Below, one piece after another: positions 1 through 64,000 of a stretch of DNA of 64,000 nt (positions are counted from its first letter, which is position 1; every line of letters starts with the position of its first letter). The position numbers were made by a program, and so were the translations under genes. Origin of the DNA: Anaerolineaceae bacterium (GTDB taxonomy: Bacteria > Chloroflexota > Anaerolineae > Aggregatilineales > Phototrophicaceae); contig NZXX01000002.1 in the NCBI GenBank assembly GCA_002702065.1, positions 930,001 to 994,000 on the forward strand. Reading direction: 5' to 3'. Below the pieces are notes generated by a model. That model saw only the letters and a list, made by a program, of their open reading frames with translations, was not told where the DNA came from and did not search any database.

Positions 1-562
1 GTTGCTGCGGTTCGACCACCACATCACCCACGGCTTCTGCTTCACGGATGGCGTCAGCAGCGTTCAGCACCGTTGGATCGCCGTTGAATGTCACCTGATG
101 AACCTGCCAGGCGGAACTGTATCCGTCGTCGTTGGGAACATGGCTGACGACCGGGTACTGATCACCCGCACCATTGGTGAACGTGTATAGCTGTGAGGTA
201 GCGCCTTCAACCGACAGCGCCGCGTTGAGCAGCGGCACATGCACCAGCCTGTTGGCGGCGGCAAAATCCGCATCCGACGCGTCGGTACGGATATAGTAGA
301 CATTCTCGCCATTGTGCCAGGCCTGATGCAGGCGGAAATTGACCCAGCCAAAGGCACCTGCCCATGCATCACTGGTCAGCGCGAAGCCCAACACATCGCC
401 TATCAGAAGCTCAACATCCGGGCTGGTGTGCATGGTCTCGTCGCCCAGATGCCTGTCCTTCCGGTTCCCGGCCAAGGCCAGCGGTAAACCTGCGTTGGCG
501 AGCAAGGAGGCGCCCGCGCCAATCCCCAAATGACGCAAAAACTGGCGTCGTGTCTGTTTCAT
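1..562 (-). CDS. Tat-exported protein of unknown function (partial, C-terminus outside window)
   Basis: The reading frame is open from the ATG at 562 to the window edge, giving the first 187 residues. The N-terminus carries a twin-arginine signal (TRRQFLRHLGIGAG, residues 4-17) followed by a short hydrophobic stretch, so export of a folded protein is expected. AGGAG lies 8 nt before the ATG. The mature part has a compact domain with FGWVNFRLHQAW and NVYYIRTDASD; it resembles small secreted domains of unknown function seen in Chloroflexota and archaea, but I cannot name a function. It follows the DUF3179 gene on the same strand, behind a terminator and with its own promoter, and that promoter matches the one of the DUF3179 gene. 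Confidence 0.75.
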   Translation of the reverse strand, partial: MKQTRRQFLRHLGIGAGASLLANAGLPLALAGNRKDRHLGDETMHTSPDVELLIGDVLGFALTSDAWAGAFGWVNFRLHQAWHNGENVYYIRTDASDADFAAANRLVHVPLLNAALSVEGATSQLYTFTNGAGDQYPVVSHVPNDDGYSSAWQVHQVTFNGDPTVLNAADAIREAEAVGDVVVEPQQ

Positions 563-612
563 GATCGTTTCTCCTCTACCAATAATCTGTTTGGAAAATG
601 CCCGGCAGTTTT

Positions 613-679
613 ACGGTATTGGAAAAGTGACCTGTGGTGCGCAAAAGGATAAGCGGGCAAATACCGAAGATTTGCCGAA
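613..679 (-). promoter_or_regulatory. Composite promoter/operator of the Tat-protein gene
   Basis: CCGAAGATTTGCCGAA at 664-679 contains two CCGAA units 11 bp apart. CAAAAGGA lies at 642-649 and a -10-like TACCGT (minus strand) at 613-618. The same three blocks occur at identical mutual distances before the DUF3179 gene (2119-2185). Direct repeats spaced by one helical turn are typical of OmpR/PhoB-family regulators; an OmpR-type regulator is encoded at 4751-5545. The link to that regulator is inference. Confidence 0.55.
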
Positions 680-834
680 GGGTGTTCAGGCGACCAGTTT
701 GGAACAGACCAAACGGGTACTGGAACGGCTCCGGCCTGAACCAGATCGACATGACCTGAAAGCGGGACAGCGGACCTGCGCCAGACCTTTGACCTTATTG
801 GCCGACTTGTGGGGCTCTAGGGGTTGGCTTAACG

Positions 835-870
835 AAAAAGAGGGGTGGATGATTGGTCAACCCACCCCTC
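835..870 (-). terminator. Rho-independent terminator of the DUF3179 gene
   Basis: GAGGGGTGG (840-848) and CCACCCCTC (862-870) form a 9-bp GC-rich stem with a 13-nt loop. Reading the minus strand, the stem is followed by TCTTTTTCG. It sits 31 nt after the stop codon of the DUF3179 gene. The rest of the stretch 563-900 holds only the promoter element at 613-679. Confidence 0.8.
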
Positions 871-900
871 GAAAGCGTCGCGTATGTTCTTTGAATATCG

Positions 901-2094
901 CTATTCGGCTTCAGAACTGTAGATCGCGGTATCCGGCTGGAAGGCGGCCCAGGCGAACCAGAAGTGCGGGTAGGCAAACTGCTGCTGCAGCTGGCTGCCG
1001 GTCAGTTCACCAGCCGTCGCCGTGCCAAATATATTCCAGGTGCTGTCCGTCTGGTCATCGAGAATGGCGCCGCTTTCATTGACCCGGAATGTCAAGGTTT
1101 GCCCGTCCAGCTCGCGGCCAAACAGCGCCGCCATGCCGACATCGCGCGAGTCATCAATGCTGGATTGATCGAGGGCGCTGGTCGCGCCGGGCTGCCAGAT
1201 CGCCACCACATCCTCACCGCCCACGGTATCATTGATAACGATCGAGTCGGCCAGCACCGGGAATGGATAGGCAATCGCCTCGCCGCCGATGACCCCGGCG
1301 AGCACGCGTTCGGTGGGGAACAGGCGATCATCGGTCTGCCCTTGAAACAGGAATGGACGTTCGCTGCTGTCGTAACCGACATAGGGGTTGCGGCCATAAT
1401 CGCCGCGCGGCCCTTGCAGGACTTCACCAGCCGGATATTGTTCCGCAAACGCACCGAAGCCGACAACCTGCGATGGTAACAGGGTGAGCTGCTGGCCGGT
1501 GTATGCGCCGACGATGCCGGTGCCGGTGAACTGCTGCCACCAGCTCTGGGTCTGATCATCCCACATAATCAGGTCGCTGTTGCGCAGCAGCCCCGAAACG
1601 CCAAAGCGCAGCGTCTCGCCATCGACGCGGCGATCAAAGACGATGGCGCTGTTACACAATGGGCAAAACGTGACAGCCACCGGCACCTTACCAATGACAT
1701 CATTGGCAATTTCATGCCGGGTTAAGACCGCCAGCGGGTAGGCGCGGGCTATGCCGTCGACTTCCAGCGCAATGACGGGTGACTGCGGCTGTAACCACCG
1801 GGACGCGGCGTCGAGCGACTCAAAGCGTGGGTTATCAATCGGTGGAATGCCATCACGCGGAACACCACCGGAGATAATTTCGTCAAACACACCGTCCTGA
1901 TGCTGGCAGAAATCGGTCTTATTCCACACCTGCACGATCTGGCTGGTATCGAATGGCGGATCATCGCAACTGAGCTGGGCATGGACGACGGTTGCTGCTT
2001 CGCCGGGCCAGAAGCTGCTCACGCCGATAACTAATACCAGCACCACCAGTCCATAAACAATACTCCACTGCCGGAGAATAGCCTTCACCATCAT
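901..2094 (-). CDS. DUF3179 domain-containing exported protein
   Basis: The 397-residue product has a hydrophobic N-terminal segment (about residues 8-27) that should act as signal peptide or anchor, then a DUF3179 domain. The family's cysteine signature is visible as TFCPLCNSAIVFDRR, with a preceding ARAYPLAVLTRHEIAND block and later GIVGAYTGQQL and YGRNPYVGYD. The function of DUF3179 is not established; the CPLC pair could bind metal or be redox active (inference). I chose the ATG at 2094 because GAAAGGA stands 6 nt upstream; a further upstream start at 2148 has no comparable site. The promoter carries CCGAA direct repeats shared with the Tat-protein gene downstream. The gene is divergent from the FIST-kinase-regulator operon. 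Confidence 0.85.
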   Translation of the reverse strand: MMVKAILRQWSIVYGLVVLVLVIGVSSFWPGEAATVVHAQLSCDDPPFDTSQIVQVWNKTDFCQHQDGVFDEIISGGVPRDGIPPIDNPRFESLDAASRWLQPQSPVIALEVDGIARAYPLAVLTRHEIANDVIGKVPVAVTFCPLCNSAIVFDRRVDGETLRFGVSGLLRNSDLIMWDDQTQSWWQQFTGTGIVGAYTGQQLTLLPSQVVGFGAFAEQYPAGEVLQGPRGDYGRNPYVGYDSSERPFLFQGQTDDRLFPTERVLAGVIGGEAIAYPFPVLADSIVINDTVGGEDVVAIWQPGATSALDQSSIDDSRDVGMAALFGRELDGQTLTFRVNESGAILDDQTDSTWNIFGTATAGELTGSQLQQQFAYPHFWFAWAAFQPDTAIYSSEAE

Positions 2095-2118
2095 CCAAAT
2101 CCTTTCAATTGCTTCATT

Positions 2119-2185
2119 ACTGTAAACGATTGCGCGGGGAAACGGCACAAAAGGAACGCCCGAAAAACGCCGAAGATTTGCCGAA
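2119..2185 (-). promoter_or_regulatory. Activator-type promoter of the DUF3179 gene
   Basis: On the minus strand TGCCGT (2142-2147) and TACAGT (2119-2124) are 17 bp apart, a weak -35 with a fair -10. Just upstream are three CCGAA units at 2160, 2170 and 2181, spaced 10 and 11 bp. CAAAAGGA (2148-2155) and CCGAAGATTTGCCGAA (2170-2185) are exactly as far apart as in the element at 613-679. Such a site next to a poor -35 suggests activation. Confidence 0.55.
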
Positions 2186-2284
2186 TATTGAGGATAGGCT
2201 CATCTTTTTCCTTTACACTGAGGGTTGAAGCGGCAAGCCCATTGCCCTTCGCCGGATGACAGGGATGGAGACCGGGAGCGTGAC

Positions 2285-3457
2285 TTGAACACAACAATCG
2301 GCGTCGGTTTGAGCGATGGACGAGACGGCTATTCGTGCGGGCAGCAGGCGGTGGATGCGGCGCGGCAGGCATTTGGCAGCGCAACGGTATCACTGGCACT
2401 GCTATTCACGTCGCATCCCCGACCGGATGAAGTCCTCAAAGGCGTGAACGCGGCGTTAGGTAACGTGCCTCTGATTGGGGCGACCTCCGCCGGGCAATAT
2501 TCACATGAAGGGTATGTTGAGCAGGGGGCGGGGGTTATGCTCATCCAGAGCGACCACATCCAGTTTCATCCAACGGTCTACCGGCAGCGGTTGTTCGGCG
2601 GGCGCAAACTGCTCGGCAAATTGCGAGGTATCGCGAAGGATGGGTTGGGCAGCGCGAACCAGCACCGGGCACTGATGCTTTTCCCGGACGATCGCTCTAT
2701 GAATCTGGATTCTGTAGTCGACCGGGCGATGACGGAAACCGCGATGTTATACGATATTCTGGGCGGGCCGGGGCCAACCACCCACGATACGCCGCCGCGC
2801 CCACCGGCAGTGTTTCATAATAAGCGGCTGATCCATTCAGGCCTGAGTGGGGCGGAAATCCTCAGCCAGTCGCCGCTAGGGATGGCCCTCGCCAATGGCT
2901 GGACACCGCTCAGCGGACCCTACCGCGTGACCCAGACCGATGCCCGCCGCATCATCAAGCTGGATGGACGTCCGAGTTGGGAGGTGTATGAAGACTTCCT
3001 GACCGAGCGTGCACTAGCGTATACCGCCGAAACACTGCCACGCATCCTGCTGAATCACCCGATTGGCGTGTGCGAAGATGGTGATTGTAAAGTCAGTGTC
3101 CTGATGGGGTTTGACGACGATGGGGCGCTGAAGGTGACATCGCCACCGGCTGAAGGCCAGTTGATTCATATTCTGGCGACGGAACCCGATGCCATGGTCA
3201 CAGCCGCCGAACGCGCCATTGAGCACGCGACACAACGGCTAAGCGCCAAACCACGCGCCGGGGCGCTGTTTATTGACTGCATGTCCACCGGCTGGGTGCT
3301 GGAGGACGCCTATCCCCGGCAGCGTGCCGCCGTCCAATCGAGCCTGGGCGATGTGCCGTTTCTGGGCTTTCGCAGTCATGGTGTGCTGGCACGTTTGCAG
3401 GGCCAGACCGCCGGACATTTCGAATGCTCTGTTGGCGCGTGTCTGCTGCCGGCATAG
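2285..3457 (+). CDS. FIST domain sensor protein
   Basis: The product (390 residues) is a stand-alone FIST_N/FIST_C sensory protein. The N-terminal half starts TTIGVGLSDGRDGY and has NVPLIGATSAGQYSHEG; the C-terminal half has GALFIDCMSTGW and VPFLGFRSHGVLA, the usual end of FIST_C. FIST domains are proposed to bind small ligands, possibly amino acids. No membrane segment is visible, so it should be cytoplasmic. A TTG start at 2285 is chosen because GGGAG lies 6 nt upstream; an earlier TTG at 2225 has its purine-rich stretch directly abutting it. The gene ends 2 nt before the histidine kinase start, and the two with the response regulator form one signalling operon. The partner relation is inferred from position. 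Confidence 0.85.
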   Translation: MNTTIGVGLSDGRDGYSCGQQAVDAARQAFGSATVSLALLFTSHPRPDEVLKGVNAALGNVPLIGATSAGQYSHEGYVEQGAGVMLIQSDHIQFHPTVYRQRLFGGRKLLGKLRGIAKDGLGSANQHRALMLFPDDRSMNLDSVVDRAMTETAMLYDILGGPGPTTHDTPPRPPAVFHNKRLIHSGLSGAEILSQSPLGMALANGWTPLSGPYRVTQTDARRIIKLDGRPSWEVYEDFLTERALAYTAETLPRILLNHPIGVCEDGDCKVSVLMGFDDDGALKVTSPPAEGQLIHILATEPDAMVTAAERAIEHATQRLSAKPRAGALFIDCMSTGWVLEDAYPRQRAAVQSSLGDVPFLGFRSHGVLARLQGQTAGHFECSVGACLLPA

Positions 3458-3459
3458 AG

Positions 3460-4761
3460 ATGGCATGGCCTATGGACGAACTTGCTCTCACCCTCGCCAA
3501 TCTATTCTGCGCCGCTGATGCGGACCAGGCTGCTGCTCGTACGCTGTTGGCCTGGGCGCAGCTGACCCAACCGCATTGGGCCTGCCTGCTGTTTTGGGAT
3601 GCCGAACTGGGTCGCTACATTATCGGGGATACGTGGCTGCCCGCAATGAGCAGCATGGATGCACCGACCTTGCGCCGCCATGTCCTCAAAGTGGCCCAGC
3701 AGCATGACCCGGCCACCGCTGGTACCCCTGAACCCGGTTTCTTTTACCAGCCGCTGAATACGCCGGATCAGCATGTGGGTGCGTTGTGTGCCGGGCTTGA
3801 TCAGGTCCCCGCTGCGACGGATGAGTATGGTTTGCTGGTGAATTGCACGGCGCGTGCCCTGTACACCAGCACGCGACTGGAACAGGCCGACCAGGTACAG
3901 CAGCAGCTTGAAGCGGAGCGCGCCCGGCTCGAACAGCTCTTGCAGGCGGTCGAGCAGCAGCAGCGCACGATTGACCAGCTTCTACTGGCGGAACGTCAGC
4001 TGTCGGCCTCGCTAGAAGCCAAAGTCGAGGAGCGGACGGCGGCCCTGCACGCGGCTCAGGCGCGGTTGATTCAGTCGGAAAAACTGGCGGTGATCGGCCA
4101 GCTGGCCAGTTCGCTGGCGCATGAACTCAATAACCCGCTTCAGGCCATTCAAAGCGGTCTGGGGTTGATCATGAGCGAGGTTGATTCGAAGGGTTCGCCG
4201 CGAATGCACGCGGACCTCAGTACGATTCAGCAGGAACTGGAACGCATCGAATCGATCTTTCATCAGATGCTTGACTTCTATCGGCCAGTCTCGTTTGAAT
4301 TTGTTCCGCTCGACCTGAACGCGATCTGCGAGGGTGTGCGCGTATTGCTGCGCAAGCGCTTGCAGGAGACGCATATCACGCTGGTGCTGGAACTGGCGGC
4401 GAACCTGCCGCTGACGTGTGGCGATAGCAACCAGATCAAACAAATTCTGATTAATCTGATCCTCAATGCTGACGAAGCGCTGGCACCAGATGGCGGTACC
4501 ATTGCGCTGCGTACGACCAGCGACGGTCAGACGGTGTGTCTGAGCGTCAGCGACGACGGCCCCGGCATCGATCCGCAGCATCAGGCCCGCCTGTTCGAGC
4601 CGTTGTTCACCACCAAAACGCGTGGTCTGGGGTTGGGCCTCGCCATTTCGCAGGAGATCGCCCAGCGACATGATGGCTCCATCACAGCGCACAGCACGCC
4701 GGATCAGGGGACAACGTTTACGGTCAGGCTGCCGGTGAGGAGGCACTGTCATGACGAATAA
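3460..4761 (+). CDS. Soluble histidine kinase
   Basis: The protein (433 residues from ATG 3460) has an N-terminal GAF-like sensory part (about 10-135), a Gln/Glu-rich coiled coil (about 140-200), a HisKA domain with His221 in SLAHELNNPLQAI, and a HATPase_c domain with ILINLILNADEAL (N box), DDGPGI (G1) and GLGLGLAIS (G2). There are no membrane helices. HELNNP kinases of this type usually phosphorylate a cognate regulator, here the next gene, which overlaps by 11 bp. A weak start context leaves ATG 3472 as an alternative. Being directly downstream of a FIST protein, it may receive its signal from that protein or through its own N-terminal domain (inference). Confidence 0.9.
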   Translation: MAWPMDELALTLANLFCAADADQAAARTLLAWAQLTQPHWACLLFWDAELGRYIIGDTWLPAMSSMDAPTLRRHVLKVAQQHDPATAGTPEPGFFYQPLNTPDQHVGALCAGLDQVPAATDEYGLLVNCTARALYTSTRLEQADQVQQQLEAERARLEQLLQAVEQQQRTIDQLLLAERQLSASLEAKVEERTAALHAAQARLIQSEKLAVIGQLASSLAHELNNPLQAIQSGLGLIMSEVDSKGSPRMHADLSTIQQELERIESIFHQMLDFYRPVSFEFVPLDLNAICEGVRVLLRKRLQETHITLVLELAANLPLTCGDSNQIKQILINLILNADEALAPDGGTIALRTTSDGQTVCLSVSDDGPGIDPQHQARLFEPLFTTKTRGLGLGLAISQEIAQRHDGSITAHSTPDQGTTFTVRLPVRRHCHDE

Positions 4762-5545
4762 TCGCATCCTGGTGGTTGATGACGAACCGGCCATTCGCAG
4801 TTTTCTGGTGCGGGTGCTGGAGCAGGCTGGCTACGAGGTGCAGGCGGCCAATGACGGACGTGAAGCGCTGGCACGGCTGGAGACGGCTCCGTATGATCTG
4901 CTGCTGACGGACATTAAAATGGACCATCTGGACGGCGTTGAACTGCTTCAGGCGGCGCGCAATCGCTATCCGGACCTGGCGGTGATTCTGCTCACCGGCC
5001 ATGCGACCGTCCCGTCGGCCATCACGGCCCTGCGCGAAGGTGCTTATGATTATCTGCTCAAGCCCGTCAAAAATGAAGAAATTGTCGCTACCGTAGCGGC
5101 GGGTCTGCATGAGCGTGACCGTCAGCAGCGGCGGGATCGTCTGGAAGCAATCGCCGTTCAATTAGCCGATACGGTCCGGTTGGACAATCACGACACAGAT
5201 GAGCCGCCGAATCGGATGGTGGTTTCTGGCATGCTCAAACTGGATACCGCTGCCTATCGCGCCTGGCTGGGTGACCAACCACTGGACCTTACGCCAACTG
5301 AATTTCGGCTGCTGCTGGAACTCATGCGGGTGCCGGGCGTGGTGCTGGACTACATTAAACTGGTGCAGGCGGCCTGTGGGTACACCTGTGCGCGGCACGA
5401 AGCGCGCGAGATTATCGGCACACACGTCCTCAATCTGCGTCAGAAGTTGGGCATTGAAACCGGCCAGCCCCATTATGTCGAGTCGGTACGCGGCGTGGGC
5501 TATCGGCTGATTCCGCCCGAAGAATCCGCTTCTGCACAGCAATAA
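4751..5545 (+). CDS. Response regulator, receiver plus OmpR-type winged helix
   Basis: Residues 1-120 form a receiver with VVDDE (D10-D11), phospho-acceptor D54 in LLTDIKM, and a conserved Lys in LLKPVK. An intermediate stretch (125-165) leads to a winged-helix domain with LTPTEFRLLLELM and VESVRGVGYRL, the OmpR/PhoB signature. It is translated from an ATG behind GTGAGGAGG inside the kinase gene, suggesting translational coupling. OmpR-type dimers bind direct repeats about 11 bp apart; repeats of exactly that kind precede the two minus-strand genes to the left, which makes them candidate targets. The gene ends 33 bp before the convergent MFS gene and no clear terminator is visible between them. 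Confidence 0.9.
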   Translation: MTNNRILVVDDEPAIRSFLVRVLEQAGYEVQAANDGREALARLETAPYDLLLTDIKMDHLDGVELLQAARNRYPDLAVILLTGHATVPSAITALREGAYDYLLKPVKNEEIVATVAAGLHERDRQQRRDRLEAIAVQLADTVRLDNHDTDEPPNRMVVSGMLKLDTAAYRAWLGDQPLDLTPTEFRLLLELMRVPGVVLDYIKLVQAACGYTCARHEAREIIGTHVLNLRQKLGIETGQPHYVESVRGVGYRLIPPEESASAQQ

Positions 5546-5578
5546 CCCTGACCAAGCATCCATAATCGCGCCTCACGA

Positions 5579-6856
5579 TCAGAGCGCTTGCTCCGTTGCA
5601 GGCCTGCCCGCCCCGGCAATGCTGTGGATCGTGCCGGTGTTTTCGCGCCGGGAAAGAAAGACCACCGCGGTCGCAGCGACGGCGAGCAGCGCCACCGCCC
5701 ACAGCACCGGTTGGTAATGTCCCGCCCGGTCATAGAGCAGACTGGCCGCCAGCGGCGCTGTGGTGCCGGCGAGGGTGAGAAAGAGCGCCATGACGCTGGA
5801 GATGCGGCCATAGTGGGCGACCCCGTACAGCTCCGCCAGAATGGAGGGGCGCGCCAGTGTCACGGCACCCTGCGCGGCGCCAAACAGGAGAATGAATGCC
5901 CCGATGATGATGCCGGTCTGGCCCATCAGCAGGACGGATAACGCGACGGCCTGAAGCCCGAACACGCCGATGACGATCACACGGCTGGAAAAGCGGTGAT
6001 CAAGCGGCGCGAAAATGACACGCCCGACGACCTGCATAATGCCAATGCCACCGGTCGCCAGCGCCGCTGTACTGGACTCGATGCCGGTTTCAATCAGGAA
6101 GGGGATGAAGTGCACGCGAATCGCTGCTGCGGACAGCGAAATCAGGCCAAAGCTCAGGGTCAGCAGCCAGAAGGTGCGCCCGCGCAAGGCATCGCGGAAC
6201 TGGACTCCAGGCAGTGATTTCAGCGGTTCATCCTGAGAGATCGCTACGCCGTCCGGCTGCAAACCCAAATCTGCTGGACGCCCCCGTAACATGAGGGCAT
6301 GCAGCGGAATCGTCATGCAGGCCAGGAACAGGCCGAGAATGAGTACCGCTGTCCGCCAGTCGAATTCCCGCAGCAGCGCGTCCGCCAGTGGCAGGAAGAT
6401 GGTACTTGCCAGCCCGGCAGCAAACGTCACGACGGCCAATGCGGTGCTGCGCCGCCGCTGAAACCACTGGGCTATTACCGCAAATGCAGGCTCGTAGAGG
6501 ACTGCCGCCGCGCAGACGCCCAACCCGGCCCAGATCAGATAAAAGACGGTGCGCGTCGTCACCATTGACCATGCGATCACCAGCAGTGCTGCGCCTATGG
6601 AACCGACCGTCATCAGCTTTCGCGGCCCATGTTTGTCGATCCATGCGCCCACCGGGAAAGCCATCGCACCCGCCACCAGCCACATCAGGGAAAACCCGGC
6701 GGTCAGGTCCGCCCGTGACCAGCCGAGGTCGCGTTCCATAGGTGTGAGGAAAACCGAAAACGAATAATAGATGATCCCCCAGGAGATGGTTTCGGTGACG
6801 GCCAGCGTGATGGCGAGATACCATCCATAGTACGGTTTCGGGCGAATGCTCTGCAT
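5579..6856 (-). CDS. MFS transporter in the ArsR-controlled operon
   Basis: The 425-residue protein has about twelve hydrophobic segments and MFS features such as GAWIDKHGPRKLM in the loop between helices 2 and 3. It begins YYGWYLAITLAVTETISWG, like the monocarboxylate/oxalate-formate type MFS branch (family inference). It is the last gene of an operon headed by a cysteine-rich ArsR repressor and a flavoprotein, so its likely task is export of an arsenic, antimony or other soft-metal compound or of the flavoprotein's product. No arsenite pump of the ArsB/Acr3 type or arsenate reductase is nearby. Substrate assignment is inference only. Start ATG 6856 has a modest GGAAAAG upstream. Confidence 0.8.
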   Translation of the reverse strand: MQSIRPKPYYGWYLAITLAVTETISWGIIYYSFSVFLTPMERDLGWSRADLTAGFSLMWLVAGAMAFPVGAWIDKHGPRKLMTVGSIGAALLVIAWSMVTTRTVFYLIWAGLGVCAAAVLYEPAFAVIAQWFQRRRSTALAVVTFAAGLASTIFLPLADALLREFDWRTAVLILGLFLACMTIPLHALMLRGRPADLGLQPDGVAISQDEPLKSLPGVQFRDALRGRTFWLLTLSFGLISLSAAAIRVHFIPFLIETGIESSTAALATGGIGIMQVVGRVIFAPLDHRFSSRVIVIGVFGLQAVALSVLLMGQTGIIIGAFILLFGAAQGAVTLARPSILAELYGVAHYGRISSVMALFLTLAGTTAPLAASLLYDRAGHYQPVLWAVALLAVAATAVVFLSRRENTGTIHSIAGAGRPATEQAL

Positions 6857-6897
6857 GCAGACTTTTCCAATGCAATGTGTCAGCGAATAAATGTACG

Positions 6898-6925
6898 AGG
6901 CTGTGACCAGGGACGATCACAGCCT
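6898..6925 (-). terminator. Hairpin between flavoprotein and MFS genes
   Basis: AGGCTGTGA and TCACAGCCT form a perfect 9-bp stem with a 10-nt loop. Downstream on the minus strand there is only a weak T-rich stretch (ATTTATT), so it may be a partial terminator or an mRNA stability element that lowers MFS expression relative to the flavoprotein. Confidence 0.45.
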
Positions 6926-6946
6926 TGATATGACGGCCTTATGACA

Positions 6947-8428
6947 CTATGAACAGCAGTCGCTGTCACAGCCGCAGGTCGTTGACTTGACTCCATCGCT
7001 GCAACAGGTGTCGTCGCAACCACACGCACGAGTCGCGGTCTGTAACCCAACTGGCTGCAAGGCTGCTTCCAGCGCAGACGGTTGCAATTTTAACCCGTTA
7101 ATGGGAATAGCGGACACCGACAACAACGCGGGCTGGCTGCTGGTTGTCCCACAGCAAGCCGCGCCTTCGCCTGCCAGGTCCGTGCTGCACACACCGGTTT
7201 CCGGCAGGTTCAGCTGGACATCGTGGGCCGCTTCCCAGTCGCCCACCAGCGCAGCCACCACTGAACGGACCTGTTCATAACCGGTTGCCAGCAGAAACGT
7301 CGGTGCGCGACCATAACTTTTCATGCCGACGATATAAAAGTCTTTCTCCGGCTGCCGCAGTTCGGCTTCACCATGAGGCCGCACCGTGCCACAGCTGTGG
7401 ATATTCGGGTCAATCATGGGGCCGAGTTCGCGCGTGCTTTCCAGCGCCGGGTCCAGGTCGAGCCGCAGTTCGCGCAGCATGTCGAGGTCCGGTCGGGCGC
7501 CGGTTGTGGCGATGATCTCGTCAACCGGGACCGACGTTGTTCCAGCTGGCGTTTCCCCGATGACATTGATGCCATCCGCCGCTGCCGCAATCTCACGTAC
7601 CCGGAACGGTGAGACGATTTGAATGTCCCCGGCATCCACATGGGCCTTGATGCGCCCGCCAAGCTGGCCGCGCGCTGGCAGCGCATCATCTTCGCCGCCG
7701 CCATACACTTGCCTCATGTTGGTGCCACGCATCGCCCAGATAATCGACGTATCCGCAAAAACCTTTTTAAGCTGTGCCAGTTCCAGCAGCGCGTTGATCG
7801 CCGAATGACCACTGCCGACAACGAGCACCCGCTGACTGGCATAGCGGTCACGCTGTTTGCCGAGGATATCCGGGATGCCATAGTAAATATGCTGGGCGTG
7901 GCGTTTTTCCCCGATGGCTGGCAGCCCACCGGACCCCAGCGGGTTGGGTTGATGCCATGTGCCGGAAGCATCAATCACGGCGCGGGCTTCGATCAGCGCT
8001 TCATTCTGATTGTCACACATCACATGCAAGACAAAGGGCGCGTCGTCCCGCCCGGAATCTTTCATCTTGTCGATATGGCGGCGGCTGACAGCGATCACCC
8101 GCGCATTCAGGTGAATGTGCTGCCGCACCGCTGGCAGTTGGCTGAATGGCACAAGATAGCGGTCGACCAATGCGTGACCGGTTGGCAGCTCCTTGAGAGG
8201 CGGCATCTGCCAGCCGTTGGCTTCCAACAAGCGGACCGATGCGCCATCGACGGTGAACTCCCAGGGCGAAAACATGCGCACGTGACCCCAGTTACGGATA
8301 TTGGCGCCGATGGCTGACCCGGCCTCAAAAACGATCGGGGTTTCGCCACGCTCAATGAGATGGGCAGCGGCTGCCAGCCCGACAGGCCCTGCACCAATCA
8401 CGGCGACGGGTAATGTTTGTGCTTCCAT
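6947..8428 (-). CDS. FAD/NAD(P)-binding oxidoreductase with duplicated cysteine tail
   Basis: The product has 493 residues. VIGAGPVGLAAAAHL near the N-terminus is the FAD-binding Rossmann fold, VLVVGSGHSAINALLELA the NAD(P)-binding one, and ATTGARPD the usual central linker, as in flavin monooxygenases/ArsO-like proteins. The last about 80 residues are unusual: a GVCSTD block with a Cys-Cys pair, then two copies of CGCDxxCC in the final 25 residues (eight cysteines). Such clusters can bind soft metals. AAGGAGA 6 nt before ATG 8428 fixes the start. A copy of the ArsR operator lies 85 bp upstream, so the gene can be controlled separately from arsR. A role in sensing, trapping or oxidising arsenic/antimony species is inference from context. 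Confidence 0.85.
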   Translation of the reverse strand: MEAQTLPVAVIGAGPVGLAAAAHLIERGETPIVFEAGSAIGANIRNWGHVRMFSPWEFTVDGASVRLLEANGWQMPPLKELPTGHALVDRYLVPFSQLPAVRQHIHLNARVIAVSRRHIDKMKDSGRDDAPFVLHVMCDNQNEALIEARAVIDASGTWHQPNPLGSGGLPAIGEKRHAQHIYYGIPDILGKQRDRYASQRVLVVGSGHSAINALLELAQLKKVFADTSIIWAMRGTNMRQVYGGGEDDALPARGQLGGRIKAHVDAGDIQIVSPFRVREIAAAADGINVIGETPAGTTSVPVDEIIATTGARPDLDMLRELRLDLDPALESTRELGPMIDPNIHSCGTVRPHGEAELRQPEKDFYIVGMKSYGRAPTFLLATGYEQVRSVVAALVGDWEAAHDVQLNLPETGVCSTDLAGEGAACCGTTSSQPALLSVSAIPINGLKLQPSALEAALQPVGLQTATRACGCDDTCCSDGVKSTTCGCDSDCCS

Positions 8429-8512
8429 CGATAATCTCCTTCCGACACAATCTTGCACCGTACCATGTTCATGACTGGTACAGCCGGTAGCGATAGGGGG
8501 TGTTTCGTCTTT

Positions 8513-8528
8513 ATCGTAAAAATACGAT
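8513..8528 (-). promoter_or_regulatory. Second ArsR operator, before the flavoprotein gene
   Basis: ATCGTAAAAATACGAT is a perfect inverted repeat (arms ATCGTA/TACGAT) and is the exact reverse complement of the site at 8871-8886 in front of the repressor gene. It lies in the 132-bp gap between the repressor stop and the flavoprotein start. Confidence 0.75.
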
Positions 8529-8560
8529 AAAAGGCGCAAAAAAGAGAGGCGAAGATCGCC

Positions 8561-8869
8561 CTAAAACAACATACCCGCCTGTGCCTTGAACCACGCGACA
8601 CTTTCCTCGCACAGACAATAGCACGTCGCCGGACCTTCCAGTGTCCCGCAGATGAGCCCGGCATCCCGCAGGACCTTCAGATGCTGCGAGACCGTTGCCT
8701 GTGCCAGCGGCAGCACCTCGACAATATCACCGGTAATGCACTGTGGATTCTCGCTCAGGTAACGAACGATTTGCATCCGTGCCGGATGACCCAGCGCTTT
8801 CATCATACGAGTCAGCCGCTGTTCATCCACTGTCAGGTCATACGATTTGAAGGTTTCTGTTGTTTCCAT
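8561..8869 (-). CDS. arsR: ArsR/SmtB-family repressor
   Basis: The 102-residue protein is a minimal winged helix: ALGHPARMQIVRYL (residues 25-38), recognition helix around QATVSQHLKVLRDAG (57-71), then a wing. Cysteines occur at 44, 74, 83, 85 and 87 (CYCLC), a pattern different from the classical ECVCDLC site of plasmid R773 ArsR, but consistent with a soft-metal or As(III)/Sb(III) sensor. The ATG at 8869 has no Shine-Dalgarno sequence; the operator and -10 region directly precede it, so the transcript is probably leaderless. Metal specificity cannot be told from the sequence; another thiophilic inducer is possible. Confidence 0.85.
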   Translation of the reverse strand: METTETFKSYDLTVDEQRLTRMMKALGHPARMQIVRYLSENPQCITGDIVEVLPLAQATVSQHLKVLRDAGLICGTLEGPATCYCLCEESVAWFKAQAGMLF

Positions 8870-8870
8870 G

Positions 8871-8902
8871 ATCGTATTTTTACGATAAAAGCCGGAATTG
8901 TC
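8871..8902 (-). promoter_or_regulatory. arsR promoter with overlapping operator
   Basis: TTGACA (8897-8902, minus strand) is followed after 17 bp by AAAAAT, which lies inside the 16-bp inverted repeat ATCGTATTTTTACGAT at 8871-8886. Repressor binding here would cover the -10 element. The expected transcription start falls at or next to the start codon at 8869. Confidence 0.7.
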
Positions 8903-9005
8903 AAGGGATTGGTCAGCTGACCATAACATTCGGGATTAATGAACGCGGATAAACGCATCAAACGGCGTGTGAGAGCCAGTTAATCAGGCGACAAAAACGA
9001 ATATT

Positions 9006-9085
9006 ATACTGTGTACTTGACAATACTGTGCGTTATACAGTATATTGACACTGTGTAGCACACAGTACTACAGGATGCACAGTAT
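9006..9085 (+). promoter_or_regulatory. padR promoter with operator array
   Basis: TTGACA (9017-9022) and TATATT (9041-9046) are 18 bp apart. Two inverted repeats overlap or follow them: ATACTGT/ACAGTAT (9023-9029 and 9037-9043) and ACTGTG/CACAGT (9050-9055 and 9061-9066). Further half sites are at 9006-9012 and 9079-9085, the last abutting the start codon. ATAC/TGT-type palindromes are typical of PadR operators, so autorepression is likely. Confidence 0.7.
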
Positions 9086-9436
9086 ATGACAGGTTTGCAT
9101 GAAGAAATAACCAGACTGCGATTGGAACTGCGGCGCGGGATAGTGGTCTTGGCCGTGCTCAGCCAGATGGACACGGCGCGCTATGGCTACAGCCTGATTC
9201 AGCAGCTTGCCGAACAGGGGTTGGATATTGAGGAAGGCACGCTTTATCCCTTGCTGCGGCGGCTGGAGAAGCAGGGTCTTTTGGAAAGCGAGTGGGAGGT
9301 TGGTGAATCGCGCCCTCGCAAGTATTACCGGATCAGCGCTACCGGACGCGAAGTGTTGTCCACACTGAAGGCGGACTGGTTCGAGACTGTTAACGTGATG
9401 CAAGGCATGTTGGATGGAGATAAGAAAGATGAATGA
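9086..9436 (+). CDS. PadR-family transcriptional regulator
   Basis: The 116-residue protein shows the PadR signature: LRRGIVVLAVLSQ, ARYGYSLIQQL, EGTLYPLLRRLEKQGLLESEW and RKYYRISATGRE. The wing and the C-terminal dimerisation helix are short, as in the PadR-s2 subgroup. It is preceded by an array of palindromes that probably serve autoregulation. It overlaps the next gene (HAAS membrane protein) by 8 bp; PadR-HAAS pairs are common and the membrane protein is thought to modulate the regulator or act with it. The inducer is unknown. The Shine-Dalgarno sequence is weak (AGGA about 10 nt upstream). Confidence 0.9.
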   Translation: MTGLHEEITRLRLELRRGIVVLAVLSQMDTARYGYSLIQQLAEQGLDIEEGTLYPLLRRLEKQGLLESEWEVGESRPRKYYRISATGREVLSTLKADWFETVNVMQGMLDGDKKDE

Positions 9437-10403
9437 ACTGGTTGAACGTTACGTTCATCAGGTGGGGCGCTATCTGCCCCAAAAAGAACGGGCCGAGATC
9501 GAAGCCGAACTTCGCTCGTTGATTCAGGATCAACTGGATGATCGCTATGAGGGGATTCCCTCACAGGCGGACGTGGCAGCGGTACTGACCGAACTGGGCG
9601 AACCGCGCCAGATGGCGGCCTCGTATGGCAGCGAACAATATCTGGTTGGCCCGGCGCTTTATCCGTATATGATGATGATTCTGCGGCGTGGGTTGCTGAT
9701 TGTCCCGACCATTGTGGCGTTTCTGAACGGCTTCGAGGTGTTGATCGCCGAGACACAGACGACCGTGTGGGGGCTGCTGCTGGCCACAGTGTTTGGTGCG
9801 TTGCAGGCGACCTTCATCTTTTCCGGTATCGTGGTGATGATCTTCGCTATCGTGCAGCATTCCGGCGCCGATCTGGAAGAAAACAAGGAGCCATTTAATC
9901 CGCTGGATCTGCCAAAAGTGGATGACCCCATTAGCGTGGACCGGTTTGAAATCGCGTTTGGATTGGTGTTCGGTGTATTCTTCACGCTGGTCTTGCTGTA
10001 CTTCCTGCGTGTGGGCGGGCTGACCCTGCACCTGAATCTGAATGATCCGGGTGAGGTGATCCCGGTGCCGACTTCCTGGCTGATACTGCTGATCGTCATC
10101 AGTGTGGTCTCGCTCATCATCAATTTGATCGTGCTGCGCCGTAATTACTGGGGGCCGGTTCTGTGGCTGACGGAAACGGTGCTGGAAGTGGCGGGGGCGG
10201 TTTGCCTTTACTTTGTGCTGTATCAGCCCATCTTTGAACGAATCGTCGTAGCAGTTCCGGCGTTGGCCGATGCGCCGATACCCCAATCCATCGTCGTCAT
10301 TTCTGCGGTCGTTACGCTTGTGACGCACGGTATCAAGCTGGTTCAACTGACCGGCGGTGCGGACCGAAACCGCTCAGCATTCACTATGAAAGCAGGTGGC
10401 TGA
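9429..10403 (+). CDS. HAAS-domain membrane protein
   Basis: The N-terminal 75 residues (YLPQKERAEIEAELRSLIQDQLDDR and VLTELGEPRQMAASY regions) are a HAAS/DUF1700-type helical domain, which habitually accompanies PadR regulators. It is followed by about six to seven hydrophobic segments in pairs separated by an acidic loop (near residues 155-180). The ATG at 9429 overlaps the padR stop region, which favours coupled translation over an upstream ATG at 9414. Function beyond membrane-linked signalling with PadR is unknown. Its stop codon overlaps an ATG at 10403 in frame with the following MDR gene. Confidence 0.8.
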   Translation: MNELVERYVHQVGRYLPQKERAEIEAELRSLIQDQLDDRYEGIPSQADVAAVLTELGEPRQMAASYGSEQYLVGPALYPYMMMILRRGLLIVPTIVAFLNGFEVLIAETQTTVWGLLLATVFGALQATFIFSGIVVMIFAIVQHSGADLEENKEPFNPLDLPKVDDPISVDRFEIAFGLVFGVFFTLVLLYFLRVGGLTLHLNLNDPGEVIPVPTSWLILLIVISVVSLIINLIVLRRNYWGPVLWLTETVLEVAGAVCLYFVLYQPIFERIVVAVPALADAPIPQSIVVISAVVTLVTHGIKLVQLTGGADRNRSAFTMKAGG

Positions 10404-10474
10404 TGGTGTCCACATCATCAGGCGTCGTTGAACAGACTTTGAATCTGCCTTCAGGCGTGTTACAGGAGGTAATG

Positions 10475-11458
10475 ATGAAAGCGATTGTATATACGGAATA
10501 TGGATCGCCGGATGTGTTGCAGCTCAAAATGGTCGAGAAGCCGGCACCTAAGGACGATGAAGTGCTGATCCGGGTGCATGCCGCTACCGTGACAACCGGG
10601 GACGTGAACATGCGCGGGTTTACGTTTGTCCCGCCCGGCTTTGGTCCGCTGCCCCGGTTGATGTTCGGGCTGAACGGGCCGCGCAAAACGATATTGGGCG
10701 CCGAAGTGGCCGGAGAGATTGAAGCCGTTGGTAAGGATGTGACCACCTTTAAGCCCGGTGATGCGGTTTTCGGCATCGATTCCAGCGTGGCCGCGTATGC
10801 CGAGTACGTCTGCCGGCCTGCCAATGGGCCGCTGGCGATCAAACCCGCCAACCTGAGTTACCAGGAAGCCGCCGCAATATCATTTGGTGCCGGAACCGCG
10901 CTCAGTTTCGTGCGCGACAAAGCGAAAATTCAGCCCGGTCAGAAGGTGCTAGTCGTCGGTGCTTCGGGTGGCGTGGGTAATTATGTGGTGCAGCTTGCCA
11001 AATACTATGGCGCGGAAGTGACCGGGGTATGCAGCACCCGCAATATCGAAATGGTCAAATCGCTAGGGGCCGACCACGTCATTGATTACACGCAGGACGA
11101 TTTTACCCGCGACGGCGAAATCTACGATGTGATCATCGACACGGTGTATGGCCGGGCATCATTTGCGCACGCTAAACCGGCACTCAAGCCCAATGGGGTT
11201 TATCTGCCGGTGGCTGGCGGGCCAAAGGAAATGTTTCAGACGCTGTGGACATCGATGCGCGGCGGCAAGAAGGTCGTTGCGGGCGCTGTTCCTGAAGACA
11301 GGGACGATCTGAAATTCCTGGCCGGGTTGATCGAGGCCGGTGAAATCAGGGTGGTCATCGAACGCTCCTACCCGCTGGAGCAGGTCGCCGAGGCGCATCG
11401 CTACGTCGAAACCGGGCGTAAACGGGGTAGTGTGGTGATCACCGTGTCACCGTCGTAA
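10475..11458 (+). CDS. Zinc-free MDR-family oxidoreductase, paralogue 1
   Basis: This 327-residue medium-chain dehydrogenase/reductase has the N-terminal GroES-like fold (MKAIVYTEYGSPDVLQL) and a Rossmann fold with VVGASGGVGNYVVQLAK. The catalytic-zinc ligands of alcohol dehydrogenases (GHE motif) are replaced by GAEVAGEIEAVG, placing it with NAD(P)H:quinone oxidoreductase/enoyl reductase-like members; the substrate is unknown. AGGAGG five nt before the ATG at 10475 supports this start, though the frame is open from 10403. It is the first of four paralogues within 5.2 kb and lies in the same direction directly behind PadR-HAAS, so it may be part of the PadR regulon. A strong terminator follows. 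Confidence 0.88.
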   Translation: MKAIVYTEYGSPDVLQLKMVEKPAPKDDEVLIRVHAATVTTGDVNMRGFTFVPPGFGPLPRLMFGLNGPRKTILGAEVAGEIEAVGKDVTTFKPGDAVFGIDSSVAAYAEYVCRPANGPLAIKPANLSYQEAAAISFGAGTALSFVRDKAKIQPGQKVLVVGASGGVGNYVVQLAKYYGAEVTGVCSTRNIEMVKSLGADHVIDYTQDDFTRDGEIYDVIIDTVYGRASFAHAKPALKPNGVYLPVAGGPKEMFQTLWTSMRGGKKVVAGAVPEDRDDLKFLAGLIEAGEIRVVIERSYPLEQVAEAHRYVETGRKRGSVVITVSPS

Positions 11459-11497
11459 ACCTTTTGTGGGTTGCACGTTTCCGTATACATGGTGCAG

Positions 11498-11523
11498 AAA
11501 ACAGCCTTGCATGGCTGTTTTTT
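11498..11523 (+). terminator. Rho-independent terminator after MDR paralogue 1
   Basis: AAAACAGCC and GGCTGTTTT pair around the loop TTGCAT, and the T-run continues to 11523. It ends the padR-HAAS-MDR1 unit. Confidence 0.88.
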
Positions 11524-11610
11524 GATTCCCGGCCATTTGCCACCCTGCACATGTTATCAATGATACTTGATATGAAGTCGGGTTTATGCGACACCGGAGA
11601 GGGATAAAAG

Positions 11611-11826
11611 GTGGGGAAGACGGCCATCCGCAAACTGCGCTTCGAGCATGATGAGATAACCCAGCAGCAGTTGGCGGATAAAGTCGGCGTGACCCGGCAA
11701 ACCATTGTCGCCATTGAAAGTGCGAAGTATTCCCCCTCGCTGGAACTGGCTTTCCGTATCGCGCATGTGTTCAACGAGCCGTTGGAAATGGTGTTTAGCT
11801 ATAGTCCGGACGTAAGTAAGCGTTAA
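11611..11826 (+). CDS. Small XRE-type HTH regulator
   Basis: The 71-residue protein is a single helix-turn-helix of the YgzD/Cro type: [39 protein letters not shown], ending EPLEMVFSY. Such 65-75 residue regulators are common in Firmicutes and Chloroflexota and usually bind DNA as dimers. GTG at 11611 follows GAGAGGG; no in-frame ATG near the N-terminus exists. It stands 11 bp before MDR paralogue 2 and probably is cotranscribed with it, hence a candidate local regulator. Confidence 0.85.
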
Positions 11827-11837
11827 GGAGGACTCTC

Positions 11838-12746
11838 ATGAAAGCGATCGTCTACGAAAGATATGGCCCACCGGAGGTTCTGCACCTGAAAGATGTGCCC
11901 AAACCAACACCCGGCGCCAACGAAGTGCTCATCCGGGTGCGGGCCACGACTGCCGCTGCGGGTGACTGGCGTATGCGCAAGGCGGACCCGATGGCGGCGC
12001 GCCTTTATAACGGGTTGCTGCGGCCCCTCAAAGTCAAGATTCTGGGCTTCGAGCTGGCCGGCGATGTCGAGGCTGTGGGTTCGGATGTGCAGCGGTTCCG
12101 ACCGGGCGATGCCGTCTTTGCATTCACCGGCTTTTTATTCGGTGCCTATGCCGAGTATAAGTGCATGCCGCTGGGCACCAAACCGACCGATGGTATGATC
12201 GCTCTCAAGCCGACAAATCTGTCTTACGAAGAAGCGGCTGTGGTACCGGTTGGCGGGACAACCGCACTGGCGTTTCTGCGGAAGGGCAACATCCAGCGCG
12301 GACAAAACGTGTTGGTCTACGGCGCTTCGGGCAGTGTCGGCAGCTATGCTGTCCAGCTTGCCACCTATTATGGTGCCCACGTAACCGGGGTATGCAGCAC
12401 GGCCAATGTCGATTTGGTGAAATCCCTGGGCGCTGGTAAAGTTATCGACTACACGCGCACGAACTTTACCGACACGGGCCAGACCTATGACATCGTGTTC
12501 GATGCCGTGGGTAAGCTGGCTGCGTCACAAGGTAAAAAAGCACTGAAGACAGGCGGAGTCTATCTTTCTGTCAGGGGGTCGGCTCCGCTGATGACAGATG
12601 ATCTGGATTTCCTCAAAGCGCGTCTCGAAGCGGGGCAGATCAAACCCGTTATTGATCGCTCTTTTCCGCTGGAAAAAATTGTCGATGCACATCACTATGT
12701 TGAAGCCGGGCATAAAAAGGGCAATGTCGCCATCACGGTTGCCTGA
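11838..12746 (+). CDS. Zinc-free MDR-family oxidoreductase, paralogue 2 (shortened)
   Basis: This is a 302-residue relative of the three other MDR genes here, with [30 protein letters not shown] and [16 protein letters not shown]. Compared with its paralogues it lacks about 20 residues between the strand YLSVRGSAP and the [12 protein letters not shown] helix, a region next to the substrate cleft in this fold. It ends with the common block [22 protein letters not shown] before the ATG gives strong initiation. The reading frame is otherwise intact, so the deletion probably changes substrate range rather than destroying function (inference). Confidence 0.87.
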
Positions 12747-12850
12747 TCTTTGCCCATGCTTAGGTATTGAACTGGCACCTGGCGCGGTGACCGTCTTTTC
12801 GGTTGCCTGCGTGATCAAGTCAAATCATGCTCAAATCTGAAAGGACAAAA

Positions 12851-13855
12851 ATGAAAGCGATCGTTTATACCGAATATGGAGCGCCGGATGTGCTCCAGGT
12901 CAAGGACGTTGAAAAGCCGTCGCTCGCGGATAATGAAATCCTGATCCGCGTCTATGCGGTTTCTGTGGGTTACGGCGACCTGGCTGCCCGCAACTTCAAG
13001 CATATGTCTTTCAGCGAGTTCAACATGCCTGGCCCGCTTCTGGTGCTGGCCCGCTTCGATTTTGGCTGGAATAAGCCCAAAAAACAGATTCTTGGCAGCG
13101 AATTTTCGGGTGTTGTGGAAGCGGTTGGCAGCGGTGTAACGCGCTTTCGAGCCGGCGACCCGGTCTTTGGCTATCGCGGTCAGAGTATGGGGGCAAACGT
13201 GGAATTTCTGAGTGTCGCCGAGGACAGTCTGGTCACGCATAAACCGGCCAATGTGACGTTTGAGGAGGCAGCTTCGATTCCGTATGGCGCGCTGACGGCA
13301 TTGAACCTACTGCGCAAAGTGGATATTCAGCGTGGGCAGAAGGTGCTGGTTAATGGTGCTTCCGGGTCGATTGGCTCGCACGCGGTCCAGCTGGCCAAAC
13401 ATTATGGCGCAGAAGTGACCGGTGTCTGTGGTAGGCCACGGGTGGAATTTGTGCGGTCGCTGGGTGCTGATCATGTGATCGACTACACCAAAGAGGACTT
13501 CACGAAAAACGGCGAAACCTATGATGTCATTTTTGATATTCTGGGCAAGTGTTCGTTTTCGCATTGCGAAGGCTCGCTGAAGCCACATGGACGTCTGCTT
13601 TATGCCAGCTTCAAGACACCGCATCTGCTCCAGATGCTGCGGACCTCACGGTCGGATGGCAAGAAGGTTATCTGCGCCCTGTCATCCGAAAACCGCGATG
13701 ATCTGCTGAAGGTCCAGGAATTGATTGAGGCCGGTGCGATCACGTCGATTGTTGATCAATCGTTTCCCATCGAACGGGCTGCCGACGCGCATCGTTATGT
13801 CGAACAGGGGCACAAGAAAGGCCACGTTGTTCTTGACCTGGCTCCTGCCGGATAA
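12851..13855 (+). CDS. Zinc-free MDR-family oxidoreductase, paralogue 3
   Basis: The 334-residue product repeats the local pattern: MKAIVYTEYGAPDVLQV, LGSEFSGVVEAVG, VNGASGSIGSHAVQLAK and SLGADHVIDYTKEDF. No GHE zinc site is present. The start at 12851 follows AAAGGACAAAA; the frame extends upstream to 12827 without support. Its 104-bp upstream gap separates it from paralogue 2 and shows no clear terminator. Likely NADPH-dependent reductase of an activated carbonyl or quinone; the exact substrate is unknown. Confidence 0.87.
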   Translation: MKAIVYTEYGAPDVLQVKDVEKPSLADNEILIRVYAVSVGYGDLAARNFKHMSFSEFNMPGPLLVLARFDFGWNKPKKQILGSEFSGVVEAVGSGVTRFRAGDPVFGYRGQSMGANVEFLSVAEDSLVTHKPANVTFEEAASIPYGALTALNLLRKVDIQRGQKVLVNGASGSIGSHAVQLAKHYGAEVTGVCGRPRVEFVRSLGADHVIDYTKEDFTKNGETYDVIFDILGKCSFSHCEGSLKPHGRLLYASFKTPHLLQMLRTSRSDGKKVICALSSENRDDLLKVQELIEAGAITSIVDQSFPIERAADAHRYVEQGHKKGHVVLDLAPAG

Positions 13856-13973
13856 GCCGGTTGTTGATTGCGAAACGTATGACGATATTGGTCAAACGAC
13901 TATAAATGGGGCAATCTTGTCCTCGGCGTGGTATAAACGCGCTCTGGATTAATCCATCGTCAGGAGGCAGACC

Positions 13974-14489
13974 TTGGCCGAAGACGTCAATCTGTTGGTT
14001 GCGATTGCCGAAATTGCCGGTATCTTTGTCGGCTTTGGCGCATTGATCAGCGTGACACGCCGCAGCGAAATTGAGGTTGCCAGCCTGGGCTTGATCCGGG
14101 CGGTGGTCACGATTGGGCTGGTGGTAGTTGTGGCGGCGCTGATACCGGTGGGGCTGAGCCGTTATGGGTTGACCGGCCATGCGCTGTGGGCACCGTGCAG
14201 TTTTATCTTTCTGCTGCTGATCTGGGGCGTGATCGTCCTGTCGCTGCGTCAACCGGAGAACCGCAGGCTGATGAACACCCGGACGCAGGCCAACCCGGCG
14301 ATGGCGGTGTTCTTCTGGTTTCTGCTCGAAGTGCCGATGCAGGTTCCGCTGGTACTGACGATACTGGGGGCATACCCGCACCTCGAACCGGCATTTTACA
14401 TCACCGCGCTGGCGCTGAATTTGTTCGAAGCGGCCTTTGTGCTGGCGCAGCTCGTCTATTCGCAGTCCAGCGCAGCCAGTGCCGAATGA
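13974..14489 (+). CDS. Small four-helix membrane protein, unknown
   Basis: The 171-residue protein has four strongly hydrophobic segments (about residues 6-25, 40-60, 70-92 and 108-160, the last possibly two helices). AGGAGG six nt before a TTG start at 13974 defines the N-terminus (AEDVNLLVAIAEIAGIFVGFGALI). No catalytic motif is visible and I do not recognise the family. It is placed between MDR paralogues 3 and 4 in the same direction. Codon use looks like its neighbours. Confidence 0.7.
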   Translation: MAEDVNLLVAIAEIAGIFVGFGALISVTRRSEIEVASLGLIRAVVTIGLVVVVAALIPVGLSRYGLTGHALWAPCSFIFLLLIWGVIVLSLRQPENRRLMNTRTQANPAMAVFFWFLLEVPMQVPLVLTILGAYPHLEPAFYITALALNLFEAAFVLAQLVYSQSSAASAE

Positions 14490-14603
14490 TGTGCGCTCTG
14501 GCTGGGTGCGATGAGATGGAATCGTAACGGATCATTTTTCACATGCAGTCATCTGGCCAATGGCGTTTGGGCCTGTATGTGGTGTTAATGGGGGGGTATT
14601 TTG

Positions 14604-15596
14604 ATGAAAGCAGTGGTATGGACCGCCTACGGTCCACCGGATGTGCTCCAGCTTCAGGAGATCGACAAGCCGGTCCCGAAGGATAATGAAGTCCTGATCC
14701 GCGTTTATGTCGCGACCGTCACGGCAGGCGATTGTGAAGCGCGCGATTTGAAGTTCCCGTTCTGGCTCTCGCTGCCGATGCGGGCCTATGTAGGTTTGCG
14801 CAAGCCTACACGGATGGTTGTGCTGGGGCAGGAACTGTCCGGCGTGGTCGAGGCGGTCGGCAAGTCCGTGACCCAGTTCAAAGTGGGCGACCCGGTGATG
14901 GGAACGACGGGGTTTGGGTTTGGTGCCTATGCCGAATATATCTGCCTCGCTGAGCAGTCTGACGATGGCGTTCTGGTGGTCAAACCGGAGAATATGAGCT
15001 TTGCCGAAGCCGCTGCCGTGCCGACCGGCGGCCTGGAAGCGCTGCATTTTCTGGACAAAGCGAACCTTCAGCCCGGCGAAAAACTGCTGATTAATGGCGC
15101 GGGGGGCAGCATCGGCACGGTGGGTATCCAGCTCGGCAAATTGTATGGCGCCGAGGTCACCGCGGTCGACAGCGGCCCCAAGCTGGACATGATGCGTGAT
15201 TTGGGTGCTGATCACGTCATTGATTACACCAAAGAAGATTTCAGCAAGCGCGGCGAAACCTACGATGTGATATTCGACGTGATCGGCAAAGGTTCGTTCG
15301 GGCGCGGGATGCGCGTGCTCAAACCCAATGGGCGCTACCTGATGGCGAACCCCAAACTGGGCCCGCTTTTCCGGGGCATGTGGATCTCGCGGACCAGCAA
15401 TAAGCGGGTGATTTCGGCGATGTCCGGTAGAGAGTCCGGGCATCTGAATCACCTTAAGGAATTGATCGAAGCGGGCAAGCTCAAGACGATCATTGATCGG
15501 GCGTATCCGCTAGAGCAGACTGCCGAGGCCCACCAGTATGTCGAAACCGGCCAGAAACGGGGCAATGTGGTCATCGTTGTAACCCCGCACGACTGA
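14604..15596 (+). CDS. Zinc-free MDR-family oxidoreductase, paralogue 4
   Basis: The 330-residue protein carries MKAVVWTAYGPPDVLQL, LGQELSGVVEAVG, INGAGGSIGTVGIQLGK and DLGADHVIDYTKEDF, the same architecture as the three upstream copies. An ATG at 14604 is preceded by a G-rich stretch (GGGGGG, 7 nt upstream); TTG at 14601 is the only other near start. The Rossmann loop reads GAGGSIG rather than GASGS/GVG. It is the most distant of the four at the N-terminal domain. It converges with the iron uptake operon. Confidence 0.87.
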   Translation: MKAVVWTAYGPPDVLQLQEIDKPVPKDNEVLIRVYVATVTAGDCEARDLKFPFWLSLPMRAYVGLRKPTRMVVLGQELSGVVEAVGKSVTQFKVGDPVMGTTGFGFGAYAEYICLAEQSDDGVLVVKPENMSFAEAAAVPTGGLEALHFLDKANLQPGEKLLINGAGGSIGTVGIQLGKLYGAEVTAVDSGPKLDMMRDLGADHVIDYTKEDFSKRGETYDVIFDVIGKGSFGRGMRVLKPNGRYLMANPKLGPLFRGMWISRTSNKRVISAMSGRESGHLNHLKELIEAGKLKTIIDRAYPLEQTAEAHQYVETGQKRGNVVIVVTPHD

Positions 15597-15634
15597 GCCA
15601 CTGGCCGCATTTCGCCCGGCAGCCGCGGCTGGCA

Positions 15635-15931
15635 TCAGGATGAGCAATGCCCACAATGACACGGCGGATTTGATTGGGCGTCATCGTCACCAGCCAGTTC
15701 GTAACTGCGCGGCAGGGTGATGACATAGGGGCAGGCACCCTTGATGCCGCAGGTATGGCAGGCTTCACCGCCGCTGCTGACTTCGCGCAGTTTACCCTTG
15801 CGCACCCAGTAGTCAATCATGCCGCTGAGGACGTTGGGGTCGATGCCCATCTCCTGTGCCATCCGCTTAATGGATACCGGGGCGGATCGATCAGCAAATC
15901 GATTCAGGACTTCGCGCAGCTGACTGGCCAT
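15635..15931 (-). CDS. feoC: FeoC-like winged-helix protein with cysteine motifs
   Basis: The 98-residue protein begins 4 nt after the feoB stop codon and has the FeoC winged helix (LREVLNRFADRSAPVSIKRMAQEMGID, then VLSGMIDYWVRKGKLREV). The wing carries CHTCGIKGACP, the expected cysteine set that in FeoC proteins can hold an iron-sulphur cluster. A second cysteine group, CHCGHC, ends the chain and is not usual. FeoC is thought to protect or regulate FeoB. The start at 15931 fits the spacing from feoB and GGGAG 8-10 nt upstream; the longer frame to 16039 overlaps feoB. Confidence 0.85.
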   Translation of the reverse strand: MASQLREVLNRFADRSAPVSIKRMAQEMGIDPNVLSGMIDYWVRKGKLREVSSGGEACHTCGIKGACPYVITLPRSYELAGDDDAQSNPPCHCGHCSS

Positions 15932-15935
15932 AGGT

Positions 15936-18173
15936 TTACACTCCCAGCCCCAGCAGCGTGCCGACCTGATAGACGAGGACGGCGGCCAGCCAGGCAACGG
16001 CGAACGTGTAGCCGATCTGGTAGAGCGTGAAACGGGCACCGAACTCCTGTCGCATGGCGGCCACGGTCACCATGCAGGGCGTGTACAGCAGTACGAACAC
16101 CGTAAAGGCAACGGCGGCCAGTGGCGTAAACACCTGGGTCAGCGCGGCTTCGAGGGTGGTGGTGTCCTCTTCTTCGGCGTCCATGCCCAGAAAATTGGCT
16201 TCGGCCAGGTGGACGCCCGGCACGAGGTTCACCGTGCGCGGCACAATATTGACCACTTCCTGAAACGTCAAAGCCGACGCCTCGACAAAGGACGTGCCAA
16301 TCATGGTCAGGTCTGCCATCAATGTGGGGGCGGCTTCTGTCTCTGGCACTGCTTCGGCTTCACCCGCGTAAATCTGGCCCATAGTGCCGATGACCACTTC
16401 TTTGGCCACAAATCCCGTGATGAGCGAGCCGGTGGCCTGCCAGTTACCAAAACCTGCCGGGGCGAACACTGGCGAGATCGTGTCGCTGATAGTGCCAAAC
16501 ACGCTGTCTGCCGGTGCCACGTCGTTCAGGCTGCCGCTGCGGGCGGGCAGTGCCATCAGCAGCCAGATAACGACGGATGTCGCTAGAATGATGGTCCCGG
16601 CTTTGCGCACAAAACTGCTGGTGCGTTCCCACGTCTGGCGCCAGACATCACGCAGGCGCGGGACACGATAGGGCGGCAGCTCCATCACAAAGGGCTGCGG
16701 CGGCTTGTTGCGGTAAACGGTGTGCTTCAAGGCCCAGCCTGTGAACAGCGCCACCCCAATCCCCAGCAGATACATGCTGAAAATTAGGTTGCCAGCCCGT
16801 GCGCCGAAGAACGCCGCGCCGATGACCACATACACCGGCAGGCGTGCGCCACAGCTCATAAAGGTGACCAGAAAGCCGGTCAGTTTGCGGTCGCTTTCGT
16901 TTTCGAGGGTGCGGGTAGCATACACCGCCGGGACCGTGCAGCCAAACCCGACCAGCATCGGAAGGAAGCTCTTGCCATGCAGGCCCATCGCCCGCATCAC
17001 CCGGTCCATCACGAAGGCGGCCCGCGCCATGTAACCGGAGTCCTCCAGAATGCCAATGGCGAGATAGAGCGACATCAGCACCGGCACAAAGACCAGCACG
17101 CCGCCAACCCCGGCAATCACACCATCCACCAGCAGCGCTTCGACCCACGAACCGCCCAGACCTACTGCCCCCATCAGGGCCGACGCCCAGCGTGCGAGGG
17201 GACCGCTGATGACACCATCCACCCAGTCGAGGAATGGCGCGCTCACATTGGCCGTAAACTGAAAGACGACCCACATCAGCAGCAGGAAGATCGGCACGCC
17301 GTACAGGCGATGAGTCAGCACCCGGTCAATCTGGTCTGAGCGGGTTTCGAGGGCTTCGCGGGGGCGGGTCAGGGCGCTGGAAACGACCGTCTGGATGAAG
17401 CTGTAGCGACCATCTGTGATGAGTGTTTCGGCATCTTCATCCGTCGCCATTTCGATTCGGCTGGCGGCGGCTTCGGCGTGCTGGAGCAGGGTACGATGCG
17501 CCTGCAAGCGGCTGATCAGGTCTTCGTCGGCTTCGAGCAGTTTGAGGGCCAGCCAGCGCGGGCGATAGCGCCGGGCGAGGTCCGGGATGGTCTGGATCCG
17601 TGCGGTAAGCTGGGCAATTTCCTGTTCCAGCACCGGCATATAGCGGATGGTCACCGGGTTGGTGGTGTCGGTCGCTGCCACCTGTCGGATCGCTGCCTTG
17701 AGTGCATCCACACCAATGCCGCTGTTTCCCACGGTCTCGATTACAGGCATACCATTGAGCTGCACAGACAGTTTGCTGGCGTCGATGGTCAGGCCGCGGC
17801 TGCGGGCAATATCGCTCATGTTCAGCGCGACAATGACCGGCACTTCCAGTTCGAGCAGCTGCGTCACCAGATACAGGTTGCGTTCCAGATTGGCGGCATC
17901 GACCACGGCAACGACTGCGCCCGGTTGTTCGTTGATGATGAAATCACGCGAGATGACTTCTTCGCTGGAGTACGCTGTCAGGCTGTAGGTGCCGGGCAGA
18001 TCAACGACGATCACGTCCTGCCCATCCAGATGCAGGCGGCCTTCCTTCTTTTCGACGGTCTTCCCCGGCCAGTTGCCCACGTGCTGCCGTGCGCCGGTCA
18101 GGGCGTTGAACAGCGTGCTCTTTCCGACGTTCGGGTTGCCTGCCATGGCGATAGTGATGGGTTGTGCGACCAT
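15936..18173 (-). CDS. feoB: Ferrous iron transporter FeoB
   Basis: The 745-residue membrane GTPase starts with the G domain: [16 protein letters not shown] (G1), VDLPGTYSL (G3) and ALNMSD (G4), followed by a helical GDI region and the membrane part with two Gate motifs (around [29 protein letters not shown] and the later CMVTVAAM). It imports Fe(II) across the cytoplasmic membrane. The ATG at 18173 is followed from feoA by one base, showing tight coupling; upstream starts lie inside feoA. GAGAGGG is 9 nt upstream. The gene is in an operon fur-feoA, feoA, feoB, feoC. Confidence 0.97.
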
Positions 18174-18174
18174 G

Positions 18175-18438
18175 TTATACGTCCCTCTCAAAGTGGCGAA
18201 CCATAATTTTCTGCGCCATTCCCCGCCCGATTGCCAGGCGTGCATCGTTCTTCACCGCGAGGATAACAGGCCCGCAGTGATCGTCCTGCACCACCCGAAC
18301 ATGCATGCCGATATTCAGCCCCAGATCGCCTAATCGCTGCCGCAGTTTGCCTCCGGCACGAATTTCAGTCAGGGCGACGGTCTGGCCACGGGTGGCAAAT
18401 GTCAGCGGAAAACTATCGGAAACATCCACGTTGTTCAT
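18175..18438 (-). CDS. feoA: FeoA protein (stand-alone)
   Basis: An 87-residue SH3-like FeoA with [30 protein letters not shown] and an end block [25 protein letters not shown]. FeoA interacts with FeoB and is needed for iron uptake. The gene overlaps the end of the fur-feoA fusion gene by 4 bp (ATGA) and ends one base before feoB. It is the second FeoA domain in the operon, sequence-divergent from the fused one, so the operon supplies two different FeoA units. Confidence 0.95.
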
Positions 18439-19115
18439 TGTGAGCTGCCTTGTTCGGATAATTCGATTTCGACCAGTGCTGCTTCAGATTTGCGCAATGA
18501 AAGGTGGTAGCCACGCACCAGATATTCCACCGGGTCACCCATCGGCGCGGCCCGAACCATTTCGACGTTGATGCCCCGGACAAGCCCCATATCCATCAAA
18601 CGGCGGCGCACCAGCCCGGTTCCGGTAATGCGACGTATGGTGGCGCACTGGCCGCCTTGCAGCTGGTCTAAAGTCATGGTGGGTTTCTCCTTGCGGCAGT
18701 CTGCGCACAAACCACCTGCGCACAGGCACAGGGTCAGTTCGTCCACATCCAGCTGTGTGCTCAAATCCTGTTTCAGTTGTTCGATCATGTCGGAATGAAA
18801 GGTGATGACCTGACCACAATGGCGGCAGGTAAAATGAAACGTATCTTCGTGATTATGGATGCGATAGACCTTGCGTTCATGGTCGCTGGATACATAATGC
18901 GATGTGATGATCTGCGCTTCTTCCAGCGTGTGCAGCGTGCGGTAGATGGTGGGCAGGCTGATGTTCGGGTCGTGGGTGGTGGCCAGCTGGTGAAGCTGGT
19001 CGGCATCCATGTCGCCGTCGTGGCTGGCAAGCAGGTCGAGCAGCAGGGTACGCTGGGGGGTGATGCGCCCGCCGCTGGCTCGGATCAGATTGATGGCTTG
19101 CTGCTGAAAAGACAT
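18435..19115 (-). CDS. fur: Fur-FeoA fusion protein
   Basis: Residues 1-145 are a Fur-family repressor: winged helix (ITPQRTLLLDLLASHDGDMDADQLHQLA, LPTIYRTLHTLEEA), the metal region HNHEDTFHFTC, and two cysteine pairs, CRHC and a later C-x2-C. Without a stop codon the frame continues at about residue 147 into a FeoA domain (TLDQLQGGQCATIRRITGTG to AALVEI). An in-frame ATG at 18677 with AAGGAG 9 nt upstream may also give a free 80-residue FeoA. The fusion joins the sensor of iron to a component of its uptake system. Usual Fur is 130-150 residues, so the length of 226 is due to the extra domain. Zur or PerR specificity is not excluded. Confidence 0.9.
   Translation of the reverse strand: MSFQQQAINLIRASGGRITPQRTLLLDLLASHDGDMDADQLHQLATTHDPNISLPTIYRTLHTLEEAQIITSHYVSSDHERKVYRIHNHEDTFHFTCRHCGQVITFHSDMIEQLKQDLSTQLDVDELTLCLCAGGLCADCRKEKPTMTLDQLQGGQCATIRRITGTGLVRRRLMDMGLVRGINVEMVRAAPMGDPVEYLVRGYHLSLRKSEAALVEIELSEQGSSQ
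18677..18692 (-). promoter_or_regulatory. Internal ribosome binding site and ATG for the FeoA half of the fusion
   Basis: AAGGAG (18687-18692, minus strand) precedes the in-frame ATG ending at 18677 by 9 nt. The codons lie exactly at the Fur-FeoA junction (RKEKPTM). Dual expression of the fusion and of a separate FeoA is possible. Confidence 0.5.
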
Positions 19116-19134
19116 GTGTGTTTACGCTGCTTAT

Positions 19135-19149
19135 TGCAAATAACTTACA
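19135..19149 (-). promoter_or_regulatory. Candidate Fur box before the iron operon
   Basis: TGTAAGTTATTTGCA (minus strand) has 7-1-7 symmetry with five of seven positions matching, the layout of Fur-family operators. It lies 19 nt before the start of the fur-feoA gene, suggesting autoregulation of the whole operon. Confidence 0.45.
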
Positions 19150-19303
19150 ATAGACAGTGTAGAGCGTTCCCAAACGCGCCAGAAAGTGATGAATATCACC
19201 TGGTATAGCCCGTAAGTCACTTTACTGGCTGATCAGATGATGTTGCTCTGGACGAATAAATGAATATGCAGCGTGTGTAAAAATATTTCACACGGGTTAA
19301 GTT

Positions 19304-19966
19304 TTAGCCTGATGCTGCGGTGACGCTGGCAAGGCTCAAAAAGCGATACAGCGCTTCGACATCGCCCTCTATCTGAACGAGACCATCAGCTACCGCCGCG
19401 TCGGGTTGAAGCTGCCCGGCGAACAGCCCCATGAACACTGGCATCGTCGTGTGGAAAATCACGTCGGCGTGCTGGGTATGCCCCTGGCACATCTGAAGCG
19501 CACCGTCCGCTACCTGTACCTGAAGCACTTCATCATCGATATGGAGTTCGTAGGTTTCGTTGAGCGCTGTGGCCTGCTCCGGGTGGAAAAATGCCTGAAT
19601 GGCCAGCGTGGTTGCACCCATGCTGGGCAGCGCGACCCCTTCCAGCGAATCCGGCAGGAACTGGCTGCCCCATTTGCCCAGTTCGATCATGGCGGTTTGC
19701 AGTGATTGCCCCAGCGGAGTCAATTCATATACGGTTGAACCAGCCGGTGGCGGCAGGACCCGGCGGCCCACAATGCCCTGCTGTTCCAACCCTTTCAGGC
19801 GGTCGGAAAGCAGGTTGGTGCTGATGCCCGGCAGCCCGGCCACCAGGTCCGTGAACCGGCGCGGCCCAGCCAGTAATTCGCGAATAATCAACAGCGTCCA
19901 GCGTTCGCCAACCACATCCAGGGCACAGGCGAGCGCACAAAATTGGTTGTAACGTCGGTTTTTCAT
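19304..19966 (-). CDS. HxlR-family regulator with SCP2-like C-terminal domain
   Basis: The first 115 residues are an HxlR winged helix: MKNRRYNQFCALACALDVVGERWTLLIIREL contains the conserved Cys and VGERW, followed by GPRRFTDL, LPGISTNLLSDRLKGLEQQGIV and YELTPLG. The C-terminal 100 residues resemble a sterol-carrier (SCP2)-like ligand pocket, an arrangement found in several HxlR proteins of Chloroflexota and actinobacteria. It is divergent from the DHA2 efflux gene 350 bp away and may control it. No Shine-Dalgarno sequence precedes ATG 19966 or the earlier ATG 19987; the message may be leaderless. Confidence 0.85.
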   Translation of the reverse strand: MKNRRYNQFCALACALDVVGERWTLLIIRELLAGPRRFTDLVAGLPGISTNLLSDRLKGLEQQGIVGRRVLPPPAGSTVYELTPLGQSLQTAMIELGKWGSQFLPDSLEGVALPSMGATTLAIQAFFHPEQATALNETYELHIDDEVLQVQVADGALQMCQGHTQHADVIFHTTMPVFMGLFAGQLQPDAAVADGLVQIEGDVEALYRFLSLASVTAASG

Positions 19967-20038
19967 GGGGGTTAGTATATAGAACATAAGGGATTATTCA
20001 AATACGACATTTAATAGAAGTTTATTTGAACTGGGTGC

Positions 20039-20067
20039 TTGACTTTTTGAAGTATCAGATGTATTCT
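20039..20067 (+). promoter_or_regulatory. Sigma-70-type promoter before the DHA2 transporter
   Basis: TTGACT (20039-20044) and TATTCT (20062-20067) are 17 bp apart. The transcript would have a leader of about 240 nt before the ATG at 20318; nothing else with support was found in the 19967-20317 stretch. Confidence 0.5.
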
Positions 20068-20317
20068 GTAGAACGTGTGTGCGATTAATGGCCGGTGCAG
20101 GTTCTTTTATAATCAGGGGGAGAACACCTGCGCGGCCTTCATCCCAGGGCGTGGCTGAAAACAGGGGATGGTGGAGCTGAAGCTGTCATTAAGTACAGGC
20201 TCAGCCTGGTCGCTGGCACATTCACATATATTCCACTTTGATGAACAATGACATTGGTGATCGACGCGTTTCGGTTAACGCTGCTGTTTGACGCTTGCTG
20301 AGGAGAAAGACTCACCT

Positions 20318-21916
20318 ATGACTACTCTTAGACCACCCCGGGCTGGACGACGCGAATGGATTGGGCTGGCGGTACTGATGCTGCCCACATTGCTCATCGC
20401 TATGGACCTGACGGTGCTGCACCTGGCGGTGCCGTCCCTCAGTGCGGATCTTCAACCAACCAGCTCGCAGCTGCTGTGGATCACGGATATTTATGGCTTC
20501 ATGATTGCCGGGTCGCTCATCACTATGGGCACGCTGGGCGACCGCATTGGCCGGCGCAAGCTGCTGCTCAGCGGTGCTGCGGCTTTTGGTCTGGCTTCCG
20601 TGCTGGCGGCGTTCTCGACCAGCGCCGGGATGCTGATTGCCGCCCGCGCCCTGCTGGGCATCGCCGGGGCCACCCTGATGCCATCCACCATGTCGCTGAT
20701 CCGCAATATGTTCCTTGATCCGCGCCAGCGCACGGCGGCGATTGGCGTCTGGGTGTCGGGTTTTTCGGTTGGCAGTGCGATTGGTCCGCTGATCGGTGGG
20801 CTGCTGCTGGAGAATTTTTCGTGGGGGTCGGTGTTCTTGCTCGGCGTGCCGGTGATGGCGGTGCTGCTGGTGGCGGGGCCGCTGCTGCTGCCGGAGTATA
20901 AAGACCCTCATCCGGGCCGGTTCGACCTGCTCAGCGCGGGGATGTCGCTGGCGGCGGTGCTGCTGGTCATCTACGGGCTGAAGCAGGTGGCCGAATATGG
21001 CCTGACGCCGCTGGCGGTCGGTTCGGTGCTTGCCGGGTTGGGCACTGGCTTTGCCTTCGTCCGCCGGCAGCGCAGCCTGACGGATCCGCTGATTGATCTG
21101 CGCTTGTTCCGGGTGCCCGCATTCAGCGCGTCACTGGCGACTTATACGCTGGGCATTTTCTTCGGGTTCGGCACCTTCCTGTTTATCGCGCAGTATCTGC
21201 AACTGGTGCTGGGGTTATCGCCGCTGCAAGCCGGGTTGTGGTCTGTGCCGGGGGCCATCGCCTTTATTCTGGGTTCCAACCTGGCGCCACGGGTGGTGCG
21301 GCACATTCGACCCGCCTACGTGGTGGCCGGTGGGCTGGCGGTGGCGGCGCTGGGGATGGTGCTGCTGACTCAAACGGGCATCGACTCGCTCAACTATGTC
21401 GTCATTGGCAACGCCATGATGTCACTCGGCTTCGGGTTCACCTTCACACTGACGGTTGATCTGGTTGTGGGGGCGGCGCCGCCAGAGCGTGCGGGCGCAG
21501 CATCGGCCATCGCAGAAACCGGCGCGGAACTGGGTGGTGCGCTCGGCCTCGCGATTCTGGGTACGTTAGGCATGGCGATCTATCGCAGCCAGGTGGTGGC
21601 GGGGATGCCAGCCGGGGTTTCACCGGAGATCGCACACGCTGCACAGGAGACATTAGGGGCCGCCATGATCGCTGCCGCTCAGCTGCCGGCACCGGTGGGC
21701 GCAGAACTGGTTCACACGGCCAGCCTCGCCTTTGTGCATGGCCTGCAAGTGCTGTCGCTGATCGGTGTTGTCGGCTTTGCCGGTCTGGTGGTGCTGACCA
21801 CAACCATGCTGCGCAAGGTCGAACCGCACACCGAAATCGAGGAAGAACCGGATTTTGCCGTTGAGACGGGCGGCTTGTCTGTTGTGCCACAGCCGGAAAT
21901 GCCGGTTGGGGATTAG
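20318..21916 (+). CDS. DHA2-family (14-helix) MFS drug-efflux transporter
   Basis: The 532-residue protein has about 14 membrane segments. Motif D1 is seen as AMDLTVLHLAVPSL, motif A as GTLGDRIGRRKLLL, and motif C-like GFSVGSAIGPLIGGLLLENFSW, all typical of QacA/EmrB-like proton antiporters. It exports cationic or lipophilic toxic compounds; the substrate cannot be read from the sequence. Translation starts at ATG 20318 with GGAG about 12 nt upstream; the upstream TTG at 20288 is less likely. Divergent HxlR and downstream AraC regulator genes are both candidates for its control. Confidence 0.9.
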   Translation: MTTLRPPRAGRREWIGLAVLMLPTLLIAMDLTVLHLAVPSLSADLQPTSSQLLWITDIYGFMIAGSLITMGTLGDRIGRRKLLLSGAAAFGLASVLAAFSTSAGMLIAARALLGIAGATLMPSTMSLIRNMFLDPRQRTAAIGVWVSGFSVGSAIGPLIGGLLLENFSWGSVFLLGVPVMAVLLVAGPLLLPEYKDPHPGRFDLLSAGMSLAAVLLVIYGLKQVAEYGLTPLAVGSVLAGLGTGFAFVRRQRSLTDPLIDLRLFRVPAFSASLATYTLGIFFGFGTFLFIAQYLQLVLGLSPLQAGLWSVPGAIAFILGSNLAPRVVRHIRPAYVVAGGLAVAALGMVLLTQTGIDSLNYVVIGNAMMSLGFGFTFTLTVDLVVGAAPPERAGAASAIAETGAELGGALGLAILGTLGMAIYRSQVVAGMPAGVSPEIAHAAQETLGAAMIAAAQLPAPVGAELVHTASLAFVHGLQVLSLIGVVGFAGLVVLTTTMLRKVEPHTEIEEEPDFAVETGGLSVVPQPEMPVGD

Positions 21917-22011
21917 CGCCACGCCTGAAAGTCATCATGTCGGGGAGGGCCAGTGCGCCCTCCTGTTGGGTAACTGGCGATTTAGCAAAGTGCGTGATAA
22001 GGCCGTCAGAC

Positions 22012-22707
22012 ATGGGAGAAGCTGAAAAGTTGAGCGCGTTCATGGAGGGGCGAACATCCGACTCGCCGTATATCGAAATGGTCTGGCGGGGCCGGGTCGG
22101 GCAGAATTACGCGCCTGTGTGCCCGGCGGATGTGCGCTGGAACCTGCTGTTCGTCAAGGATAAGGACTCGGTACGCGTCACAGCGGAGGGTGCCACAACG
22201 CAGTGTGTGCCGAAAACGCAGCCAGAGGGGCTCGAATTTCTGGTGATCAAGTTTAAGCTTGGTGTGTTCGTGCCCTATCTGCCCGCCAATCACCTGCTCA
22301 ATGGCGACGCGCTGCTGCCGGAAGCCAACCGCCAATCCTTCTGGCTGGATGGTTTCGCATGGCAACTGCCAGACTACGAGAATGTGGAAGCATTTGTCGA
22401 CCGGCTCGTCCGCAATGACGTGCTGGTGACCGACCCTATTGTGTATGCGACGCTTCAGGAACAGCCCCAACCTGTGTCGTCGCGCACGGTGCGGCGGCGC
22501 TTTTTGCAGGCAACCGGCCTCACCCCGGCGGCGATCCAGCAAATTGAACGTGCGAACCGGGCGGCGGCGCTGCTGGGGCAGGGTGCGTCGATTCTTGACG
22601 CCGTTTATGAAGCTGGCTATGCCGATCAGCCCCACATGACGCGGTCATTCAAGCGATTTATCGGACAGACTCCGGCGCAGATTTCGCGCATGAACCAGCC
22701 CGCGTAA
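22012..22707 (+). CDS. AraC-family regulator
   Basis: The C-terminal part has the AraC helix-turn-helix pair: VSSRTVRRRFLQATGLTPAAIQQIERANRAAALL and DAVYEAGYADQPHMTRSFKRFIGQTPAQISRM. The N-terminal 130 residues resemble the beta-barrel sensory domain of the DUF6597/YesN-like group (ADVRWNLLFVKDKDSVRV). Start choice is uncertain: ATG 22012 has AAGG about 10 nt upstream, and the frame is open back to 21937. It lies 95 bp behind the efflux gene. Confidence 0.82.
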   Translation: MGEAEKLSAFMEGRTSDSPYIEMVWRGRVGQNYAPVCPADVRWNLLFVKDKDSVRVTAEGATTQCVPKTQPEGLEFLVIKFKLGVFVPYLPANHLLNGDALLPEANRQSFWLDGFAWQLPDYENVEAFVDRLVRNDVLVTDPIVYATLQEQPQPVSSRTVRRRFLQATGLTPAAIQQIERANRAAALLGQGASILDAVYEAGYADQPHMTRSFKRFIGQTPAQISRMNQPA

Positions 22708-22786
22708 TTGTCCATTTTGTTCAAGACAGTGCTCCGGTATTGCTCTATGCTAAATGCATACGATCAGCAATTAAGGAGCGAACACC

Positions 22787-23368
22787 ATGCGTAAAATCAT
22801 CAGTCTCATTCACCTGTCGCTCGATGGCCTGACTTCTGGCCCGAATGACGAACTGGACTGGATCACCTACGACCGCGAACTGGAACAATATGCCCATTCT
22901 ATGCACGACCTGACGGATGCGGTTATCTGGGGCCGCAAGACCTACGAAGGCATGGCCGGTTACTGGCTGACCGTGCCCGGCAACCCCGACAGCACCGAAC
23001 CCGAACGTGAGCATGCCCGCTGGCTGGACAACGCGACCAAGATCGTCGTGTCGCGCACGCTGGACCGTATTGACTGGAACGGCCTCGACAACACGGTGCT
23101 CATCAAAGACAACCTTGCGGAAACGATCAACACGATCAAACAGCAGCCGGGCAAGGACATCTGGTTCCTCGGCAGCCCCAACCTCGCGCAGACCTTCATG
23201 CAGCTTGACCTGATCGACGAATATCGCATCAATATCAACCCGACGATTCTGGGTGTGGGTAAACCCTTGTTTGCCAATATCGACCGGCAGATTCCGCTCA
23301 GGCTGCTGGAATCGAACACCCTCAAAAGCGGTGTGGTCACGCTGCGCTACGAACCGGTGCGAGCCTAG
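22787..23368 (+). CDS. RibD C-terminal/dihydrofolate reductase-like protein
   Basis: The 193-residue protein belongs to the YwjB/YyaP-type branch of the DHFR/RibD_C fold: MRKIISLIHLSLDGLTSGPNDELDW, AVIWGRKTYEGMAGYW, KIVVSRTLD, DIWFLGSPNLAQTFMQLDLIDEYRININPTILG and GKPLFANI. It probably binds NADPH; it is not a housekeeping FolA, whose folate-site residues differ. AAGGAG lies 8 nt before the ATG. A strong terminator follows, so it appears to be monocistronic. Confidence 0.88.
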   Translation: MRKIISLIHLSLDGLTSGPNDELDWITYDRELEQYAHSMHDLTDAVIWGRKTYEGMAGYWLTVPGNPDSTEPEREHARWLDNATKIVVSRTLDRIDWNGLDNTVLIKDNLAETINTIKQQPGKDIWFLGSPNLAQTFMQLDLIDEYRININPTILGVGKPLFANIDRQIPLRLLESNTLKSGVVTLRYEPVRA

Positions 23369-23399
23369 CGGCGCTCGACTGAACATTTTTACGATCATC

Positions 23400-23439
23400 A
23401 AACTGGATGAGCAGGGTTGTCTCATCCAGTTTTGTTTTT
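23400..23439 (+). terminator. Rho-independent terminator of the DHFR-like gene
   Basis: AAACTGGATGAG and CTCATCCAGTTT form a perfect 12-bp stem with a 9-nt loop, followed by TGTTTTT. Confidence 0.93.
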
Positions 23440-23539
23440 AATGCAGGCTTGAATTTATGGTGCAGAATAGCTCGGCTGTGCTTGCGGGGTTGAACAAACA
23501 CTTAAGGAACGTGTTCGTTGACACAGCGATGGATAGCAG

Positions 23540-24754
23540 TTACGCCACCACCCGAACTGGCGTGCCGACCTGCGCCCAGTTAAAGAACCATTCGGCCTCG
23601 CTGACAGGCAGATTGACACATCCATGACTCATGGCGCGGCCAAAGGCGTTGTGCCAGTAAGTGCCATGCACCGCGTAGCCCTGGAAGAAATACATGGTGT
23701 AGGGCACCTGCGGTAGGAAATAATCCGGCCCGCTCATGTCGTCCGCAACGTATTTGACATAGACACTGTAATCGCCCAGTACGGTTGGGGTTTTGGGCAG
23801 CCCGGTTGAAACCAGATGCGACCGGATGAGTTCGCCATTTTCATAGGCATAAATGCGCTGTGTGCTCACCGAAACCACAATAGCCTTGCCCGCGCTGGTG
23901 GACGGGGGTGGGGCATCCGTTTTGTCAGGCACGTACACACCGCCAGCGGGGATTAAGAGTTCCTGGCCAACATAGAGCAAGTCCGGATTGGTGATGCCGT
24001 TCAGGTTCACAATATCCGCCATTGCCACGTTGTACAGCTTGGCGATCAGCCCCAGTTCCTGCCCCTTTTCCACAATATGCGTGGTGGAAGGGCCAGTGTA
24101 ATTTTGGGCAGTGACCGCTTCCGGCTCCGGTGGGGCCACCTCAATCATGACCAGATCGAGCACGCCATCGGCCAGTTCCTGCGCGGCATTGGCCCGCAAC
24201 CGGTCCAGCATCACCGGAATGTCCATCGCCCGGCCCATCTGCGGCGGATCACCCGCCACCGGTTCGACATTAAAACGCTCGCTCAGGTCGATCAACGCGT
24301 TCTGGGTCTGCACCAGGTCGACGCGGTAGACAGGCAGCACATTTGCGCCCGGCTCGGCATTCTGGGCCTGTTCGACGGTGGCCGGGTAGTCAATCGAGAT
24401 TCCCAGACTTTGCAGCGAGACATCGTGGCTGCGCACGTTATCGGCCAGAGTGACCGTCGCGCTGCCAAACGCCTGCTGAAGCTGGGCCTCGGCGGCTTCC
24501 ACCTGTTCGCCACCCAACGCAATCCCCGCGACTGTGACGCCCTGCGGGATACGCTCGCCGGTCAGGTAGATCACCAGCAGCCCACTGAAGGCACACAGGG
24601 TCAGCATCACCGCCAGCATGAATCCACCGCCTACCAGGGCATACGGCAGCCAGCGCCGGCGGGGCGCTGACGGTGGCCGCTGCGGGTGCCGGGCCGGCTG
24701 CGGTTGTGCCTGTGTTTTGGGCGTGACCGGACGGTGAAATTGTGTCTGCTGCAT
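23540..24754 (-). CDS. Membrane-anchored L,D-transpeptidase with LysM domain
   Basis: The 404-residue protein has a Pro/Gln-rich cytoplasmic tail, one membrane helix (about 38-63), a LysM-preceding domain with repeated peptidoglycan-binding-like beta structure (70-215), a LysM motif (THIVEKGQELGLIAKLYN to LLIPAGG, about 226-270) and a YkuD catalytic domain at the end. The active site is visible as HGTYWHNAFGRAMSHGC, with Cys379 as nucleophile. Such enzymes make 3-3 crosslinks in peptidoglycan or attach proteins to it outside the membrane. The start ATG has only weak SD similarity. No partner gene is adjacent; the beta-galactosidase lies divergently 298 bp away, and that intergenic stretch shows nothing I can name. 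Confidence 0.92.
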   Translation of the reverse strand: MQQTQFHRPVTPKTQAQPQPARHPQRPPSAPRRRWLPYALVGGGFMLAVMLTLCAFSGLLVIYLTGERIPQGVTVAGIALGGEQVEAAEAQLQQAFGSATVTLADNVRSHDVSLQSLGISIDYPATVEQAQNAEPGANVLPVYRVDLVQTQNALIDLSERFNVEPVAGDPPQMGRAMDIPVMLDRLRANAAQELADGVLDLVMIEVAPPEPEAVTAQNYTGPSTTHIVEKGQELGLIAKLYNVAMADIVNLNGITNPDLLYVGQELLIPAGGVYVPDKTDAPPPSTSAGKAIVVSVSTQRIYAYENGELIRSHLVSTGLPKTPTVLGDYSVYVKYVADDMSGPDYFLPQVPYTMYFFQGYAVHGTYWHNAFGRAMSHGCVNLPVSEAEWFFNWAQVGTPVRVVA

Positions 24755-25049
24755 AGATTATTAACCTGTCGAACCTGAGTGTATAGGTTAAGTGTAAGCG
24801 ATTTTTGTCTGCTTCGGACCATGCCTACATGTCAAAAACCCTACGCCTGACCACCGATCCAACTCACGCCTGATATGGCAGAATCTGATGGACCAACAAC
24901 CACTCGCGCGGTTAATGGTCTGGATCAAAGTTACGCTTATCGGGCGAGCACCACGCAGCAGGCCGTCGCGAATTGGCTATCGGCTGCTGAGCTTTTTGCC
25001 TGAGTGATTGCCCGTGTGTTAAGTTTATGAGTTGCAACTTCAGGAGTGA

Positions 25050-28106
<3,057 letters not shown>

Positions 28107-28110
28107 TTCA

Positions 28111-28147
28111 TAAAAAGAGGGCAAGCATGGTATTCATGTTTGCCCTC
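28111..28147 (-). terminator. Terminator of the GH66/GH15 operon
   Basis: GAGGGCAAGCATG and CATGTTTGCCCTC form a long stem around GTATT; on the minus strand it is followed by TCTTTTTA. Located 37 nt after the GH15 stop. On the plus strand no T-run follows, so it mainly serves the minus-strand operon. Confidence 0.88.
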
Positions 28148-28184
28148 CAAACCAAGGTCTTCTGTGAAACAACTGCTGCTTCGG

Positions 28185-29330
28185 CTACTGGTTTGCCACA
28201 AGATTCAATTTGCGGCAGAGGATGATGTATTTTGCGTGCGTCCATAAAAGCGGATTGGCGATGGTGCCACGCTGTTCAACCCAGGGTTGGTAGCCGTCTG
28301 GGGCCAGCATGACCGTATTGACTTGTTCGGGCAGGTTGCCGTCCGCATCAGCCTGGGCTTCGGCCCATTCCAGCAGTGCCAGCGCCTTATCGCGTTCACC
28401 CACTTCGGCATAATACCACCCCAGCCACAGCGCCAGCAGCACCCACACACCGCCGCCATAGTAGGTGTCTTCGAGATGCCGGTGCACCCCGCTTCCGGTC
28501 GGGTGCAGCTCACGTTCGATGCGGGCAACCGTTCGCCGCATCGTCGGGTCGTCCGGCGCAAACAGCCCGTGCGGGACGGCAACGCTAAGCAGATTCGCAT
28601 CCACCATGTCCAGCCCGACCGATTTGGCAAGTTCACCGCCCGGTGTCAGTCCATGTTCCTGCACGTACCGCCGGATCGCCTCGCGGGTTTCGGTGTAGTT
28701 CAGTGAGGGCACCAATGCTTCGGCGGCCTGCAAACCAGCGAAGATCGCGCCCAGCGTGCTGATATGCACATCCTCGCCGCGTTCCTCCCAGCAGTCGTAA
28801 CAGGGTGTGCGCCAGAGCGCCGCCAGATAATCGGCTGCGTTGATGACGGCCTGCTCCCAGGCCGCGGGCAAGGGCGCGTAGCCAATGTGCTGGATAAACG
28901 CTTGTAGGGACCACAACCACATGCCCGGTCCATCCAGTTGGAATTCCGGCCAACCCGCCGGGCCGATCTCGCTCTTGGCACTGTAACGCGCATTCAGGAT
29001 GTCATTCATATCCGGGGTGCGCCCTTTATGGGCCGCTGCCGCCGCTCGCCTGAGATGTGCCTGCCGCGCATTGATGGTTTGCGCACACCAGTCATGAAAC
29101 CGGTAGACATTTTCCCACTGTGCGGCCATGCGCCCTTCATAGTGGCGGCTGACCTGATCACCGTCCAGCGTCAGGGCGTAGGCAATGAATGCGCCATCCC
29201 GAAACCACGAAAACTGATAATCCGGCATGGTGGGGCAGGCGAGAAAGGCACCGCTTTCGGTCTGGTTGTCCAGGATCACCCGCAGGCTGTGTTCGTATAA
29301 CCGCTGTCGCAAAGTGCTGGTCGTGCTCAT
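28185..29330 (-). CDS. GH15-family glucohydrolase (isomaltose glucohydrolase/glucoamylase-like)
   Basis: A 381-residue (alpha/alpha)6-barrel protein without signal peptide. YQFSWFRDGAFIAYAL is the GH15 substrate-site block; CYDCWEERGEDVHIS supplies the general acid (Glu182, first Glu after Trp) and GNLPEQ the general base (Glu335). This bacterial GH15 subgroup lacks the N-terminal super-sandwich domain, as in isomaltose glucohydrolases. Its ATG overlaps the stop codon of the GH66 gene by 4 bp. With GH66 outside and GH15 inside the cell, the pair could convert dextran through isomalto-oligosaccharides to glucose; substrate assignment is inference. Confidence 0.87.
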   Translation of the reverse strand: MSTTSTLRQRLYEHSLRVILDNQTESGAFLACPTMPDYQFSWFRDGAFIAYALTLDGDQVSRHYEGRMAAQWENVYRFHDWCAQTINARQAHLRRAAAAAHKGRTPDMNDILNARYSAKSEIGPAGWPEFQLDGPGMWLWSLQAFIQHIGYAPLPAAWEQAVINAADYLAALWRTPCYDCWEERGEDVHISTLGAIFAGLQAAEALVPSLNYTETREAIRRYVQEHGLTPGGELAKSVGLDMVDANLLSVAVPHGLFAPDDPTMRRTVARIERELHPTGSGVHRHLEDTYYGGGVWVLLALWLGWYYAEVGERDKALALLEWAEAQADADGNLPEQVNTVMLAPDGYQPWVEQRGTIANPLLWTHAKYIILCRKLNLVANQ

Positions 29331-31003
29331 GTGGCATAGTCCAATACAATAATCTGCCAGTACTGAAGTTCGGAGAGATTGAAGCTGATAGTGCTGCCCA
29401 CCGCATCCGAACCTGTGGTGAACGGCACGGTCTGGGGCGCGATATTGTCGAAATCAGGCGACGCCGCCCAGACCTGGCGTACAGGTTTGGACACGCGGAC
29501 TTGTACGTGAAGGTCGTGTTGTACCGTCGGCGCGGCGGGCAGGGCCTGTTCCCAATAGCTGTGGGCGATACCCAGCAGGTTCACCAGGCTGAACGTCTCG
29601 AAATCGTCGCCCTGACGCACGATCACAGCAACGGCGTCCTTCGTTCCATTCCATGCCAGCGTCTCGACCCCCGCGATGCTCAGGGCCGAGGCGCGTTCGG
29701 TGGTCGCGTCAACGGCGCCCGGATACAACACATTTTCGTAACGCACGCGGAAGTCATAATAGCGCTGCATGACCTGCTGCATGGTTGGGGTCATCGTTTC
29801 AAATTTGGGGAAGTAAGGGTCGGCCAGCAGCACACCCGGTTCGCCCAGCTCAATGTGATAACCCCCGCTGGCGAAGATCATAGCGTTGGCCAGTCGTACA
29901 TTGGCCGCCCAGGCCGGCGACATGTAGGCCGCCAGAATGACGGGTTTCTGATTGCCCAGCTTCTGGGCTTCCACCACGATCCGGTGCAGGTCAATGAAGT
30001 CCCGGTAAGGCTCCCAGACTTCGATGTAGACGGCATCCTGATCGGAAGGGGCGACAGCGGGCATGGGCCAGTTGCGGACAGCGTTAAAAATCGTCACGCC
30101 GGTATCGCCGCGTGCTTCATCGACCAGGGCAGCGGTCGCGTTGATGAAAGCCGGGAAGGCTTCATCCAGCCGGACACGCTGGTTGTCGTGATCGAGGCCC
30201 ACCATAGGCGCACCATACTGGTCAATATGAATGCCGTCAAAGTTCGTTTCGGCCAGCACACGGCGAAATTCGCCAAGCAGATGATCCGTCCAGGGGCTGT
30301 CCGGCGCCGGGTTCATGATCGCCAGATAGTTATCGCCAAAAGCATAGGGCCGACCGGGGTATTGAAACAGTGCCCAATCGGGATGCGCCTCATAAAAGCT
30401 CCAGGACGCGCCATAAATCGCGGTGTAAGGCATGGCGGCGATGTTGGAGTCTTGGGCTGCGGCGATCAGCGCCTTGATCGTATCGAGCGACATCTGCTTG
30501 TCCAGCAGGTCCCGGTAATCCGATGTGGGCGGCATCAGCGTTTCATGGCGGTACTGCCAGTCGTAGAATTGCAGGCCATTGACGTGATAGCGGCGCAGCC
30601 AGTCCATCGTCTCGTCGATATTGTCGCGCCCCGGTGCAAATTCGGTCAGGAAACCATAGCGCGGCGATTGGATCCAGTGGTCGAGCACGTCGAAGGCTGT
30701 CGAGGCTTCGGCCACGACATCGCCATTGGCTACCGTGATGACCACTGTCAGGCCATACCCACGCGGCGTTTCCGGGGGCGGCGTGTAGTCAACGGTAGCT
30801 GTGCCATCGAGCAGGTCGGCTTCGAAGGTGGCGATCACCCGGTTCAGATAGCTGACCGTCACCGTCGCCCGCTGGCCCGCAGCAGCGCGAATGGTCAGGT
30901 TGACGGGGTCGCCGGGTTGGTAGTAGCTCTTATCAAGGGTGATGCTGGCGGCTGGATCGGTCATGGCGTGTCCTTGTAGGATCAGAGTAAAGAGCAGTAG
31001 CAC
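29327..31003 (-). CDS. GH66 dextranase/cycloisomaltooligosaccharide-type glycosidase
   Basis: The 558-residue product has an Ig-like domain (residues 20-105), then a TIM barrel starting RYGFLTEFAPG. FDGIHIDQYG holds the nucleophile (Asp261) and VYIEVWEP the acid/base (Glu328), the GH66 pair; a C-terminal beta domain follows. GH66 enzymes cleave alpha-1,6-glucans, either by hydrolysis (dextranase) or cyclisation. No CBM35 insertion is seen, favouring dextranase. GTG 31003 is listed; ATG 30964 has AAGGA 7 nt upstream, whereas the frame extends upstream to a CTG at 31021, and from there a complete signal peptide (RALFIVLLLFTLILQGHA) can be read. Confidence 0.88.
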   Translation of the reverse strand: MLLLFTLILQGHAMTDPAASITLDKSYYQPGDPVNLTIRAAAGQRATVTVSYLNRVIATFEADLLDGTATVDYTPPPETPRGYGLTVVITVANGDVVAEASTAFDVLDHWIQSPRYGFLTEFAPGRDNIDETMDWLRRYHVNGLQFYDWQYRHETLMPPTSDYRDLLDKQMSLDTIKALIAAAQDSNIAAMPYTAIYGASWSFYEAHPDWALFQYPGRPYAFGDNYLAIMNPAPDSPWTDHLLGEFRRVLAETNFDGIHIDQYGAPMVGLDHDNQRVRLDEAFPAFINATAALVDEARGDTGVTIFNAVRNWPMPAVAPSDQDAVYIEVWEPYRDFIDLHRIVVEAQKLGNQKPVILAAYMSPAWAANVRLANAMIFASGGYHIELGEPGVLLADPYFPKFETMTPTMQQVMQRYYDFRVRYENVLYPGAVDATTERASALSIAGVETLAWNGTKDAVAVIVRQGDDFETFSLVNLLGIAHSYWEQALPAAPTVQHDLHVQVRVSKPVRQVWAASPDFDNIAPQTVPFTTGSDAVGSTISFNLSELQYWQIIVLDYAT

Positions 31004-31024
31004 AATGAATAGCGCGCGCAGGCC

Positions 31025-31867
31025 TCATCCACGAACCGCTCCCGTGGTCAGGCCTTGCACGAAATATCGCTGAAAAACAACGAACAGAATCACATTGGGA
31101 ATCACCGCTGTCAGCGAGGCAGCGAAGATCAGCCCCCAGTCGGTGGCATGCACGCCGCGGAAGTTGGCAATGGCGACGGGCAGCGTGCGCACATCGGCGT
31201 CGGTCAGGAACGTCAGGGCAAGGATATACTCGTCCCAGGCGCCCAGAAAACTGAAGACGGCCACCGTGCTGACGGCAGGGGCAGCCAGCGGCACCATCAC
31301 GCGCCAGAAGATCGTCAGCGGACTCGCACCGTCGATCAGCGCCGATTCTTCCAGTTCACGCGGCAGGTTTTCAAAGAAGCCGCGCAGCAGAAAGGTGTTA
31401 AAGGCGAGCGGCCCCGCCGTATAAACGAGGACGATTCCTGGCAGGCTGTTGAGCAGGCCAAGCGTGCGCGCCACCATAAACTGCGGGATGATGAATATGA
31501 CTCCAGGGATCATCATCATGCCCAGCATGGAATAAAACAGGAGGTTCTTGCCCCGGAAGTTGAAGCGGGCAAAACCATAGGCCATCATCGTCGCCAGCAA
31601 GGTGACCAGCCCGGCAGTCGCCACGGCTACCCCGGCGCTGTTGAGAAAGGCCCGGCCAAAGTTGCGGCTGGTAAAGGCTGTCTCGAAGTTTTCCAGCGTC
31701 GGGTTTTCGGGGACGAAGCGCGGCGGAATCTCCTGAATGTAAGCCTGCCCGCGAAAGGCCGTGCCGGTCATATAGAGCATCGGCCCCAGCGCCAGGACCG
31801 CGCCCAGACACAGGACGGCAATGATGACGATGTTCAGGTTGCGCTGCTGAGTTCTGGTTCCGATCAT
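31025..31867 (-). CDS. ABC sugar transporter permease, MalG type
   Basis: The 280-residue protein has six membrane helices and the EAA loop RELEESALIDGASPLTIFWRVMVPLA, which contacts the ATPase. It pairs with the MalF-type gene two bases upstream. Its C-terminus (QRYFVQGLTTGAVRG) is typical for CUT1 family permeases of oligosaccharide importers. It is followed after 21 bp by GH66. Confidence 0.95.
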   Translation of the reverse strand: MIGTRTQQRNLNIVIIAVLCLGAVLALGPMLYMTGTAFRGQAYIQEIPPRFVPENPTLENFETAFTSRNFGRAFLNSAGVAVATAGLVTLLATMMAYGFARFNFRGKNLLFYSMLGMMMIPGVIFIIPQFMVARTLGLLNSLPGIVLVYTAGPLAFNTFLLRGFFENLPRELEESALIDGASPLTIFWRVMVPLAAPAVSTVAVFSFLGAWDEYILALTFLTDADVRTLPVAIANFRGVHATDWGLIFAASLTAVIPNVILFVVFQRYFVQGLTTGAVRG

Positions 31868-31869
31868 GG

Positions 31870-32826
31870 CTAGTACTCCACTTCCGGCCCGCGAAAAACG
31901 CGCATCTGCAAGAAACTGACAACGACGATGATAAGCGCCAGGATGTAGCTCAGGGCGGCGCCATAGCCGAATTGCAGCTTGTTAAAGGACTGGTTGTACA
32001 TGTAACTGAGCGAGACTTCGGTGCGCCCCAGTGGTCCACCGCCGGTAATCAGAAAAACGGAGATAAAGACCTGGAAGCCGCCGATAACCAGCGCGACCAG
32101 CACAAAGAGGCTTGTCCGCTGGATAAGGGGCAGCGTAATGTGGCGCAGTTGCCGCCACAGGTCCGCCCCGTCAATGGCCGCCGCTTCATAAATTTCGCGG
32201 GGGATGCCTTGCAGCGCAGCCAGATAGATAATCATGGCCCAGCCGACGCCTTTCCAGATGCCCAGCGAGTAGATGATGATCCACGCTGTCTCCGGGCGCT
32301 GCACCCAGGAGATTGGCTCCGAGATCAGGTGCAGGACGTCGAGCAAGAGGTAGTTGATCAGGCCAGCACGTCCGGAATTAAAGATGTACTGAAACAGAAA
32401 GCTGACCACCACCCACGACGTGACGACCGGCAGATAGTAAATGGCGCGGAAAACGCGTTTGCCCACGACAACCCGGTGGACCAGAATGGCAATGGTCAGG
32501 CCGATCAACATCTGGCCGACCACCGTGACGGCCGTATAGCGAACTGTGTTGCCCAGCGCCAGCCAGAACTTGCTATCTGCCAGCGCCCGCTCGTAGTTGG
32601 CCAGACCGACAAATTCGCTGACCTGACCCGGCATGATCTTCCAGTCAAAAAAGCTGATATAGAACTGGTAGAACATCGGATACAACATCCACAGCACATA
32701 GAGCAGCAGACCGGGCAGGACGAATAGATAGGGGACATACCAGCCGTAGTGCAGGCGGCCCGGCCTCAGGATATTGCGCCTGCTGGCTGTTGTTTGCTGT
32801 TCGGGTGTGCGACTTTTGCTTTGCAT
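31870..32826 (-). CDS. ABC sugar transporter permease, MalF type
   Basis: A 318-residue CUT1 permease with six helices and EAA loop PREIYEAAAIDGADLWRQLRHITLPLI. The N-terminal basic tail leads to the first helix WYVPYLFVLPGLLLYVLW. CAAGAGGG precedes the ATG. With the MalG-type partner and the binding protein it forms an importer for oligosaccharides. No ATPase gene is in the operon, so a shared MsmK/UgpC-type ATPase elsewhere must drive it (established for many CUT1 systems). Confidence 0.95.
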   Translation of the reverse strand: MQSKSRTPEQQTTASRRNILRPGRLHYGWYVPYLFVLPGLLLYVLWMLYPMFYQFYISFFDWKIMPGQVSEFVGLANYERALADSKFWLALGNTVRYTAVTVVGQMLIGLTIAILVHRVVVGKRVFRAIYYLPVVTSWVVVSFLFQYIFNSGRAGLINYLLLDVLHLISEPISWVQRPETAWIIIYSLGIWKGVGWAMIIYLAALQGIPREIYEAAAIDGADLWRQLRHITLPLIQRTSLFVLVALVIGGFQVFISVFLITGGGPLGRTEVSLSYMYNQSFNKLQFGYGAALSYILALIIVVVSFLQMRVFRGPEVEY

Positions 32827-32890
32827 GGGCCCTCTTGTAAAACAGGGGGATACAGGGGCAGTGTGCCACCCCTGATCCCCTGCTGAACGT

Positions 32891-34126
32891 CTACTGCATC
32901 AGTAGTTCGTCGATCTGGGCGGCGGCGATGTCCAGGGCTTCCTGAGCTTCCATCTCACCGGCCACGATACTGTAACCGACCTCGGTCAGAATCTCTTCGA
33001 TCGTGTTCCATGCCGGGTGCGGCGTGCGTGCCTGGGCGGTTTCCAGCTGCTCCAGGAAGACGCCGTAGTATGGATGATTCTGGAAGTATTCATTTTCCAG
33101 CAGTTCCGGGATGACCGTCAACTGCCCGGTTTCGGACATTTTGAGCTGGTACTCATCGGACTGCGTGAAGCGGATGAATTCCATGGCCGCCTCCTGATGC
33201 TCGGAGGTGGTGAACAGGGCGATGTTCTCGCCACCCACAACCGAGACGGATCCGCCCGGCCCGGCAGGCATCAGCGCGGCTTTCATCTCGAAATCAGGGT
33301 ACTGTGCAGCGCCAATGGGGAACATCCAGGGGCCTTCCAGCATACTCACGATGCTGTTGGTGTAGTAACCCGCGCCGGTGTCGATGCCGCTGCCGATGAA
33401 ACCATCGGAGAAGCAGCCATTCTGGACCATGTCGCGCAGATATTCATAGGCGGCGACCGTCTCCGGGCTGTTCAGGTAGCCGGTGGCGGTGGTGATGTCT
33501 GCGTCGGTGATGCTGCCGCCGAAGGTCCAGATCCAGGGCAGCATGGCCCAGCCATAGGTACCGCCGTCGCTAAACAGATACTGGCCATCTTGCAGCAAGT
33601 CGCACTGGGCGGTCAGTTCATCAATGGTAGCGGGTGGCCCATCGATACCCAGGTCTTCATACAGGTACTGATTGTAAACATAGACGCGGGTATTGGTATC
33701 CAGCGGCAGGCCATAGTAGTTGCCGTCGTAACGGTTGGTCGAAAGCGGGCCGGGGAAGGTGCGCTCGGCCAGCGAATCAAAATCCTCCATCGCCTCATCG
33801 AGTGCGACCAGGACGCCCTGCGCCGCGAACTCTGGTGACCAGATGATGTCCAGGCGAGCGACATCCGGGCCCTCGCCACCGGCAACCGCTGTCAGGATGG
33901 TCTGACGGAATTCATCGTACGGGAACGGTACGGATTCGACCTGAATGTTGGGATGTGCTTCTTCAAATGCCGGAATAAGTGTCTCGACCAGCATCTCGTT
34001 TTCGGGTGAGGTTTCATTATAGGTGTGCCAGAACTCGATCGTGACCACATCGTCCTGAGCAAAACTGATGCTCGTCTGAACAATCAACATACTGAGTATC
34101 AGAAGGAGTGAAAATCTAGTTCGCAT
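32891..34126 (-). CDS. ABC transporter sugar-binding protein
   Basis: The 411-residue protein starts with a signal peptide (RTRFSLLLILSMLIVQTSISFAQ); no lipobox cysteine is visible, which is notable if the cell is single-membraned. The mature part has the SBP_bac_1 pattern VTIEFWHTYNETSPENEMLVETLIPAFEEAHPNIQVE, GGEGPDVARLDIIW and YYGLPLDTNTRVYVYN. It delivers oligosaccharides to the two permeases that follow. The ATG at 34126 has GAGAGG 8 nt upstream, so the longer frame to 34222 is not used. A ROK operator lies 88 bp upstream of the start. Confidence 0.93.
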   Translation of the reverse strand: MRTRFSLLLILSMLIVQTSISFAQDDVVTIEFWHTYNETSPENEMLVETLIPAFEEAHPNIQVESVPFPYDEFRQTILTAVAGGEGPDVARLDIIWSPEFAAQGVLVALDEAMEDFDSLAERTFPGPLSTNRYDGNYYGLPLDTNTRVYVYNQYLYEDLGIDGPPATIDELTAQCDLLQDGQYLFSDGGTYGWAMLPWIWTFGGSITDADITTATGYLNSPETVAAYEYLRDMVQNGCFSDGFIGSGIDTGAGYYTNSIVSMLEGPWMFPIGAAQYPDFEMKAALMPAGPGGSVSVVGGENIALFTTSEHQEAAMEFIRFTQSDEYQLKMSETGQLTVIPELLENEYFQNHPYYGVFLEQLETAQARTPHPAWNTIEEILTEVGYSIVAGEMEAQEALDIAAAQIDELLMQ

Positions 34127-34213
34127 GGTTTTAACCTCTCTCAGATGATTAATGGCTAAGTGTTTTGGCTGCTGCGCTTGGAAGGTTGGGTCATGGGCAT
34201 CCTTTCGTCTTAA

Positions 34214-34232
34214 TTCGTTCACTGAATAAAGT
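34214..34232 (-). promoter_or_regulatory. ROK operator before the transporter operon
   Basis: TTCGTTCACTGAATAAAGT is identical over 19 bp to the site at 35426-35444 in front of the ROK regulator gene. The core TTCACTGAA is a near-palindrome. It stands between the ROK stop and the binding-protein start. Confidence 0.72.
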
Positions 34233-34246
34233 CAGTGCAAAAAAAT

Positions 34247-35422
34247 TTACAGGTTGACCAGTTCGATCTGGTCCGGATCTGGCCTGTGGAAAACACGCCC
34301 CAGCACCAGGCTGGCCGCACCACGAGCCCAGGCGACATCACTAAGGGGTTCGATGCGTAAAATGACCTCATCGAACATGTTGGCAAAGCTGTACATTTCG
34401 AGGGCGGCGCGCATCGGTGTGAACAGGCTTTCGCCCAGACGTACGCCCTCGCCACTCAGAATAATCAGGGATGGGTCGAACAGGCTGACAAGGTTCGCCA
34501 GAGATTGACCCAGCACTTCGCCCGCCTGTGCCAGAAGACCCGTGACCACCGGGTCGCCATCGCGGCCAAGCTGGGTGAAGGCTTCAATCGAATCGATGTT
34601 GAGGCCCTGTAACTGCGCTCGCCGGACCAGCCAGGGTTCGGCGACAAAGGTTTCCAGCGTACCGCGCTCACCATCGGTTTCCAGGCCAGCCGGATCAATA
34701 ACCATGTGTCCGAACTCGCCCGCGCCGCCACGCGCCCCCCGGTAAATCTCGCCATCAATGACAATGCCCAGGCCGACACCGCGCCCGATGGTCACCACCA
34801 GGAAATTATCGACGTGCTGCCCCAGGCCATAGAGTTTTTCCATCAATGTCAGAGTGTTCACGTCGTTGTCGAGGTAGACCGGGCGTTCAAGCAGTTCTTC
34901 AAGGTATTCCGCAAAGGGGACATCAAACCAGTTGTTGAAGGGGGATAGGCGGCAGATGCCCTTCGCCGAGTCCACAATGCCTGCCAGACCAACGCCCAGG
35001 CCCAGCAACCGGCTGAAGGCCAGGTCATGCGCGGCCATCTCGTGGCGCAGGGCTTGCGCCAGATGTTCGGATACAGCCTGCGGATCGCGGCTTTCCAGTT
35101 TGATTTCCTGATTGACGATGACTTCCGCATTGAGATCAGTGATGGCGAGTGATGCCCGATCCTCAGCCAGCTTGATGCCCGCCACATAGATCCCATCTTC
35201 CACCAGCGCCAGTAGCACGGGTCTGCGCCCGCCGCGCGAATCGCCTTCCTGTTTTTCGAAAATGAGACCGTCCTGTATGAGTTCGGCGGTTTGGCCGGTG
35301 ACGGTTGCCGGGCTGAGACCGGTGCGACGCGCAATATCCGCACGGGCAATGGGACCATGTGTGCGGATCACATTGAGGATTGCGGATCGGTTAATGGCTT
35401 TCAAATAATGTCTGCGCGCCAT
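34247..35422 (-). CDS. ROK-family (NagC/XylR-type) transcriptional regulator
   Basis: The 391-residue protein has an N-terminal helix-turn-helix (INRSAILNVIRTHGPIARADIARRTGLSPATVTG) followed by the ROK sugar-kinase-like fold, with GVGLAGIVD, VYLDNDVNTLTLMEKLYG and VVTIGRGVGLGIVIDGEIYRGARGGAGEFGH. The zinc-site cysteines of ROK proteins (CxCGxxGCxE) are absent; the region reads GLETDGERGTLETF. It heads the transporter/GH66/GH15 operon and likely represses it until its sugar ligand is present. ATG 35422 (MARRHYLKAINR) is chosen; it lacks a Shine-Dalgarno sequence and lies 3 nt from the operator. Confidence 0.92.
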   Translation of the reverse strand: MARRHYLKAINRSAILNVIRTHGPIARADIARRTGLSPATVTGQTAELIQDGLIFEKQEGDSRGGRRPVLLALVEDGIYVAGIKLAEDRASLAITDLNAEVIVNQEIKLESRDPQAVSEHLAQALRHEMAAHDLAFSRLLGLGVGLAGIVDSAKGICRLSPFNNWFDVPFAEYLEELLERPVYLDNDVNTLTLMEKLYGLGQHVDNFLVVTIGRGVGLGIVIDGEIYRGARGGAGEFGHMVIDPAGLETDGERGTLETFVAEPWLVRRAQLQGLNIDSIEAFTQLGRDGDPVVTGLLAQAGEVLGQSLANLVSLFDPSLIILSGEGVRLGESLFTPMRAALEMYSFANMFDEVILRIEPLSDVAWARGAASLVLGRVFHRPDPDQIELVNL

Positions 35423-35425
35423 AAC

Positions 35426-35484
35426 TTCGTTCACTGAATAAAGTAAGTTACGGGTATTGTAGCGAGTTTTTTTCCGTCATGCAA
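35426..35484 (-). promoter_or_regulatory. Promoter and operator of the ROK gene
   Basis: On the minus strand TTGCAT (35479-35484) and TACAAT (35456-35461) are 17 bp apart. The 19-bp operator (35426-35444) lies downstream of the expected transcription start, within the short leader, so bound ROK protein would block the polymerase and the start codon region. Confidence 0.7.
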
Positions 35485-35571
35485 CAAATACGTTTCTTTT
35501 CGTGATTTCGATGCGACACAGGCTTTCGGACAAGTGGCTGCTGACTGTGGTGTCGGAGAGCGAAGTCTGAT

Positions 35572-35618
35572 TTGCAATGTTGAGGCTTTATGTTAGAATA
35601 AATATGAACGTTCATATT
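35572..35618 (+). promoter_or_regulatory. Promoter and LacI-type operator of the LacI gene
   Basis: TTGCAA (35572-35577) and TAGAAT (35594-35599) are 16 bp apart. AATATGAACGTTCATATT (35601-35618) is a perfect 18-bp palindrome with a central CG, the usual shape of LacI-family operators, and covers the likely transcription start. No second copy was found by eye in this window. Confidence 0.78.
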
Positions 35619-35638
35619 AAATGTAATAAATTGCTTTT

Positions 35639-36667
35639 ATGGCAAAAAGTCAAAAAGTGACCATGCGCGACGTCGCGGAACACGTGAACGTCTCGATCAA
35701 TACCGTCTCTCTGGCCTTGCAGGACAGCGCCCTCGTCCATGCCGATACCAAAGCGCGTGTCCTGGATGCAGTGAGAGAGCTGGGTTACCGTCCCAATGTC
35801 ATGGCGCAAAACCTACGGCGTGGGGTGGTCAATACCATTGGCATCATGATCCCCGATGTCCATAATTTTCATTTCTGGGACATAGTGGACGGCACCCACG
35901 ACGAAGCCTCCAGGAATGGCTATGGCGTGGTGCTGGCGCATACCAGCCTCAATCGTGAACGCGAAGTGGAAACCCTGCGCGGGTTGATTGAACGCCGCTT
36001 CGATGGCGTCATTCTGGCGACCACCTATTCCGAGCAATCGCCCATCGAAATTCGCCGCCTCATCAATGCCGGGGGCGCAGTCGTGACTCTCAGTCGCACC
36101 TGGGACGGCGCCGACCGCGTGGTGTACTTCAGCGAGCAAACAGCCACTCTACTCCTGGATCATCTCTATGCGCTTGGACATCGGCGTATTGGGCTGATGA
36201 TCGGTGTTGCCCGCGAAGGCATGGCGCCAGAGCGAATCGCCGCCTATCAGCAGTTTGTCAGCCAATATGGTCTGGTTTCCATGATCGAATACTGTGGCCC
36301 GACGGTACCCGAAAGCGTGGAGGCGACCAACCGTTTATTGCATTATCAGCCGCGCCCCACAGCGATCATCTCGGTGAACGATTATCTGGCAATGGGTGTT
36401 TATCAAAGTTTGGGTATGCATGGTTTGAGAATTCCCGAAGATGTCTCCGTGGCCGGGTTCGACAATACCCACGTCGCCGAAAACCTGTACCCGACACTGA
36501 CTTCGGTGGATGTGGGCGCACATGACATAGGGCGGGTTTCTGTTCAACTGATTATTTCCCGACTTGCCGACCCGAAACGGCCTCAGCAAATCATCGACAT
36601 GCCTGCCCGGCTTGTCCCGCGTAACTCGACCGCCGCGCCCGAGAATGATGTGCATCACAGAGCGTGA
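35639..36667 (+). CDS. LacI-family transcriptional regulator
   Basis: The 342-residue protein begins with the LacI headpiece (VTMRDVAEHVNVSINTVSLALQ, hinge MAQNLRRG), then the periplasmic-binding-like ligand domain (IGIMIPDVHNFHFWDIVDG, AIISVNDYLAMGVYQSL, VSVAGFDN). It should bind the palindrome directly upstream and repress itself and probably the plus-strand genes that follow. The ATG has no Shine-Dalgarno sequence (TTGCTTTT upstream). The effector is unknown, but nearby glycoside hydrolase and aldo-keto reductase genes suggest a sugar. Confidence 0.93.
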   Translation: MAKSQKVTMRDVAEHVNVSINTVSLALQDSALVHADTKARVLDAVRELGYRPNVMAQNLRRGVVNTIGIMIPDVHNFHFWDIVDGTHDEASRNGYGVVLAHTSLNREREVETLRGLIERRFDGVILATTYSEQSPIEIRRLINAGGAVVTLSRTWDGADRVVYFSEQTATLLLDHLYALGHRRIGLMIGVAREGMAPERIAAYQQFVSQYGLVSMIEYCGPTVPESVEATNRLLHYQPRPTAIISVNDYLAMGVYQSLGMHGLRIPEDVSVAGFDNTHVAENLYPTLTSVDVGAHDIGRVSVQLIISRLADPKRPQQIIDMPARLVPRNSTAAPENDVHHRA

Positions 36668-36874
36668 CGCCTCCCCCAAACTGGTCTTTCATGAGGATGC
36701 TGCACGCCATGCCGAATCGATGTCAGCCCACTCGGACGGCGCACCGCTCATCAGCGAAAATGCAATGAAGGCGGTGACAGATATTTCGCCTGTGCTTATG
36801 CCGAACGCATCGAAAAGGGGTATCCTCAGGGGGAGATTGGCAAGTCAACCAGCAGCGAGAGATGGAAGGTTATC

Positions 36875-37327
36875 ATGAGTGATTACAAACCAAGCCCGGT
36901 CGGTTGGGTGGCCGAACAAGTGCAGCGGTACGAAGCCAGTGGCGGCACCGAAGCGCTAACCCTGCGGAATACCGATTACCCGGTCATCATCGTGACCAAT
37001 CGTGGCTGGAAGTCCGGGGCGGTTCGCAAGACGCCATTGATGCGGGTTGCGGATGGGGAGAACTATATTCTGGTGGGGTCCAATGGCGGTGCGCCGGACA
37101 ACCCGCTGTGGGTCAACAATCTAAGAGCGGAACCCAACGTCACGATTCAGGATAAAACCCAAGTCTACGAGATGCGTGTGCGCGAAGTCGTTGACCCATC
37201 TGAGCGAGCGCGCCTCTGGGCAATCGCGGTTGAGGCGTTTCCGCGTTACGCAAGCTACCTGGAGAATGCCGGGAAATCAGGGCGGCTGATCCCGGTCTTC
37301 CTTGCAGAACCGGTCAAGGCCACTTGA
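36875..37327 (+). CDS. Deazaflavin (F420)-dependent nitroreductase-family protein
   Basis: The 150-residue protein has the DDN/FDOR split-barrel pattern: VIIVTNRGWKSGAVRKTPLMRVADGENYILVGSNGGAPDNPLWVNNLRAEPNVTI, followed by a short helical end. These enzymes use coenzyme F420 and occur in actinobacteria and Chloroflexota. GGAAGG lies close before ATG. It is 207 bp behind lacI; the gap between them shows nothing I can assign. The physiological substrate is unknown. Confidence 0.9.
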   Translation: MSDYKPSPVGWVAEQVQRYEASGGTEALTLRNTDYPVIIVTNRGWKSGAVRKTPLMRVADGENYILVGSNGGAPDNPLWVNNLRAEPNVTIQDKTQVYEMRVREVVDPSERARLWAIAVEAFPRYASYLENAGKSGRLIPVFLAEPVKAT

Positions 37328-37365
37328 ACTGGATACGATCGCAAACACATACAGGTGAATGAATA

Positions 37366-38337
37366 ATGAAATACAAATTACTGGGCAACACAGGCGTTCG
37401 AGTATCTGAACTTTGTTTTGGGACGATGTCGTTTGGCGATACGGCTGACGAACAAACATCGGCGGCGATGTTTAACCGCTGTCGCGACGCCGGGATTAAT
37501 TTCTTCGATTGTGCCAACGTCTACGCGGGTGGTCGTTCGGAGGAAATTCTGGGTGATCTGATCGCGGACTGCCGTGACGAACTTGTCATTACCACCAAGG
37601 TTTTTGGCCCGACATCGGACGACATCAATGCGCGGGGCGCATCCCGGCGGCATATACAACGCGCCGTCGAGGCCAGCCTGCGCCGGCTCAAAACGGATTA
37701 CGTTGACGTCTATTTCCTGCACAAGTTTGACGAAGATACCCCCATCGAAGAAACGCTGCACGTCCTCGATGACCTGGTGAAGGCCGGGAAAATTCTGTAT
37801 CCCGCGGCCAGTAACTTTGCGGCGTGGCAGGTGGCCAAAGCGCTTGGCATATCTGCGAAAGAAGGGTTGGCCCGGTTTGAATGTCTTCAACCGATGTACA
37901 ACCTGGTCAAGCGGCAGGCTGAAGTCGAGATTTTGCCGCTGGCGAAATCGGAAAACATCGGCGTCATCCCGTACAGCCCGCTGGGTGGCGGCTTGCTCAC
38001 CGGGAAGTATGGCACCAATAAGCGTCCGGATTCCGGGCGGTTGGTGGAAAGCAAAAACTATATCACGCGCTATGGCGTGGATGTCTATTACGAGGTGGCG
38101 GAGCAGTTCACCCGATTTGCCCAAGACCGCAATTGGGAACCCGCCAGCCTGGCCGTTGCGTGGGTCGGCAGTCATCCGGCAGTAACAGCCCCTATCATCG
38201 GCGCACGCAATCTGGACCAGCTAGAGAGTTCACTCAAGTCGCTGGAGATTGACATGACACCTGCGTTACGTGCGGAAGTGTCCGCATTGTCGCCAGCGCC
38301 GCCACCCGCAACCGACCGGCTCGAAGAACAACAATGA
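37366..38337 (+). CDS. Aldo-keto reductase
   Basis: A 323-residue (beta/alpha)8 NADPH-dependent oxidoreductase. The catalytic tetrad is visible: Asp and Tyr in NFFDCANVYAGGRSEEILG, Lys in VITTKVFG, His in VYFLHKFDED. It resembles the YajO/GSP69-like AKR11-13 groups acting on aldehydes or sugars. It follows the F420-type gene by 38 bp and may be cotranscribed. The C-terminus is Pro/Ala-rich. Substrate unknown. Confidence 0.92.
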   Translation: MKYKLLGNTGVRVSELCFGTMSFGDTADEQTSAAMFNRCRDAGINFFDCANVYAGGRSEEILGDLIADCRDELVITTKVFGPTSDDINARGASRRHIQRAVEASLRRLKTDYVDVYFLHKFDEDTPIEETLHVLDDLVKAGKILYPAASNFAAWQVAKALGISAKEGLARFECLQPMYNLVKRQAEVEILPLAKSENIGVIPYSPLGGGLLTGKYGTNKRPDSGRLVESKNYITRYGVDVYYEVAEQFTRFAQDRNWEPASLAVAWVGSHPAVTAPIIGARNLDQLESSLKSLEIDMTPALRAEVSALSPAPPPATDRLEEQQ

Positions 38338-38533
38338 TCGGGCAGCGCCGTTGCATGCGGTAACTCACCAGAGCGTCACAGGTTAGGCATTACAGACCTT
38401 ATCTGTACTGGCTTCACGCGCTTGCTGCTGGCGACAGGCCGTCAACAATCTGACCGCAGAACCGGAGCAGGTTGTTCGTTGGTACGTCGCCAGCACCGCA
38501 ACCCATTCGCCTAAAATCAAACAGGAGGCAAAG

Positions 38534-38845
38534 ATGACACTCGTCGAGCATCAAGTGAAAGGCATCAGCCGAAATCTGCTGGACACGGATCTGCCGGGCG
38601 AACCTCTGCATATCCACATATCGGAGGTTGCTGCCGGGTCACGTGCTCATCCGCCGCACCAGCATGGCGGTTACGAGGCCTTTTACATGATTGAGGGTGA
38701 AGGCGTGCTGGAAATTGGTGACGAGACCCATGTCTTGACCGCCAACGAATCAGCCATATTTGACCCGCAAAAACTGCACGGACTCCGCAACGACAGTGAC
38801 CAGCCGATGCGCTATATGGTCATTATTTTTCGAGACAACGGCTGA
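38534..38845 (+). CDS. Small cupin protein
   Basis: The 103-residue protein is one cupin barrel: motif 1 HPPHQHGGYEAFYMIEGEG (histidines for a metal plus Glu) and motif 2 around ESAIFDPQKLHGLRN (single His). AGGAGG precedes the ATG. Single-domain cupins like this act as isomerases, dioxygenases or sugar/metal-binding proteins; no specific role can be given. It is 52 bp before the next gene and both appear to be in one transcription unit. Confidence 0.85.
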   Translation: MTLVEHQVKGISRNLLDTDLPGEPLHIHISEVAAGSRAHPPHQHGGYEAFYMIEGEGVLEIGDETHVLTANESAIFDPQKLHGLRNDSDQPMRYMVIIFRDNG

Positions 38846-38897
38846 TGTTTGCTCGCGCCGGTTGCCGGGACAGCGCAGCGCATATCGAGGAACGACA

Positions 38898-39755
38898 ATG
38901 ACAGAAGCAGGCTTGCGGTTTGTGCGCGGGGAGGACGATTCGTTTACCTTTGATACAGGCGTCCTCAAGGGGGTTTTGCGTCAGGGGGGCCGGTCGGCGG
39001 GACTTGTCCCGGTCACGTATACAGCGGACGGCTCCGCGATCGCGAGCGGCGAAGGTCTCTTTAATCACTACCGTGTCTTTACGCGTGGCAAGCGTTACGG
39101 TTATGGGGCACGCCGCTGGCCCAGCACGGCCCAGCTTCACGACAATGGCAGCGTTGAAATCATCTGGCCGGTCACACCTGAACGGCCCTTTGAGCTGCGC
39201 GGGGTGTACAGGTGGGTAACGCCGAATACGATTGATGTGGTCACGGTCGTCCGTGCCGAGGCCGCGCTTCCGGTCTTTGAAGTCTTTCTGGCGTCTTACT
39301 ATCAAGCGCCGTTCATTGATTCGCAGGTATGGGCCGCGCGCGATCCACGTGGGGGCGGTGGTGAGGGCTTTGTCAAAGCCGATGAGGAGCTCGGTCTGTG
39401 GCAGGCTTTCCCGCGCGACGGGCAGGCGGCGTCCATCATTACGGATGGTCGTTGGGACCTGGAACCGCACCCGCTGGATTGGACCATGATGCCTAATTAC
39501 GCCCTGCCACTGGCGATCCGCCGCGATCCGCAAACAGCACTTACGGTCATCGTCATGGCCCGCCCGGAGGATTGTTTTGGGGTGTTCACGCCCTACGGTG
39601 AAGAACCCCACTACTCCAATTACCTGTCATTATTCGGTCGTGATATCGCCGCTGGGGAGAGCGCGAGTGCACATGCCCGGCTGGTGGTGGTAGCCAACCC
39701 CACAGATGAGGCGATTCTGGGTATGGCGCGGGATTACTTGAACAGCCCTGATTAG
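38898..39755 (+). CDS. Uncharacterised protein, possibly beta-sandwich of the mutarotase type
   Basis: The 285-residue protein starts at ATG 38898 behind GAGG. It has no signal peptide. The sequence is rich in beta-strand character with many aromatic residues (FNHYRVFTRGKRYGYGARRWPS, FELRGVYRWVTPNTIDVVTVV, APFIDSQVWAARDPRGGGGEG, CFGVFTPYGEEPHYSNYLSLFGRDI), reminiscent of galactose-mutarotase-like or carbohydrate-binding folds. I do not recognise a defined family. Its position between a cupin and a glycoside hydrolase suggests sugar-related work. Confidence 0.7.
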   Translation: MTEAGLRFVRGEDDSFTFDTGVLKGVLRQGGRSAGLVPVTYTADGSAIASGEGLFNHYRVFTRGKRYGYGARRWPSTAQLHDNGSVEIIWPVTPERPFELRGVYRWVTPNTIDVVTVVRAEAALPVFEVFLASYYQAPFIDSQVWAARDPRGGGGEGFVKADEELGLWQAFPRDGQAASIITDGRWDLEPHPLDWTMMPNYALPLAIRRDPQTALTVIVMARPEDCFGVFTPYGEEPHYSNYLSLFGRDIAAGESASAHARLVVVANPTDEAILGMARDYLNSPD

Positions 39756-39824
39756 CGGCCTTCGGTCAGCTGCCAGTAAATCAAAAATGATGGATTTATC
39801 CTGATTAAAAATTAAAGAGGAAGC

Positions 39825-41354
39825 ATGAAGGTTATTACGCAAGATGCTCGGCATGTGCCTCATTATGGTGTCTTTGATCTGTCATACGCGGCTGACCCAG
39901 TAGACCGGCATCCGATATTCGAGACAACCTTTGAAGTGACATTCACACGCCCGGATGGTTCGACCGTTACTGCCGAAGGCTTCTATGATGGCGCACGTAC
40001 CTACAAGGCGCGTGCTTATGCCGACGTACTTGGCGAATGGCAGTGGAACACCGCGTCTAACGTGCCAGACTTAAACGATCAGGCCGGACGTTTCACGGTG
40101 GTGACGTCGCCCCTCAAAGGTCAATTGAAACTGCATCCCGCTGACCCGTATCAATTTGCCTACGACAACGGCGACTGGTTTTTGCACATTGGCGATACGG
40201 GCTATCGCTACGTGGCCGATACGGAACCTGAGTGGCGGGCGTATATTGATCAGGCGGAGGCAGCGGGTTTTACAAAAATCCGAACGTGGTTCTGCCGGGG
40301 GCGAAACGATGTGCAAGCCCTTTTTAATCCAGAGCGCACATCGCTCAATCTGCCCTACTGGCAAGAGATTGATCGCCGCATGCGCTATGCGCTGAATAAA
40401 CACCCTGACATCATGTTCAAGCTCATTCCCTACGGCGAAGACACGGCTGAACTGCTGCGCTATGAAACCGATGAGCTGTCGCGCTGGATTGCCCGCTACG
40501 CCCAGGCCCGGTTTTCCGCATTTCCCAATGTGCACTGGTGCGTGTCCAATGATCGTGAAATTGTCCCGGATGGCGCAGAGTTATCGGGCCGCAAAGTGCA
40601 CGCAGCCACGATTAACCGGATTGCCGAAGATATGGCGGCACGCGAACCCTGGGGGACGTTGCTGACCAATCATCAATGCCGGTGGAGTGGATACGCGTTT
40701 TGCGATGCTCAATGGTCGGATATGGCTACGCTGGAGGACCTTGATCAGGTACATGGGCAGCTGCTTCTCGAATACCGGGCCAAAGTGCGCACGCCGGTGA
40801 TCAACGATGAAGACCGCTACGAACATTACCGTCCACCAGCACATCCGCGCTATTTTTTCCGCCGGCTGATGTGGGCCAGCCTGCTTTCGGGTGGGCACGC
40901 CACCTACTGCGGGACCAGGACGTTTGAAGCGTATGACGGCAAGCTGCAGGGCATACAGGGCTATTACGATGCGGTTCATTCCGGCAAGCTGACAGGCGCG
41001 CAGGATTTTCAAAACCTGCACGTATTTTTCAACGACTCCGGGCTTACGCTGGTTGGGTTCGAGCCTGATGACGCCTTTGTAGGGAATCGACCGGCTTATC
41101 GAAAATGTGCGCGCATCCACGACACCGCGATCATCTATCTTGCGAACCCGGATGGGGATGAGCCTGAGAATGATGACGTCAGTGAACGCGTTGCCGATGT
41201 GACGATCCATGTCGATGGCAATTTTGTCGCCCGGTGGTTTGACCCCCGAACCGGGCTGTGGGGTGGCGCATCGGAATTATCAGCCGGTATGCAAACGCTG
41301 ATTGCACCCGATGGTGGCGACTGGGTGCTGTTGTTGCGACGCAAAACGGTTTGA
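39825..41354 (+). CDS. DUF5060/DUF4038 glycoside hydrolase (GH140-like)
   Basis: The 509-residue protein has an N-terminal DUF5060 Ig-like domain (FETTFEVTFTRPDGSTVTAEGFYDG, GEWQWNTASN), a TIM barrel with the DUF4038 pattern (WFLHIGDTGYRYV, AEAAGFTKIRTWFC, NVHWCVSNDRE, VINDEDRYEHY) and a C-terminal beta domain. Related enzymes include apiosidases of GH140. Acid candidates are Asp/Glu in NDRE and NDEDRYE. No signal peptide is seen, so it should act on imported oligosaccharides. AAAGAGGAAGC precedes the ATG. It ends the plus-strand carbohydrate block. Confidence 0.83.
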   Translation: MKVITQDARHVPHYGVFDLSYAADPVDRHPIFETTFEVTFTRPDGSTVTAEGFYDGARTYKARAYADVLGEWQWNTASNVPDLNDQAGRFTVVTSPLKGQLKLHPADPYQFAYDNGDWFLHIGDTGYRYVADTEPEWRAYIDQAEAAGFTKIRTWFCRGRNDVQALFNPERTSLNLPYWQEIDRRMRYALNKHPDIMFKLIPYGEDTAELLRYETDELSRWIARYAQARFSAFPNVHWCVSNDREIVPDGAELSGRKVHAATINRIAEDMAAREPWGTLLTNHQCRWSGYAFCDAQWSDMATLEDLDQVHGQLLLEYRAKVRTPVINDEDRYEHYRPPAHPRYFFRRLMWASLLSGGHATYCGTRTFEAYDGKLQGIQGYYDAVHSGKLTGAQDFQNLHVFFNDSGLTLVGFEPDDAFVGNRPAYRKCARIHDTAIIYLANPDGDEPENDDVSERVADVTIHVDGNFVARWFDPRTGLWGGASELSAGMQTLIAPDGGDWVLLLRRKTV

Positions 41355-41458
41355 GAGGAGAGCTCAGTTTTCAAGCAGGATACCCAGAACACTTTCTGAA
41401 TGTCCTGGGTTACTGAGTGAGCGTTTGTAAGTATTGGCCCGGGCAGATGCTGCGCTTC

Positions 41459-42382
41459 CTACTGCACCAACGTGTTCTTCTGGTTGGGTTCGCCCTCGCC
41501 ACTGTTGATCAAGTTGAACAGGCTGCGGTTGATGTAAAACCCCCAGGCGTCTGAACACTTCTCGTAGCATTCCAGGGCAGGAGCCAAGCCAACATGCGTG
41601 AATTGAAGTTTGGTTCTGTCGCCGGCAGGGATGATCTCAAAGATAATATCTGTGCCTTCCCATTCCGCTTCATCTTGAACAAAGCTGATGTGACTTTCCA
41701 AAACGTGCCACACCACCTTTTTACCGGGTACAAATTCCGTGATCTGCTGGATGCTGTGGTGAAGGTCGGGGGCGTGGAACGTAAACTCAGCGCCGAGTTT
41801 GTCTGTGTGCCCCTCAAGGTCTTCTGACCACCAGCCACGCACGTTATTCACGGCAGCGAAGACGTCTTCAGCGGATTGATTGACCGTAAATGAAGTGGTG
41901 TAATGCTGCTCGCTCATCTGGCGGGCCTGATTTACAACTTCTTCAATGGGATTAGGTTGCCCCTTGCCGGTGGTAATGAGATCGCGCAAACTCCGGCTGA
42001 TATATGATCCCCACGCGTTTGAGCACACATCATAGCACTCATATTCCGGCACGAGACCCACATGTGTAAACCGCACTTCAGTTTGGTTGCCGCTCCTGGC
42101 AATTTCAAAAACGACATCGGTGCCGACCCACTCGGACTTGTCTTTGGTGAAGTTGAAATAGTTATCCAGAACGTGCCACACGACTTTCTGACCTGGTACG
42201 AACTCCGTGATTGTAAAGGTGGCCCGGTGAACATCTTGATAGCGGTAGTGAAACTCCCCTCCGAGACGGTCAGTATGGCCTTCAACCACTTGGGACCACC
42301 AGCCACGCACATTGTTAATAGCGCTGAAGACTTCTTCTGGCGATTGATCAACGGTGAAGGTCGTCTGATAGCTTAGATTCAT
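41459..42382 (-). CDS. Tandem SRPBCC (AHSA1/START-like) protein
   Basis: The 307 residues consist of two homologous SRPBCC units, about 1-145 and 157-302. Paired blocks are visible: VRGWWSQVVEGHTDRLGGEF versus VRGWWSEDLEGHTDKLGAEF, ITEFVPGQKVVWHVL versus ITEFVPGKKVVWHVL, and FTHVGLVPEYECYDVCSNAWGSYI versus FTHVGLAPALECYEKCSDAWGFYI. Single-domain relatives are about 145 residues. The fold makes a hydrophobic pocket; ligand unknown. The spacing between the Cys residues is conserved in both units. CAGGAGCGGAAC precedes the ATG. It is divergent from an AraC gene, 134 bp away. Confidence 0.9.
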   Translation of the reverse strand: MNLSYQTTFTVDQSPEEVFSAINNVRGWWSQVVEGHTDRLGGEFHYRYQDVHRATFTITEFVPGQKVVWHVLDNYFNFTKDKSEWVGTDVVFEIARSGNQTEVRFTHVGLVPEYECYDVCSNAWGSYISRSLRDLITTGKGQPNPIEEVVNQARQMSEQHYTTSFTVNQSAEDVFAAVNNVRGWWSEDLEGHTDKLGAEFTFHAPDLHHSIQQITEFVPGKKVVWHVLESHISFVQDEAEWEGTDIIFEIIPAGDRTKLQFTHVGLAPALECYEKCSDAWGFYINRSLFNLINSGEGEPNQKNTLVQ

Positions 42383-42412
42383 GTTCCGCTCCTGTTGCTA
42401 TATACACTATTT

Positions 42413-42433
42413 TGATACACTTGTTCTGTATCA
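42413..42433. promoter_or_regulatory. Inverted repeat in the SRPBCC/AraC divergent region
   Basis: TGATACA and TGTATCA are perfect 7-bp arms with a 7-bp spacer. It lies between the two starts and may be the operator of the AraC-type protein or of another regulator. Confidence 0.5.
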
Positions 42434-42516
42434 GTTGTATTGTATGTTTGTTCATCGAGACAATCTATGACACCGTGTCTTCAATTTATGTCTGATTGTC
42501 CAGATTGGAGCCAGGT

Positions 42517-43431
42517 ATGAATGTGCTGACGGATGTACTGAATACCCTTGAATTGCGCGGATGGCTGTCTTCTCGCCGGGAGCTGGTAACGCCGTGGCGC
42601 TATGAGTTTGCAGCCAGCAACGACAGCATGTTCCACGTTCTAATCTCTGGTGTAGCTTACTTACAGGTGGAAGGCGAGGACAACCCAAGACGGGTTGACG
42701 ATGGGGATGTGCTGCTATTTCCAACGGGTCACGCGCACTCGCTTTATGATCACCCTACTTCACCACTCACTCGCCTGGTTCATCTGGACTACCATCCGCA
42801 GCGAAAACATCACGTCGTCTTTCATGAGGGTGAAGGACCAAAACCGCTGCTGCTCTGTGGCGCATTTCACTTTGCCTATCCCCATGATTTTCCACTGCTA
42901 CAACGCCTGCCCAGGCTTATCCATATTCCTGGATCAAAGGGACGCTTAGAGCAAGAATTTTCGGATCTTTTGCGTTTAATGGCCCGTGAATCGGCTTCTC
43001 AGCGTGCGGGCGTTGAAGTGATACTGAGACGTTTAACAGAAATGCTGTTTATTCAGATCGTCCGGCTCTGGATCGACCAACAGGAGGAAGCGCGTGAAGG
43101 TTGGATGGGTGCGCTACATGACCCATCTGTTAGTACCGCCTTAGGCTTGATTCATCAGTCACTCGAATATAGGTGGACTGTTCAGGAACTGGCAGATGCA
43201 GCAGCTTTATCCCGTTCTGCCTTCTCAGCCCGGTTTACGGAGCTGGTGGGCGAGCCGCCGATGACCTATCTCACCCGATGGCGGATGCTCAAGGCAGCGC
43301 GCTTGCTAAAAAATGAAGTCCGTATGGCAACTATTGCGGAACTTCTGGGCTATGAATCGGAAACCGCCTTTCGCAAGGCATTCAAGCGAGAGATGGGCAT
43401 CCCTCCGGCACAGTATCGCAAGCTTGGATAA
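42517..43431 (+). CDS. AraC-family regulator with cupin sensory domain
   Basis: The 304-residue protein has an N-terminal Cupin_6-type domain (LELRGWLSSRRELVTPWRYEF, FHVLISGVAYLQVEGEDNPRRVDDGDVLLFPTGHAHSLYDHP) and a C-terminal AraC DNA-binding domain (WTVQELADAAALSRSAFSARFTELVGEPPMTYLTRWRMLKAARLL, IAELLGYESETAFRKAFKREMGIPPAQYRK). ATG 42517 follows GGAGCCAGGT. It is divergent from the tandem SRPBCC gene and may control it. Confidence 0.92.
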   Translation: MNVLTDVLNTLELRGWLSSRRELVTPWRYEFAASNDSMFHVLISGVAYLQVEGEDNPRRVDDGDVLLFPTGHAHSLYDHPTSPLTRLVHLDYHPQRKHHVVFHEGEGPKPLLLCGAFHFAYPHDFPLLQRLPRLIHIPGSKGRLEQEFSDLLRLMARESASQRAGVEVILRRLTEMLFIQIVRLWIDQQEEAREGWMGALHDPSVSTALGLIHQSLEYRWTVQELADAAALSRSAFSARFTELVGEPPMTYLTRWRMLKAARLLKNEVRMATIAELLGYESETAFRKAFKREMGIPPAQYRKLG

Positions 43432-43574
43432 GCCTGACCAATGTGCCTGTCAAACTGCTGACTGCGGATTCTGTTAAGCGGCGCATTTGGGGTATATGCT
43501 GAGTATGGAACGCGGGCAAATGGCTGGCGCCAGGCAGCGTATCGTGCAACCGAAGCAACTTGCTCTATAAACGC

Positions 43575-43602
43575 AAACATCCAGCCACAGTGCTGGATGT
43601 TT
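43575..43602 (-). terminator. Hairpin terminator after tRNA-Ala (possibly bidirectional)
   Basis: AAACATCCAGC and GCTGGATGTTT form a perfect 11-bp stem around a 6-nt loop, 16 nt after the tRNA 3' end. The following minus-strand bases (GCGTTTAT) give only a short T-stretch. It could also stop transcripts of the convergent AraC gene. Confidence 0.7.
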
Positions 43603-43617
43603 CCTTTGAAGCAGGGT

Positions 43618-43693
43618 TGGTGGACCTGAAGGGATTCGAACCCTTGGCCTCTACAGTGCGATTGTAGCGCTCTCCCAGCTGAGCTACAGGCCC
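43618..43693 (-). tRNA. tRNA-Ala (anticodon CGC)
   Basis: The minus strand reads a 76-nt cloverleaf: acceptor GGGCCTG pairing with CAGGTCC, including the G3-U70 pair that marks alanine tRNAs; D arm with AGCTCAGCTGGGAGAGC; anticodon stem CTACA/TGTAG around a seven-base loop with CGC; T arm with GGTTCGAATCC; and an encoded CCA end at 43618. Confidence 0.97.
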
Positions 43694-43791
43694 GCTTGAT
43701 GCACGCATTGTATAGCCCGGCAGCGGTAATTGTCAAGAGATAGTTCACTTAACAGCCCGGAATATTCAAATCTTTATGAAAGTTATTAACG

Positions 43792-43820
43792 TTGCAGGTC
43801 ACCTGCCTCAATGTTATAAT
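43792..43820 (+). promoter_or_regulatory. Promoter of the succinate dehydrogenase operon
   Basis: TTGCAG and TATAAT are exactly 17 bp apart. The leader to the sdhC start is about 115 nt. Confidence 0.75.
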
Positions 43821-43940
43821 CCTCCTACATCAATTCATCTACTTAAGCCACTGACGAAAGTTCGTCCTCCAGAATTTTTAGCCAGCAGCTTAATTTCATG
43901 AATTTTCGACGTTTTCCCCTGTTCGAGGAGGCTGAATACT

Positions 43941-44954
43941 TTGACTGCACTGGTCATGACTGTCACCGAAACCCTGCGCTATCGGGGTGCCATTGGGCAA
44001 TGGAGCTGGGTGTTGCACCGTATCACAGGACTGGGGGTTGTCCTGTTCTTGACGCTTCACGTCATTGATACGTCCTGGGCGGTGTTTTATCCCGAAAAAT
44101 ATGTTGAGGCCATCGCCACCTATCAGTCGCCCTTGTTTACCCTGGGCGAGTTCGGATTGATTGCCTGTGTAATTTACCATGCGATCAACGGTTTACGGAT
44201 CGCGCTGCTGGATAACCGGCCCCACCTGTGGCAATATCAGCAGCGTGCGGCTTACATCGTGCTGGCGATTACAGGCATTATCCTCATCCCCGTGTTTATT
44301 CTCATGTTCAGCCATGTGCTGGAGTTCTACAACAGCGGCGAACCATTCCTGCCGTTGGCGGATGTGCTGGCCGGGCAAGTGCCGTTTATTGGCGGTTTTG
44401 CGGCTGCGGCCATCGCGGCGCTGCTGTATTCCGTTATTCATGGTGTCATCGCCGGGGATACGGAGAGCAAAGCCGTTGGCAGACATTCCGGCAGTAGTGT
44501 CGAACGCTTCTGGTGGTCATTTATGCGCATCAGCGGCCTGCTGATCGTACCGCTGGTGTTTGGCCATCTGGCCATGATGCATATCCTGCAAGGTGTTTTC
44601 GATATTACGGCGCAGGGGCACACGGTCGTTGGTACCGGCGGCATTGTCAATCAATCCGGCACGGCGGTCGAATTTGTCGCCAATCGGTGGAACCTGCTGG
44701 TCGGCGGCGTCGCCATCTGGCGGATATATGATTTCCTGCTGCTGGCGCTGGTGGTGCTGCACGGGTTTAACGGCCTGCGTTATGTGCTGACCGACTATAC
44801 CATGAGCAGCCCGCTGCTGCGGCGCGCAAGCGTGTATCTGTGTGTGATCGCCGGTGTTACGCTGCTGGCGCTGGGCACGGGTGCGCTGTTGGGGACGATT
44901 GATCAGACCGCTATCGAAATGGCACAGGAAGCCGCTGCCAGTTTGCACCCATAA
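43941..44954 (+). CDS. sdhC: Succinate dehydrogenase membrane anchor, fused SdhC-SdhD
   Basis: The 337-residue protein has two three-helix units. The first (residues 10-165) carries YRGAIGQWSWVLHRITGLGVVLFLTLHVIDTS, the SdhC signature with likely heme/quinone-site His. The second (185-330) starts ERFWWSFMRISGLLIVPLVFGHLAMMH and ends in WRIYDFLLLALVVLHGFNGLRYVL, which looks like SdhD. SdhC and SdhD are normally separate (about 115-130 residues each). Between them is a hydrophilic loop and the helix AALLYSVIHGVIAG. The start is TTG 43941 with GGAGG 9 nt upstream. It anchors SdhAB and passes electrons to quinone. Confidence 0.88.
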   Translation: MTALVMTVTETLRYRGAIGQWSWVLHRITGLGVVLFLTLHVIDTSWAVFYPEKYVEAIATYQSPLFTLGEFGLIACVIYHAINGLRIALLDNRPHLWQYQQRAAYIVLAITGIILIPVFILMFSHVLEFYNSGEPFLPLADVLAGQVPFIGGFAAAAIAALLYSVIHGVIAGDTESKAVGRHSGSSVERFWWSFMRISGLLIVPLVFGHLAMMHILQGVFDITAQGHTVVGTGGIVNQSGTAVEFVANRWNLLVGGVAIWRIYDFLLLALVVLHGFNGLRYVLTDYTMSSPLLRRASVYLCVIAGVTLLALGTGALLGTIDQTAIEMAQEAAASLHP

Positions 44955-45027
44955 AACAACAATGGGCCGGGACAGGGTTGTCGTGCCCCGGCCACATATC
45001 ACTTTGAATTGAGGAGTAGTCGGTATT

Positions 45028-46851
45028 ATGCAAACCCATCAGTTTGACGCCATCATTGTCGGCGCGGGCGGCGCGGGCCTGATGGCAGCCTTGTATGCCA
45101 GCCAGGGCGGGGCAAATGTGGCTGTCGTCAGCAAATTGTATCCCACGCGCAGCCATACCGGGGCGGCTCTGGGCGGCATCGGTGCCGCGCTGGGCAACCT
45201 GGAAGAAGATAAACCATTATGGCACATGTACGATACGGTCAAGGGCGGCGATTATCTGGCCGACCAAGATGCCGTAAAAGTGCTGGCCGAAGAAGCGGTC
45301 GATTCGATTATTGAGCTGGAGCACATGGGGCTGCCATTTGACCGTACCCCGGATGGTCGCATCAGCCAGCGCCGGTTTGGTGGTCACACCAGCAATTTTG
45401 GCGAAAAAGCCGTGCGGCGTGCCTGCCACTCGGCGGACCGCACCGGCCACATGATTCTGCAAACCCTGTATCAGCAGTGCATCAAGAATAATGTTCGTTT
45501 CTTCGACGAATACCAGGTCGTCGATGCCATTATGAATCAGGGAGCGATGGTTGGTGTCGTCGCTATTCAGCTTGGCACTGGCGAATTCCATGTTTTCCAT
45601 AGCAAAGCCACCCTGTTTGCGACCGGTGGTTGGGGGCGTGTGTGGCAGGTCACCAGCAACGCGCACAGCCTGACGGGTGACGGCACCGCTATTTTGTTCC
45701 GTCGCGGCGTGCCCATGGAAGATATGGAATTTTATCAGTTCCATCCGACCGGCCTGTACGGGTTGGGTGTGCTGCTCACCGAGGGTATTCGCGGCGAGGG
45801 CGGTGTGCTGCTCAACCGGCATGGCGAACGCTTTATGGAGCGTTATGCTCCAAATATTAAAGACCTCGCCAGCCGCGATGTCGTCAGCCGTTCCATTTAC
45901 CTGGAAGTGCGCGAAGGCCGGGGAATCGGCAACAAGACCTACGTGCATCTCGACATCCGGCCCGAAACGGTCAACCGCTATCTGGCCGAAGCCGGCGAGA
46001 CACGGCGCATTGATAACGCCTATATTGCCAAGAACCTCGCGGAAACGCTGGAAGTCTGCCGCACATACCTGGGCGTCGACCCGCTTACCGAGCCAATGCC
46101 GGTGGCACCAACGGCCCATTACGCGATGGGCGGTATCCCGACGAACGTCGATGCGGAAGTGATTATGGATGCGGGCGGCACCATCATGCCGGGCCTGTAT
46201 GCTGCTGGCGAGTGTGCCTGTGTCAGTTGTCATGGGGCGAACCGGCTGGGTACAAACTCGCTGGTGGATCTGGTGGTGTTTGGCCGGCGTGGTGGCAAGA
46301 AGATTGCCGAGTTTGTCAAACAGGCCAATCTGATCCCGCTGCCGAATAACCCGGCTGAAGAAGTGCAGGCAGAGTTTAACCGTATCCGCACCAGCAAGGG
46401 CAGCAGCAAACCGGGTGCCTTGCGCAAGCAGATGCAGGACAGCATGATGGATCATATCGGCGTATTCCGCGAAGAATCCAGCATGATCGAAGGTCGGGAT
46501 AAAGTGATCGAGCTGCGCAACAGCTATATGAACGACCTGACCATTGATGATTCCGGCAGTATCTTTAACACCGATCTGATGGAAGCGTGGGAACTCGGCT
46601 GTTTGCTGGACATTGCCCAGGTGACTGCCGAGAGCGCCGTCAATCGTAAAGAGAGCCGGGGCGCTCACAGCCGCGAAGACTTTAAGAATCGCGACGACGA
46701 AAACTGGCTGGTGCACACGCTGGCTTTTCCGGATGAGACAGACCCGTATCCGAAATCCGACCGTAAGGTGCGGCTGGATAATACCAAATCGGTGAACCGG
46801 TCGCTCGAAGCTGAGGACAAACGCTTCGCGCCGAAAGAACGCGTCTATTAG
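45028..46851 (+). CDS. sdhA: Succinate dehydrogenase/fumarate reductase flavoprotein subunit
   Basis: The 607-residue protein begins with the FAD fold [35 protein letters not shown] contains the His that covalently holds [28 protein letters not shown] and ARLGTNSL-like [16 protein letters not shown] are substrate and FAD blocks, and [20 protein letters not shown] supplies the active-site Arg/His region. It oxidises succinate to fumarate in the TCA cycle. Cotranscribed with sdhC (73-bp gap) and sdhB (56-bp gap). Confidence 0.98.
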
Positions 46852-46907
46852 GGCAATCGACAAACCAGAGCGAACAGCAGGCAGCTCATAGCTCATAGAG
46901 GAAAACT

Positions 46908-47657
46908 ATGGAAGTCACCTTCAAGATTCGACGATATAACCCTGAAAGCAGCGATGCCAAATCGTACTGGCAGGAGTTCACCCTTCAGGATGTAGAGCCG
47001 ACCAACCGTGTGCTGGAAATGCTGCACCGTGTCAAATGGGAGCAGGACGGTACGCTGGCGTTCCGGCGTTCCTGTTCCAGTGGCATCTGTGGGTCCGATG
47101 CCATGCGCATTAACGGGCGCAACGCGCTGGCTTGCAAGCTGCTGATCCGCGATGTGGGCGAGAAAATTCAGGTCGAGCCGATCCTCGGTCTGCCGGTCAT
47201 CAAAGACCTGATCGTGGACATGGAACCCTTCTTTGACCATTACCGGTCGGTGATGCCGTATTTTGTCAACAACAACCCGCTGCCAGCAGATGGGCGTGAA
47301 CGGTTGCAATCGCAGGAAGAAAAAGACCTGATCACCGACACGACCAACTGCATCCTGTGTGCGGCCTGTACGACATCCTGCCCCAGCTATTGGGCGAATG
47401 GCAAGTATGTCGGCCCGGCGGCCATTGTTCAGGCCCATCGTTTTATCTTCGATACGCGCGATGAAGCGGCGGCAGAACGGCTCGATGTGCTGGCGGAACC
47501 GAATGGTGTCTGGCGCTGCCGCACGATTTACAACTGCACCCCGGCTTGTCCGCGAGGAATCTCTGTGACAAGAGCGATTGGTGAGGTAAAATTAGCAATA
47601 CGCAACGGATCGCCGGAAGGCATTATCGACCCGGCGAATATCCCGACGCACGAATAA
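46908..47657 (+). CDS. sdhB: Succinate dehydrogenase iron-sulphur subunit
   Basis: A 249-residue protein with a plant-type [2Fe-2S] site (CSSGICGSDAMRINGRNALAC), a [4Fe-4S] site (CILCAACTTSCP) and a [3Fe-4S] site (CRTIYNCTPACP), spaced as in SdhB. It relays electrons from FAD to quinone. GAGGAAAACT precedes ATG. A terminator follows. Confidence 0.98.
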   Translation: MEVTFKIRRYNPESSDAKSYWQEFTLQDVEPTNRVLEMLHRVKWEQDGTLAFRRSCSSGICGSDAMRINGRNALACKLLIRDVGEKIQVEPILGLPVIKDLIVDMEPFFDHYRSVMPYFVNNNPLPADGRERLQSQEEKDLITDTTNCILCAACTTSCPSYWANGKYVGPAAIVQAHRFIFDTRDEAAAERLDVLAEPNGVWRCRTIYNCTPACPRGISVTRAIGEVKLAIRNGSPEGIIDPANIPTHE

Positions 47658-47693
47658 TATTCTCAGGCTGATTCAGGTTTCAGGTATGGAAAG

Positions 47694-47715
47694 GCGGTCA
47701 CACAGACCGCTTTTT
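47694..47715 (+). terminator. Terminator of the sdh operon
   Basis: GCGGTC and GACCGC (with flanking AAAG/CTTT separated by one extra G) form the stem around ACACA, followed by TTTTT. Confidence 0.82.
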
Positions 47716-47801
47716 CATTGGTTGACAATTAGAACATATGATCGTATGATGAGCCTGTTGATCCCCTCTTATCCTGTCGGTTCAATAGAGACAGTGCAGC
47801 A

Positions 47802-48164
47802 ATGACCATTCAGGTTGTCTGGGTCGAACTTCCGGTAAAAGACATCGAACGTGCGGTAAAATTCTATCAGGATGCGCTGGGCGTCGAGGCCGAAATTGTC
47901 GACGATGGCGTGCGCAAAACCGCCACGCTGGCCCATGAGAGCGGGGTGGGTATCTCGCTCAACCAGACGACCAATTTTGAAGGCAGCGACAAAGGTGCCT
48001 TTGTTTACGTGTATGCCGGCGAAGACATCGACGCCGTGCTGCCCAGGATCGAACCTGCGGGGGGCAAGGTGCTGACACAAAAGACCTCAATGGGGGCAGC
48101 CGGCTATTACGCGACGATCCATGACACGGAAGGGAACGTGCTGGCCCTTTATTCAGCCGAGTAA
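47802..48164 (+). CDS. Glyoxalase/bleomycin-resistance/dioxygenase-superfamily protein
   Basis: A 120-residue VOC-fold protein: VVWVELPVKDIERAVKFYQDALGVEAEIVDDG and AGYYATIHDTEGNVLALYSAE show the paired beta-alpha-beta units; Glu in GNVLALYS-type ends may help hold a metal. The specific reaction cannot be deduced; YdcE/KatG-like single-domain VOC members are widespread. It is followed closely by a DinB gene and could be cotranscribed with it. Confidence 0.9.
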   Translation: MTIQVVWVELPVKDIERAVKFYQDALGVEAEIVDDGVRKTATLAHESGVGISLNQTTNFEGSDKGAFVYVYAGEDIDAVLPRIEPAGGKVLTQKTSMGAAGYYATIHDTEGNVLALYSAE

Positions 48165-48183
48165 TACCGGGAGGATGATGGGG

Positions 48184-48684
48184 ATGGATGACCCGATGAG
48201 CAAGGCCCGCCTGCTGGACCTGCTGCGCACGCGACGTGCCGAATTTGACGCGGTAGTTGCTGATGTGCCTGAAGACCGCCTGACTGAATCCGGCGCGACC
48301 GGGCACTGGTCGGTTAAGGATGTGATCGCGCACCTGTCTTATCATGAGGGCTGGTATGCCGACCGGCTGCACGAGCAGCTGCGCGGTGAAGCCTATACGC
48401 CAACCGAACTGGACTGGATGCCATTCGACGAGCGCAACAACATCATCTATCGCCAGAACAAGGATCGTTCGCTGACGGAGGTACAGGCCGAATCAAAAGC
48501 CGTGTTTGACCGTCTGATCGCGGGGGTCGAAGCGCATCCGGAGGCATTTCTGCTGGAACCGCAGCCGGTGCCGGGCGCGCCGGAACCGATCGTGATCTGG
48601 CAGATGCTGCGCGGCGACGTATACGATCATTATCCCCAGCATATTACGCCGATCCGTGACTGGCTGGCCGCGCCACAAAGCTGA
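48184..48684 (+). CDS. DinB-family (YfiT-like) protein
   Basis: The 166-residue four-helix bundle has the DinB/MDMPI pattern: LDLLRTRRAEFDAVVADVPEDRL, GHWSVKDVIAHLSYHEGWYADRL and a late DVYDHYPQHITPIRDWL. His in AHLSYHE and DHYPQH are metal ligand candidates. Starts at 48175, 48178, 48184 and 48196 are all possible; 48184 is 9 nt after GGGAGG. DinB-fold enzymes often act as thiol-dependent S-transferases. A terminator follows. Confidence 0.85.
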   Translation: MDDPMSKARLLDLLRTRRAEFDAVVADVPEDRLTESGATGHWSVKDVIAHLSYHEGWYADRLHEQLRGEAYTPTELDWMPFDERNNIIYRQNKDRSLTEVQAESKAVFDRLIAGVEAHPEAFLLEPQPVPGAPEPIVIWQMLRGDVYDHYPQHITPIRDWLAAPQS

Positions 48685-48710
48685 CCATAATCCATCAATC
48701 ATGCAAAACC

Positions 48711-48736
48711 ACAGCGCTCGACCTGGGCGCTGTTTT
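48711..48736 (+). terminator. Terminator after the DinB gene
   Basis: ACAGCGC and GCGCTGT form a 7-bp stem with a 9-nt loop, followed by a T-run. Confidence 0.8.
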
Positions 48737-48805
48737 GATTCAGTTGCCGTACCCTCCGGCTTTCGTTAGGATTGACCCGTAACCTGTATTCTGTTCCGCA
48801 CACGA

Positions 48806-49531
48806 ATGACGTCCTGCCCCATGAATACTTCGAACAGCTCCATGACAAGCGGTGTCCAGCGCCGCATCTTTGGCGGAATCCTCGGCGGCTATCTGGCGGT
48901 GATGTTTCGGCTGATGCCATTTCTGGCGCGGCTGGGGCCATTTGGGATACTGCTCGCCTTTTTGTTTATGATCGCGTCGCTAGGGCTGTTTGTGCTGGGA
49001 CTGCTGGCGTTGATGTTCCTCCTGCGCCAGTTTGAAGTAACCCCGGCGGGGCAGTTTGTGTCGCTGGTGCTTACGATTGGCGGCGGCCTGTTTGCCGTTT
49101 ATCTGTGGGTGGGGCGGCAGTCACGTTCTGTGGGGGGTATCCTGCGGCTGATCGTGCTGGCTGTCGGGCTGGCGGCACTGGCCTGGGCCATCTGGCAGTC
49201 GGGATTCTTTCACGAAGCCCGGTTGAATTACATGCAGGCGCGGTTCGAGCAGGACCCGGTGTATTACGTCGGGCGCATTTACCTGCTGATCTCCAGCCTT
49301 GTGTTGGGCGTGGTGGGGGCGGCCCTCGGCGTCCAGCGCTTCGTGCGCAACGCCTATCGTTCTCCGCTCAGTTTTGTGCTGGCGATTGTCCGCCTGTCGC
49401 TGATGGCGCTGGTGGTCGTTGCGATTGTGGCGCTGCTGCTTTCCAGCGGCTATTTCGATAATTTCCGTTCCCGGCTGGACGAAGCGCTCAACCCGGCCTG
49501 GCTCACGGAACAATACGGATCTTCTCGCTAG
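48806..49531 (+). CDS. Membrane protein of unknown function
   Basis: The protein (241 residues if ATG 48806 is used) has about six hydrophobic helices from residue 20 on (GGILGGYLAVMFRLMPFLARL, GPFGILLAFLFMIASLGLFVLGLLALMFLL and others), no charged catalytic motif and a short basic C-terminus. None of the candidate starts (48806, 48821, 48842) has a Shine-Dalgarno sequence. The family is not recognised. Confidence 0.65.
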   Translation: MTSCPMNTSNSSMTSGVQRRIFGGILGGYLAVMFRLMPFLARLGPFGILLAFLFMIASLGLFVLGLLALMFLLRQFEVTPAGQFVSLVLTIGGGLFAVYLWVGRQSRSVGGILRLIVLAVGLAALAWAIWQSGFFHEARLNYMQARFEQDPVYYVGRIYLLISSLVLGVVGAALGVQRFVRNAYRSPLSFVLAIVRLSLMALVVVAIVALLLSSGYFDNFRSRLDEALNPAWLTEQYGSSR

Positions 49532-49634
49532 CAGCTTTAGGCCCTTTGTGACCCTTTAAAGCATCTAGGATGATGATAATATAAATTTCGTTTTTCAGGC
49601 TGCTGCCAGCAACAAGATAACAAAGGAGAAACCA

Positions 49635-50069
49635 ATGGCGCAAGGTTATTTTGAAGTGACTCAGGAAGCAGGGGCGGCGCTGTTTCGTCGCCAGATTCAG
49701 GGGCCTATCGTGATGCTGAATCTGCTGCGTTTCCGCGATATTGCCGATTATTCTGCCAGCCCGGAACTGGCCCCACCAGAACCGATTTCGGGGCGGGCGG
49801 CGTACCAGCACTACATCGATCAGACGCTGCCATTCCTGACGGCAACAGGCGGGGAAATTATGTTTCTGGGCGATGGCGGGCAATACCTGATCGGCCCACA
49901 GGATGAACGATGGGACCTGGTGATGTTGATCCGCCAGAACTCGCTGCAAGACTTCATGTCTTTTTCCTCGAATGAGGCCTATCAGGTGGTGTTGGGTCAC
50001 CGAACCGCCGCACTGGAAGATTCACGGCTGCTGCCGCTGGTGGAATTTCCGGGCCATAACATCCTTTAG
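49635..50069 (+). CDS. DUF1330-type protein
   Basis: A 144-residue dimeric alpha+beta-barrel-like protein: GPIVMLNLLRFRDIADY, GRAAYQHYIDQTLPFLTATGGEIMFLGDG, RWDLVMLIRQNSLQDFMSFSSNEAYQVVLGHRTAALEDSRLLPL. The pattern fits DUF1330 and related Dabb families whose reaction is not known. AAGGAG is 8 nt before the ATG. A bidirectional terminator separates it from ftsK. Confidence 0.82.
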   Translation: MAQGYFEVTQEAGAALFRRQIQGPIVMLNLLRFRDIADYSASPELAPPEPISGRAAYQHYIDQTLPFLTATGGEIMFLGDGGQYLIGPQDERWDLVMLIRQNSLQDFMSFSSNEAYQVVLGHRTAALEDSRLLPLVEFPGHNIL

Positions 50070-50077
50070 GGCAGAAT

Positions 50078-50107
50078 CAAAAAGGGCGCTATGAACGCCC
50101 TTTGTTG
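50078..50107. terminator. Bidirectional terminator between DUF1330 gene and ftsK
   Basis: AAAGGGCG (50081-50088) and CGCCCTTT (50096-50103) pair around a 7-nt loop. T-rich stretches follow in both directions, serving the convergent genes. Confidence 0.88.
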
Positions 50108-50125
50108 TTTGACGAAACGTGCCCG

Positions 50126-53100
50126 CTACGCCTGGGGTGGCAGCACCTCACGGGGTTTGCTGCCTTCCTGGGCCGGGCCGACAATGCCTTCGGCTTCCAT
50201 CATGTCGATGAGGCGGGCCGCGCGCGTATAGCCGATGCGCAGGCGGCGCTGGAGCAGCGATACAGAGGCTTTGTTCAGCCGCCGCACCATCTCCACCGCC
50301 TGATCATACAATTCGTCGCGGTCGTCCTTCACCCGGTCGTGCAGCTCAACACCATCGTCGTCGTCATCCACATCCCAGAAGGCCGCCTGTGCGGCAAACC
50401 GGTTCTCCGCTGGGGACTGAACTGCGCGGGCTTCTTCCGGCGCATCATCCACCGACAGTGACTTGATGATATGCGGCTCGGGCTGCTCGGCGTTCTGGCG
50501 CTTCCAGTAACGCGTGATATTGGCGATTTCGTCGTCGGACAAGAACACACCTTGCAGACGCAGCGGTGCGGGTGCATTGCCGCTTAGGTAGAGCATGTCA
50601 CCCTTACCGAGCAGACGTTCCGCGCCCGGCTGGTCGAGGATGACGCGGCTGTCGACACCACCGGCCACCGCAAAGGCCACACGAGCCGGGAAGTTCGCTT
50701 TAATCAGACCGGTGACGACATCAACGGATGGCCGCTGCGTGGCGATCACCAGATGGATGCCGGTCGCACGGGCCAGCGCCGCGATACGGGTGATGACGCG
50801 CTCGGTTTCATCCGGGGCCATCATCATCAGGTCCGCCAACTCGTCAATGATTACGACGATGTACGGCATGGGTTCGCGTTCGGATGGCAGATGCTTGTTG
50901 AAGTCTTCGATATTACGCGCGCCGGCAGTACTGAACTGCTTGTAGCGCTCATCCATTTCGCGGGTGACCCATTTCAGCACGCCAACGGTGCGTTCCAGGT
51001 CAACAACCACCGGCGCGACCAGATGCGGAATGCCGTTGTAGCCGGTCAATTCCACGCGCTTGGGGTCGACCATGATGAACTTGACTTTATCCGGCGGGTT
51101 GTTGATCAGGATGCTGCATATGATCGCGTTGACCAGCACCGATTTACCGGAACCGGTTGTACCGGCGACGAGCAGATGGGGCATCGCGCTCAGGTCCGCC
51201 GAAATAGGCGTGCCATCGACACTCTGGCCCAACGCCAGCGCCAGCGGTGATTTCGACTTGATCTTGCGGAACTGGTCGGATTCCATCACATCGCGCAGGC
51301 TGACGAGCGAGGCTTCTTCGTTTGGCACTTCGATGCCGACGTAGCCCTTGCCCGGTACCGGCGCTTCAATACGGATGGATTTCGCGCCCAGAGCAAGCTG
51401 CAAGTCCTTGTCCAGCTGGGCAATCGCACCCACCTTGACACGGCTTTTCTTGCCAGACCGGCTCGTCAGGTAGTCCGGCTCGACACCAAACTGCGTAATC
51501 ACCGGTCCGGTATTCACCTCAACTACACGGCCCGGCGCGCCGAAGCTTTGCAGCGTTTCCTCGATCGTACGCGCGGCTTTGAGCAGCACTTCGCGGTCGA
51601 AATCGGTTTCGGAACCGCTGCTGAGCAGGGTGCGATGATCCGGCAGTTTCCAGTCACGGCGTTTACGCGGTGGTGCAGCCGGGGCTGCTGGTGGCCCGGA
51701 CGGTCGCCCAAAAGCGGGTGACGCCCCCTGGCCCTGCGGTTGCCCGGCAGAAGGTCTGCTGGCACCGTTGTTTCCGTTCTGATCTTCGTCGAGTGTGCCG
51801 AAAACAATCGGCTGGCGCGGCTGTTGCTGCTGCGCTGGTGGTGCCGCTGCCGAGGCTGCCGGTTGCTGTGGCCGCTGCGGCTGGCCGCCGTTATTGGGTG
51901 CGGCGGTCGGTTGTGACGTGCCCGTTGGCTGCGCGCCCTGCCCGCTGCGAATAGCGTTCAGGCGTTCGCGGCGTTCATCGACGGACAGGTTTTGTGTCTG
52001 CGGCGAAGGTGTGCCCTGTGCGGATGGCCGTGCCCACGCACTCTCGCCCGGTCGCTGCGGCGTAGGGCTGCTATCGCGGGCTGCCGAGATATTCAGCTGT
52101 TCGTCGTCATCCTCATCGTCCTCGTCATCATCCAGAACAGGCTGTGACGGACGCGGTTGGGATGCTGGCGTGGTGGGGCGACCAAATGGCGATGTCGTGG
52201 CGGGTCCGCTGGAACGCAGCAGATCGCCGACGCGTGCCGGTTGGTCTTCCGGTTTGGTTTCGGCAGGTGCAGACTGGACAGAGGCTGCCGGTGCCGTGGG
52301 CTGCTGCGGCGCTGGCCGGGTCGAGTCGGCTGCATTAAACGGCGTGACAGCCGGTTTGGGCGGCTGCTGTGGCTGCGCCTGTGCGGATGCAGGTTGTTCG
52401 GCAGTTGGCGCTGCTGCCTGCGGTGCCGCTGGTGTGGGTTCGGCAGACGGCTTGTCGCCCCGGTTAAACAGACCGCTGAACATACCGCCGGATTTCTGTT
52501 CGCCGTTTGACCCGGCTTCGACACTTTCCGACGAACTGCCCAGCAGCGGCACCGCGCTGAACAACCGTGCCGCAATAGACGGCTGGGCTGATTGCCCATT
52601 GCCGCCCTGTGGCTGGCCGCTGGCATCCACTGCTTCGTTGCCATCGTAGAACGCGGTCACGGTGCGGCCACCCATCGTGATCGGGATGGGGCGGGCTTCT
52701 GCGGCTTCACCGGTTGGCAAAGCGGGTGACTGACCAGCGGGCAGTTCCGCCGCTGCCGGTTTGCTGATACTCACACGCGATTCAGCTGCTGCGGCCAGTT
52801 CTGCCGCACGCAAACGGGCACGCGCCTCGCGGGTCTGGCTGCGACGACGCTGCGCATCGGCAAAACTGCGCCAGATGCTGATCACGAATATGGCCAGTTC
52901 TGCCGCGCTGATCCGCAGCAGCAGCATAAAGCCAATGATGTACATGCCGATCATGAACACGATCATGCCGGCTTCGGTCCAGCTGGTGACCAGCCAGTAG
53001 TAAATCTCGGAACCGAGCCAGCCACCTCCTTTGCCGAGCATGTAGGAAAGCTCAAGCTGAAGGCGCAGCTCTTCCGGGTTTGTCAGGTTGATGCCCGCAT

Positions 53101-54685
53101 AGGCGGGGTTAAACGACTCCAAAAACTGGAATAGCAACAAACTGCCCACATAAATTAATACGATGCCGCCCAGCCGGACCGGGTCGAGGACCGGGGCTTC
53201 GTCGCCAAAGTGACGTATGATCAGCCACATGCCGGCGGCGAACATCACCAGCGGTACAGCAATCGCGCCGATGCCGAATAACTGCGACAGAAAGGTATTG
53301 ATCGCTTCGGTCAACTGTCCTTTGGTCGCGGACATGCTGCTGAAGAACAGCGCCAGCGACGCCAGCACCAGGCCAACGCCCAGAATGTCCAGCTTGTTAT
53401 CCAGGCTGAGGCCGCTTTCATCAATGCGCGGGGCCTTGCTGGCACGTTCCAGCTTTTCGCGGGTGGTCGCGCGGGCCGGCTTTTCCTCTTTCTGGCCGAT
53501 AAATGGGAGTCTGGAGGTTAGCGCGCTTAGGCCGCCGCCACTCGCTTTCGCGGCGCCACCAGAGCGGGACGCTGCTGAAGATGAGGGCGTATTGCCCCCG
53601 GAACGGCTGCCAAATGCGCCGGATGACCCGCCACCGGGCCGACTGCTTGCACCGGAAGCCGTGCTGCTGCGACCAGCACCAGACTGGTCGCTGCCCTCTT
53701 TGCCGCCAAATGGCAGCTTGGAGCGCAAATTGCCCAGCCCTTGTGTCACGCCGCTCAGCGGGCTGCTGCCACCGCTTTTGCCAGCACCGCCTGATGCGCT
53801 TGATGTGGGCCGGCTGGCCGGTTTTTTGTCACCGCCGCCCGGTAGTTTGGAGCGCAAATTGCCCAGCCCCTGTGTCACACCGCTCAGCGGGCTGCTGCCA
53901 CCAGAGCTGCCACCGGAACCGCCGCTGGAACTGCGTTGGGCCGGTTTATTATCGGGCTTGCTGCCCCCGCCGCCCGGCAATTTCGAGCGCAGACCGCCCA
54001 GTCCACCGCCGGAACGCTGGCTAGAGCCGCCTGAAGAACCGGCGCTCGATGAACTGCTGCTGCCTGATCCGCCTGACCCTGATGATGAGGCGCCAAAGCG
54101 ACTCTCACGCGTGGGTGGTGGACTGCCCGGTGGGGGTGAAGAGGATGAAGCTGACCGGAACGGGCTGGATGATGGCCGCGCCGGGTTTGCGCTGCTGCTG
54201 CTCGGTGGCGGCCCACTCGACCGTTCGTTACGCGGTTCGTCGTCTTCCTCCTCATCCTCGTCATCGCGCCGCCCACCGATCACACCACTGTAAAAGGGCG
54301 TGCGGCCAGAGCCGGAGCTGCCCGCGCCACCAGATGCGCCGGGGCGTGAACTGCCGGATGAGCCAGAACCAGAAGATGTAGAACCGAATGGCCCGGAGCC
54401 GCCGCTGCTACTGCTGCTGCTGCCGCTGCCATAACGCGATTGAAAACCACCGGGACGATTGCCCGGTAAACCGGAGGTATCGCGCCCTCCGCTTGAGCTG
54501 CCGGAGCCACCTGCCGGGCGGGATGAGGATGAGCCAAAGCTGCCTGATCCCGAACTTGACCCCGGTGCAGAAAATGGTCTGACCGGTGGACGGCGGCTCT
54601 GGAAACGATCTAGAACTTCATCGTCATCTTCGTTCTCATCGTCTTCGTCCAGATATTCGTCGTCACGATCCAGGTCGTCTGTCAT
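50126..54685 (-). CDS. ftsK: DNA translocase FtsK with very long low-complexity N-terminus
   Basis: The 1519-residue protein has an acidic start (residues 1-30), a Ser/Gly/Pro-rich disordered region to about 425 with four short repeats of the type GLGNLRSKLPGGG, a membrane domain of four helices (about 430-620), a second Pro/Gln/Ala-rich linker (to about 1010), and the RecA-like motor. Walker A is AGTTGSGKS (Lys1181) and Walker B VVIIDELADLMM. The C-terminal gamma winged helix (LLQRRLRIGYTRAARLIDMMEAEGIVG) reads polar DNA sequences. It moves chromosome ends through the division septum. ATG 54685 has AGGGA 6 nt upstream. Typical FtsK is 750-1350 residues with the membrane helices near the N-terminus. 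A LexA-like box lies about 100 bp upstream. Confidence 0.96.
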   Translation of the reverse strand: MTDDLDRDDEYLDEDDENEDDDEVLDRFQSRRPPVRPFSAPGSSSGSGSFGSSSSRPAGGSGSSSGGRDTSGLPGNRPGGFQSRYGSGSSSSSSGGSGPFGSTSSGSGSSGSSRPGASGGAGSSGSGRTPFYSGVIGGRRDDEDEEEDDEPRNERSSGPPPSSSSANPARPSSSPFRSASSSSPPPGSPPPTRESRFGASSSGSGGSGSSSSSSAGSSGGSSQRSGGGLGGLRSKLPGGGGSKPDNKPAQRSSSGGSGGSSGGSSPLSGVTQGLGNLRSKLPGGGDKKPASRPTSSASGGAGKSGGSSPLSGVTQGLGNLRSKLPFGGKEGSDQSGAGRSSTASGASSRPGGGSSGAFGSRSGGNTPSSSAASRSGGAAKASGGGLSALTSRLPFIGQKEEKPARATTREKLERASKAPRIDESGLSLDNKLDILGVGLVLASLALFFSSMSATKGQLTEAINTFLSQLFGIGAIAVPLVMFAAGMWLIIRHFGDEAPVLDPVRLGGIVLIYVGSLLLFQFLESFNPAYAGINLTNPEELRLQLELSYMLGKGGGWLGSEIYYWLVTSWTEAGMIVFMIGMYIIGFMLLLRISAAELAIFVISIWRSFADAQRRRSQTREARARLRAAELAAAAESRVSISKPAAAELPAGQSPALPTGEAAEARPIPITMGGRTVTAFYDGNEAVDASGQPQGGNGQSAQPSIAARLFSAVPLLGSSSESVEAGSNGEQKSGGMFSGLFNRGDKPSAEPTPAAPQAAAPTAEQPASAQAQPQQPPKPAVTPFNAADSTRPAPQQPTAPAASVQSAPAETKPEDQPARVGDLLRSSGPATTSPFGRPTTPASQPRPSQPVLDDDEDDEDDDEQLNISAARDSSPTPQRPGESAWARPSAQGTPSPQTQNLSVDERRERLNAIRSGQGAQPTGTSQPTAAPNNGGQPQRPQQPAASAAAPPAQQQQPRQPIVFGTLDEDQNGNNGASRPSAGQPQGQGASPAFGRPSGPPAAPAAPPRKRRDWKLPDHRTLLSSGSETDFDREVLLKAARTIEETLQSFGAPGRVVEVNTGPVITQFGVEPDYLTSRSGKKSRVKVGAIAQLDKDLQLALGAKSIRIEAPVPGKGYVGIEVPNEEASLVSLRDVMESDQFRKIKSKSPLALALGQSVDGTPISADLSAMPHLLVAGTTGSGKSVLVNAIICSILINNPPDKVKFIMVDPKRVELTGYNGIPHLVAPVVVDLERTVGVLKWVTREMDERYKQFSTAGARNIEDFNKHLPSEREPMPYIVVIIDELADLMMMAPDETERVITRIAALARATGIHLVIATQRPSVDVVTGLIKANFPARVAFAVAGGVDSRVILDQPGAERLLGKGDMLYLSGNAPAPLRLQGVFLSDDEIANITRYWKRQNAEQPEPHIIKSLSVDDAPEEARAVQSPAENRFAAQAAFWDVDDDDDGVELHDRVKDDRDELYDQAVEMVRRLNKASVSLLQRRLRIGYTRAARLIDMMEAEGIVGPAQEGSKPREVLPPQA
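53712..53902 (-). repeat. Pair of 62-bp direct repeats inside ftsK
   Basis: Segments 53712-53773 and 53841-53902 are nearly identical (only a few differences), with a 129-bp period. They encode the repeated GGSSPLSGV and TQGLGNLRSKLP units of the FtsK linker. Two more degenerate units occur near 53990 and 53525. Confidence 0.85.
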
Positions 54686-54782
54686 GTCCAATCCCTAAAA
54701 ACTCAGATTACGGATGGATGTTGTCTCATAGCGACATTACGTCGAGTTAATCATATCATACTTCAGGGTTGCTGACGATTAG

Positions 54783-54802
54783 AATAGAACAAGAGTTCTA
54801 TT
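54783..54802. promoter_or_regulatory. LexA/SOS-box-like palindrome upstream of ftsK
   Basis: AATAGAAC and GTTCTATT are perfect 8-bp arms with four bases between them, containing GAACAAGAGTTC, the GAAC-N4-GTTC pattern of Gram-positive and many Chloroflexota LexA boxes. It lies about 100 bp before ftsK and about 120 bp before the divergent membrane-protein gene. Confidence 0.6.
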
Positions 54803-54924
54803 AGAATTGCGTTCGAACTTAACGCATCCTTTTGTCAGCTCTTTCCGTATAGGTTTACGAGCCGACCGGCGCACGGGTTGCACGAATGGCGCTACAATGA
54901 GGTTTCAACCAAAGGAAAACCGCT

Positions 54925-55464
54925 ATGCGCATTTTCAGTCTGATCGCACTGAGTATCATGGTGATTGTGGTGGGGTATCTGGCACTGCACGAACCGGCGG
55001 CGCGTGGGACCTTCGACAGCTTTGCCGCCCTCAATGTGGAGGCCGCCATCAGCGCCGCCAATGGGACGATTATCGCGGCGATGCTGTTTGTCATCATTCG
55101 CACCCTGCTGTATCTGGTTGTGGGGGCCGTGGTCAATTTTGCCCGTTTGCGCTGGCGGCAGGCGCTGTTTCTGGCGCTGGTGCTGGGCCTCAAGCTGGTG
55201 ATCGCGTGGGTGATCTATCTGGGCTTGTTTACATACTCGCGCGAGATTGGCTTTACGCGCATATTGTGGAACCTTCAGGACCTGGGTATCGACACCAGCG
55301 CGACCGCCGTGGTCGCCCTGTCGACGGTCAATATTGCCTGCATCGCCATCATCCCCGACCTGCTGGTGAACTTCCTCTCTGGCCGCGATGAAATGACGCT
55401 GATTCAGGCGCGCCGCAAGCGCCATGACGAAATTGTCGACCAACCTCCACGCATCGAGGCGTAA
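54925..55464 (+). CDS. Small membrane protein, unknown
   Basis: A 179-residue protein with four hydrophobic segments (about 4-20, 45-70, 80-105, 125-145) and a charged C-terminus (ARRKRHDEIVDQPPRIEA). AAAGGA is 8 nt before ATG 54925. The family is not recognised. It is divergent from ftsK and shares the intergenic region with the LexA-like palindrome. Confidence 0.75.
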   Translation: MRIFSLIALSIMVIVVGYLALHEPAARGTFDSFAALNVEAAISAANGTIIAAMLFVIIRTLLYLVVGAVVNFARLRWRQALFLALVLGLKLVIAWVIYLGLFTYSREIGFTRILWNLQDLGIDTSATAVVALSTVNIACIAIIPDLLVNFLSGRDEMTLIQARRKRHDEIVDQPPRIEA

Positions 55465-55537
55465 GGGGTGAAGTGTTTCAAGCTATTCACAACGTTGTAG
55501 CAAGAGCGAAAAAGTCCTTAAACGGCAATTAGATGGG

Positions 55538-56026
55538 TTAGCAGGTATGCACTGTCCATTCATATAAGACGCCATTTATCGGATCTTCACGAGGTGTACC
55601 TAAATACCTAAAACCACACTTTTCAGCGACTCTTTGCGAAGCTTTGTTATCACGCGAGGTGATAATGATAAGGCGACTGAGGTCAGTTTTAGTTCGAACA
55701 TACTGGGTTAGTAGCGTCAACATTTTTGTTCCAACTCCCTGCCCGCGCACACATTGCTGAAACAGATGATAGGCAACTAGAGCTTCATTGGCTGTTTGAT
55801 CAATGTCGTGCAAGAGAATTTGCCCAACGAGTTCTTGCTCAGCGTAAACAGAAAAATAGTAAACCGTTTCGCTGTCTCTAGCTTGTGCCAACCAGTAATA
55901 TGCTTCTTCCCGAACGTCCTCTGCTACCTTTGTGTGTTGAAATATCTCAACGGTTGGTGGTCTCAGGGAAACCGTTCCCGTTTGATAGACTTGCCCTTGG
56001 TGGAAGGTCATATCTTTAGTTCTCAT
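55538..56026 (-). CDS. GNAT-family N-acetyltransferase, low GC
   Basis: The 162-residue protein has the GNAT elements: VYYFSVYAEQELVGQILLHD (strands), QQCVRGQGVGTKMLTLLTQYV (acetyl-CoA loop, Q/RxxGxG/A) and SRDNKASQRVAEKCGFRYLG. The base composition and codon use are much more AT-rich than the neighbours, suggesting recent transfer. ATG 56026 and a TTG at 56044 are both possible; a TATAAT sequence just upstream on the minus strand hints at a very short leader. Substrate unknown. Confidence 0.85.
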   Translation of the reverse strand: MRTKDMTFHQGQVYQTGTVSLRPPTVEIFQHTKVAEDVREEAYYWLAQARDSETVYYFSVYAEQELVGQILLHDIDQTANEALVAYHLFQQCVRGQGVGTKMLTLLTQYVRTKTDLSRLIIITSRDNKASQRVAEKCGFRYLGTPREDPINGVLYEWTVHTC

Positions 56027-56101
56027 ACCTTGTGAGTTTGTCAATTATAGCCTGTAACCTCCAAGAGGAGTTTTCAATTGCCCGTTGCTTTTAGGTGCTG
56101 T

Positions 56102-56989
56102 TTAATGGTGGGTTTCAGCATAAATGCCCAGATGGTTCGCAACTGGACGTTCGCGGGCCGGGATACGGGTATGAATGGCTGAACCAAGCTGCACGGGTTC
56201 GCCGTTTTCGCCTGCCATCACCAGTGTGGCGGACCCGCCGCCATCGAGATTGATCGCATCATATCCGCCCAGCTCAATGACAAGCTCAGCCAGTTCTGGC
56301 AGGGTGATGCCCTCGCTGTAATTGGGCTGCCGACCATCCACGACCATGAGCAGCAATGTTCGCCCGGTCTGGTCGAGCGCGACGACGGTACGCGGGTGCG
56401 GTTGTTGCAGGTACGCATCATCTCCCCAGCTTGCGTTATAGGCGCCATCCCTGAGCAGCGTCAGACCCGAAACGGCATTGTAAATATCGGCTGCCTCTGG
56501 CGCTTCAAACGTAACCCGGTTGTCTGCCGTGATATACACCGCCGCTGAATGCTCGTCCGGAGCATAGCCCTGTGTAACCACTTCGCCGCGTGACACGGTG
56601 TATCCGCGCGCATTGACGCCATCGCCCACATGCGGGTAATAATCCCACGGACCATTATCGCGCCAGGGGTCAAAGAAATCACCGTTCACGGCTACCTGAA
56701 GGTTAAATGCCTGAAGGAACTGAGAAGTGGTGCGGGCCTGATAGTCAAACCCGGCAAGGGCATCCTTGGGTGTGACCAGAAAACCAATACCTGGTGCGTC
56801 CAGATCAACCGTCACAACGTGCAGAATGATCGGGCGCGGCTGGTGGCGGATTTCTCGCCGGTAGGTGATGCCTTCAAATAGTGGCTGGTTGTTCATGGGT
56901 TGAGGCAGGGGACGGTTGTTGTACCAAAGCCCGTAACCCCCTGCCAGTATCAGCGATGCAATGAGTAGATACAGTAAAAGTCGGCGCAA
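56102..56989 (-). CDS. Phosphodiester glycosidase (NAGPA) domain protein
   Basis: The 295-residue protein has one N-terminal membrane helix/signal (LLLYLLIASLILAGGYGLW) and a NAGPA fold: VAVNGDFFDP, PRTVVALDQTGRTLLLMVVDGR and GYDAINLDGGGSATLV, the typical metal and substrate region. It should face the outside and split phosphodiester links to sugars, possibly on envelope polymers. It starts 3 bp after the PA14/SH3 gene ends, so both are an operon. Substrate unknown. Confidence 0.9.
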   Translation of the reverse strand: MRRLLLYLLIASLILAGGYGLWYNNRPLPQPMNNQPLFEGITYRREIRHQPRPIILHVVTVDLDAPGIGFLVTPKDALAGFDYQARTTSQFLQAFNLQVAVNGDFFDPWRDNGPWDYYPHVGDGVNARGYTVSRGEVVTQGYAPDEHSAAVYITADNRVTFEAPEAADIYNAVSGLTLLRDGAYNASWGDDAYLQQPHPRTVVALDQTGRTLLLMVVDGRQPNYSEGITLPELAELVIELGGYDAINLDGGGSATLVMAGENGEPVQLGSAIHTRIPARERPVANHLGIYAETHH

Positions 56990-56992
56990 AAC

Positions 56993-58183
56993 TCAGCCTG
57001 TGACCGGGATGCTGTTGATATTGGCGTTGGCCTCGATGCGGCCATAACGCGCGCTGACCCAGCCAACCACGCCGTTGTAATCGACCAGCCACCACAGGTT
57101 GTTCGCGTCGCGGCCCAGCACAGCGGCCTCTGCTTCGAACGGCATCTTGCCGGTGACTGCAAAGTCCGTGCCCGGCCCGCTGCGAATATTCAGCGAATCC
57201 GCTGCGCTGATCGTATAGCCGGTGGGCGGTGGTGCATCGATGGGGGCGGCAGGCTGCTGTGCCACAGCGCCGGAATCCGGCAGCGTATAAAGCTGGTCAA
57301 TCGGCCTGGAATCGAGCACGACGACGTTGAACTCGACAAAGCCGGGGCCGGTGGCGTCGTAATACTCGACGGTCAGCCGGTACTCACCTTTGGCGACGGT
57401 AAACGTGTGGGTGTAGATCTGGCCAGTGGCGGCGTGCCACTCGTCAATGACGCGGTTGCCATTGATGTACACGCGTACGCCATCATCCGCCCGCACCCGC
57501 ATCTGATAGGTGCCATCTGCCAGCGGTTGAATGCTCTCCCAGCGTACCGAAAAGTGATCCGCAGGCATGTCTTCGCGCGGCGGGTCGGTGTTGAAGGTGC
57601 GGGTGGCGCTGTTCTCGTTGCGTTTGAACTTGAACGGCTCAGCCAGATTAGGGTTGTCATAGTAAGCCGCCTGCCACGGGTTGGGCGTCAGCGCTGGGGC
57701 GGATGTAAAAATAACCGGAAGCTGCGGCGCGTCGGACCCGGGTGTCACCCGCGCCCAGTCGAACTGAATATAGGCTTCGCGGACTTCCTCGCGGTAATCG
57801 ATCTGGATGTGATGCAGGCCTTCGGGCAGGGTCACATCGGCGGTCAGCAACCGGCCCGGCTGCCCCTTGCCGAACGTATCGATGATCGGGGCATAGGCGA
57901 CGGATACGCGTACCTGATCATCGGCCAGCGCCGAAAAGCGATAGGTCCCGGCCTGAAAATAGACATCGGTGGTGAAACGAATGCTGAAGTTGTCGTCGGG
58001 CAAATCGGCTGGCGCCCCCAGCCCCCAGTCAAAATTGATGGCGCTTTCCTGCCGTTCGTATTTGTCCCCGCCGATGAGATAGGGGTTGTCGTAATACTCG
58101 GCTTTCCATGTCACGCCCGGTTGAGCCGCCACCGGCCCGGCCACGCCTACCGCCAGTATCAGCAAAATTATGAGTCGCAGCAT
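56993..58183 (-). CDS. Secreted protein with two PA14 domains and an SH3b domain
   Basis: The 396-residue protein has a signal peptide (LRLIILLILAVGVAGPVAA) and then two PA14-like beta domains: WKAEYYDNPYLIGG with YRFSALADDQVRVSV (about 25-150), and WQAAYYDNPNLAEP with YQMRVRADDGVRVYINGNRVIDEWH (about 175-300). The end is a bacterial SH3 domain (ADSLNIRSGPGTDFAVTG to WWLVDYNGVVGWVSARY). PA14 domains bind carbohydrates; SH3b often binds peptidoglycan. CAGGAG 7 nt before ATG 58183 fixes the start. Pairs with the NAGPA protein as a likely envelope unit. Confidence 0.9.
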   Translation of the reverse strand: MLRLIILLILAVGVAGPVAAQPGVTWKAEYYDNPYLIGGDKYERQESAINFDWGLGAPADLPDDNFSIRFTTDVYFQAGTYRFSALADDQVRVSVAYAPIIDTFGKGQPGRLLTADVTLPEGLHHIQIDYREEVREAYIQFDWARVTPGSDAPQLPVIFTSAPALTPNPWQAAYYDNPNLAEPFKFKRNENSATRTFNTDPPREDMPADHFSVRWESIQPLADGTYQMRVRADDGVRVYINGNRVIDEWHAATGQIYTHTFTVAKGEYRLTVEYYDATGPGFVEFNVVVLDSRPIDQLYTLPDSGAVAQQPAAPIDAPPPTGYTISAADSLNIRSGPGTDFAVTGKMPFEAEAAVLGRDANNLWWLVDYNGVVGWVSARYGRIEANANINSIPVTG

Positions 58184-58291
58184 TGGACGCTCCTGAATGC
58201 GAACTTGAATGATATGATTATACCTGTGAAACCGGCCTGCGCGTGCACCACCGCAGGTCAATCGCAGGGCATTTTGCAATGAGGATCGACC

Positions 58292-58987
58292 ATGACCACC
58301 CCCATCTTCGAGGCTGTCCTGTTCGACATGGACGGCGTGATTATCGACACCCACGCACAGGTCACACGTTTCTGGCTGCGGCTGGCCGAACGCAGCAATG
58401 TGACGCTGACGGATGATGACTTTGTACAGCATATTCATGGGCGCAAGGCCGAGCATACACTGGGGCAGTTTTTCCCGAATGTCACGGACGCCATGTGGGC
58501 CGAAGCGATGGTAGACCTGGAGGCTGAAGAAGCCGTTACCCAGTACACGCCCATTCCCGGTGTCACCCGTCTGGTGCGGGCGCTCAAGGAGGCTGGCGTA
58601 CCGGTGGCGCTGGTGACCAGTGCCGAGCCGTCGAAACCGGCGATTGTGCTGCCGCAGCTTCAGATCGACGATTGTTTTGTGGCGCAGGTCACAGCTTTTG
58701 ACGTGGATCGTGGCAAGCCGTATCCGGATTGTTACCGGCTGGGAGCGCAGCGGGTGGGCAAAACGCCGGAACGCTGTCTCGTATTTGAGGATTCGCTCAG
58801 CGGGGCCGAAGCAGCGCTAAGAGCAGGCACAACCTGCGTCGGTGTGAATCATAGCCCGGACGCGCTGATGCAGCTGGGTACGGCCCACGTGATCCCCGAT
58901 TTTACGCAGGCGCGGGTCGAAACCACGCCGACTGGCCCGGTGCTGCATCTGGCGGCGGATTACGTCATTCGGTTCGCGCTTTCGTGA
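58292..58987 (+). CDS. HAD-superfamily phosphatase/phosphomutase (beta-PGM type)
   Basis: A 231-residue HAD protein: motif I VLFDMDGVIIDTH (nucleophile first Asp), motif II LVTS, motif III Lys in DRGKPYPDCYR, motif IV VFEDSLSGAEAALRAG. A helical cap follows motif I (residues 20-90). Members of this group act on small sugar phosphates (beta-phosphoglucomutase, phosphoglycolate or DOG phosphatase). TGAGGATCGACC precedes ATG. Confidence 0.92.
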   Translation: MTTPIFEAVLFDMDGVIIDTHAQVTRFWLRLAERSNVTLTDDDFVQHIHGRKAEHTLGQFFPNVTDAMWAEAMVDLEAEEAVTQYTPIPGVTRLVRALKEAGVPVALVTSAEPSKPAIVLPQLQIDDCFVAQVTAFDVDRGKPYPDCYRLGAQRVGKTPERCLVFEDSLSGAEAALRAGTTCVGVNHSPDALMQLGTAHVIPDFTQARVETTPTGPVLHLAADYVIRFALS

Positions 58988-58994
58988 CCGGCAC

Positions 58995-59987
58995 CTACAG
59001 TTCAACATAAATGCCGGTGCAGTCGTCCTGGACTTTGAAACGCGGGTACAGGTCACGGCTGGAATCCGCCTGCTTGACCCTGCTTAACGCCTCGAAATAG
59101 CCGTTCATACCGTCGCGTTCGATTCGTTCGCGCATGGCCTGATACCGTGCCGCCCGTGCATCGGCGCTTTCCGCCAGCGGTGCGGGCCAGGGGAATCCGT
59201 CGCTGCACACCAGTACGCCCTGTACGCCGTTCAGTTCGATATGGCCCTGCTGCATATAGGCGGCGAGTTCCGGCAGGCCGTTGAGGATGCCAACCCCGAT
59301 GGCCGGGTCAGGCGTGCCTGCTGCATCGACATAATTGTGATACAGCCCATTGCGGCGGTTGCGGTCATCCACCCGTACATCGTGCAGCACGTCGCTCAGG
59401 TGATCTGCGGCGTGATCGGCCTGCACCTGCCGGGCCAGTTGCAGCGCTTCCTCGTCGTAATTGTCCATCTGGTCGCCGGTCGGGATACTGATGCCACCAT
59501 CAGCATGAAACAGCAGCAGCATCGTATCACCCGCATGGGCATACGTCAGGCGGTTCTGGCCCCGGTCGATATGGACCGCCGTCGCGACACAGGCGGGCAG
59601 CGCCAGCCGCATCAGGCGTGGGTCTTCGTCGAGATAGGCGGCAAGCTGTGGTTCACGCTGGCGCAGGGCGTTCGCGCTCAGTTCGCCGTATACCTGTATC
59701 AAGCCGTCTCGAATCTGCTGATTGGCGCGCAGCAAGAATGCCGGTGGGTCAAACGGATCGCCGGATTGATAAAAGACGGCTCTGGCAGTCTGTGACGCAA
59801 AGCGGGCAGCATTCACCCCCGCGCCATACTGCTCGAACAACGCTTTTGTCTGATCAGTAGGCAGGCGCTGCTTGGCCCCATCAGCCACAAACAAAGCGAT
59901 GGATTCGCCATCGGTGCGGACCGCGCATGCATCTTCATTCAGACGATTCGGCAGCGGGGCGGCTTCATAAACGATCGAAATTTTCAC
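58995..59987 (-). CDS. PP2C-like serine/threonine phosphatase-family protein
   Basis: The 330-residue protein has all PPM family marks in order: NEDACAV, IALFVADGAKQR, ATAVHIDRGQNRLTYAHAGDT, GVLVCSDGF and DDCTGIYV; the aspartates hold two metal ions. It seems to be a cytoplasmic single-domain protein. A matching kinase is not nearby. Some residues between motifs (long insertion 95-130) differ from standard PstP/PrpC, hence some uncertainty about the substrate. Confidence 0.87.
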   Translation of the reverse strand: MKISIVYEAAPLPNRLNEDACAVRTDGESIALFVADGAKQRLPTDQTKALFEQYGAGVNAARFASQTARAVFYQSGDPFDPPAFLLRANQQIRDGLIQVYGELSANALRQREPQLAAYLDEDPRLMRLALPACVATAVHIDRGQNRLTYAHAGDTMLLLFHADGGISIPTGDQMDNYDEEALQLARQVQADHAADHLSDVLHDVRVDDRNRRNGLYHNYVDAAGTPDPAIGVGILNGLPELAAYMQQGHIELNGVQGVLVCSDGFPWPAPLAESADARAARYQAMRERIERDGMNGYFEALSRVKQADSSRDLYPRFKVQDDCTGIYVEL

Positions 59988-60109
59988 TGCGGACCTGTAC
60001 TCCGTTCTGATTAATAGCTCACATGTAACTCAGCGTTTTCTCATCAGCTTTCCATATTGTAGTAAAATTGAGAGACCATATCCCCATATGTGGTTGAAAG
60101 GTAATGAAG

Positions 60110-61279
60110 ATGTCTTTTTCTCTCCGGCGTCGAGCAGCCATCGCAGGCAGTGGCCTGCTGCTGGTTGCTTTCGGATTTTTCATCGGCACATCGATCTTAC
60201 CCGGTGTGGCCAGCAGTTTACCGGCCCCTGTACTGCTGGAAGCGCCGCTCCAGCAAGCAACCCCCGACCTCAACCAACTCGACCTGACCGATTACGAACG
60301 CCAGCTTGCCAGTATTTATAACACGGCCAGCGCGTCCGTTGTATCGATTAATGTGTCGACACGTGGCAACGCATTCAGCGAAGGGTCATCCGGCTCCGGC
60401 TTTGTCTACAATCAGGATGGTTACATCGTCACGAATAACCATGTGGTGGACGGCGCGGTGCCCGGTGGCATCGAAGTGAACTTTGTGGATGGCACCATCG
60501 TTCGCGGCGAAGTGGTTGGCCTGGACCCGGATTCGGACCTGGCGGTGCTGCGGGTGAATGTCCCGGCGGAAATCCTGCGCCCGGTTGTGCTGGGCAATTC
60601 GGACAATCTGGTCATCGGCCAGACGACGCTGGCAATCGGCAGCCCCTTCGGCCAGCGCTGGACCCTGACGACGGGCGTGGTCAGTGCGCTGGACCGCACC
60701 ATTCAGGGCCTGACCGATTTTTCAATTGGCTCCGTGATTCAGACGGACGCGGCGATTAACCCCGGCAACAGCGGTGGCCCGTTGTTTAACCTGCGCGGCG
60801 AGGTGATCGGCGTCAATTCGCAGATCGTCAGCGGCACACGCAGTAATTCGGGCATCGGTTTTGCCGTGCCTTCCAACCTGGTCGAGCGCGTTGTGATGGA
60901 TATCCTCAACGAAGGGCGTGTCAGTTATAGTTATCTGGGCATCAGCGGTGGGCCGGACATGAGCCTGAACCTGATTGAGACGCTCAATCTGCCCAATAAT
61001 CTGCGCGGCGTGGTCATCAGCAGCGTGGTGCCCAACGGCCCGGCGGACCTGGCTGGTTTGCAGAACCCCAGCACCCGCGTGGATAGTCAGGGCAATCAGG
61101 TCCCCTCATCAATCGACATTATTACCGCTATTGATGGCGTGCCGGTATCGGGCATGAACAACCTTGTGTCATACCTCGCCAGCAATACGCGCCCCGGCGA
61201 TACGGTCAATCTGGCGGTGTGGCGCAATGGCCAGCAGATTGTGCTGCCGGTGCAGTTATCCGGACGCCCGAATAACTAA
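60110..61279 (+). CDS. HtrA/DegP-type serine protease
   Basis: The 389-residue protein has an N-terminal membrane anchor (AIAGSGLLLVAFGFFIGTSILP), a trypsin-like domain with catalytic His111 (TNNHVVDG), Asp143 (DSDLAVLRV) and Ser221 (NPGNSGGPL), and one PDZ domain at the end (RGVVISSVVPNGPADLAGL to RPGDTVNLAVWRNGQ). It degrades or refolds misfolded exported proteins. ATG 60110 fits AAAGG 8 nt upstream better than ATG 60104. A terminator with a TTCG tetraloop follows. Confidence 0.95.
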   Translation: MSFSLRRRAAIAGSGLLLVAFGFFIGTSILPGVASSLPAPVLLEAPLQQATPDLNQLDLTDYERQLASIYNTASASVVSINVSTRGNAFSEGSSGSGFVYNQDGYIVTNNHVVDGAVPGGIEVNFVDGTIVRGEVVGLDPDSDLAVLRVNVPAEILRPVVLGNSDNLVIGQTTLAIGSPFGQRWTLTTGVVSALDRTIQGLTDFSIGSVIQTDAAINPGNSGGPLFNLRGEVIGVNSQIVSGTRSNSGIGFAVPSNLVERVVMDILNEGRVSYSYLGISGGPDMSLNLIETLNLPNNLRGVVISSVVPNGPADLAGLQNPSTRVDSQGNQVPSSIDIITAIDGVPVSGMNNLVSYLASNTRPGDTVNLAVWRNGQQIVLPVQLSGRPNN

Positions 61280-61306
61280 CCCCCAAACCGTTTCATCACC
61301 CATTCG

Positions 61307-61334
61307 CCCCGGTTCGCCGGGGTTTTCCATTTTT
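61307..61334 (+). terminator. Terminator of the HtrA gene
   Basis: CCCCGG and CCGGGG flank a TTCG tetraloop and are followed by TTTTCCATTTTTT. Confidence 0.9.
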
Positions 61335-61411
61335 TAACCGGGATTGTGCCTGGGTTGGGCATTGCATGTATACTTAGTGCAAATGATCAGCCACACAACC
61401 CGGACAACACC

Positions 61412-62032
61412 ATGAGCAACGACACATCGGAATGGGTAAGCCTGCGACAGGCCGCTGACATGCTGGGGGTGCACCCGGCGACGGTGCGCAATTGGGCAGA
61501 TGAGGGCAAGCTGCCCTCGCGCCGCACACCCGGCGGTCATCGACGTTTTCGACGGTCTGACCTGATGCGCTACGCCGAAGCCCAGGGTGAATGGCAGCCG
61601 GCTGAAATGCAGGTGATTTTGCAAAGCGCGTTGGGGCAGGCCCGTATACAGGTCGGCGAAGGCACGCTGGTGCATGTGCCCTGGTACGAGGCCATGAGCG
61701 ATGCCACCCGCGCAGAGATGCGGCAGGCTGGGCGCCGGGTGCTGGAAGAACTGCGTCAGTATCTGGCCGATGGCGCGCCCGATAAAGGCCTTCATGCGGC
61801 TATCAACCTGGGGAAAGATTATGCGCAGGCTCTCAGCGAGGATGGCCTGTCGCTGCCACAGGCAACGCGCGGTTTTTTCTACTTCAGCGACTTTGTCATC
61901 AATTCGGTCCTCACCTGGTCAGAGATTACGCCACCCCGCAGCACCTCGGAATGGAGCACGATGCTCCGGCAGATCAACACCTTTATCAACGCCATGCTGC
62001 TGTCGATCATCGAATATTATGAGGAAGACTAG
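61412..62032 (+). CDS. MerR/BldC-type helix-turn-helix protein with helical C-domain
   Basis: The 206-residue protein begins with a BldC/excisionase-like winged helix (VSLRQAADMLGVHPATVRNWADEGKLPSRRTPGGHRRFRRSDLMRYA) and ends in an all-helical domain (about 85-205) reminiscent of RsbR/photosensory helper helices, with no visible cofactor motif. The ATG at 61412 lacks a strong SD. It stops 3 bp before dprA, so the two are cotranscribed. Function unknown; likely a transcription factor. Confidence 0.85.
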   Translation: MSNDTSEWVSLRQAADMLGVHPATVRNWADEGKLPSRRTPGGHRRFRRSDLMRYAEAQGEWQPAEMQVILQSALGQARIQVGEGTLVHVPWYEAMSDATRAEMRQAGRRVLEELRQYLADGAPDKGLHAAINLGKDYAQALSEDGLSLPQATRGFFYFSDFVINSVLTWSEITPPRSTSEWSTMLRQINTFINAMLLSIIEYYEED

Positions 62033-62035
62033 CGC

Positions 62036-62923
62036 GTGCCCGATCTGACCCTGTGGATTGCGTTGAGCCTGACCGATCATGTGGGCAGTAAAACCCTGAA
62101 CGCGCTGGTGCAGCATTTTGGCGATCGCCCCGACGCCATCCTCTCTGCCAGTACAGATGCCTTGCAACAGGTCCCCGGCATTGGCCCGAAAATCGCACGC
62201 AGCATTCAGGCGGTGGATCTGGAGCAGGTGCGGCGCGCGCTGGCAGACTGGCAGGCCAGCGAGATCATAACGGCGACCAGTATCAACCCGGACCAACACT
62301 ATCCACCGCTGCTGCTGCGGCTGGATGACCCGCCCGCAACCGTGTTCATGCGCGGTCAATGGCAGCCATCGCACAACAACGCGGTCGGGGTGGTCGGCAC
62401 ACGTCAGCCATCGGCGGCGGCCCAGACTCTTGCGCATGCGATTGCGACCCGGCTGGCACAAAACGATGTGACGGTCGTCAGCGGGCTGGCACTGGGGGTG
62501 GATGCAGCATCCCATGAAGGCGCCTTGTCCGTACCCGGTGGTCGCACTATCGCGGTGCTGGGGTCTGGCGTACGCAATATCTACCCGGCGGCCAATCAGG
62601 CACTGGCCATGCGCTGCCTGGAACGGGGCGTGATTCTGAGCGAAGTTCACCCGGACGCACAACCGAGCGCGCCCCGGCTGGTCGCCCGCAATCGGATGAT
62701 TACCGGCCTGAGCCACGCGCTGATCGTGGTGGAAACGGCGGCAGACGGTGGGGCCATGCACGCCGCGCGTGTGGCACAGCGTCAGGGCTGCCCGGTGTAT
62801 ACCTTTGATCTGGGTGCCAGCGGAAATCGCGAACTGCTGGCGAATGGCGCGCGTCTGCTGAAAACGGACCTGTCAAACTTCAATTGTCTGTTTGAGCATT
62901 TACCAAGGATATCTGACCAATGA
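62036..62923 (+). CDS. dprA: DNA-processing protein DprA/Smf
   Basis: The 295-residue protein has an N-terminal helix-hairpin-helix part (LQQVPGIGPKIARSIQ) and the Rossmann-like core: VGVVGTRQPSAAAQTLAHAIA, VVSGLALGVDAASHEGAL, TIAVLGSGVRNIYPAANQALA and RNRMITGLSHALIVVE. The C-terminal winged helix of longer DprA proteins is missing. DprA loads RecA onto incoming single-stranded DNA in transformation. GTG 62036 is used, with GAGGAAG 9-10 nt upstream. Confidence 0.94.
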   Translation: MPDLTLWIALSLTDHVGSKTLNALVQHFGDRPDAILSASTDALQQVPGIGPKIARSIQAVDLEQVRRALADWQASEIITATSINPDQHYPPLLLRLDDPPATVFMRGQWQPSHNNAVGVVGTRQPSAAAQTLAHAIATRLAQNDVTVVSGLALGVDAASHEGALSVPGGRTIAVLGSGVRNIYPAANQALAMRCLERGVILSEVHPDAQPSAPRLVARNRMITGLSHALIVVETAADGGAMHAARVAQRQGCPVYTFDLGASGNRELLANGARLLKTDLSNFNCLFEHLPRISDQ

Positions 62924-63402
62924 ACGCGGATTTGCTGGTTAAACTGTATGAACTGCCCGATCTCGCGCCTGCTATCCAGCGGCAGACCCAGGCCGGGGTG
63001 ACGATTCGGCGGGCGATTGCGCCGGAGAAACATGTGGTGGTGGATTGGGTGCTGCAAACCTTTGGCCAGGCCTGGAGCAGCGAAACTGAAGTCGCCTACA
63101 GCAATCACCCCGCTTCCTGCTTCATTGCCACCGAAAATGATGGCATCATTGGCTTCGGCTGCTATAATGCCACCGGCAAGGGCTTTTTTGGCCCAACCGG
63201 TGTGGACGAAACCAAACGCGGGCGCGGCATTGGTGTGGCGCTGCTGCTGGCGTGCCTGCACGCGATGTATGCCGAAGGGTTTGGCTATGCCATTATTGGC
63301 GCGGCGGGTCCAGTCGATTTTTACGCCAGGGCTGTTAATGCGACGGTGATTGAAGGGTCGTCACCGGGCATTTATCGGGGGATGCTGACCGGGAAAAAAT
63401 AA
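62920..63402 (+). CDS. GNAT-family N-acetyltransferase
   Basis: The 160-residue protein overlaps dprA by 4 bp. It shows strands and the acetyl-CoA loop DETKRGRGIGVALLLACLHAMYAEGFGYAIIG, followed by FYARAVNATVIEGSSPGIYRG. GTGKRG-type Q/RxxGxG is present as RGRGIG. Substrate unknown. Confidence 0.87.
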   Translation: MNADLLVKLYELPDLAPAIQRQTQAGVTIRRAIAPEKHVVVDWVLQTFGQAWSSETEVAYSNHPASCFIATENDGIIGFGCYNATGKGFFGPTGVDETKRGRGIGVALLLACLHAMYAEGFGYAIIGAAGPVDFYARAVNATVIEGSSPGIYRGMLTGKK

Positions 63403-63533
63403 TCACACAACTTGTATCGCGGATTATGGTTACAATACGTAAAGATAGCGTTTAGTCAATCATCATCTGGCTTTAATGCTTAAGTGTTAACTTTAGTAGT
63501 TGACCTGCTCGACTTTTGAGGAACTGGTGTGGC

Positions 63534-64000
63534 ATGACCGATCAATGGCAGCAAATTATTCTGGTGCTGGTGCTGAGTTACGTGCTGGGGGCGATTCCGA
63601 CGGCATATCTGATTGGCCGTATCAAGAAGATCAATATTTTTGAAGTTGGCAGCGGCAACATGGGGGCGACCAATGCATCACGCGCGCTCGGCATTGGCTG
63701 GGGCGTGCTGGTCTGGCTGCTCGACATGTCCAAAGGCATCGCTGCAATCTTTCTCGCCCGCCAGATCATGACGGATGCGGTCGCGGCGGCAACCGCGCTG
63801 GCCGGTGCGATGTCCATCATTGGGCATAACTGGTCAATCTTCGTCGCTGTGCTGACCGGTAAGCTGCGGGGCGGCAAAGGGGCATCGGTTGCCTTCGCCG
63901 CGCTGCTGGTCATTGCGCCGGGCATTGTCCTCGGTATCAGCCTGGTAGGCAGCCTGATCCTGTTTCTGACCCGTTACGTCTCACTGGCGGTGCTGGTGAT
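63534..64000 (+). CDS. plsY: Glycerol-3-phosphate acyltransferase PlsY (partial)
   Basis: The first 155 residues are inside the window: membrane helix QIILVLVLSYVLGAIPTAYLIGR, then the PlsY block GSGNMGATNASRALG, LVWLLDMSKG, SIIGHNWSIFVAVLTGKLRGGKGASVAF, the last containing the conserved GGKG loop. It transfers acyl groups from acyl phosphate to glycerol 3-phosphate, the first step of phospholipid synthesis. GAGG stands about 12 nt before ATG 63534. The gene continues past 64000. The 130-bp upstream gap shows no clear promoter. Confidence 0.95.
   Translation, partial: MTDQWQQIILVLVLSYVLGAIPTAYLIGRIKKINIFEVGSGNMGATNASRALGIGWGVLVWLLDMSKGIAAIFLARQIMTDAVAAATALAGAMSIIGHNWSIFVAVLTGKLRGGKGASVAFAALLVIAPGIVLGISLVGSLILFLTRYVSLAVLV

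Follow-up and report, generated by a model that had tools for sequence, protein, structure and literature searches.

The 64,000-nucleotide stretch of DNA analysed here (hereinafter, the window; G000:C1:930001-994000, from a host genome of 6.77 Mb in 14 contigs) appears to encode, with a probability that we put at about 0.75 on the basis of its sequence, a compact and self-contained regulatory system, in which a FIST protein would act through a kinase and a response regulator on a repeat element located at the promoters of a DUF7482 gene, of a DUF3179 gene and of the FIST operon itself. According to the mechanism that we propose, the input would be received by the cytoplasmic FIST protein, which would control the soluble kinase, and the latter would phosphorylate the OmpR/PhoB-type regulator, by analogy with the NosP-NosK pair. 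The phosphorylated regulator would bind head-to-tail on TTCGGCA-N4-TTCGGCA, spread from there over two weaker boxes in the direction of the -35 position, and activate the DUF7482 and DUF3179 promoters, where a -10-like hexamer stands at a set distance and a good -35 is missing; the FIST operon would also be served, and thereby autoregulated, by the site that separates it from DUF3179. Taken jointly, binding of the element by the operon's own regulator, promoter activation and autoregulation are quite probable, and the sign of the regulation and the phosphotransfer are those that we infer. The element, its geometry and spacing, its conservation and its restriction to this locus are established by the sequence comparisons reported below.

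Table 1. Genes, repeat arrays and promoter hexamers of the window (position 1 is its first nucleotide).
Feature	Position	Strand	Basis or remark
Tat-signal DUF7482 protein, 372 aa	1..562 (starts at 562, runs past the window to G000:C1:929447)	-	Pfam
DUF3179 protein, secreted or anchored, with tandem duplication	901..2094	-	Pfam E 1.7e-99 and repeat alignment
FIST + FIST_C stand-alone sensor protein, 390 aa	2285..3457	+	Pfam, orthologs, alignment
Soluble histidine kinase (coiled coil, HisKA with HELNN, HATPase)	about 3460..4761	+	
Response regulator (NosR-like receiver and OmpR/PhoB winged helix)	4751..5545	+	
Four-box 11-bp array upstream of the DUF7482 gene: TTCGGCAAATC TTCGGTATTTG CCCGCTTATCC TTTTGCGCACC	636..679 (16-mer core 664-679)	-	
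Four-box 11-bp array between DUF3179 and FIST: TTCGGCAAATC TTCGGCGTTTT TCGGGCGTTCC TTTTGTGCCGT	2142..2185 (16-mer core 2170-2185)	-	
-10-like TACCGT, DUF7482 promoter	613..618	-	45 bp beyond the 16-mer
-10-like TACAGT, DUF3179 promoter	2119..2124	-	45 bp beyond the 16-mer
-10-like TACACT, FIST operon	2214..2219	+	28 bp after the 16-mer; TTACACT conserved in G115 and G139

The gene content proposed by a first-pass annotation of the same DNA was borne out by the open reading frames and by Pfam, with the FIST, kinase and regulator genes running rightwards between 2285 and 5545 and the DUF3179 and Tat-signal protein genes running leftwards (Table 1). The FIST protein matched a single NCBIfam model, NosP, and the match was weak in all seven orthologs (best E 4.5e-7), the score of 19.5 bits not reaching the equivalog cut-off of 450 (NF041558); no solved structure matching the FIST profile was found. 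The FIST orthologs share an invariant Cys-X4-Cys (C263, C268) and the invariant histidines H44, H74, and H378, and these residues are candidates for cofactor or metal binding. In the N-terminal part of the kinase (about 200 aa), no Pfam domain reached its cut-off and no sensory domain was recognised, while the phosphorylation site of the enzyme reads HELNN.

Pfam also confirmed the OmpR-type nature of the regulator, which comprises a receiver (Response_reg, E 6e-32) and a winged helix (Trans_reg_C, E 8.5e-15); its score with the PhoB equivalog model (TIGR02154) is 120.8 bits and does not reach the cut-off of 296.2. When the receiver alone was compared with 18,950 NCBIfam models, NosR was the best of them (116 bits), followed by NtrC (99). 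The same model ranked first in three of the four orthologs tested (those of the window, G115, and G011) and third in G033; for four control receivers from the same order, three of which are mutually close homologs, NosR was not among the matches listed. The regulator thus looks like a PhoB-type DNA-binding domain fitted with a NosR-type receiver.

NosP, a heme-bound protein of the FIST type, exerts control over a soluble kinase encoded next to it, in which no sensory domain is recognised; from this kinase, the signal often passes to a c-di-GMP regulator (PMC12570481). The operon of the window resembles the NosP-NosK-NosR systems of, e.g., Burkholderia (PMC12570481), since a single-domain FIST protein, a soluble kinase and a response regulator are encoded in one operon, the kinase has no recognised sensory domain and carries the H-E-x-N-N motif, and the receiver is most similar to NosR. 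The two differ in the output of the regulator, which in the window is an OmpR/PhoB DNA-binding domain and not a c-di-GMP domain, in the FIST protein, which lies far below the NosP equivalog cut-off, in the host, which belongs to the Chloroflexota, and in the presence of cis-elements and nearby target genes. The system would show that the rewiring of a NosP-type module from second-messenger control to transcription is possible. If nitric oxide is assumed to be the input also here, a further likeness can be drawn with HnoC of the Shewanella H-NOX network (PMC8738867), a nitric-oxide network in which a response regulator acting as a transcription factor exerts feedback on its own regulon; however, that network is built on H-NOX and not on a FIST operon, phosphorylation relieves the repression exerted by HnoC, and in the text consulted no repeat such as that of the window is described. 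In the literature searched, no transcription-factor regulator with feedback was found described for FIST. Moreover, among the more distant FIST genes of the phylum, too, a kinase gene tends to come next, followed in some cases by that of a stand-alone receiver; hence, the pairing of FIST with a kinase is a general feature, and what sets the present system apart is its DNA-binding output.

As for the targets, the outputs had been regarded as known, which overstated the case, the two in the window being proteins of unknown function. The gene leftward of the FIST site codes for a DUF1440-like membrane protein in G115, in G138, and, as judged from sequence similarity, in G139, and for a cytochrome c in G053; in G011, a tandem cytochrome P460, a DsbD/TlpA-like fusion and DUF3179 lie leftward from the FIST-side promoter (L065:9473 onwards), all in one direction. 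DsbD/TlpA-like, cytochrome c, and CopC/CopD genes are among the neighbours found in the relatives. The targets are all extracytoplasmic or membrane proteins, mostly redox related. The DUF3179 protein is a tandem duplication whose two halves are 35% identical, and only the first of them keeps a CPLC motif. Members of DUF3179 bearing a UxxC/T motif appear in a published compilation of selenoproteins (PMC9312934), in keeping with a thiol-redox role. DUF7482 co-occurs with the operon (three of seven genomes vs five of 147, p 0.003). The AlphaFold models were too poor for fold searches, with a mean pLDDT of 48.8 for DUF3179 (four sequences) and 33 for DUF7482 (two sequences). In the literature searched, DUF3179 was met in passing only and no paper on DUF7482 was found; the system would provide a first regulatory context for both. 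In three genomes, two of them without a FIST ortholog, the DUF7482 gene adjoins that of a Crp/Fnr-type regulator (L122, L126, L128), as if this output were there under another regulator.

FIST domains are widespread and, to our knowledge, the signal is unknown for most of them. In the window the signal, which the first-pass annotation had left unknown, is not wholly open, as both the architecture and the best match of the receiver point to the nitric-oxide/heme pathway of NosP-NosK-NosR; by this analogy, a nitric oxide or heme input to the FIST protein is plausible. Nitric oxide or the heme state, sensed by FIST, would be the most likely input, less certain than the rest of the mechanism, and we advance it as a reasoned hypothesis, held tentatively. 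Equally tentative is the wider reading of a Chloroflexota nitric-oxide/heme FIST pathway that combines a NosR-type receiver with a PhoB-type DNA-binding domain and in which nitric oxide would directly switch a small autoregulated redox regulon; the predicted members of this regulon are secreted redox proteins (DUF3179, DUF7482, cytochrome P460, and cytochrome c).

We give even odds to a different input, which might be an amino acid, a thiol or a metal, the outputs then serving periplasmic redox or metal handling. The gap between the NosP score and its cut-off speaks for such an input, as do the lack of a NirK match in the window's genome and of any nirK enrichment in the operon-bearing genomes (p 0.25), the DsbD/TlpA-like, cytochrome c, and CopC/CopD neighbours in the relatives, and the invariant CX4C of FIST. 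On the other hand, NosR is the best of 18,950 models for the receiver in three out of four orthologs, unlike what was observed for the control receivers, the G011 target is a tandem cytochrome P460, and cytochrome P460 is mildly enriched in the operon-bearing genomes (p 0.04). The co-occurrence of nitrite reductase was considered as a support for nitric oxide and was rejected, nirK not being enriched. Since sensor, kinase, regulator, candidate binding element, and candidate responding promoters are comprised within 5.5 kb, a reporter would allow the input to be screened.

The positions given in the first-pass annotation for the composite element CAAAAGGA-N14-CCGAAGATTTGCCGAA, 642-679 and 2148-2185, are exact, and the -10-like hexamers of the DUF7482 and DUF3179 promoters are indeed equidistant from the 16-mer (Table 1). 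The CCGAA units, described there as recurring every 10-11 bp, do have an OmpR-type repeat layout, which can be refined to TGCCGAA-N4-TGCCGAA, an 11-bp direct repeat; this is part of a longer 11-bp array, and most of CAAAAGGA lies in the fourth box of the latter. The consensus of the array, read towards DUF7482/DUF3179 in eight promoters, is TTCGGCAAATC, TTCGGCATTTn, nnnGGTGnTnC, TTTn, with a period of 11 bp, and the fourth box extends to the expected position of the -35; no good -35 was seen at the array promoters, those of FIST included. The PhoB box consists of two 11-bp direct repeats, each made up of a conserved 7-mer and 4 bp (PMC2648988). The system of the window shares with PhoB and its box the combination of a receiver with Trans_reg_C and tandem 11-bp direct repeats reaching towards the -35, but the half-site is TTCGGCA and not the CTGTCAT of PhoB, the receiver is not of the usual OmpR-family kind, and the targets are unrelated to phosphate.

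Perfect copies of the 16-mer CCGAAGATTTGCCGAA are only two in the whole 6.77-Mb genome, both intergenic and both beside the FIST operon, so that a repeat scattered genome-wide was rejected; the matches with one and two mismatches inspected in the same genome fall in coding ORFs. The longest word common to the two intergenic regions is 16 nucleotides long, while 2000 dinucleotide shuffles gave 13 at most. The similarity of the two sites stops short of the flanks, and the two do not represent a recent duplication.

In seven promoters from five species, a TANNNT hexamer begins 44-45 bp past the 16-mer (TACCGT, TACAGT, TATGGT, TACACT, TACACT, TAAAGT, and TACAGT). With a stricter test (at least four of six matches to TATAAT), six of the seven leftward promoters align at an offset of 60-61, the maximum in 3000 shuffles being three. 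The relaxed composite TTCGG-N6-TTCGG-N43-46-TANNNT retrieved five matches from seven genomes, all at these promoters; a reversed-pattern control gave five matches in total from the same genomes, and the argument from the composite therefore rests on the location of the matches and not on their number.

In the rightward direction, where the repeat has the opposite orientation relative to that found at the other targets, the 16-mer ends 28 bp (G000 and G115) or 29 bp (G139) before the TACACT of FIST; the corresponding repeat ends 18 bp before TATAGT in G138 and 17 bp before TATATT in G011, that is, one helical turn nearer. The DUF3179 and Tat-protein promoters had been rightly indicated as likely targets by the first annotation, which, however, missed that the inner site is so placed as to serve the FIST operon too. 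Since this site lies between divergent promoters and 28 bp before the conserved -10 of FIST, autoregulation is likely, and the FIST operon is probably autoregulated through it. According to an alternative that we consider rather unlikely, the outward promoters (those of DUF7482, DUF3179, and their equivalents) are the only ones under the control of the site, and the FIST operon is not. The one-sided target of the DUF7482 sites would agree with this, as would the leftward spacing, the tightest of all (44-45 bp in seven promoters), but the -10 of FIST, too, keeps a set distance (28-29 bp in three species; in two others 17-18 bp, shorter by one turn) and the FIST promoters, too, are devoid of a good -35.

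The comparison was then extended to the relatives, the named operon-bearing ones being Anaerolineae and other Chloroflexi genomes. FIST orthologs (54-68% identity) were found in seven of the 154 genomes of the order, a set of seven only, related by descent, and the kinase and regulator genes adjoin FIST in all seven; no other close ortholog was retrieved from the 396 class and 400 phylum genomes sampled, which gave only FIST proteins with 25-29% identity. The search of related genomes indicated as a check in the first-pass annotation revealed that the element accompanies the FIST operon across species. Three genomes (G000, G115, and G139) harbor the exact 16-mer upstream of FIST, in flanks that are a mere 37-43% identical, which argues that the core has been selectively kept; in G115, as in the window, DUF7482 is preceded by another exact copy. 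Variants are present upstream of FIST in G011 (TGCCGAACGTTTGGCAAA, two mismatches to the repeat, equalled in none of 400 shuffles) and in G138 (TACCCAGCAATTGCCGAA, three mismatches, equalled in 10 of 400). By mismatch count, no significant core match was found in G053 (81/400 shuffles) or G033 (153/400); the array of G053 is one 11-bp unit closer, 33 bp before TATACT. The DUF7482/DUF3179 loci scanned from FIST-less genomes have no intergenic element at 0-3 mismatches, and 4-mismatch matches only. Rather than occurring at many unrelated genes, which the first annotation had named as contrary evidence, the element is confined to this locus.

These data bear on the idea that some other regulator, either another OmpR-family member or an unrelated protein, binds the element, which would then lie near the FIST operon by accident. 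Other OmpR-type regulators are to be expected in the genome, and binding by the operon's own regulator is something that we infer; nevertheless, the element occurs at this locus only and accompanies the operon in three or more genera, it was not found in the scanned FIST-less target loci, and the geometry of the repeats is that expected for the domain of the operon's regulator, so that we deem this idea improbable. Finally, that the two 16-mers represent chance or a functionless local duplication, as the presence of just two copies in the window's genome might suggest, is hardly credible, given that the shared word beats all 2000 shuffles, that the flanks are unduplicated and that other species have this core in the corresponding position, a conservation that contradicts it.

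The binding of the regulator of the FIST operon to the element and its activation of the nearby promoters thus being the preferred reading, a few further observations on the window and on the 16-mer can be added. Exact copies of CCGAAGATTTGCCGAA in family f8 (G008, G015, G021, and G038; L068, L069, L070, and L071) were rejected as regulatory, as they lie inside a kinase coding sequence; their presence is a coincidence of the kinase G1 box, and this case warns that matches to the 16-mer need context before being counted. Next to the operon, positions 5579-8929 (minus strand) of the window harbor arsenic-type genes, coding for an MFS transporter similar to lactate/ArsK carriers, an ArsR-family regulator, and an ArsO-like flavin monooxygenase whose tail is rich in Cys; there is no sign of their belonging to the FIST system. 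In G138, which has the FIST operon, three half-sites in an 11-bp register (TGCCGGTCTGATGCCGATCTTACGCCGAG; L136:4097-4125, on G138:C611) lie upstream of a second DUF3179 gene, with a weak -10-like CATGGT 28 bp further on; by a match that is not significant alone, this gene is a possible extra member of the regulon.

Follow-up and report, generated by a model that had tools for sequence, protein, structure and literature searches.

The main finding is an ArsV-like flavoprotein of 493 aa with a cysteine-rich C-terminal tail, encoded between an arsR gene and an MFS transporter gene in the window, that is, the whole 64,000-nucleotide stretch of DNA that was analysed. The best explanation, to which we give a probability of about two in three, is that these genes form an arsenic-inducible detoxification operon composed of arsR, an ArsV-type NADPH/FAD monooxygenase and an MFS exporter, with a tail that captures a metalloid and hands it over. 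We also consider it likely that the enzyme is of the known ArsV type and that its new element is the clade-specific doubled cysteine tail.

The flavoprotein and its gene neighbourhood

The flavoprotein gene occupies 6947..8428 of the reverse strand, which also carries the neighbouring arsR and MFS genes, with its ATG at 8428 and its stop codon at 6949-6947. A Shine-Dalgarno sequence, AAGGAG, was read 7 nt ahead of the ATG (8436..8441). A match to Pyr_redox_3 (7e-16) identified the protein as a two-Rossmann FAD/NAD(P)H oxidoreductase, and both nucleotide-binding motifs are conserved in the family: GAGPVG for FAD (residues 12-17, 8378..8395) and GSGHSA for NAD(P)H (residues 205-210, 7799..7816). 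The upstream gene on the same strand (8561..8869) encodes an ArsR/SmtB-family repressor of 102 aa with conserved cysteines, which scored 67.8 bits to NF033788 and passed the cut-off of 55, so the claim of an earlier, sequence-only reading that a flavoprotein sits in an arsR operon was borne out. The downstream gene (5579..6856) encodes an ArsK-like MFS transporter of 425 aa, whose 154.7 bits to NF033733 (ArsK) lie below the cut-off of 400.

The same reading had called the flavoprotein ArsO-like, which did not hold in the strict sense, since the score to NF040505 was 53.3 bits against an equivalog cut-off of 425. Assignment to YpdA/Bdr was likewise rejected (52.9 bits to TIGR04018, cut-off 339.9), as was membership of MerA, whose CxxxxC active-site pair is missing from the body. 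Judged by gene order and family, the protein appears closest to ArsV and not to ArsO. ArsV, in work attributed to Zhang 2022 and Chen 2021, is reportedly a flavin monooxygenase that oxidises antimonite as well as methylarsenite and other trivalent organoarsenicals. PMC10080717 states that ArsV of Paracoccus sp. SY oxidises MAs(III) and that ArsW, ArsP or ArsK then carries out export; the ArsV papers are cited by title in PMC11719878.

A scan of genome contigs confirmed 127 relatives, from which 80 loci were kept, mostly from Chloroflexota and Bacillota with a few others, and a plasmid collection yielded 150 records, many from Actinomycetota and Alphaproteobacteria among them. The gene was patchy in the window genome (6.77 Mb) and its kin: 26 of 41 genomes had matches at E<=0.001, a relative more than 50% identical over most of the length occurred only in the genome that holds the window and in 12 of its kin, and the remaining matches were short nucleotide-binding stretches. 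The window protein was 54% identical to a homologue from Ensifer and 49% to one from Neotabrizicola (Paracoccaceae), in alignments that span the body.

When neighbour families were assigned on representatives (ArsA by eye), 49 of the 76 distinct genome loci had ArsR, ArsC, ArsB, Acr3, ArsN, ArsD or ArsA within 4 kb. Many of the homologues in sponge-type MAGs of Chloroflexota had no ars gene within that distance. Triads of arsR, flavoprotein and arsK/MFS genes were present at six loci (L111 and L115-L119), including Ensifer adhaerens (two plasmids), Neotabrizicola, Rhizobium rhizogenes, where the triad lies beside acr3, arsC and arsH, Bosea, where it lies beside arsH, and Hydrogenophaga. The order in the window is the same as in these triads, and arsV genes as a rule stand under arsR in an operon adjoining arsK or arsW. 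Identity of the window MFS protein with its alphaproteobacterial ArsK/MFS counterparts was 28% and 27%, and the ArsR proteins were remote relatives; since both partners are only remotely related, the flavoprotein is the constant element of the arrangement. Other settings were also seen. A PadR gene replaces arsR beside the flavoprotein in Roseomonas, the flavoprotein gene adjoins an MFS gene with arsR nearby on Streptomyces and Rhodococcus plasmids, and on a mobilizable plasmid of Staphylococcus from poultry litter it stands beside an arsR-family gene.

A cysteine-containing MarR gene (cluster C1) was found near the flavoprotein in 38 of the 76 loci, standing where Chloroflexota have ArsR, and it is possibly an arsenic-sensing MarR. 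One such MarR-family regulator (L084:3359-3817) has NCCTVGGC near its start and ACC near its end. A gene for a SigZ-like ECF sigma factor (cluster C22) lies beside or near the flavoprotein in L004 (854-1420), L033, L055 and L070; in L004 it is directly ahead of the flavoprotein and its product has a cysteine-rich C-terminus (CGSEVSQYRQITCGSQSSACNCSI). Cluster C7, comprising L108:3034-3270 and 15 other ORFs of 70-94 aa with no Pfam or NCBIfam family, recurs beside the flavoprotein in ars loci of Bacillota, and the one sequence inspected ends in CDMEVC. Furthermore, the arsinothricin N-acetyltransferase ArsN1a (cluster C5, L091:3340-3840 and others) often neighbours the flavoprotein in Bacillota, a hint that organoarsenical antibiotics may act as a selective agent.

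The cysteine tail across the family

The sequence-only reading had described two copies of CGCDxxCC in the last 25 residues and another Cys-Cys pair about 65 residues earlier. Both descriptions were accurate: the copies are CGCDDTCC at residues 469-476 (7001..7024) and CGCDSDCC at residues 485-492 (6953..6976), and the pair Cys425-Cys426 (7151..7156) lies 50 residues ahead of the first CC of the tail copies and 66 ahead of the last, with a lone Cys414 on its N-terminal side. The last 25 residues (469-493) contain 8 of the 13 cysteines of the protein, and no copy of CGCDxxCC arose in 20,000 shuffles of the flavoprotein sequence.

We then counted conservation in 98 distinct, aligned family sequences. 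Cys346 in HSCGTVRPHG (7391..7393; HSCGTVxPHG in the family) and Cys414 in LPETGVC at the start of the tail (7187..7189) were cysteine in 98 of 98, and the near-universal Cys425 and Cys426 in 92% and 96%, respectively. The body of the window protein has only two cysteines, Cys346 and the unconserved Cys138, and contains no CxxC or CxxxxC redox pair of the thioredoxin reductase or MerA type. The pattern LPETGVC...CC was found throughout the family, with further cysteines or CC pairs in most members and a terminal CC pair in many. Beyond this core the clusters are lineage-specific, with extra CC pairs in many Bacillota, CCGGPA...ACC...GCGC in several Pseudomonadota and a terminal CC in sponge-type Chloroflexota. 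On these alignments the whole family carries a cysteine-rich tail. The notion that it is unique to the window protein is not supported; what is special is the doubled CGCDxxCC of one Chloroflexota clade. The conserved tail fits metal(loid) binding, and it is best seen as a functional part, one that probably holds the metalloid.

The doubled module was found in the window protein and in L002, L003, L004, L027, L031, L032 and L033, and a single copy in L007 (the same protein as L036). In a maximum-likelihood tree built on the body with the tail removed, the doubled-module proteins made up eight of the nine rows of one branch (support 91/69), which was nested in a branch of 11 rows (97/87). The ninth row, L005, lacks the doubled module. 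A single gain followed by one loss is thus enough to explain the distribution, and the core activity does not depend on the module. Of the close homologues, seven share the doubled module, L005 lacks it and L007 has one copy. The outcome that the sequence-only reading named as a refutation, a tail missing from all close homologues, therefore did not occur. Among the sequences compared, the doubled CGCDxxCC is confined to one Chloroflexota clade. One carrier, L032, is a MAG labelled Bacteroidetes that places among Chloroflexota on the tree, which misbinning or transfer would explain. A DNA scan for CGC followed by D, E, G or similar and then xxCC hit 86 of 400 Chloroflexota genomes; its reversed-pattern control also hit many and translations were unchecked, which made the scan uninformative.

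Selection was assessed by aligning the codons of the eight genes with a doubled tail. Because synonymous sites were saturated (pS about 0.72-0.79), pN/pS was used. It was 0.22 in the body, 0.16 from LPETGVC to the CC pair, 0.50 in the linker (bootstrap 0.38-0.62) and 0.21 in the tail module (0.10-0.33). The eight tail cysteines showed no amino-acid change in the eight sequences while TGC and TGT alternated at seven of the eight positions, and the module was free of gaps where the linker varied freely in length. By this codon comparison the tail is kept under purifying selection as strong as that on the catalytic body, in agreement with the proposal that it is conserved rather than a product of chance: eight proteins at synonymous saturation have replaced none of its cysteines.

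Some relatives have in-frame stops close to their C-termini. Selenocysteine incorporation or read-through there was considered and rejected, as these are ordinary stops after a cysteine-rich tail and the downstream sequence is unconserved. The L095 homologue also has a Cys pair in an N-terminal extension (MTKTNNILSSGSDCCGTNV). The homologue in L082 (Peribacillus saganii) is broken by an in-frame TGA right before RAPTF and is either a pseudogene or the result of a sequencing error.

Regulatory sites and other arsenic genes

Between arsR and the flavoprotein gene we found the palindrome TTATCGTAAAAATACGATAA (8511..8530), a perfect match to TTATCGTA-N4-TACGATAA and a probable ArsR operator upstream of the flavoprotein gene. 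A second copy with one mismatch, also a probable ArsR operator, ends at the arsR start codon (8869..8888). The chance expectation in the window was 0.04 matches at up to three mismatches. The core ATCGTAN4TACGAT occurs only at these two sites in the 6.77-Mb genome, which led us to reject a wider regulon. Furthermore, eight related loci whose ArsR belongs to the same subfamily also have two sites about 350 bp apart (L003, L005, L008, L031, L032, L034, L035 and L037). These sites suggest that ArsR may repress both itself and the flavoprotein gene through the palindromes. ArsR orthologues have conserved cysteines in NPQC, in ICGT and in YC, the last with a further cysteine in most, and these could bind the inducer. 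A promoter-like TTGACA-17-AAAAAT (8876..8904, reverse strand) overlaps the arsR operator, as a match to consensus only and at chance frequency, and a terminator-like stem at 8561-8547 overlaps the arsR stop codon, such stems being at about chance frequency here. Repeated ACTGTG/ACAGTAT half-sites were also seen at 9000-9090 of the window, ahead of the PadR-like gene that lies at 9086, where they flank a promoter-like TTGACA-18-TATATT.

Other ars genes were sought in the window genome one family at a time. An arsenite methyltransferase gene, arsM, passed its cut-off (299 bits, cut-off 263) and sits in an arsR-arsM cluster (locus L161; G000:C9, around 423004-423681). The search of this genome for Acr3 found none, and that for LMW-ArsC gave a weak match only. 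ArsM could make methylarsenite, the proposed substrate of the flavoprotein, and the combination of arsM, an ArsV-like oxidase and an MFS exporter is suggestive of a coherent pathway. By eye, the arsR of L161 resembles the arsR beside the flavoprotein in L002, L006 and L038 (cluster C25). The cluster at L161 (ORFs 1116-2603) consists of arsR, arsM and a 112-aa ORF with RLCCPF, and the N-terminus of ArsM, SSCCNSDCGCS, carries a CC/CGC cluster in reverse order relative to the flavoprotein tail.

Mechanism, alternatives and known systems

The proposed mechanism begins with ArsR on the two near-identical palindromes; a trivalent arsenical bound to its cysteines would release it from them. The nucleotide-binding motifs suggest that NADPH reduces FAD. 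A trivalent, thiol-seeking metalloid, most likely methylarsenite and possibly antimonite or arsenite, would be bound by the tail cysteines, as their conservation and the linkage to ars genes suggest; the thiol ligands would be Cys414, Cys425-Cys426 and the two CGCDxxCC clusters, the latter in this clade only. The metalloid may then pass to the flavin site, probably through the invariant Cys346, which is unplaced in the structural model. There a flavin hydroperoxide would transfer oxygen to give the less toxic pentavalent form, by extension from the reports on ArsV, and the MFS protein would export substrate or product. For the tail, the nearest working analogy comes from MerA: a C-terminal pair of cysteines binds Hg(II), folds into the catalytic cleft and delivers the metal to the active-site Cys (PMC4500099). 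A more detailed version, which we consider less likely than not, makes the tail an intramolecular metallochaperone that moves a trivalent arsenical from the CGCDxxCC clusters to Cys425-Cys426 and Cys414, then to Cys346 and into flavin oxygenation.

An AlphaFold2 prediction from an alignment of 52 sequences reached a mean pLDDT of 78. In it the nucleotide-binding domains were modelled confidently, the loop 326-349 that holds Cys346 with low confidence and residues 412-493 mostly with pLDDT below 50, so the position of the tail relative to the flavin is not readable from the model. Among solved structures, a search for a relative of the tail found none. In Foldseek the best PDB match was the bacillithiol disulfide reductase YpdA (19% identity, TM 0.81 by target), and ornithine hydroxylases and flavin-containing monooxygenases ranked lower among other pyridine-nucleotide flavoproteins. 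With YpdA on top and monooxygenases below, the fold does not discriminate a reductase from a monooxygenase, and gene order speaks for the monooxygenase. Several points weigh against the main explanation: this fold match, the low identity of the MFS protein and its score below the ArsK cut-off, the sponge-type Chloroflexota homologues with no ars gene nearby, the missing doubled module in L005 and the low model confidence for the Cys346 loop and the tail.

The match to YpdA is the first argument for reading the protein as a thiol/disulfide reductase, in which electrons run from NADPH through FAD to C-terminal Cys pairs that act as a redox relay like that of high-Mr thioredoxin reductase. The tail would then reduce either a disulfide or an adduct of thiol and arsenic, and resistance would come from restored thiols and not from metalloid oxidation. 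Some thioredoxin reductases end in a CC pair, as do many members of this family, and the invariant lone Cys346 leaves some room for a relay. However, the body offers no CxxC or CxxxxC to accept the flavin electrons, the YpdA score is 53 against a cut-off of 340 and the gene order matches ArsV operons, and we consider this reading unlikely. It is also quite unlikely that the whole tail is a mere sink or affinity handle on an enzyme that acts on free metalloid without it, its lineage-specific clusters sequestering As(III), Sb(III) or other soft metals or shielding the enzyme from poisoning. Such a role would agree with the wide variation of cluster number and type between lineages, the loss of the doubled module in L005 and the unconserved linker, but Cys414 is invariant and Cys425 and Cys426 nearly so, which argues for a role of at least the proximal tail in the core function; for the distal module alone, a sink is compatible with the main explanation. 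A functionless chance extension at the C-terminus, for which only the absence in L005 speaks, is extremely improbable: the module is gap-free, no cysteine is replaced in eight genes and selection matches that on the body, so this reading fails.

Collectively, the analysis places in arsenic detoxification an oxidoreductase that is generically annotated ('NAD(P)-binding domain-containing protein', 'FAD-dependent oxidoreductase') and widespread in Chloroflexota, Bacillota, Actinomycetota and Pseudomonadota, if the ArsV-type detoxification reading is right. It names a cysteine core (Cys346, Cys414, Cys425 and Cys426) and lineage-specific clusters, all directly mutable, and defines a compact probable ArsR operator with two sites only in a 6.8-Mb genome. 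If the tail hands a metalloid to the flavin, delivery by a flexible cysteine tail would extend from reduction, as in MerA, to oxygenation, and the metallochaperone version, if true, would make the protein an oxidative monooxygenase counterpart of Hg(II) delivery by MerA, with the cluster number tuned per lineage.

Among known systems, ArsO is also a two-Rossmann flavoprotein of ars operons, but the match to NF040505 stops at residue 325, ahead of Cys346 and the cysteine tail. YpdA/Bdr (7a76) is the best fold match over the nucleotide-binding domains, but at about 19% identity and with a chain of 325 residues it is without the tail. MerA, compared here only for how it works, is a flavoprotein that takes up a soft metal on its C-terminal cysteines and passes it on to the flavin site (PMC4500099), whereas the CxxxxC pair of its body is absent from the window family. 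The likeness to ArsV lies in the FAD and NAD(P)H Rossmann motifs, in the position of an FAD/NADPH oxidoreductase gene flanked by arsR and an MFS gene of the ArsK/ArsW type and in the Ensifer and Paracoccaceae homologues with the same gene order. The ArsR and MFS proteins of the window differ in being only distant relatives of their alphaproteobacterial counterparts, and to the ArsV plan the window protein adds the doubled CGCDxxCC tail of a single Chloroflexota clade.
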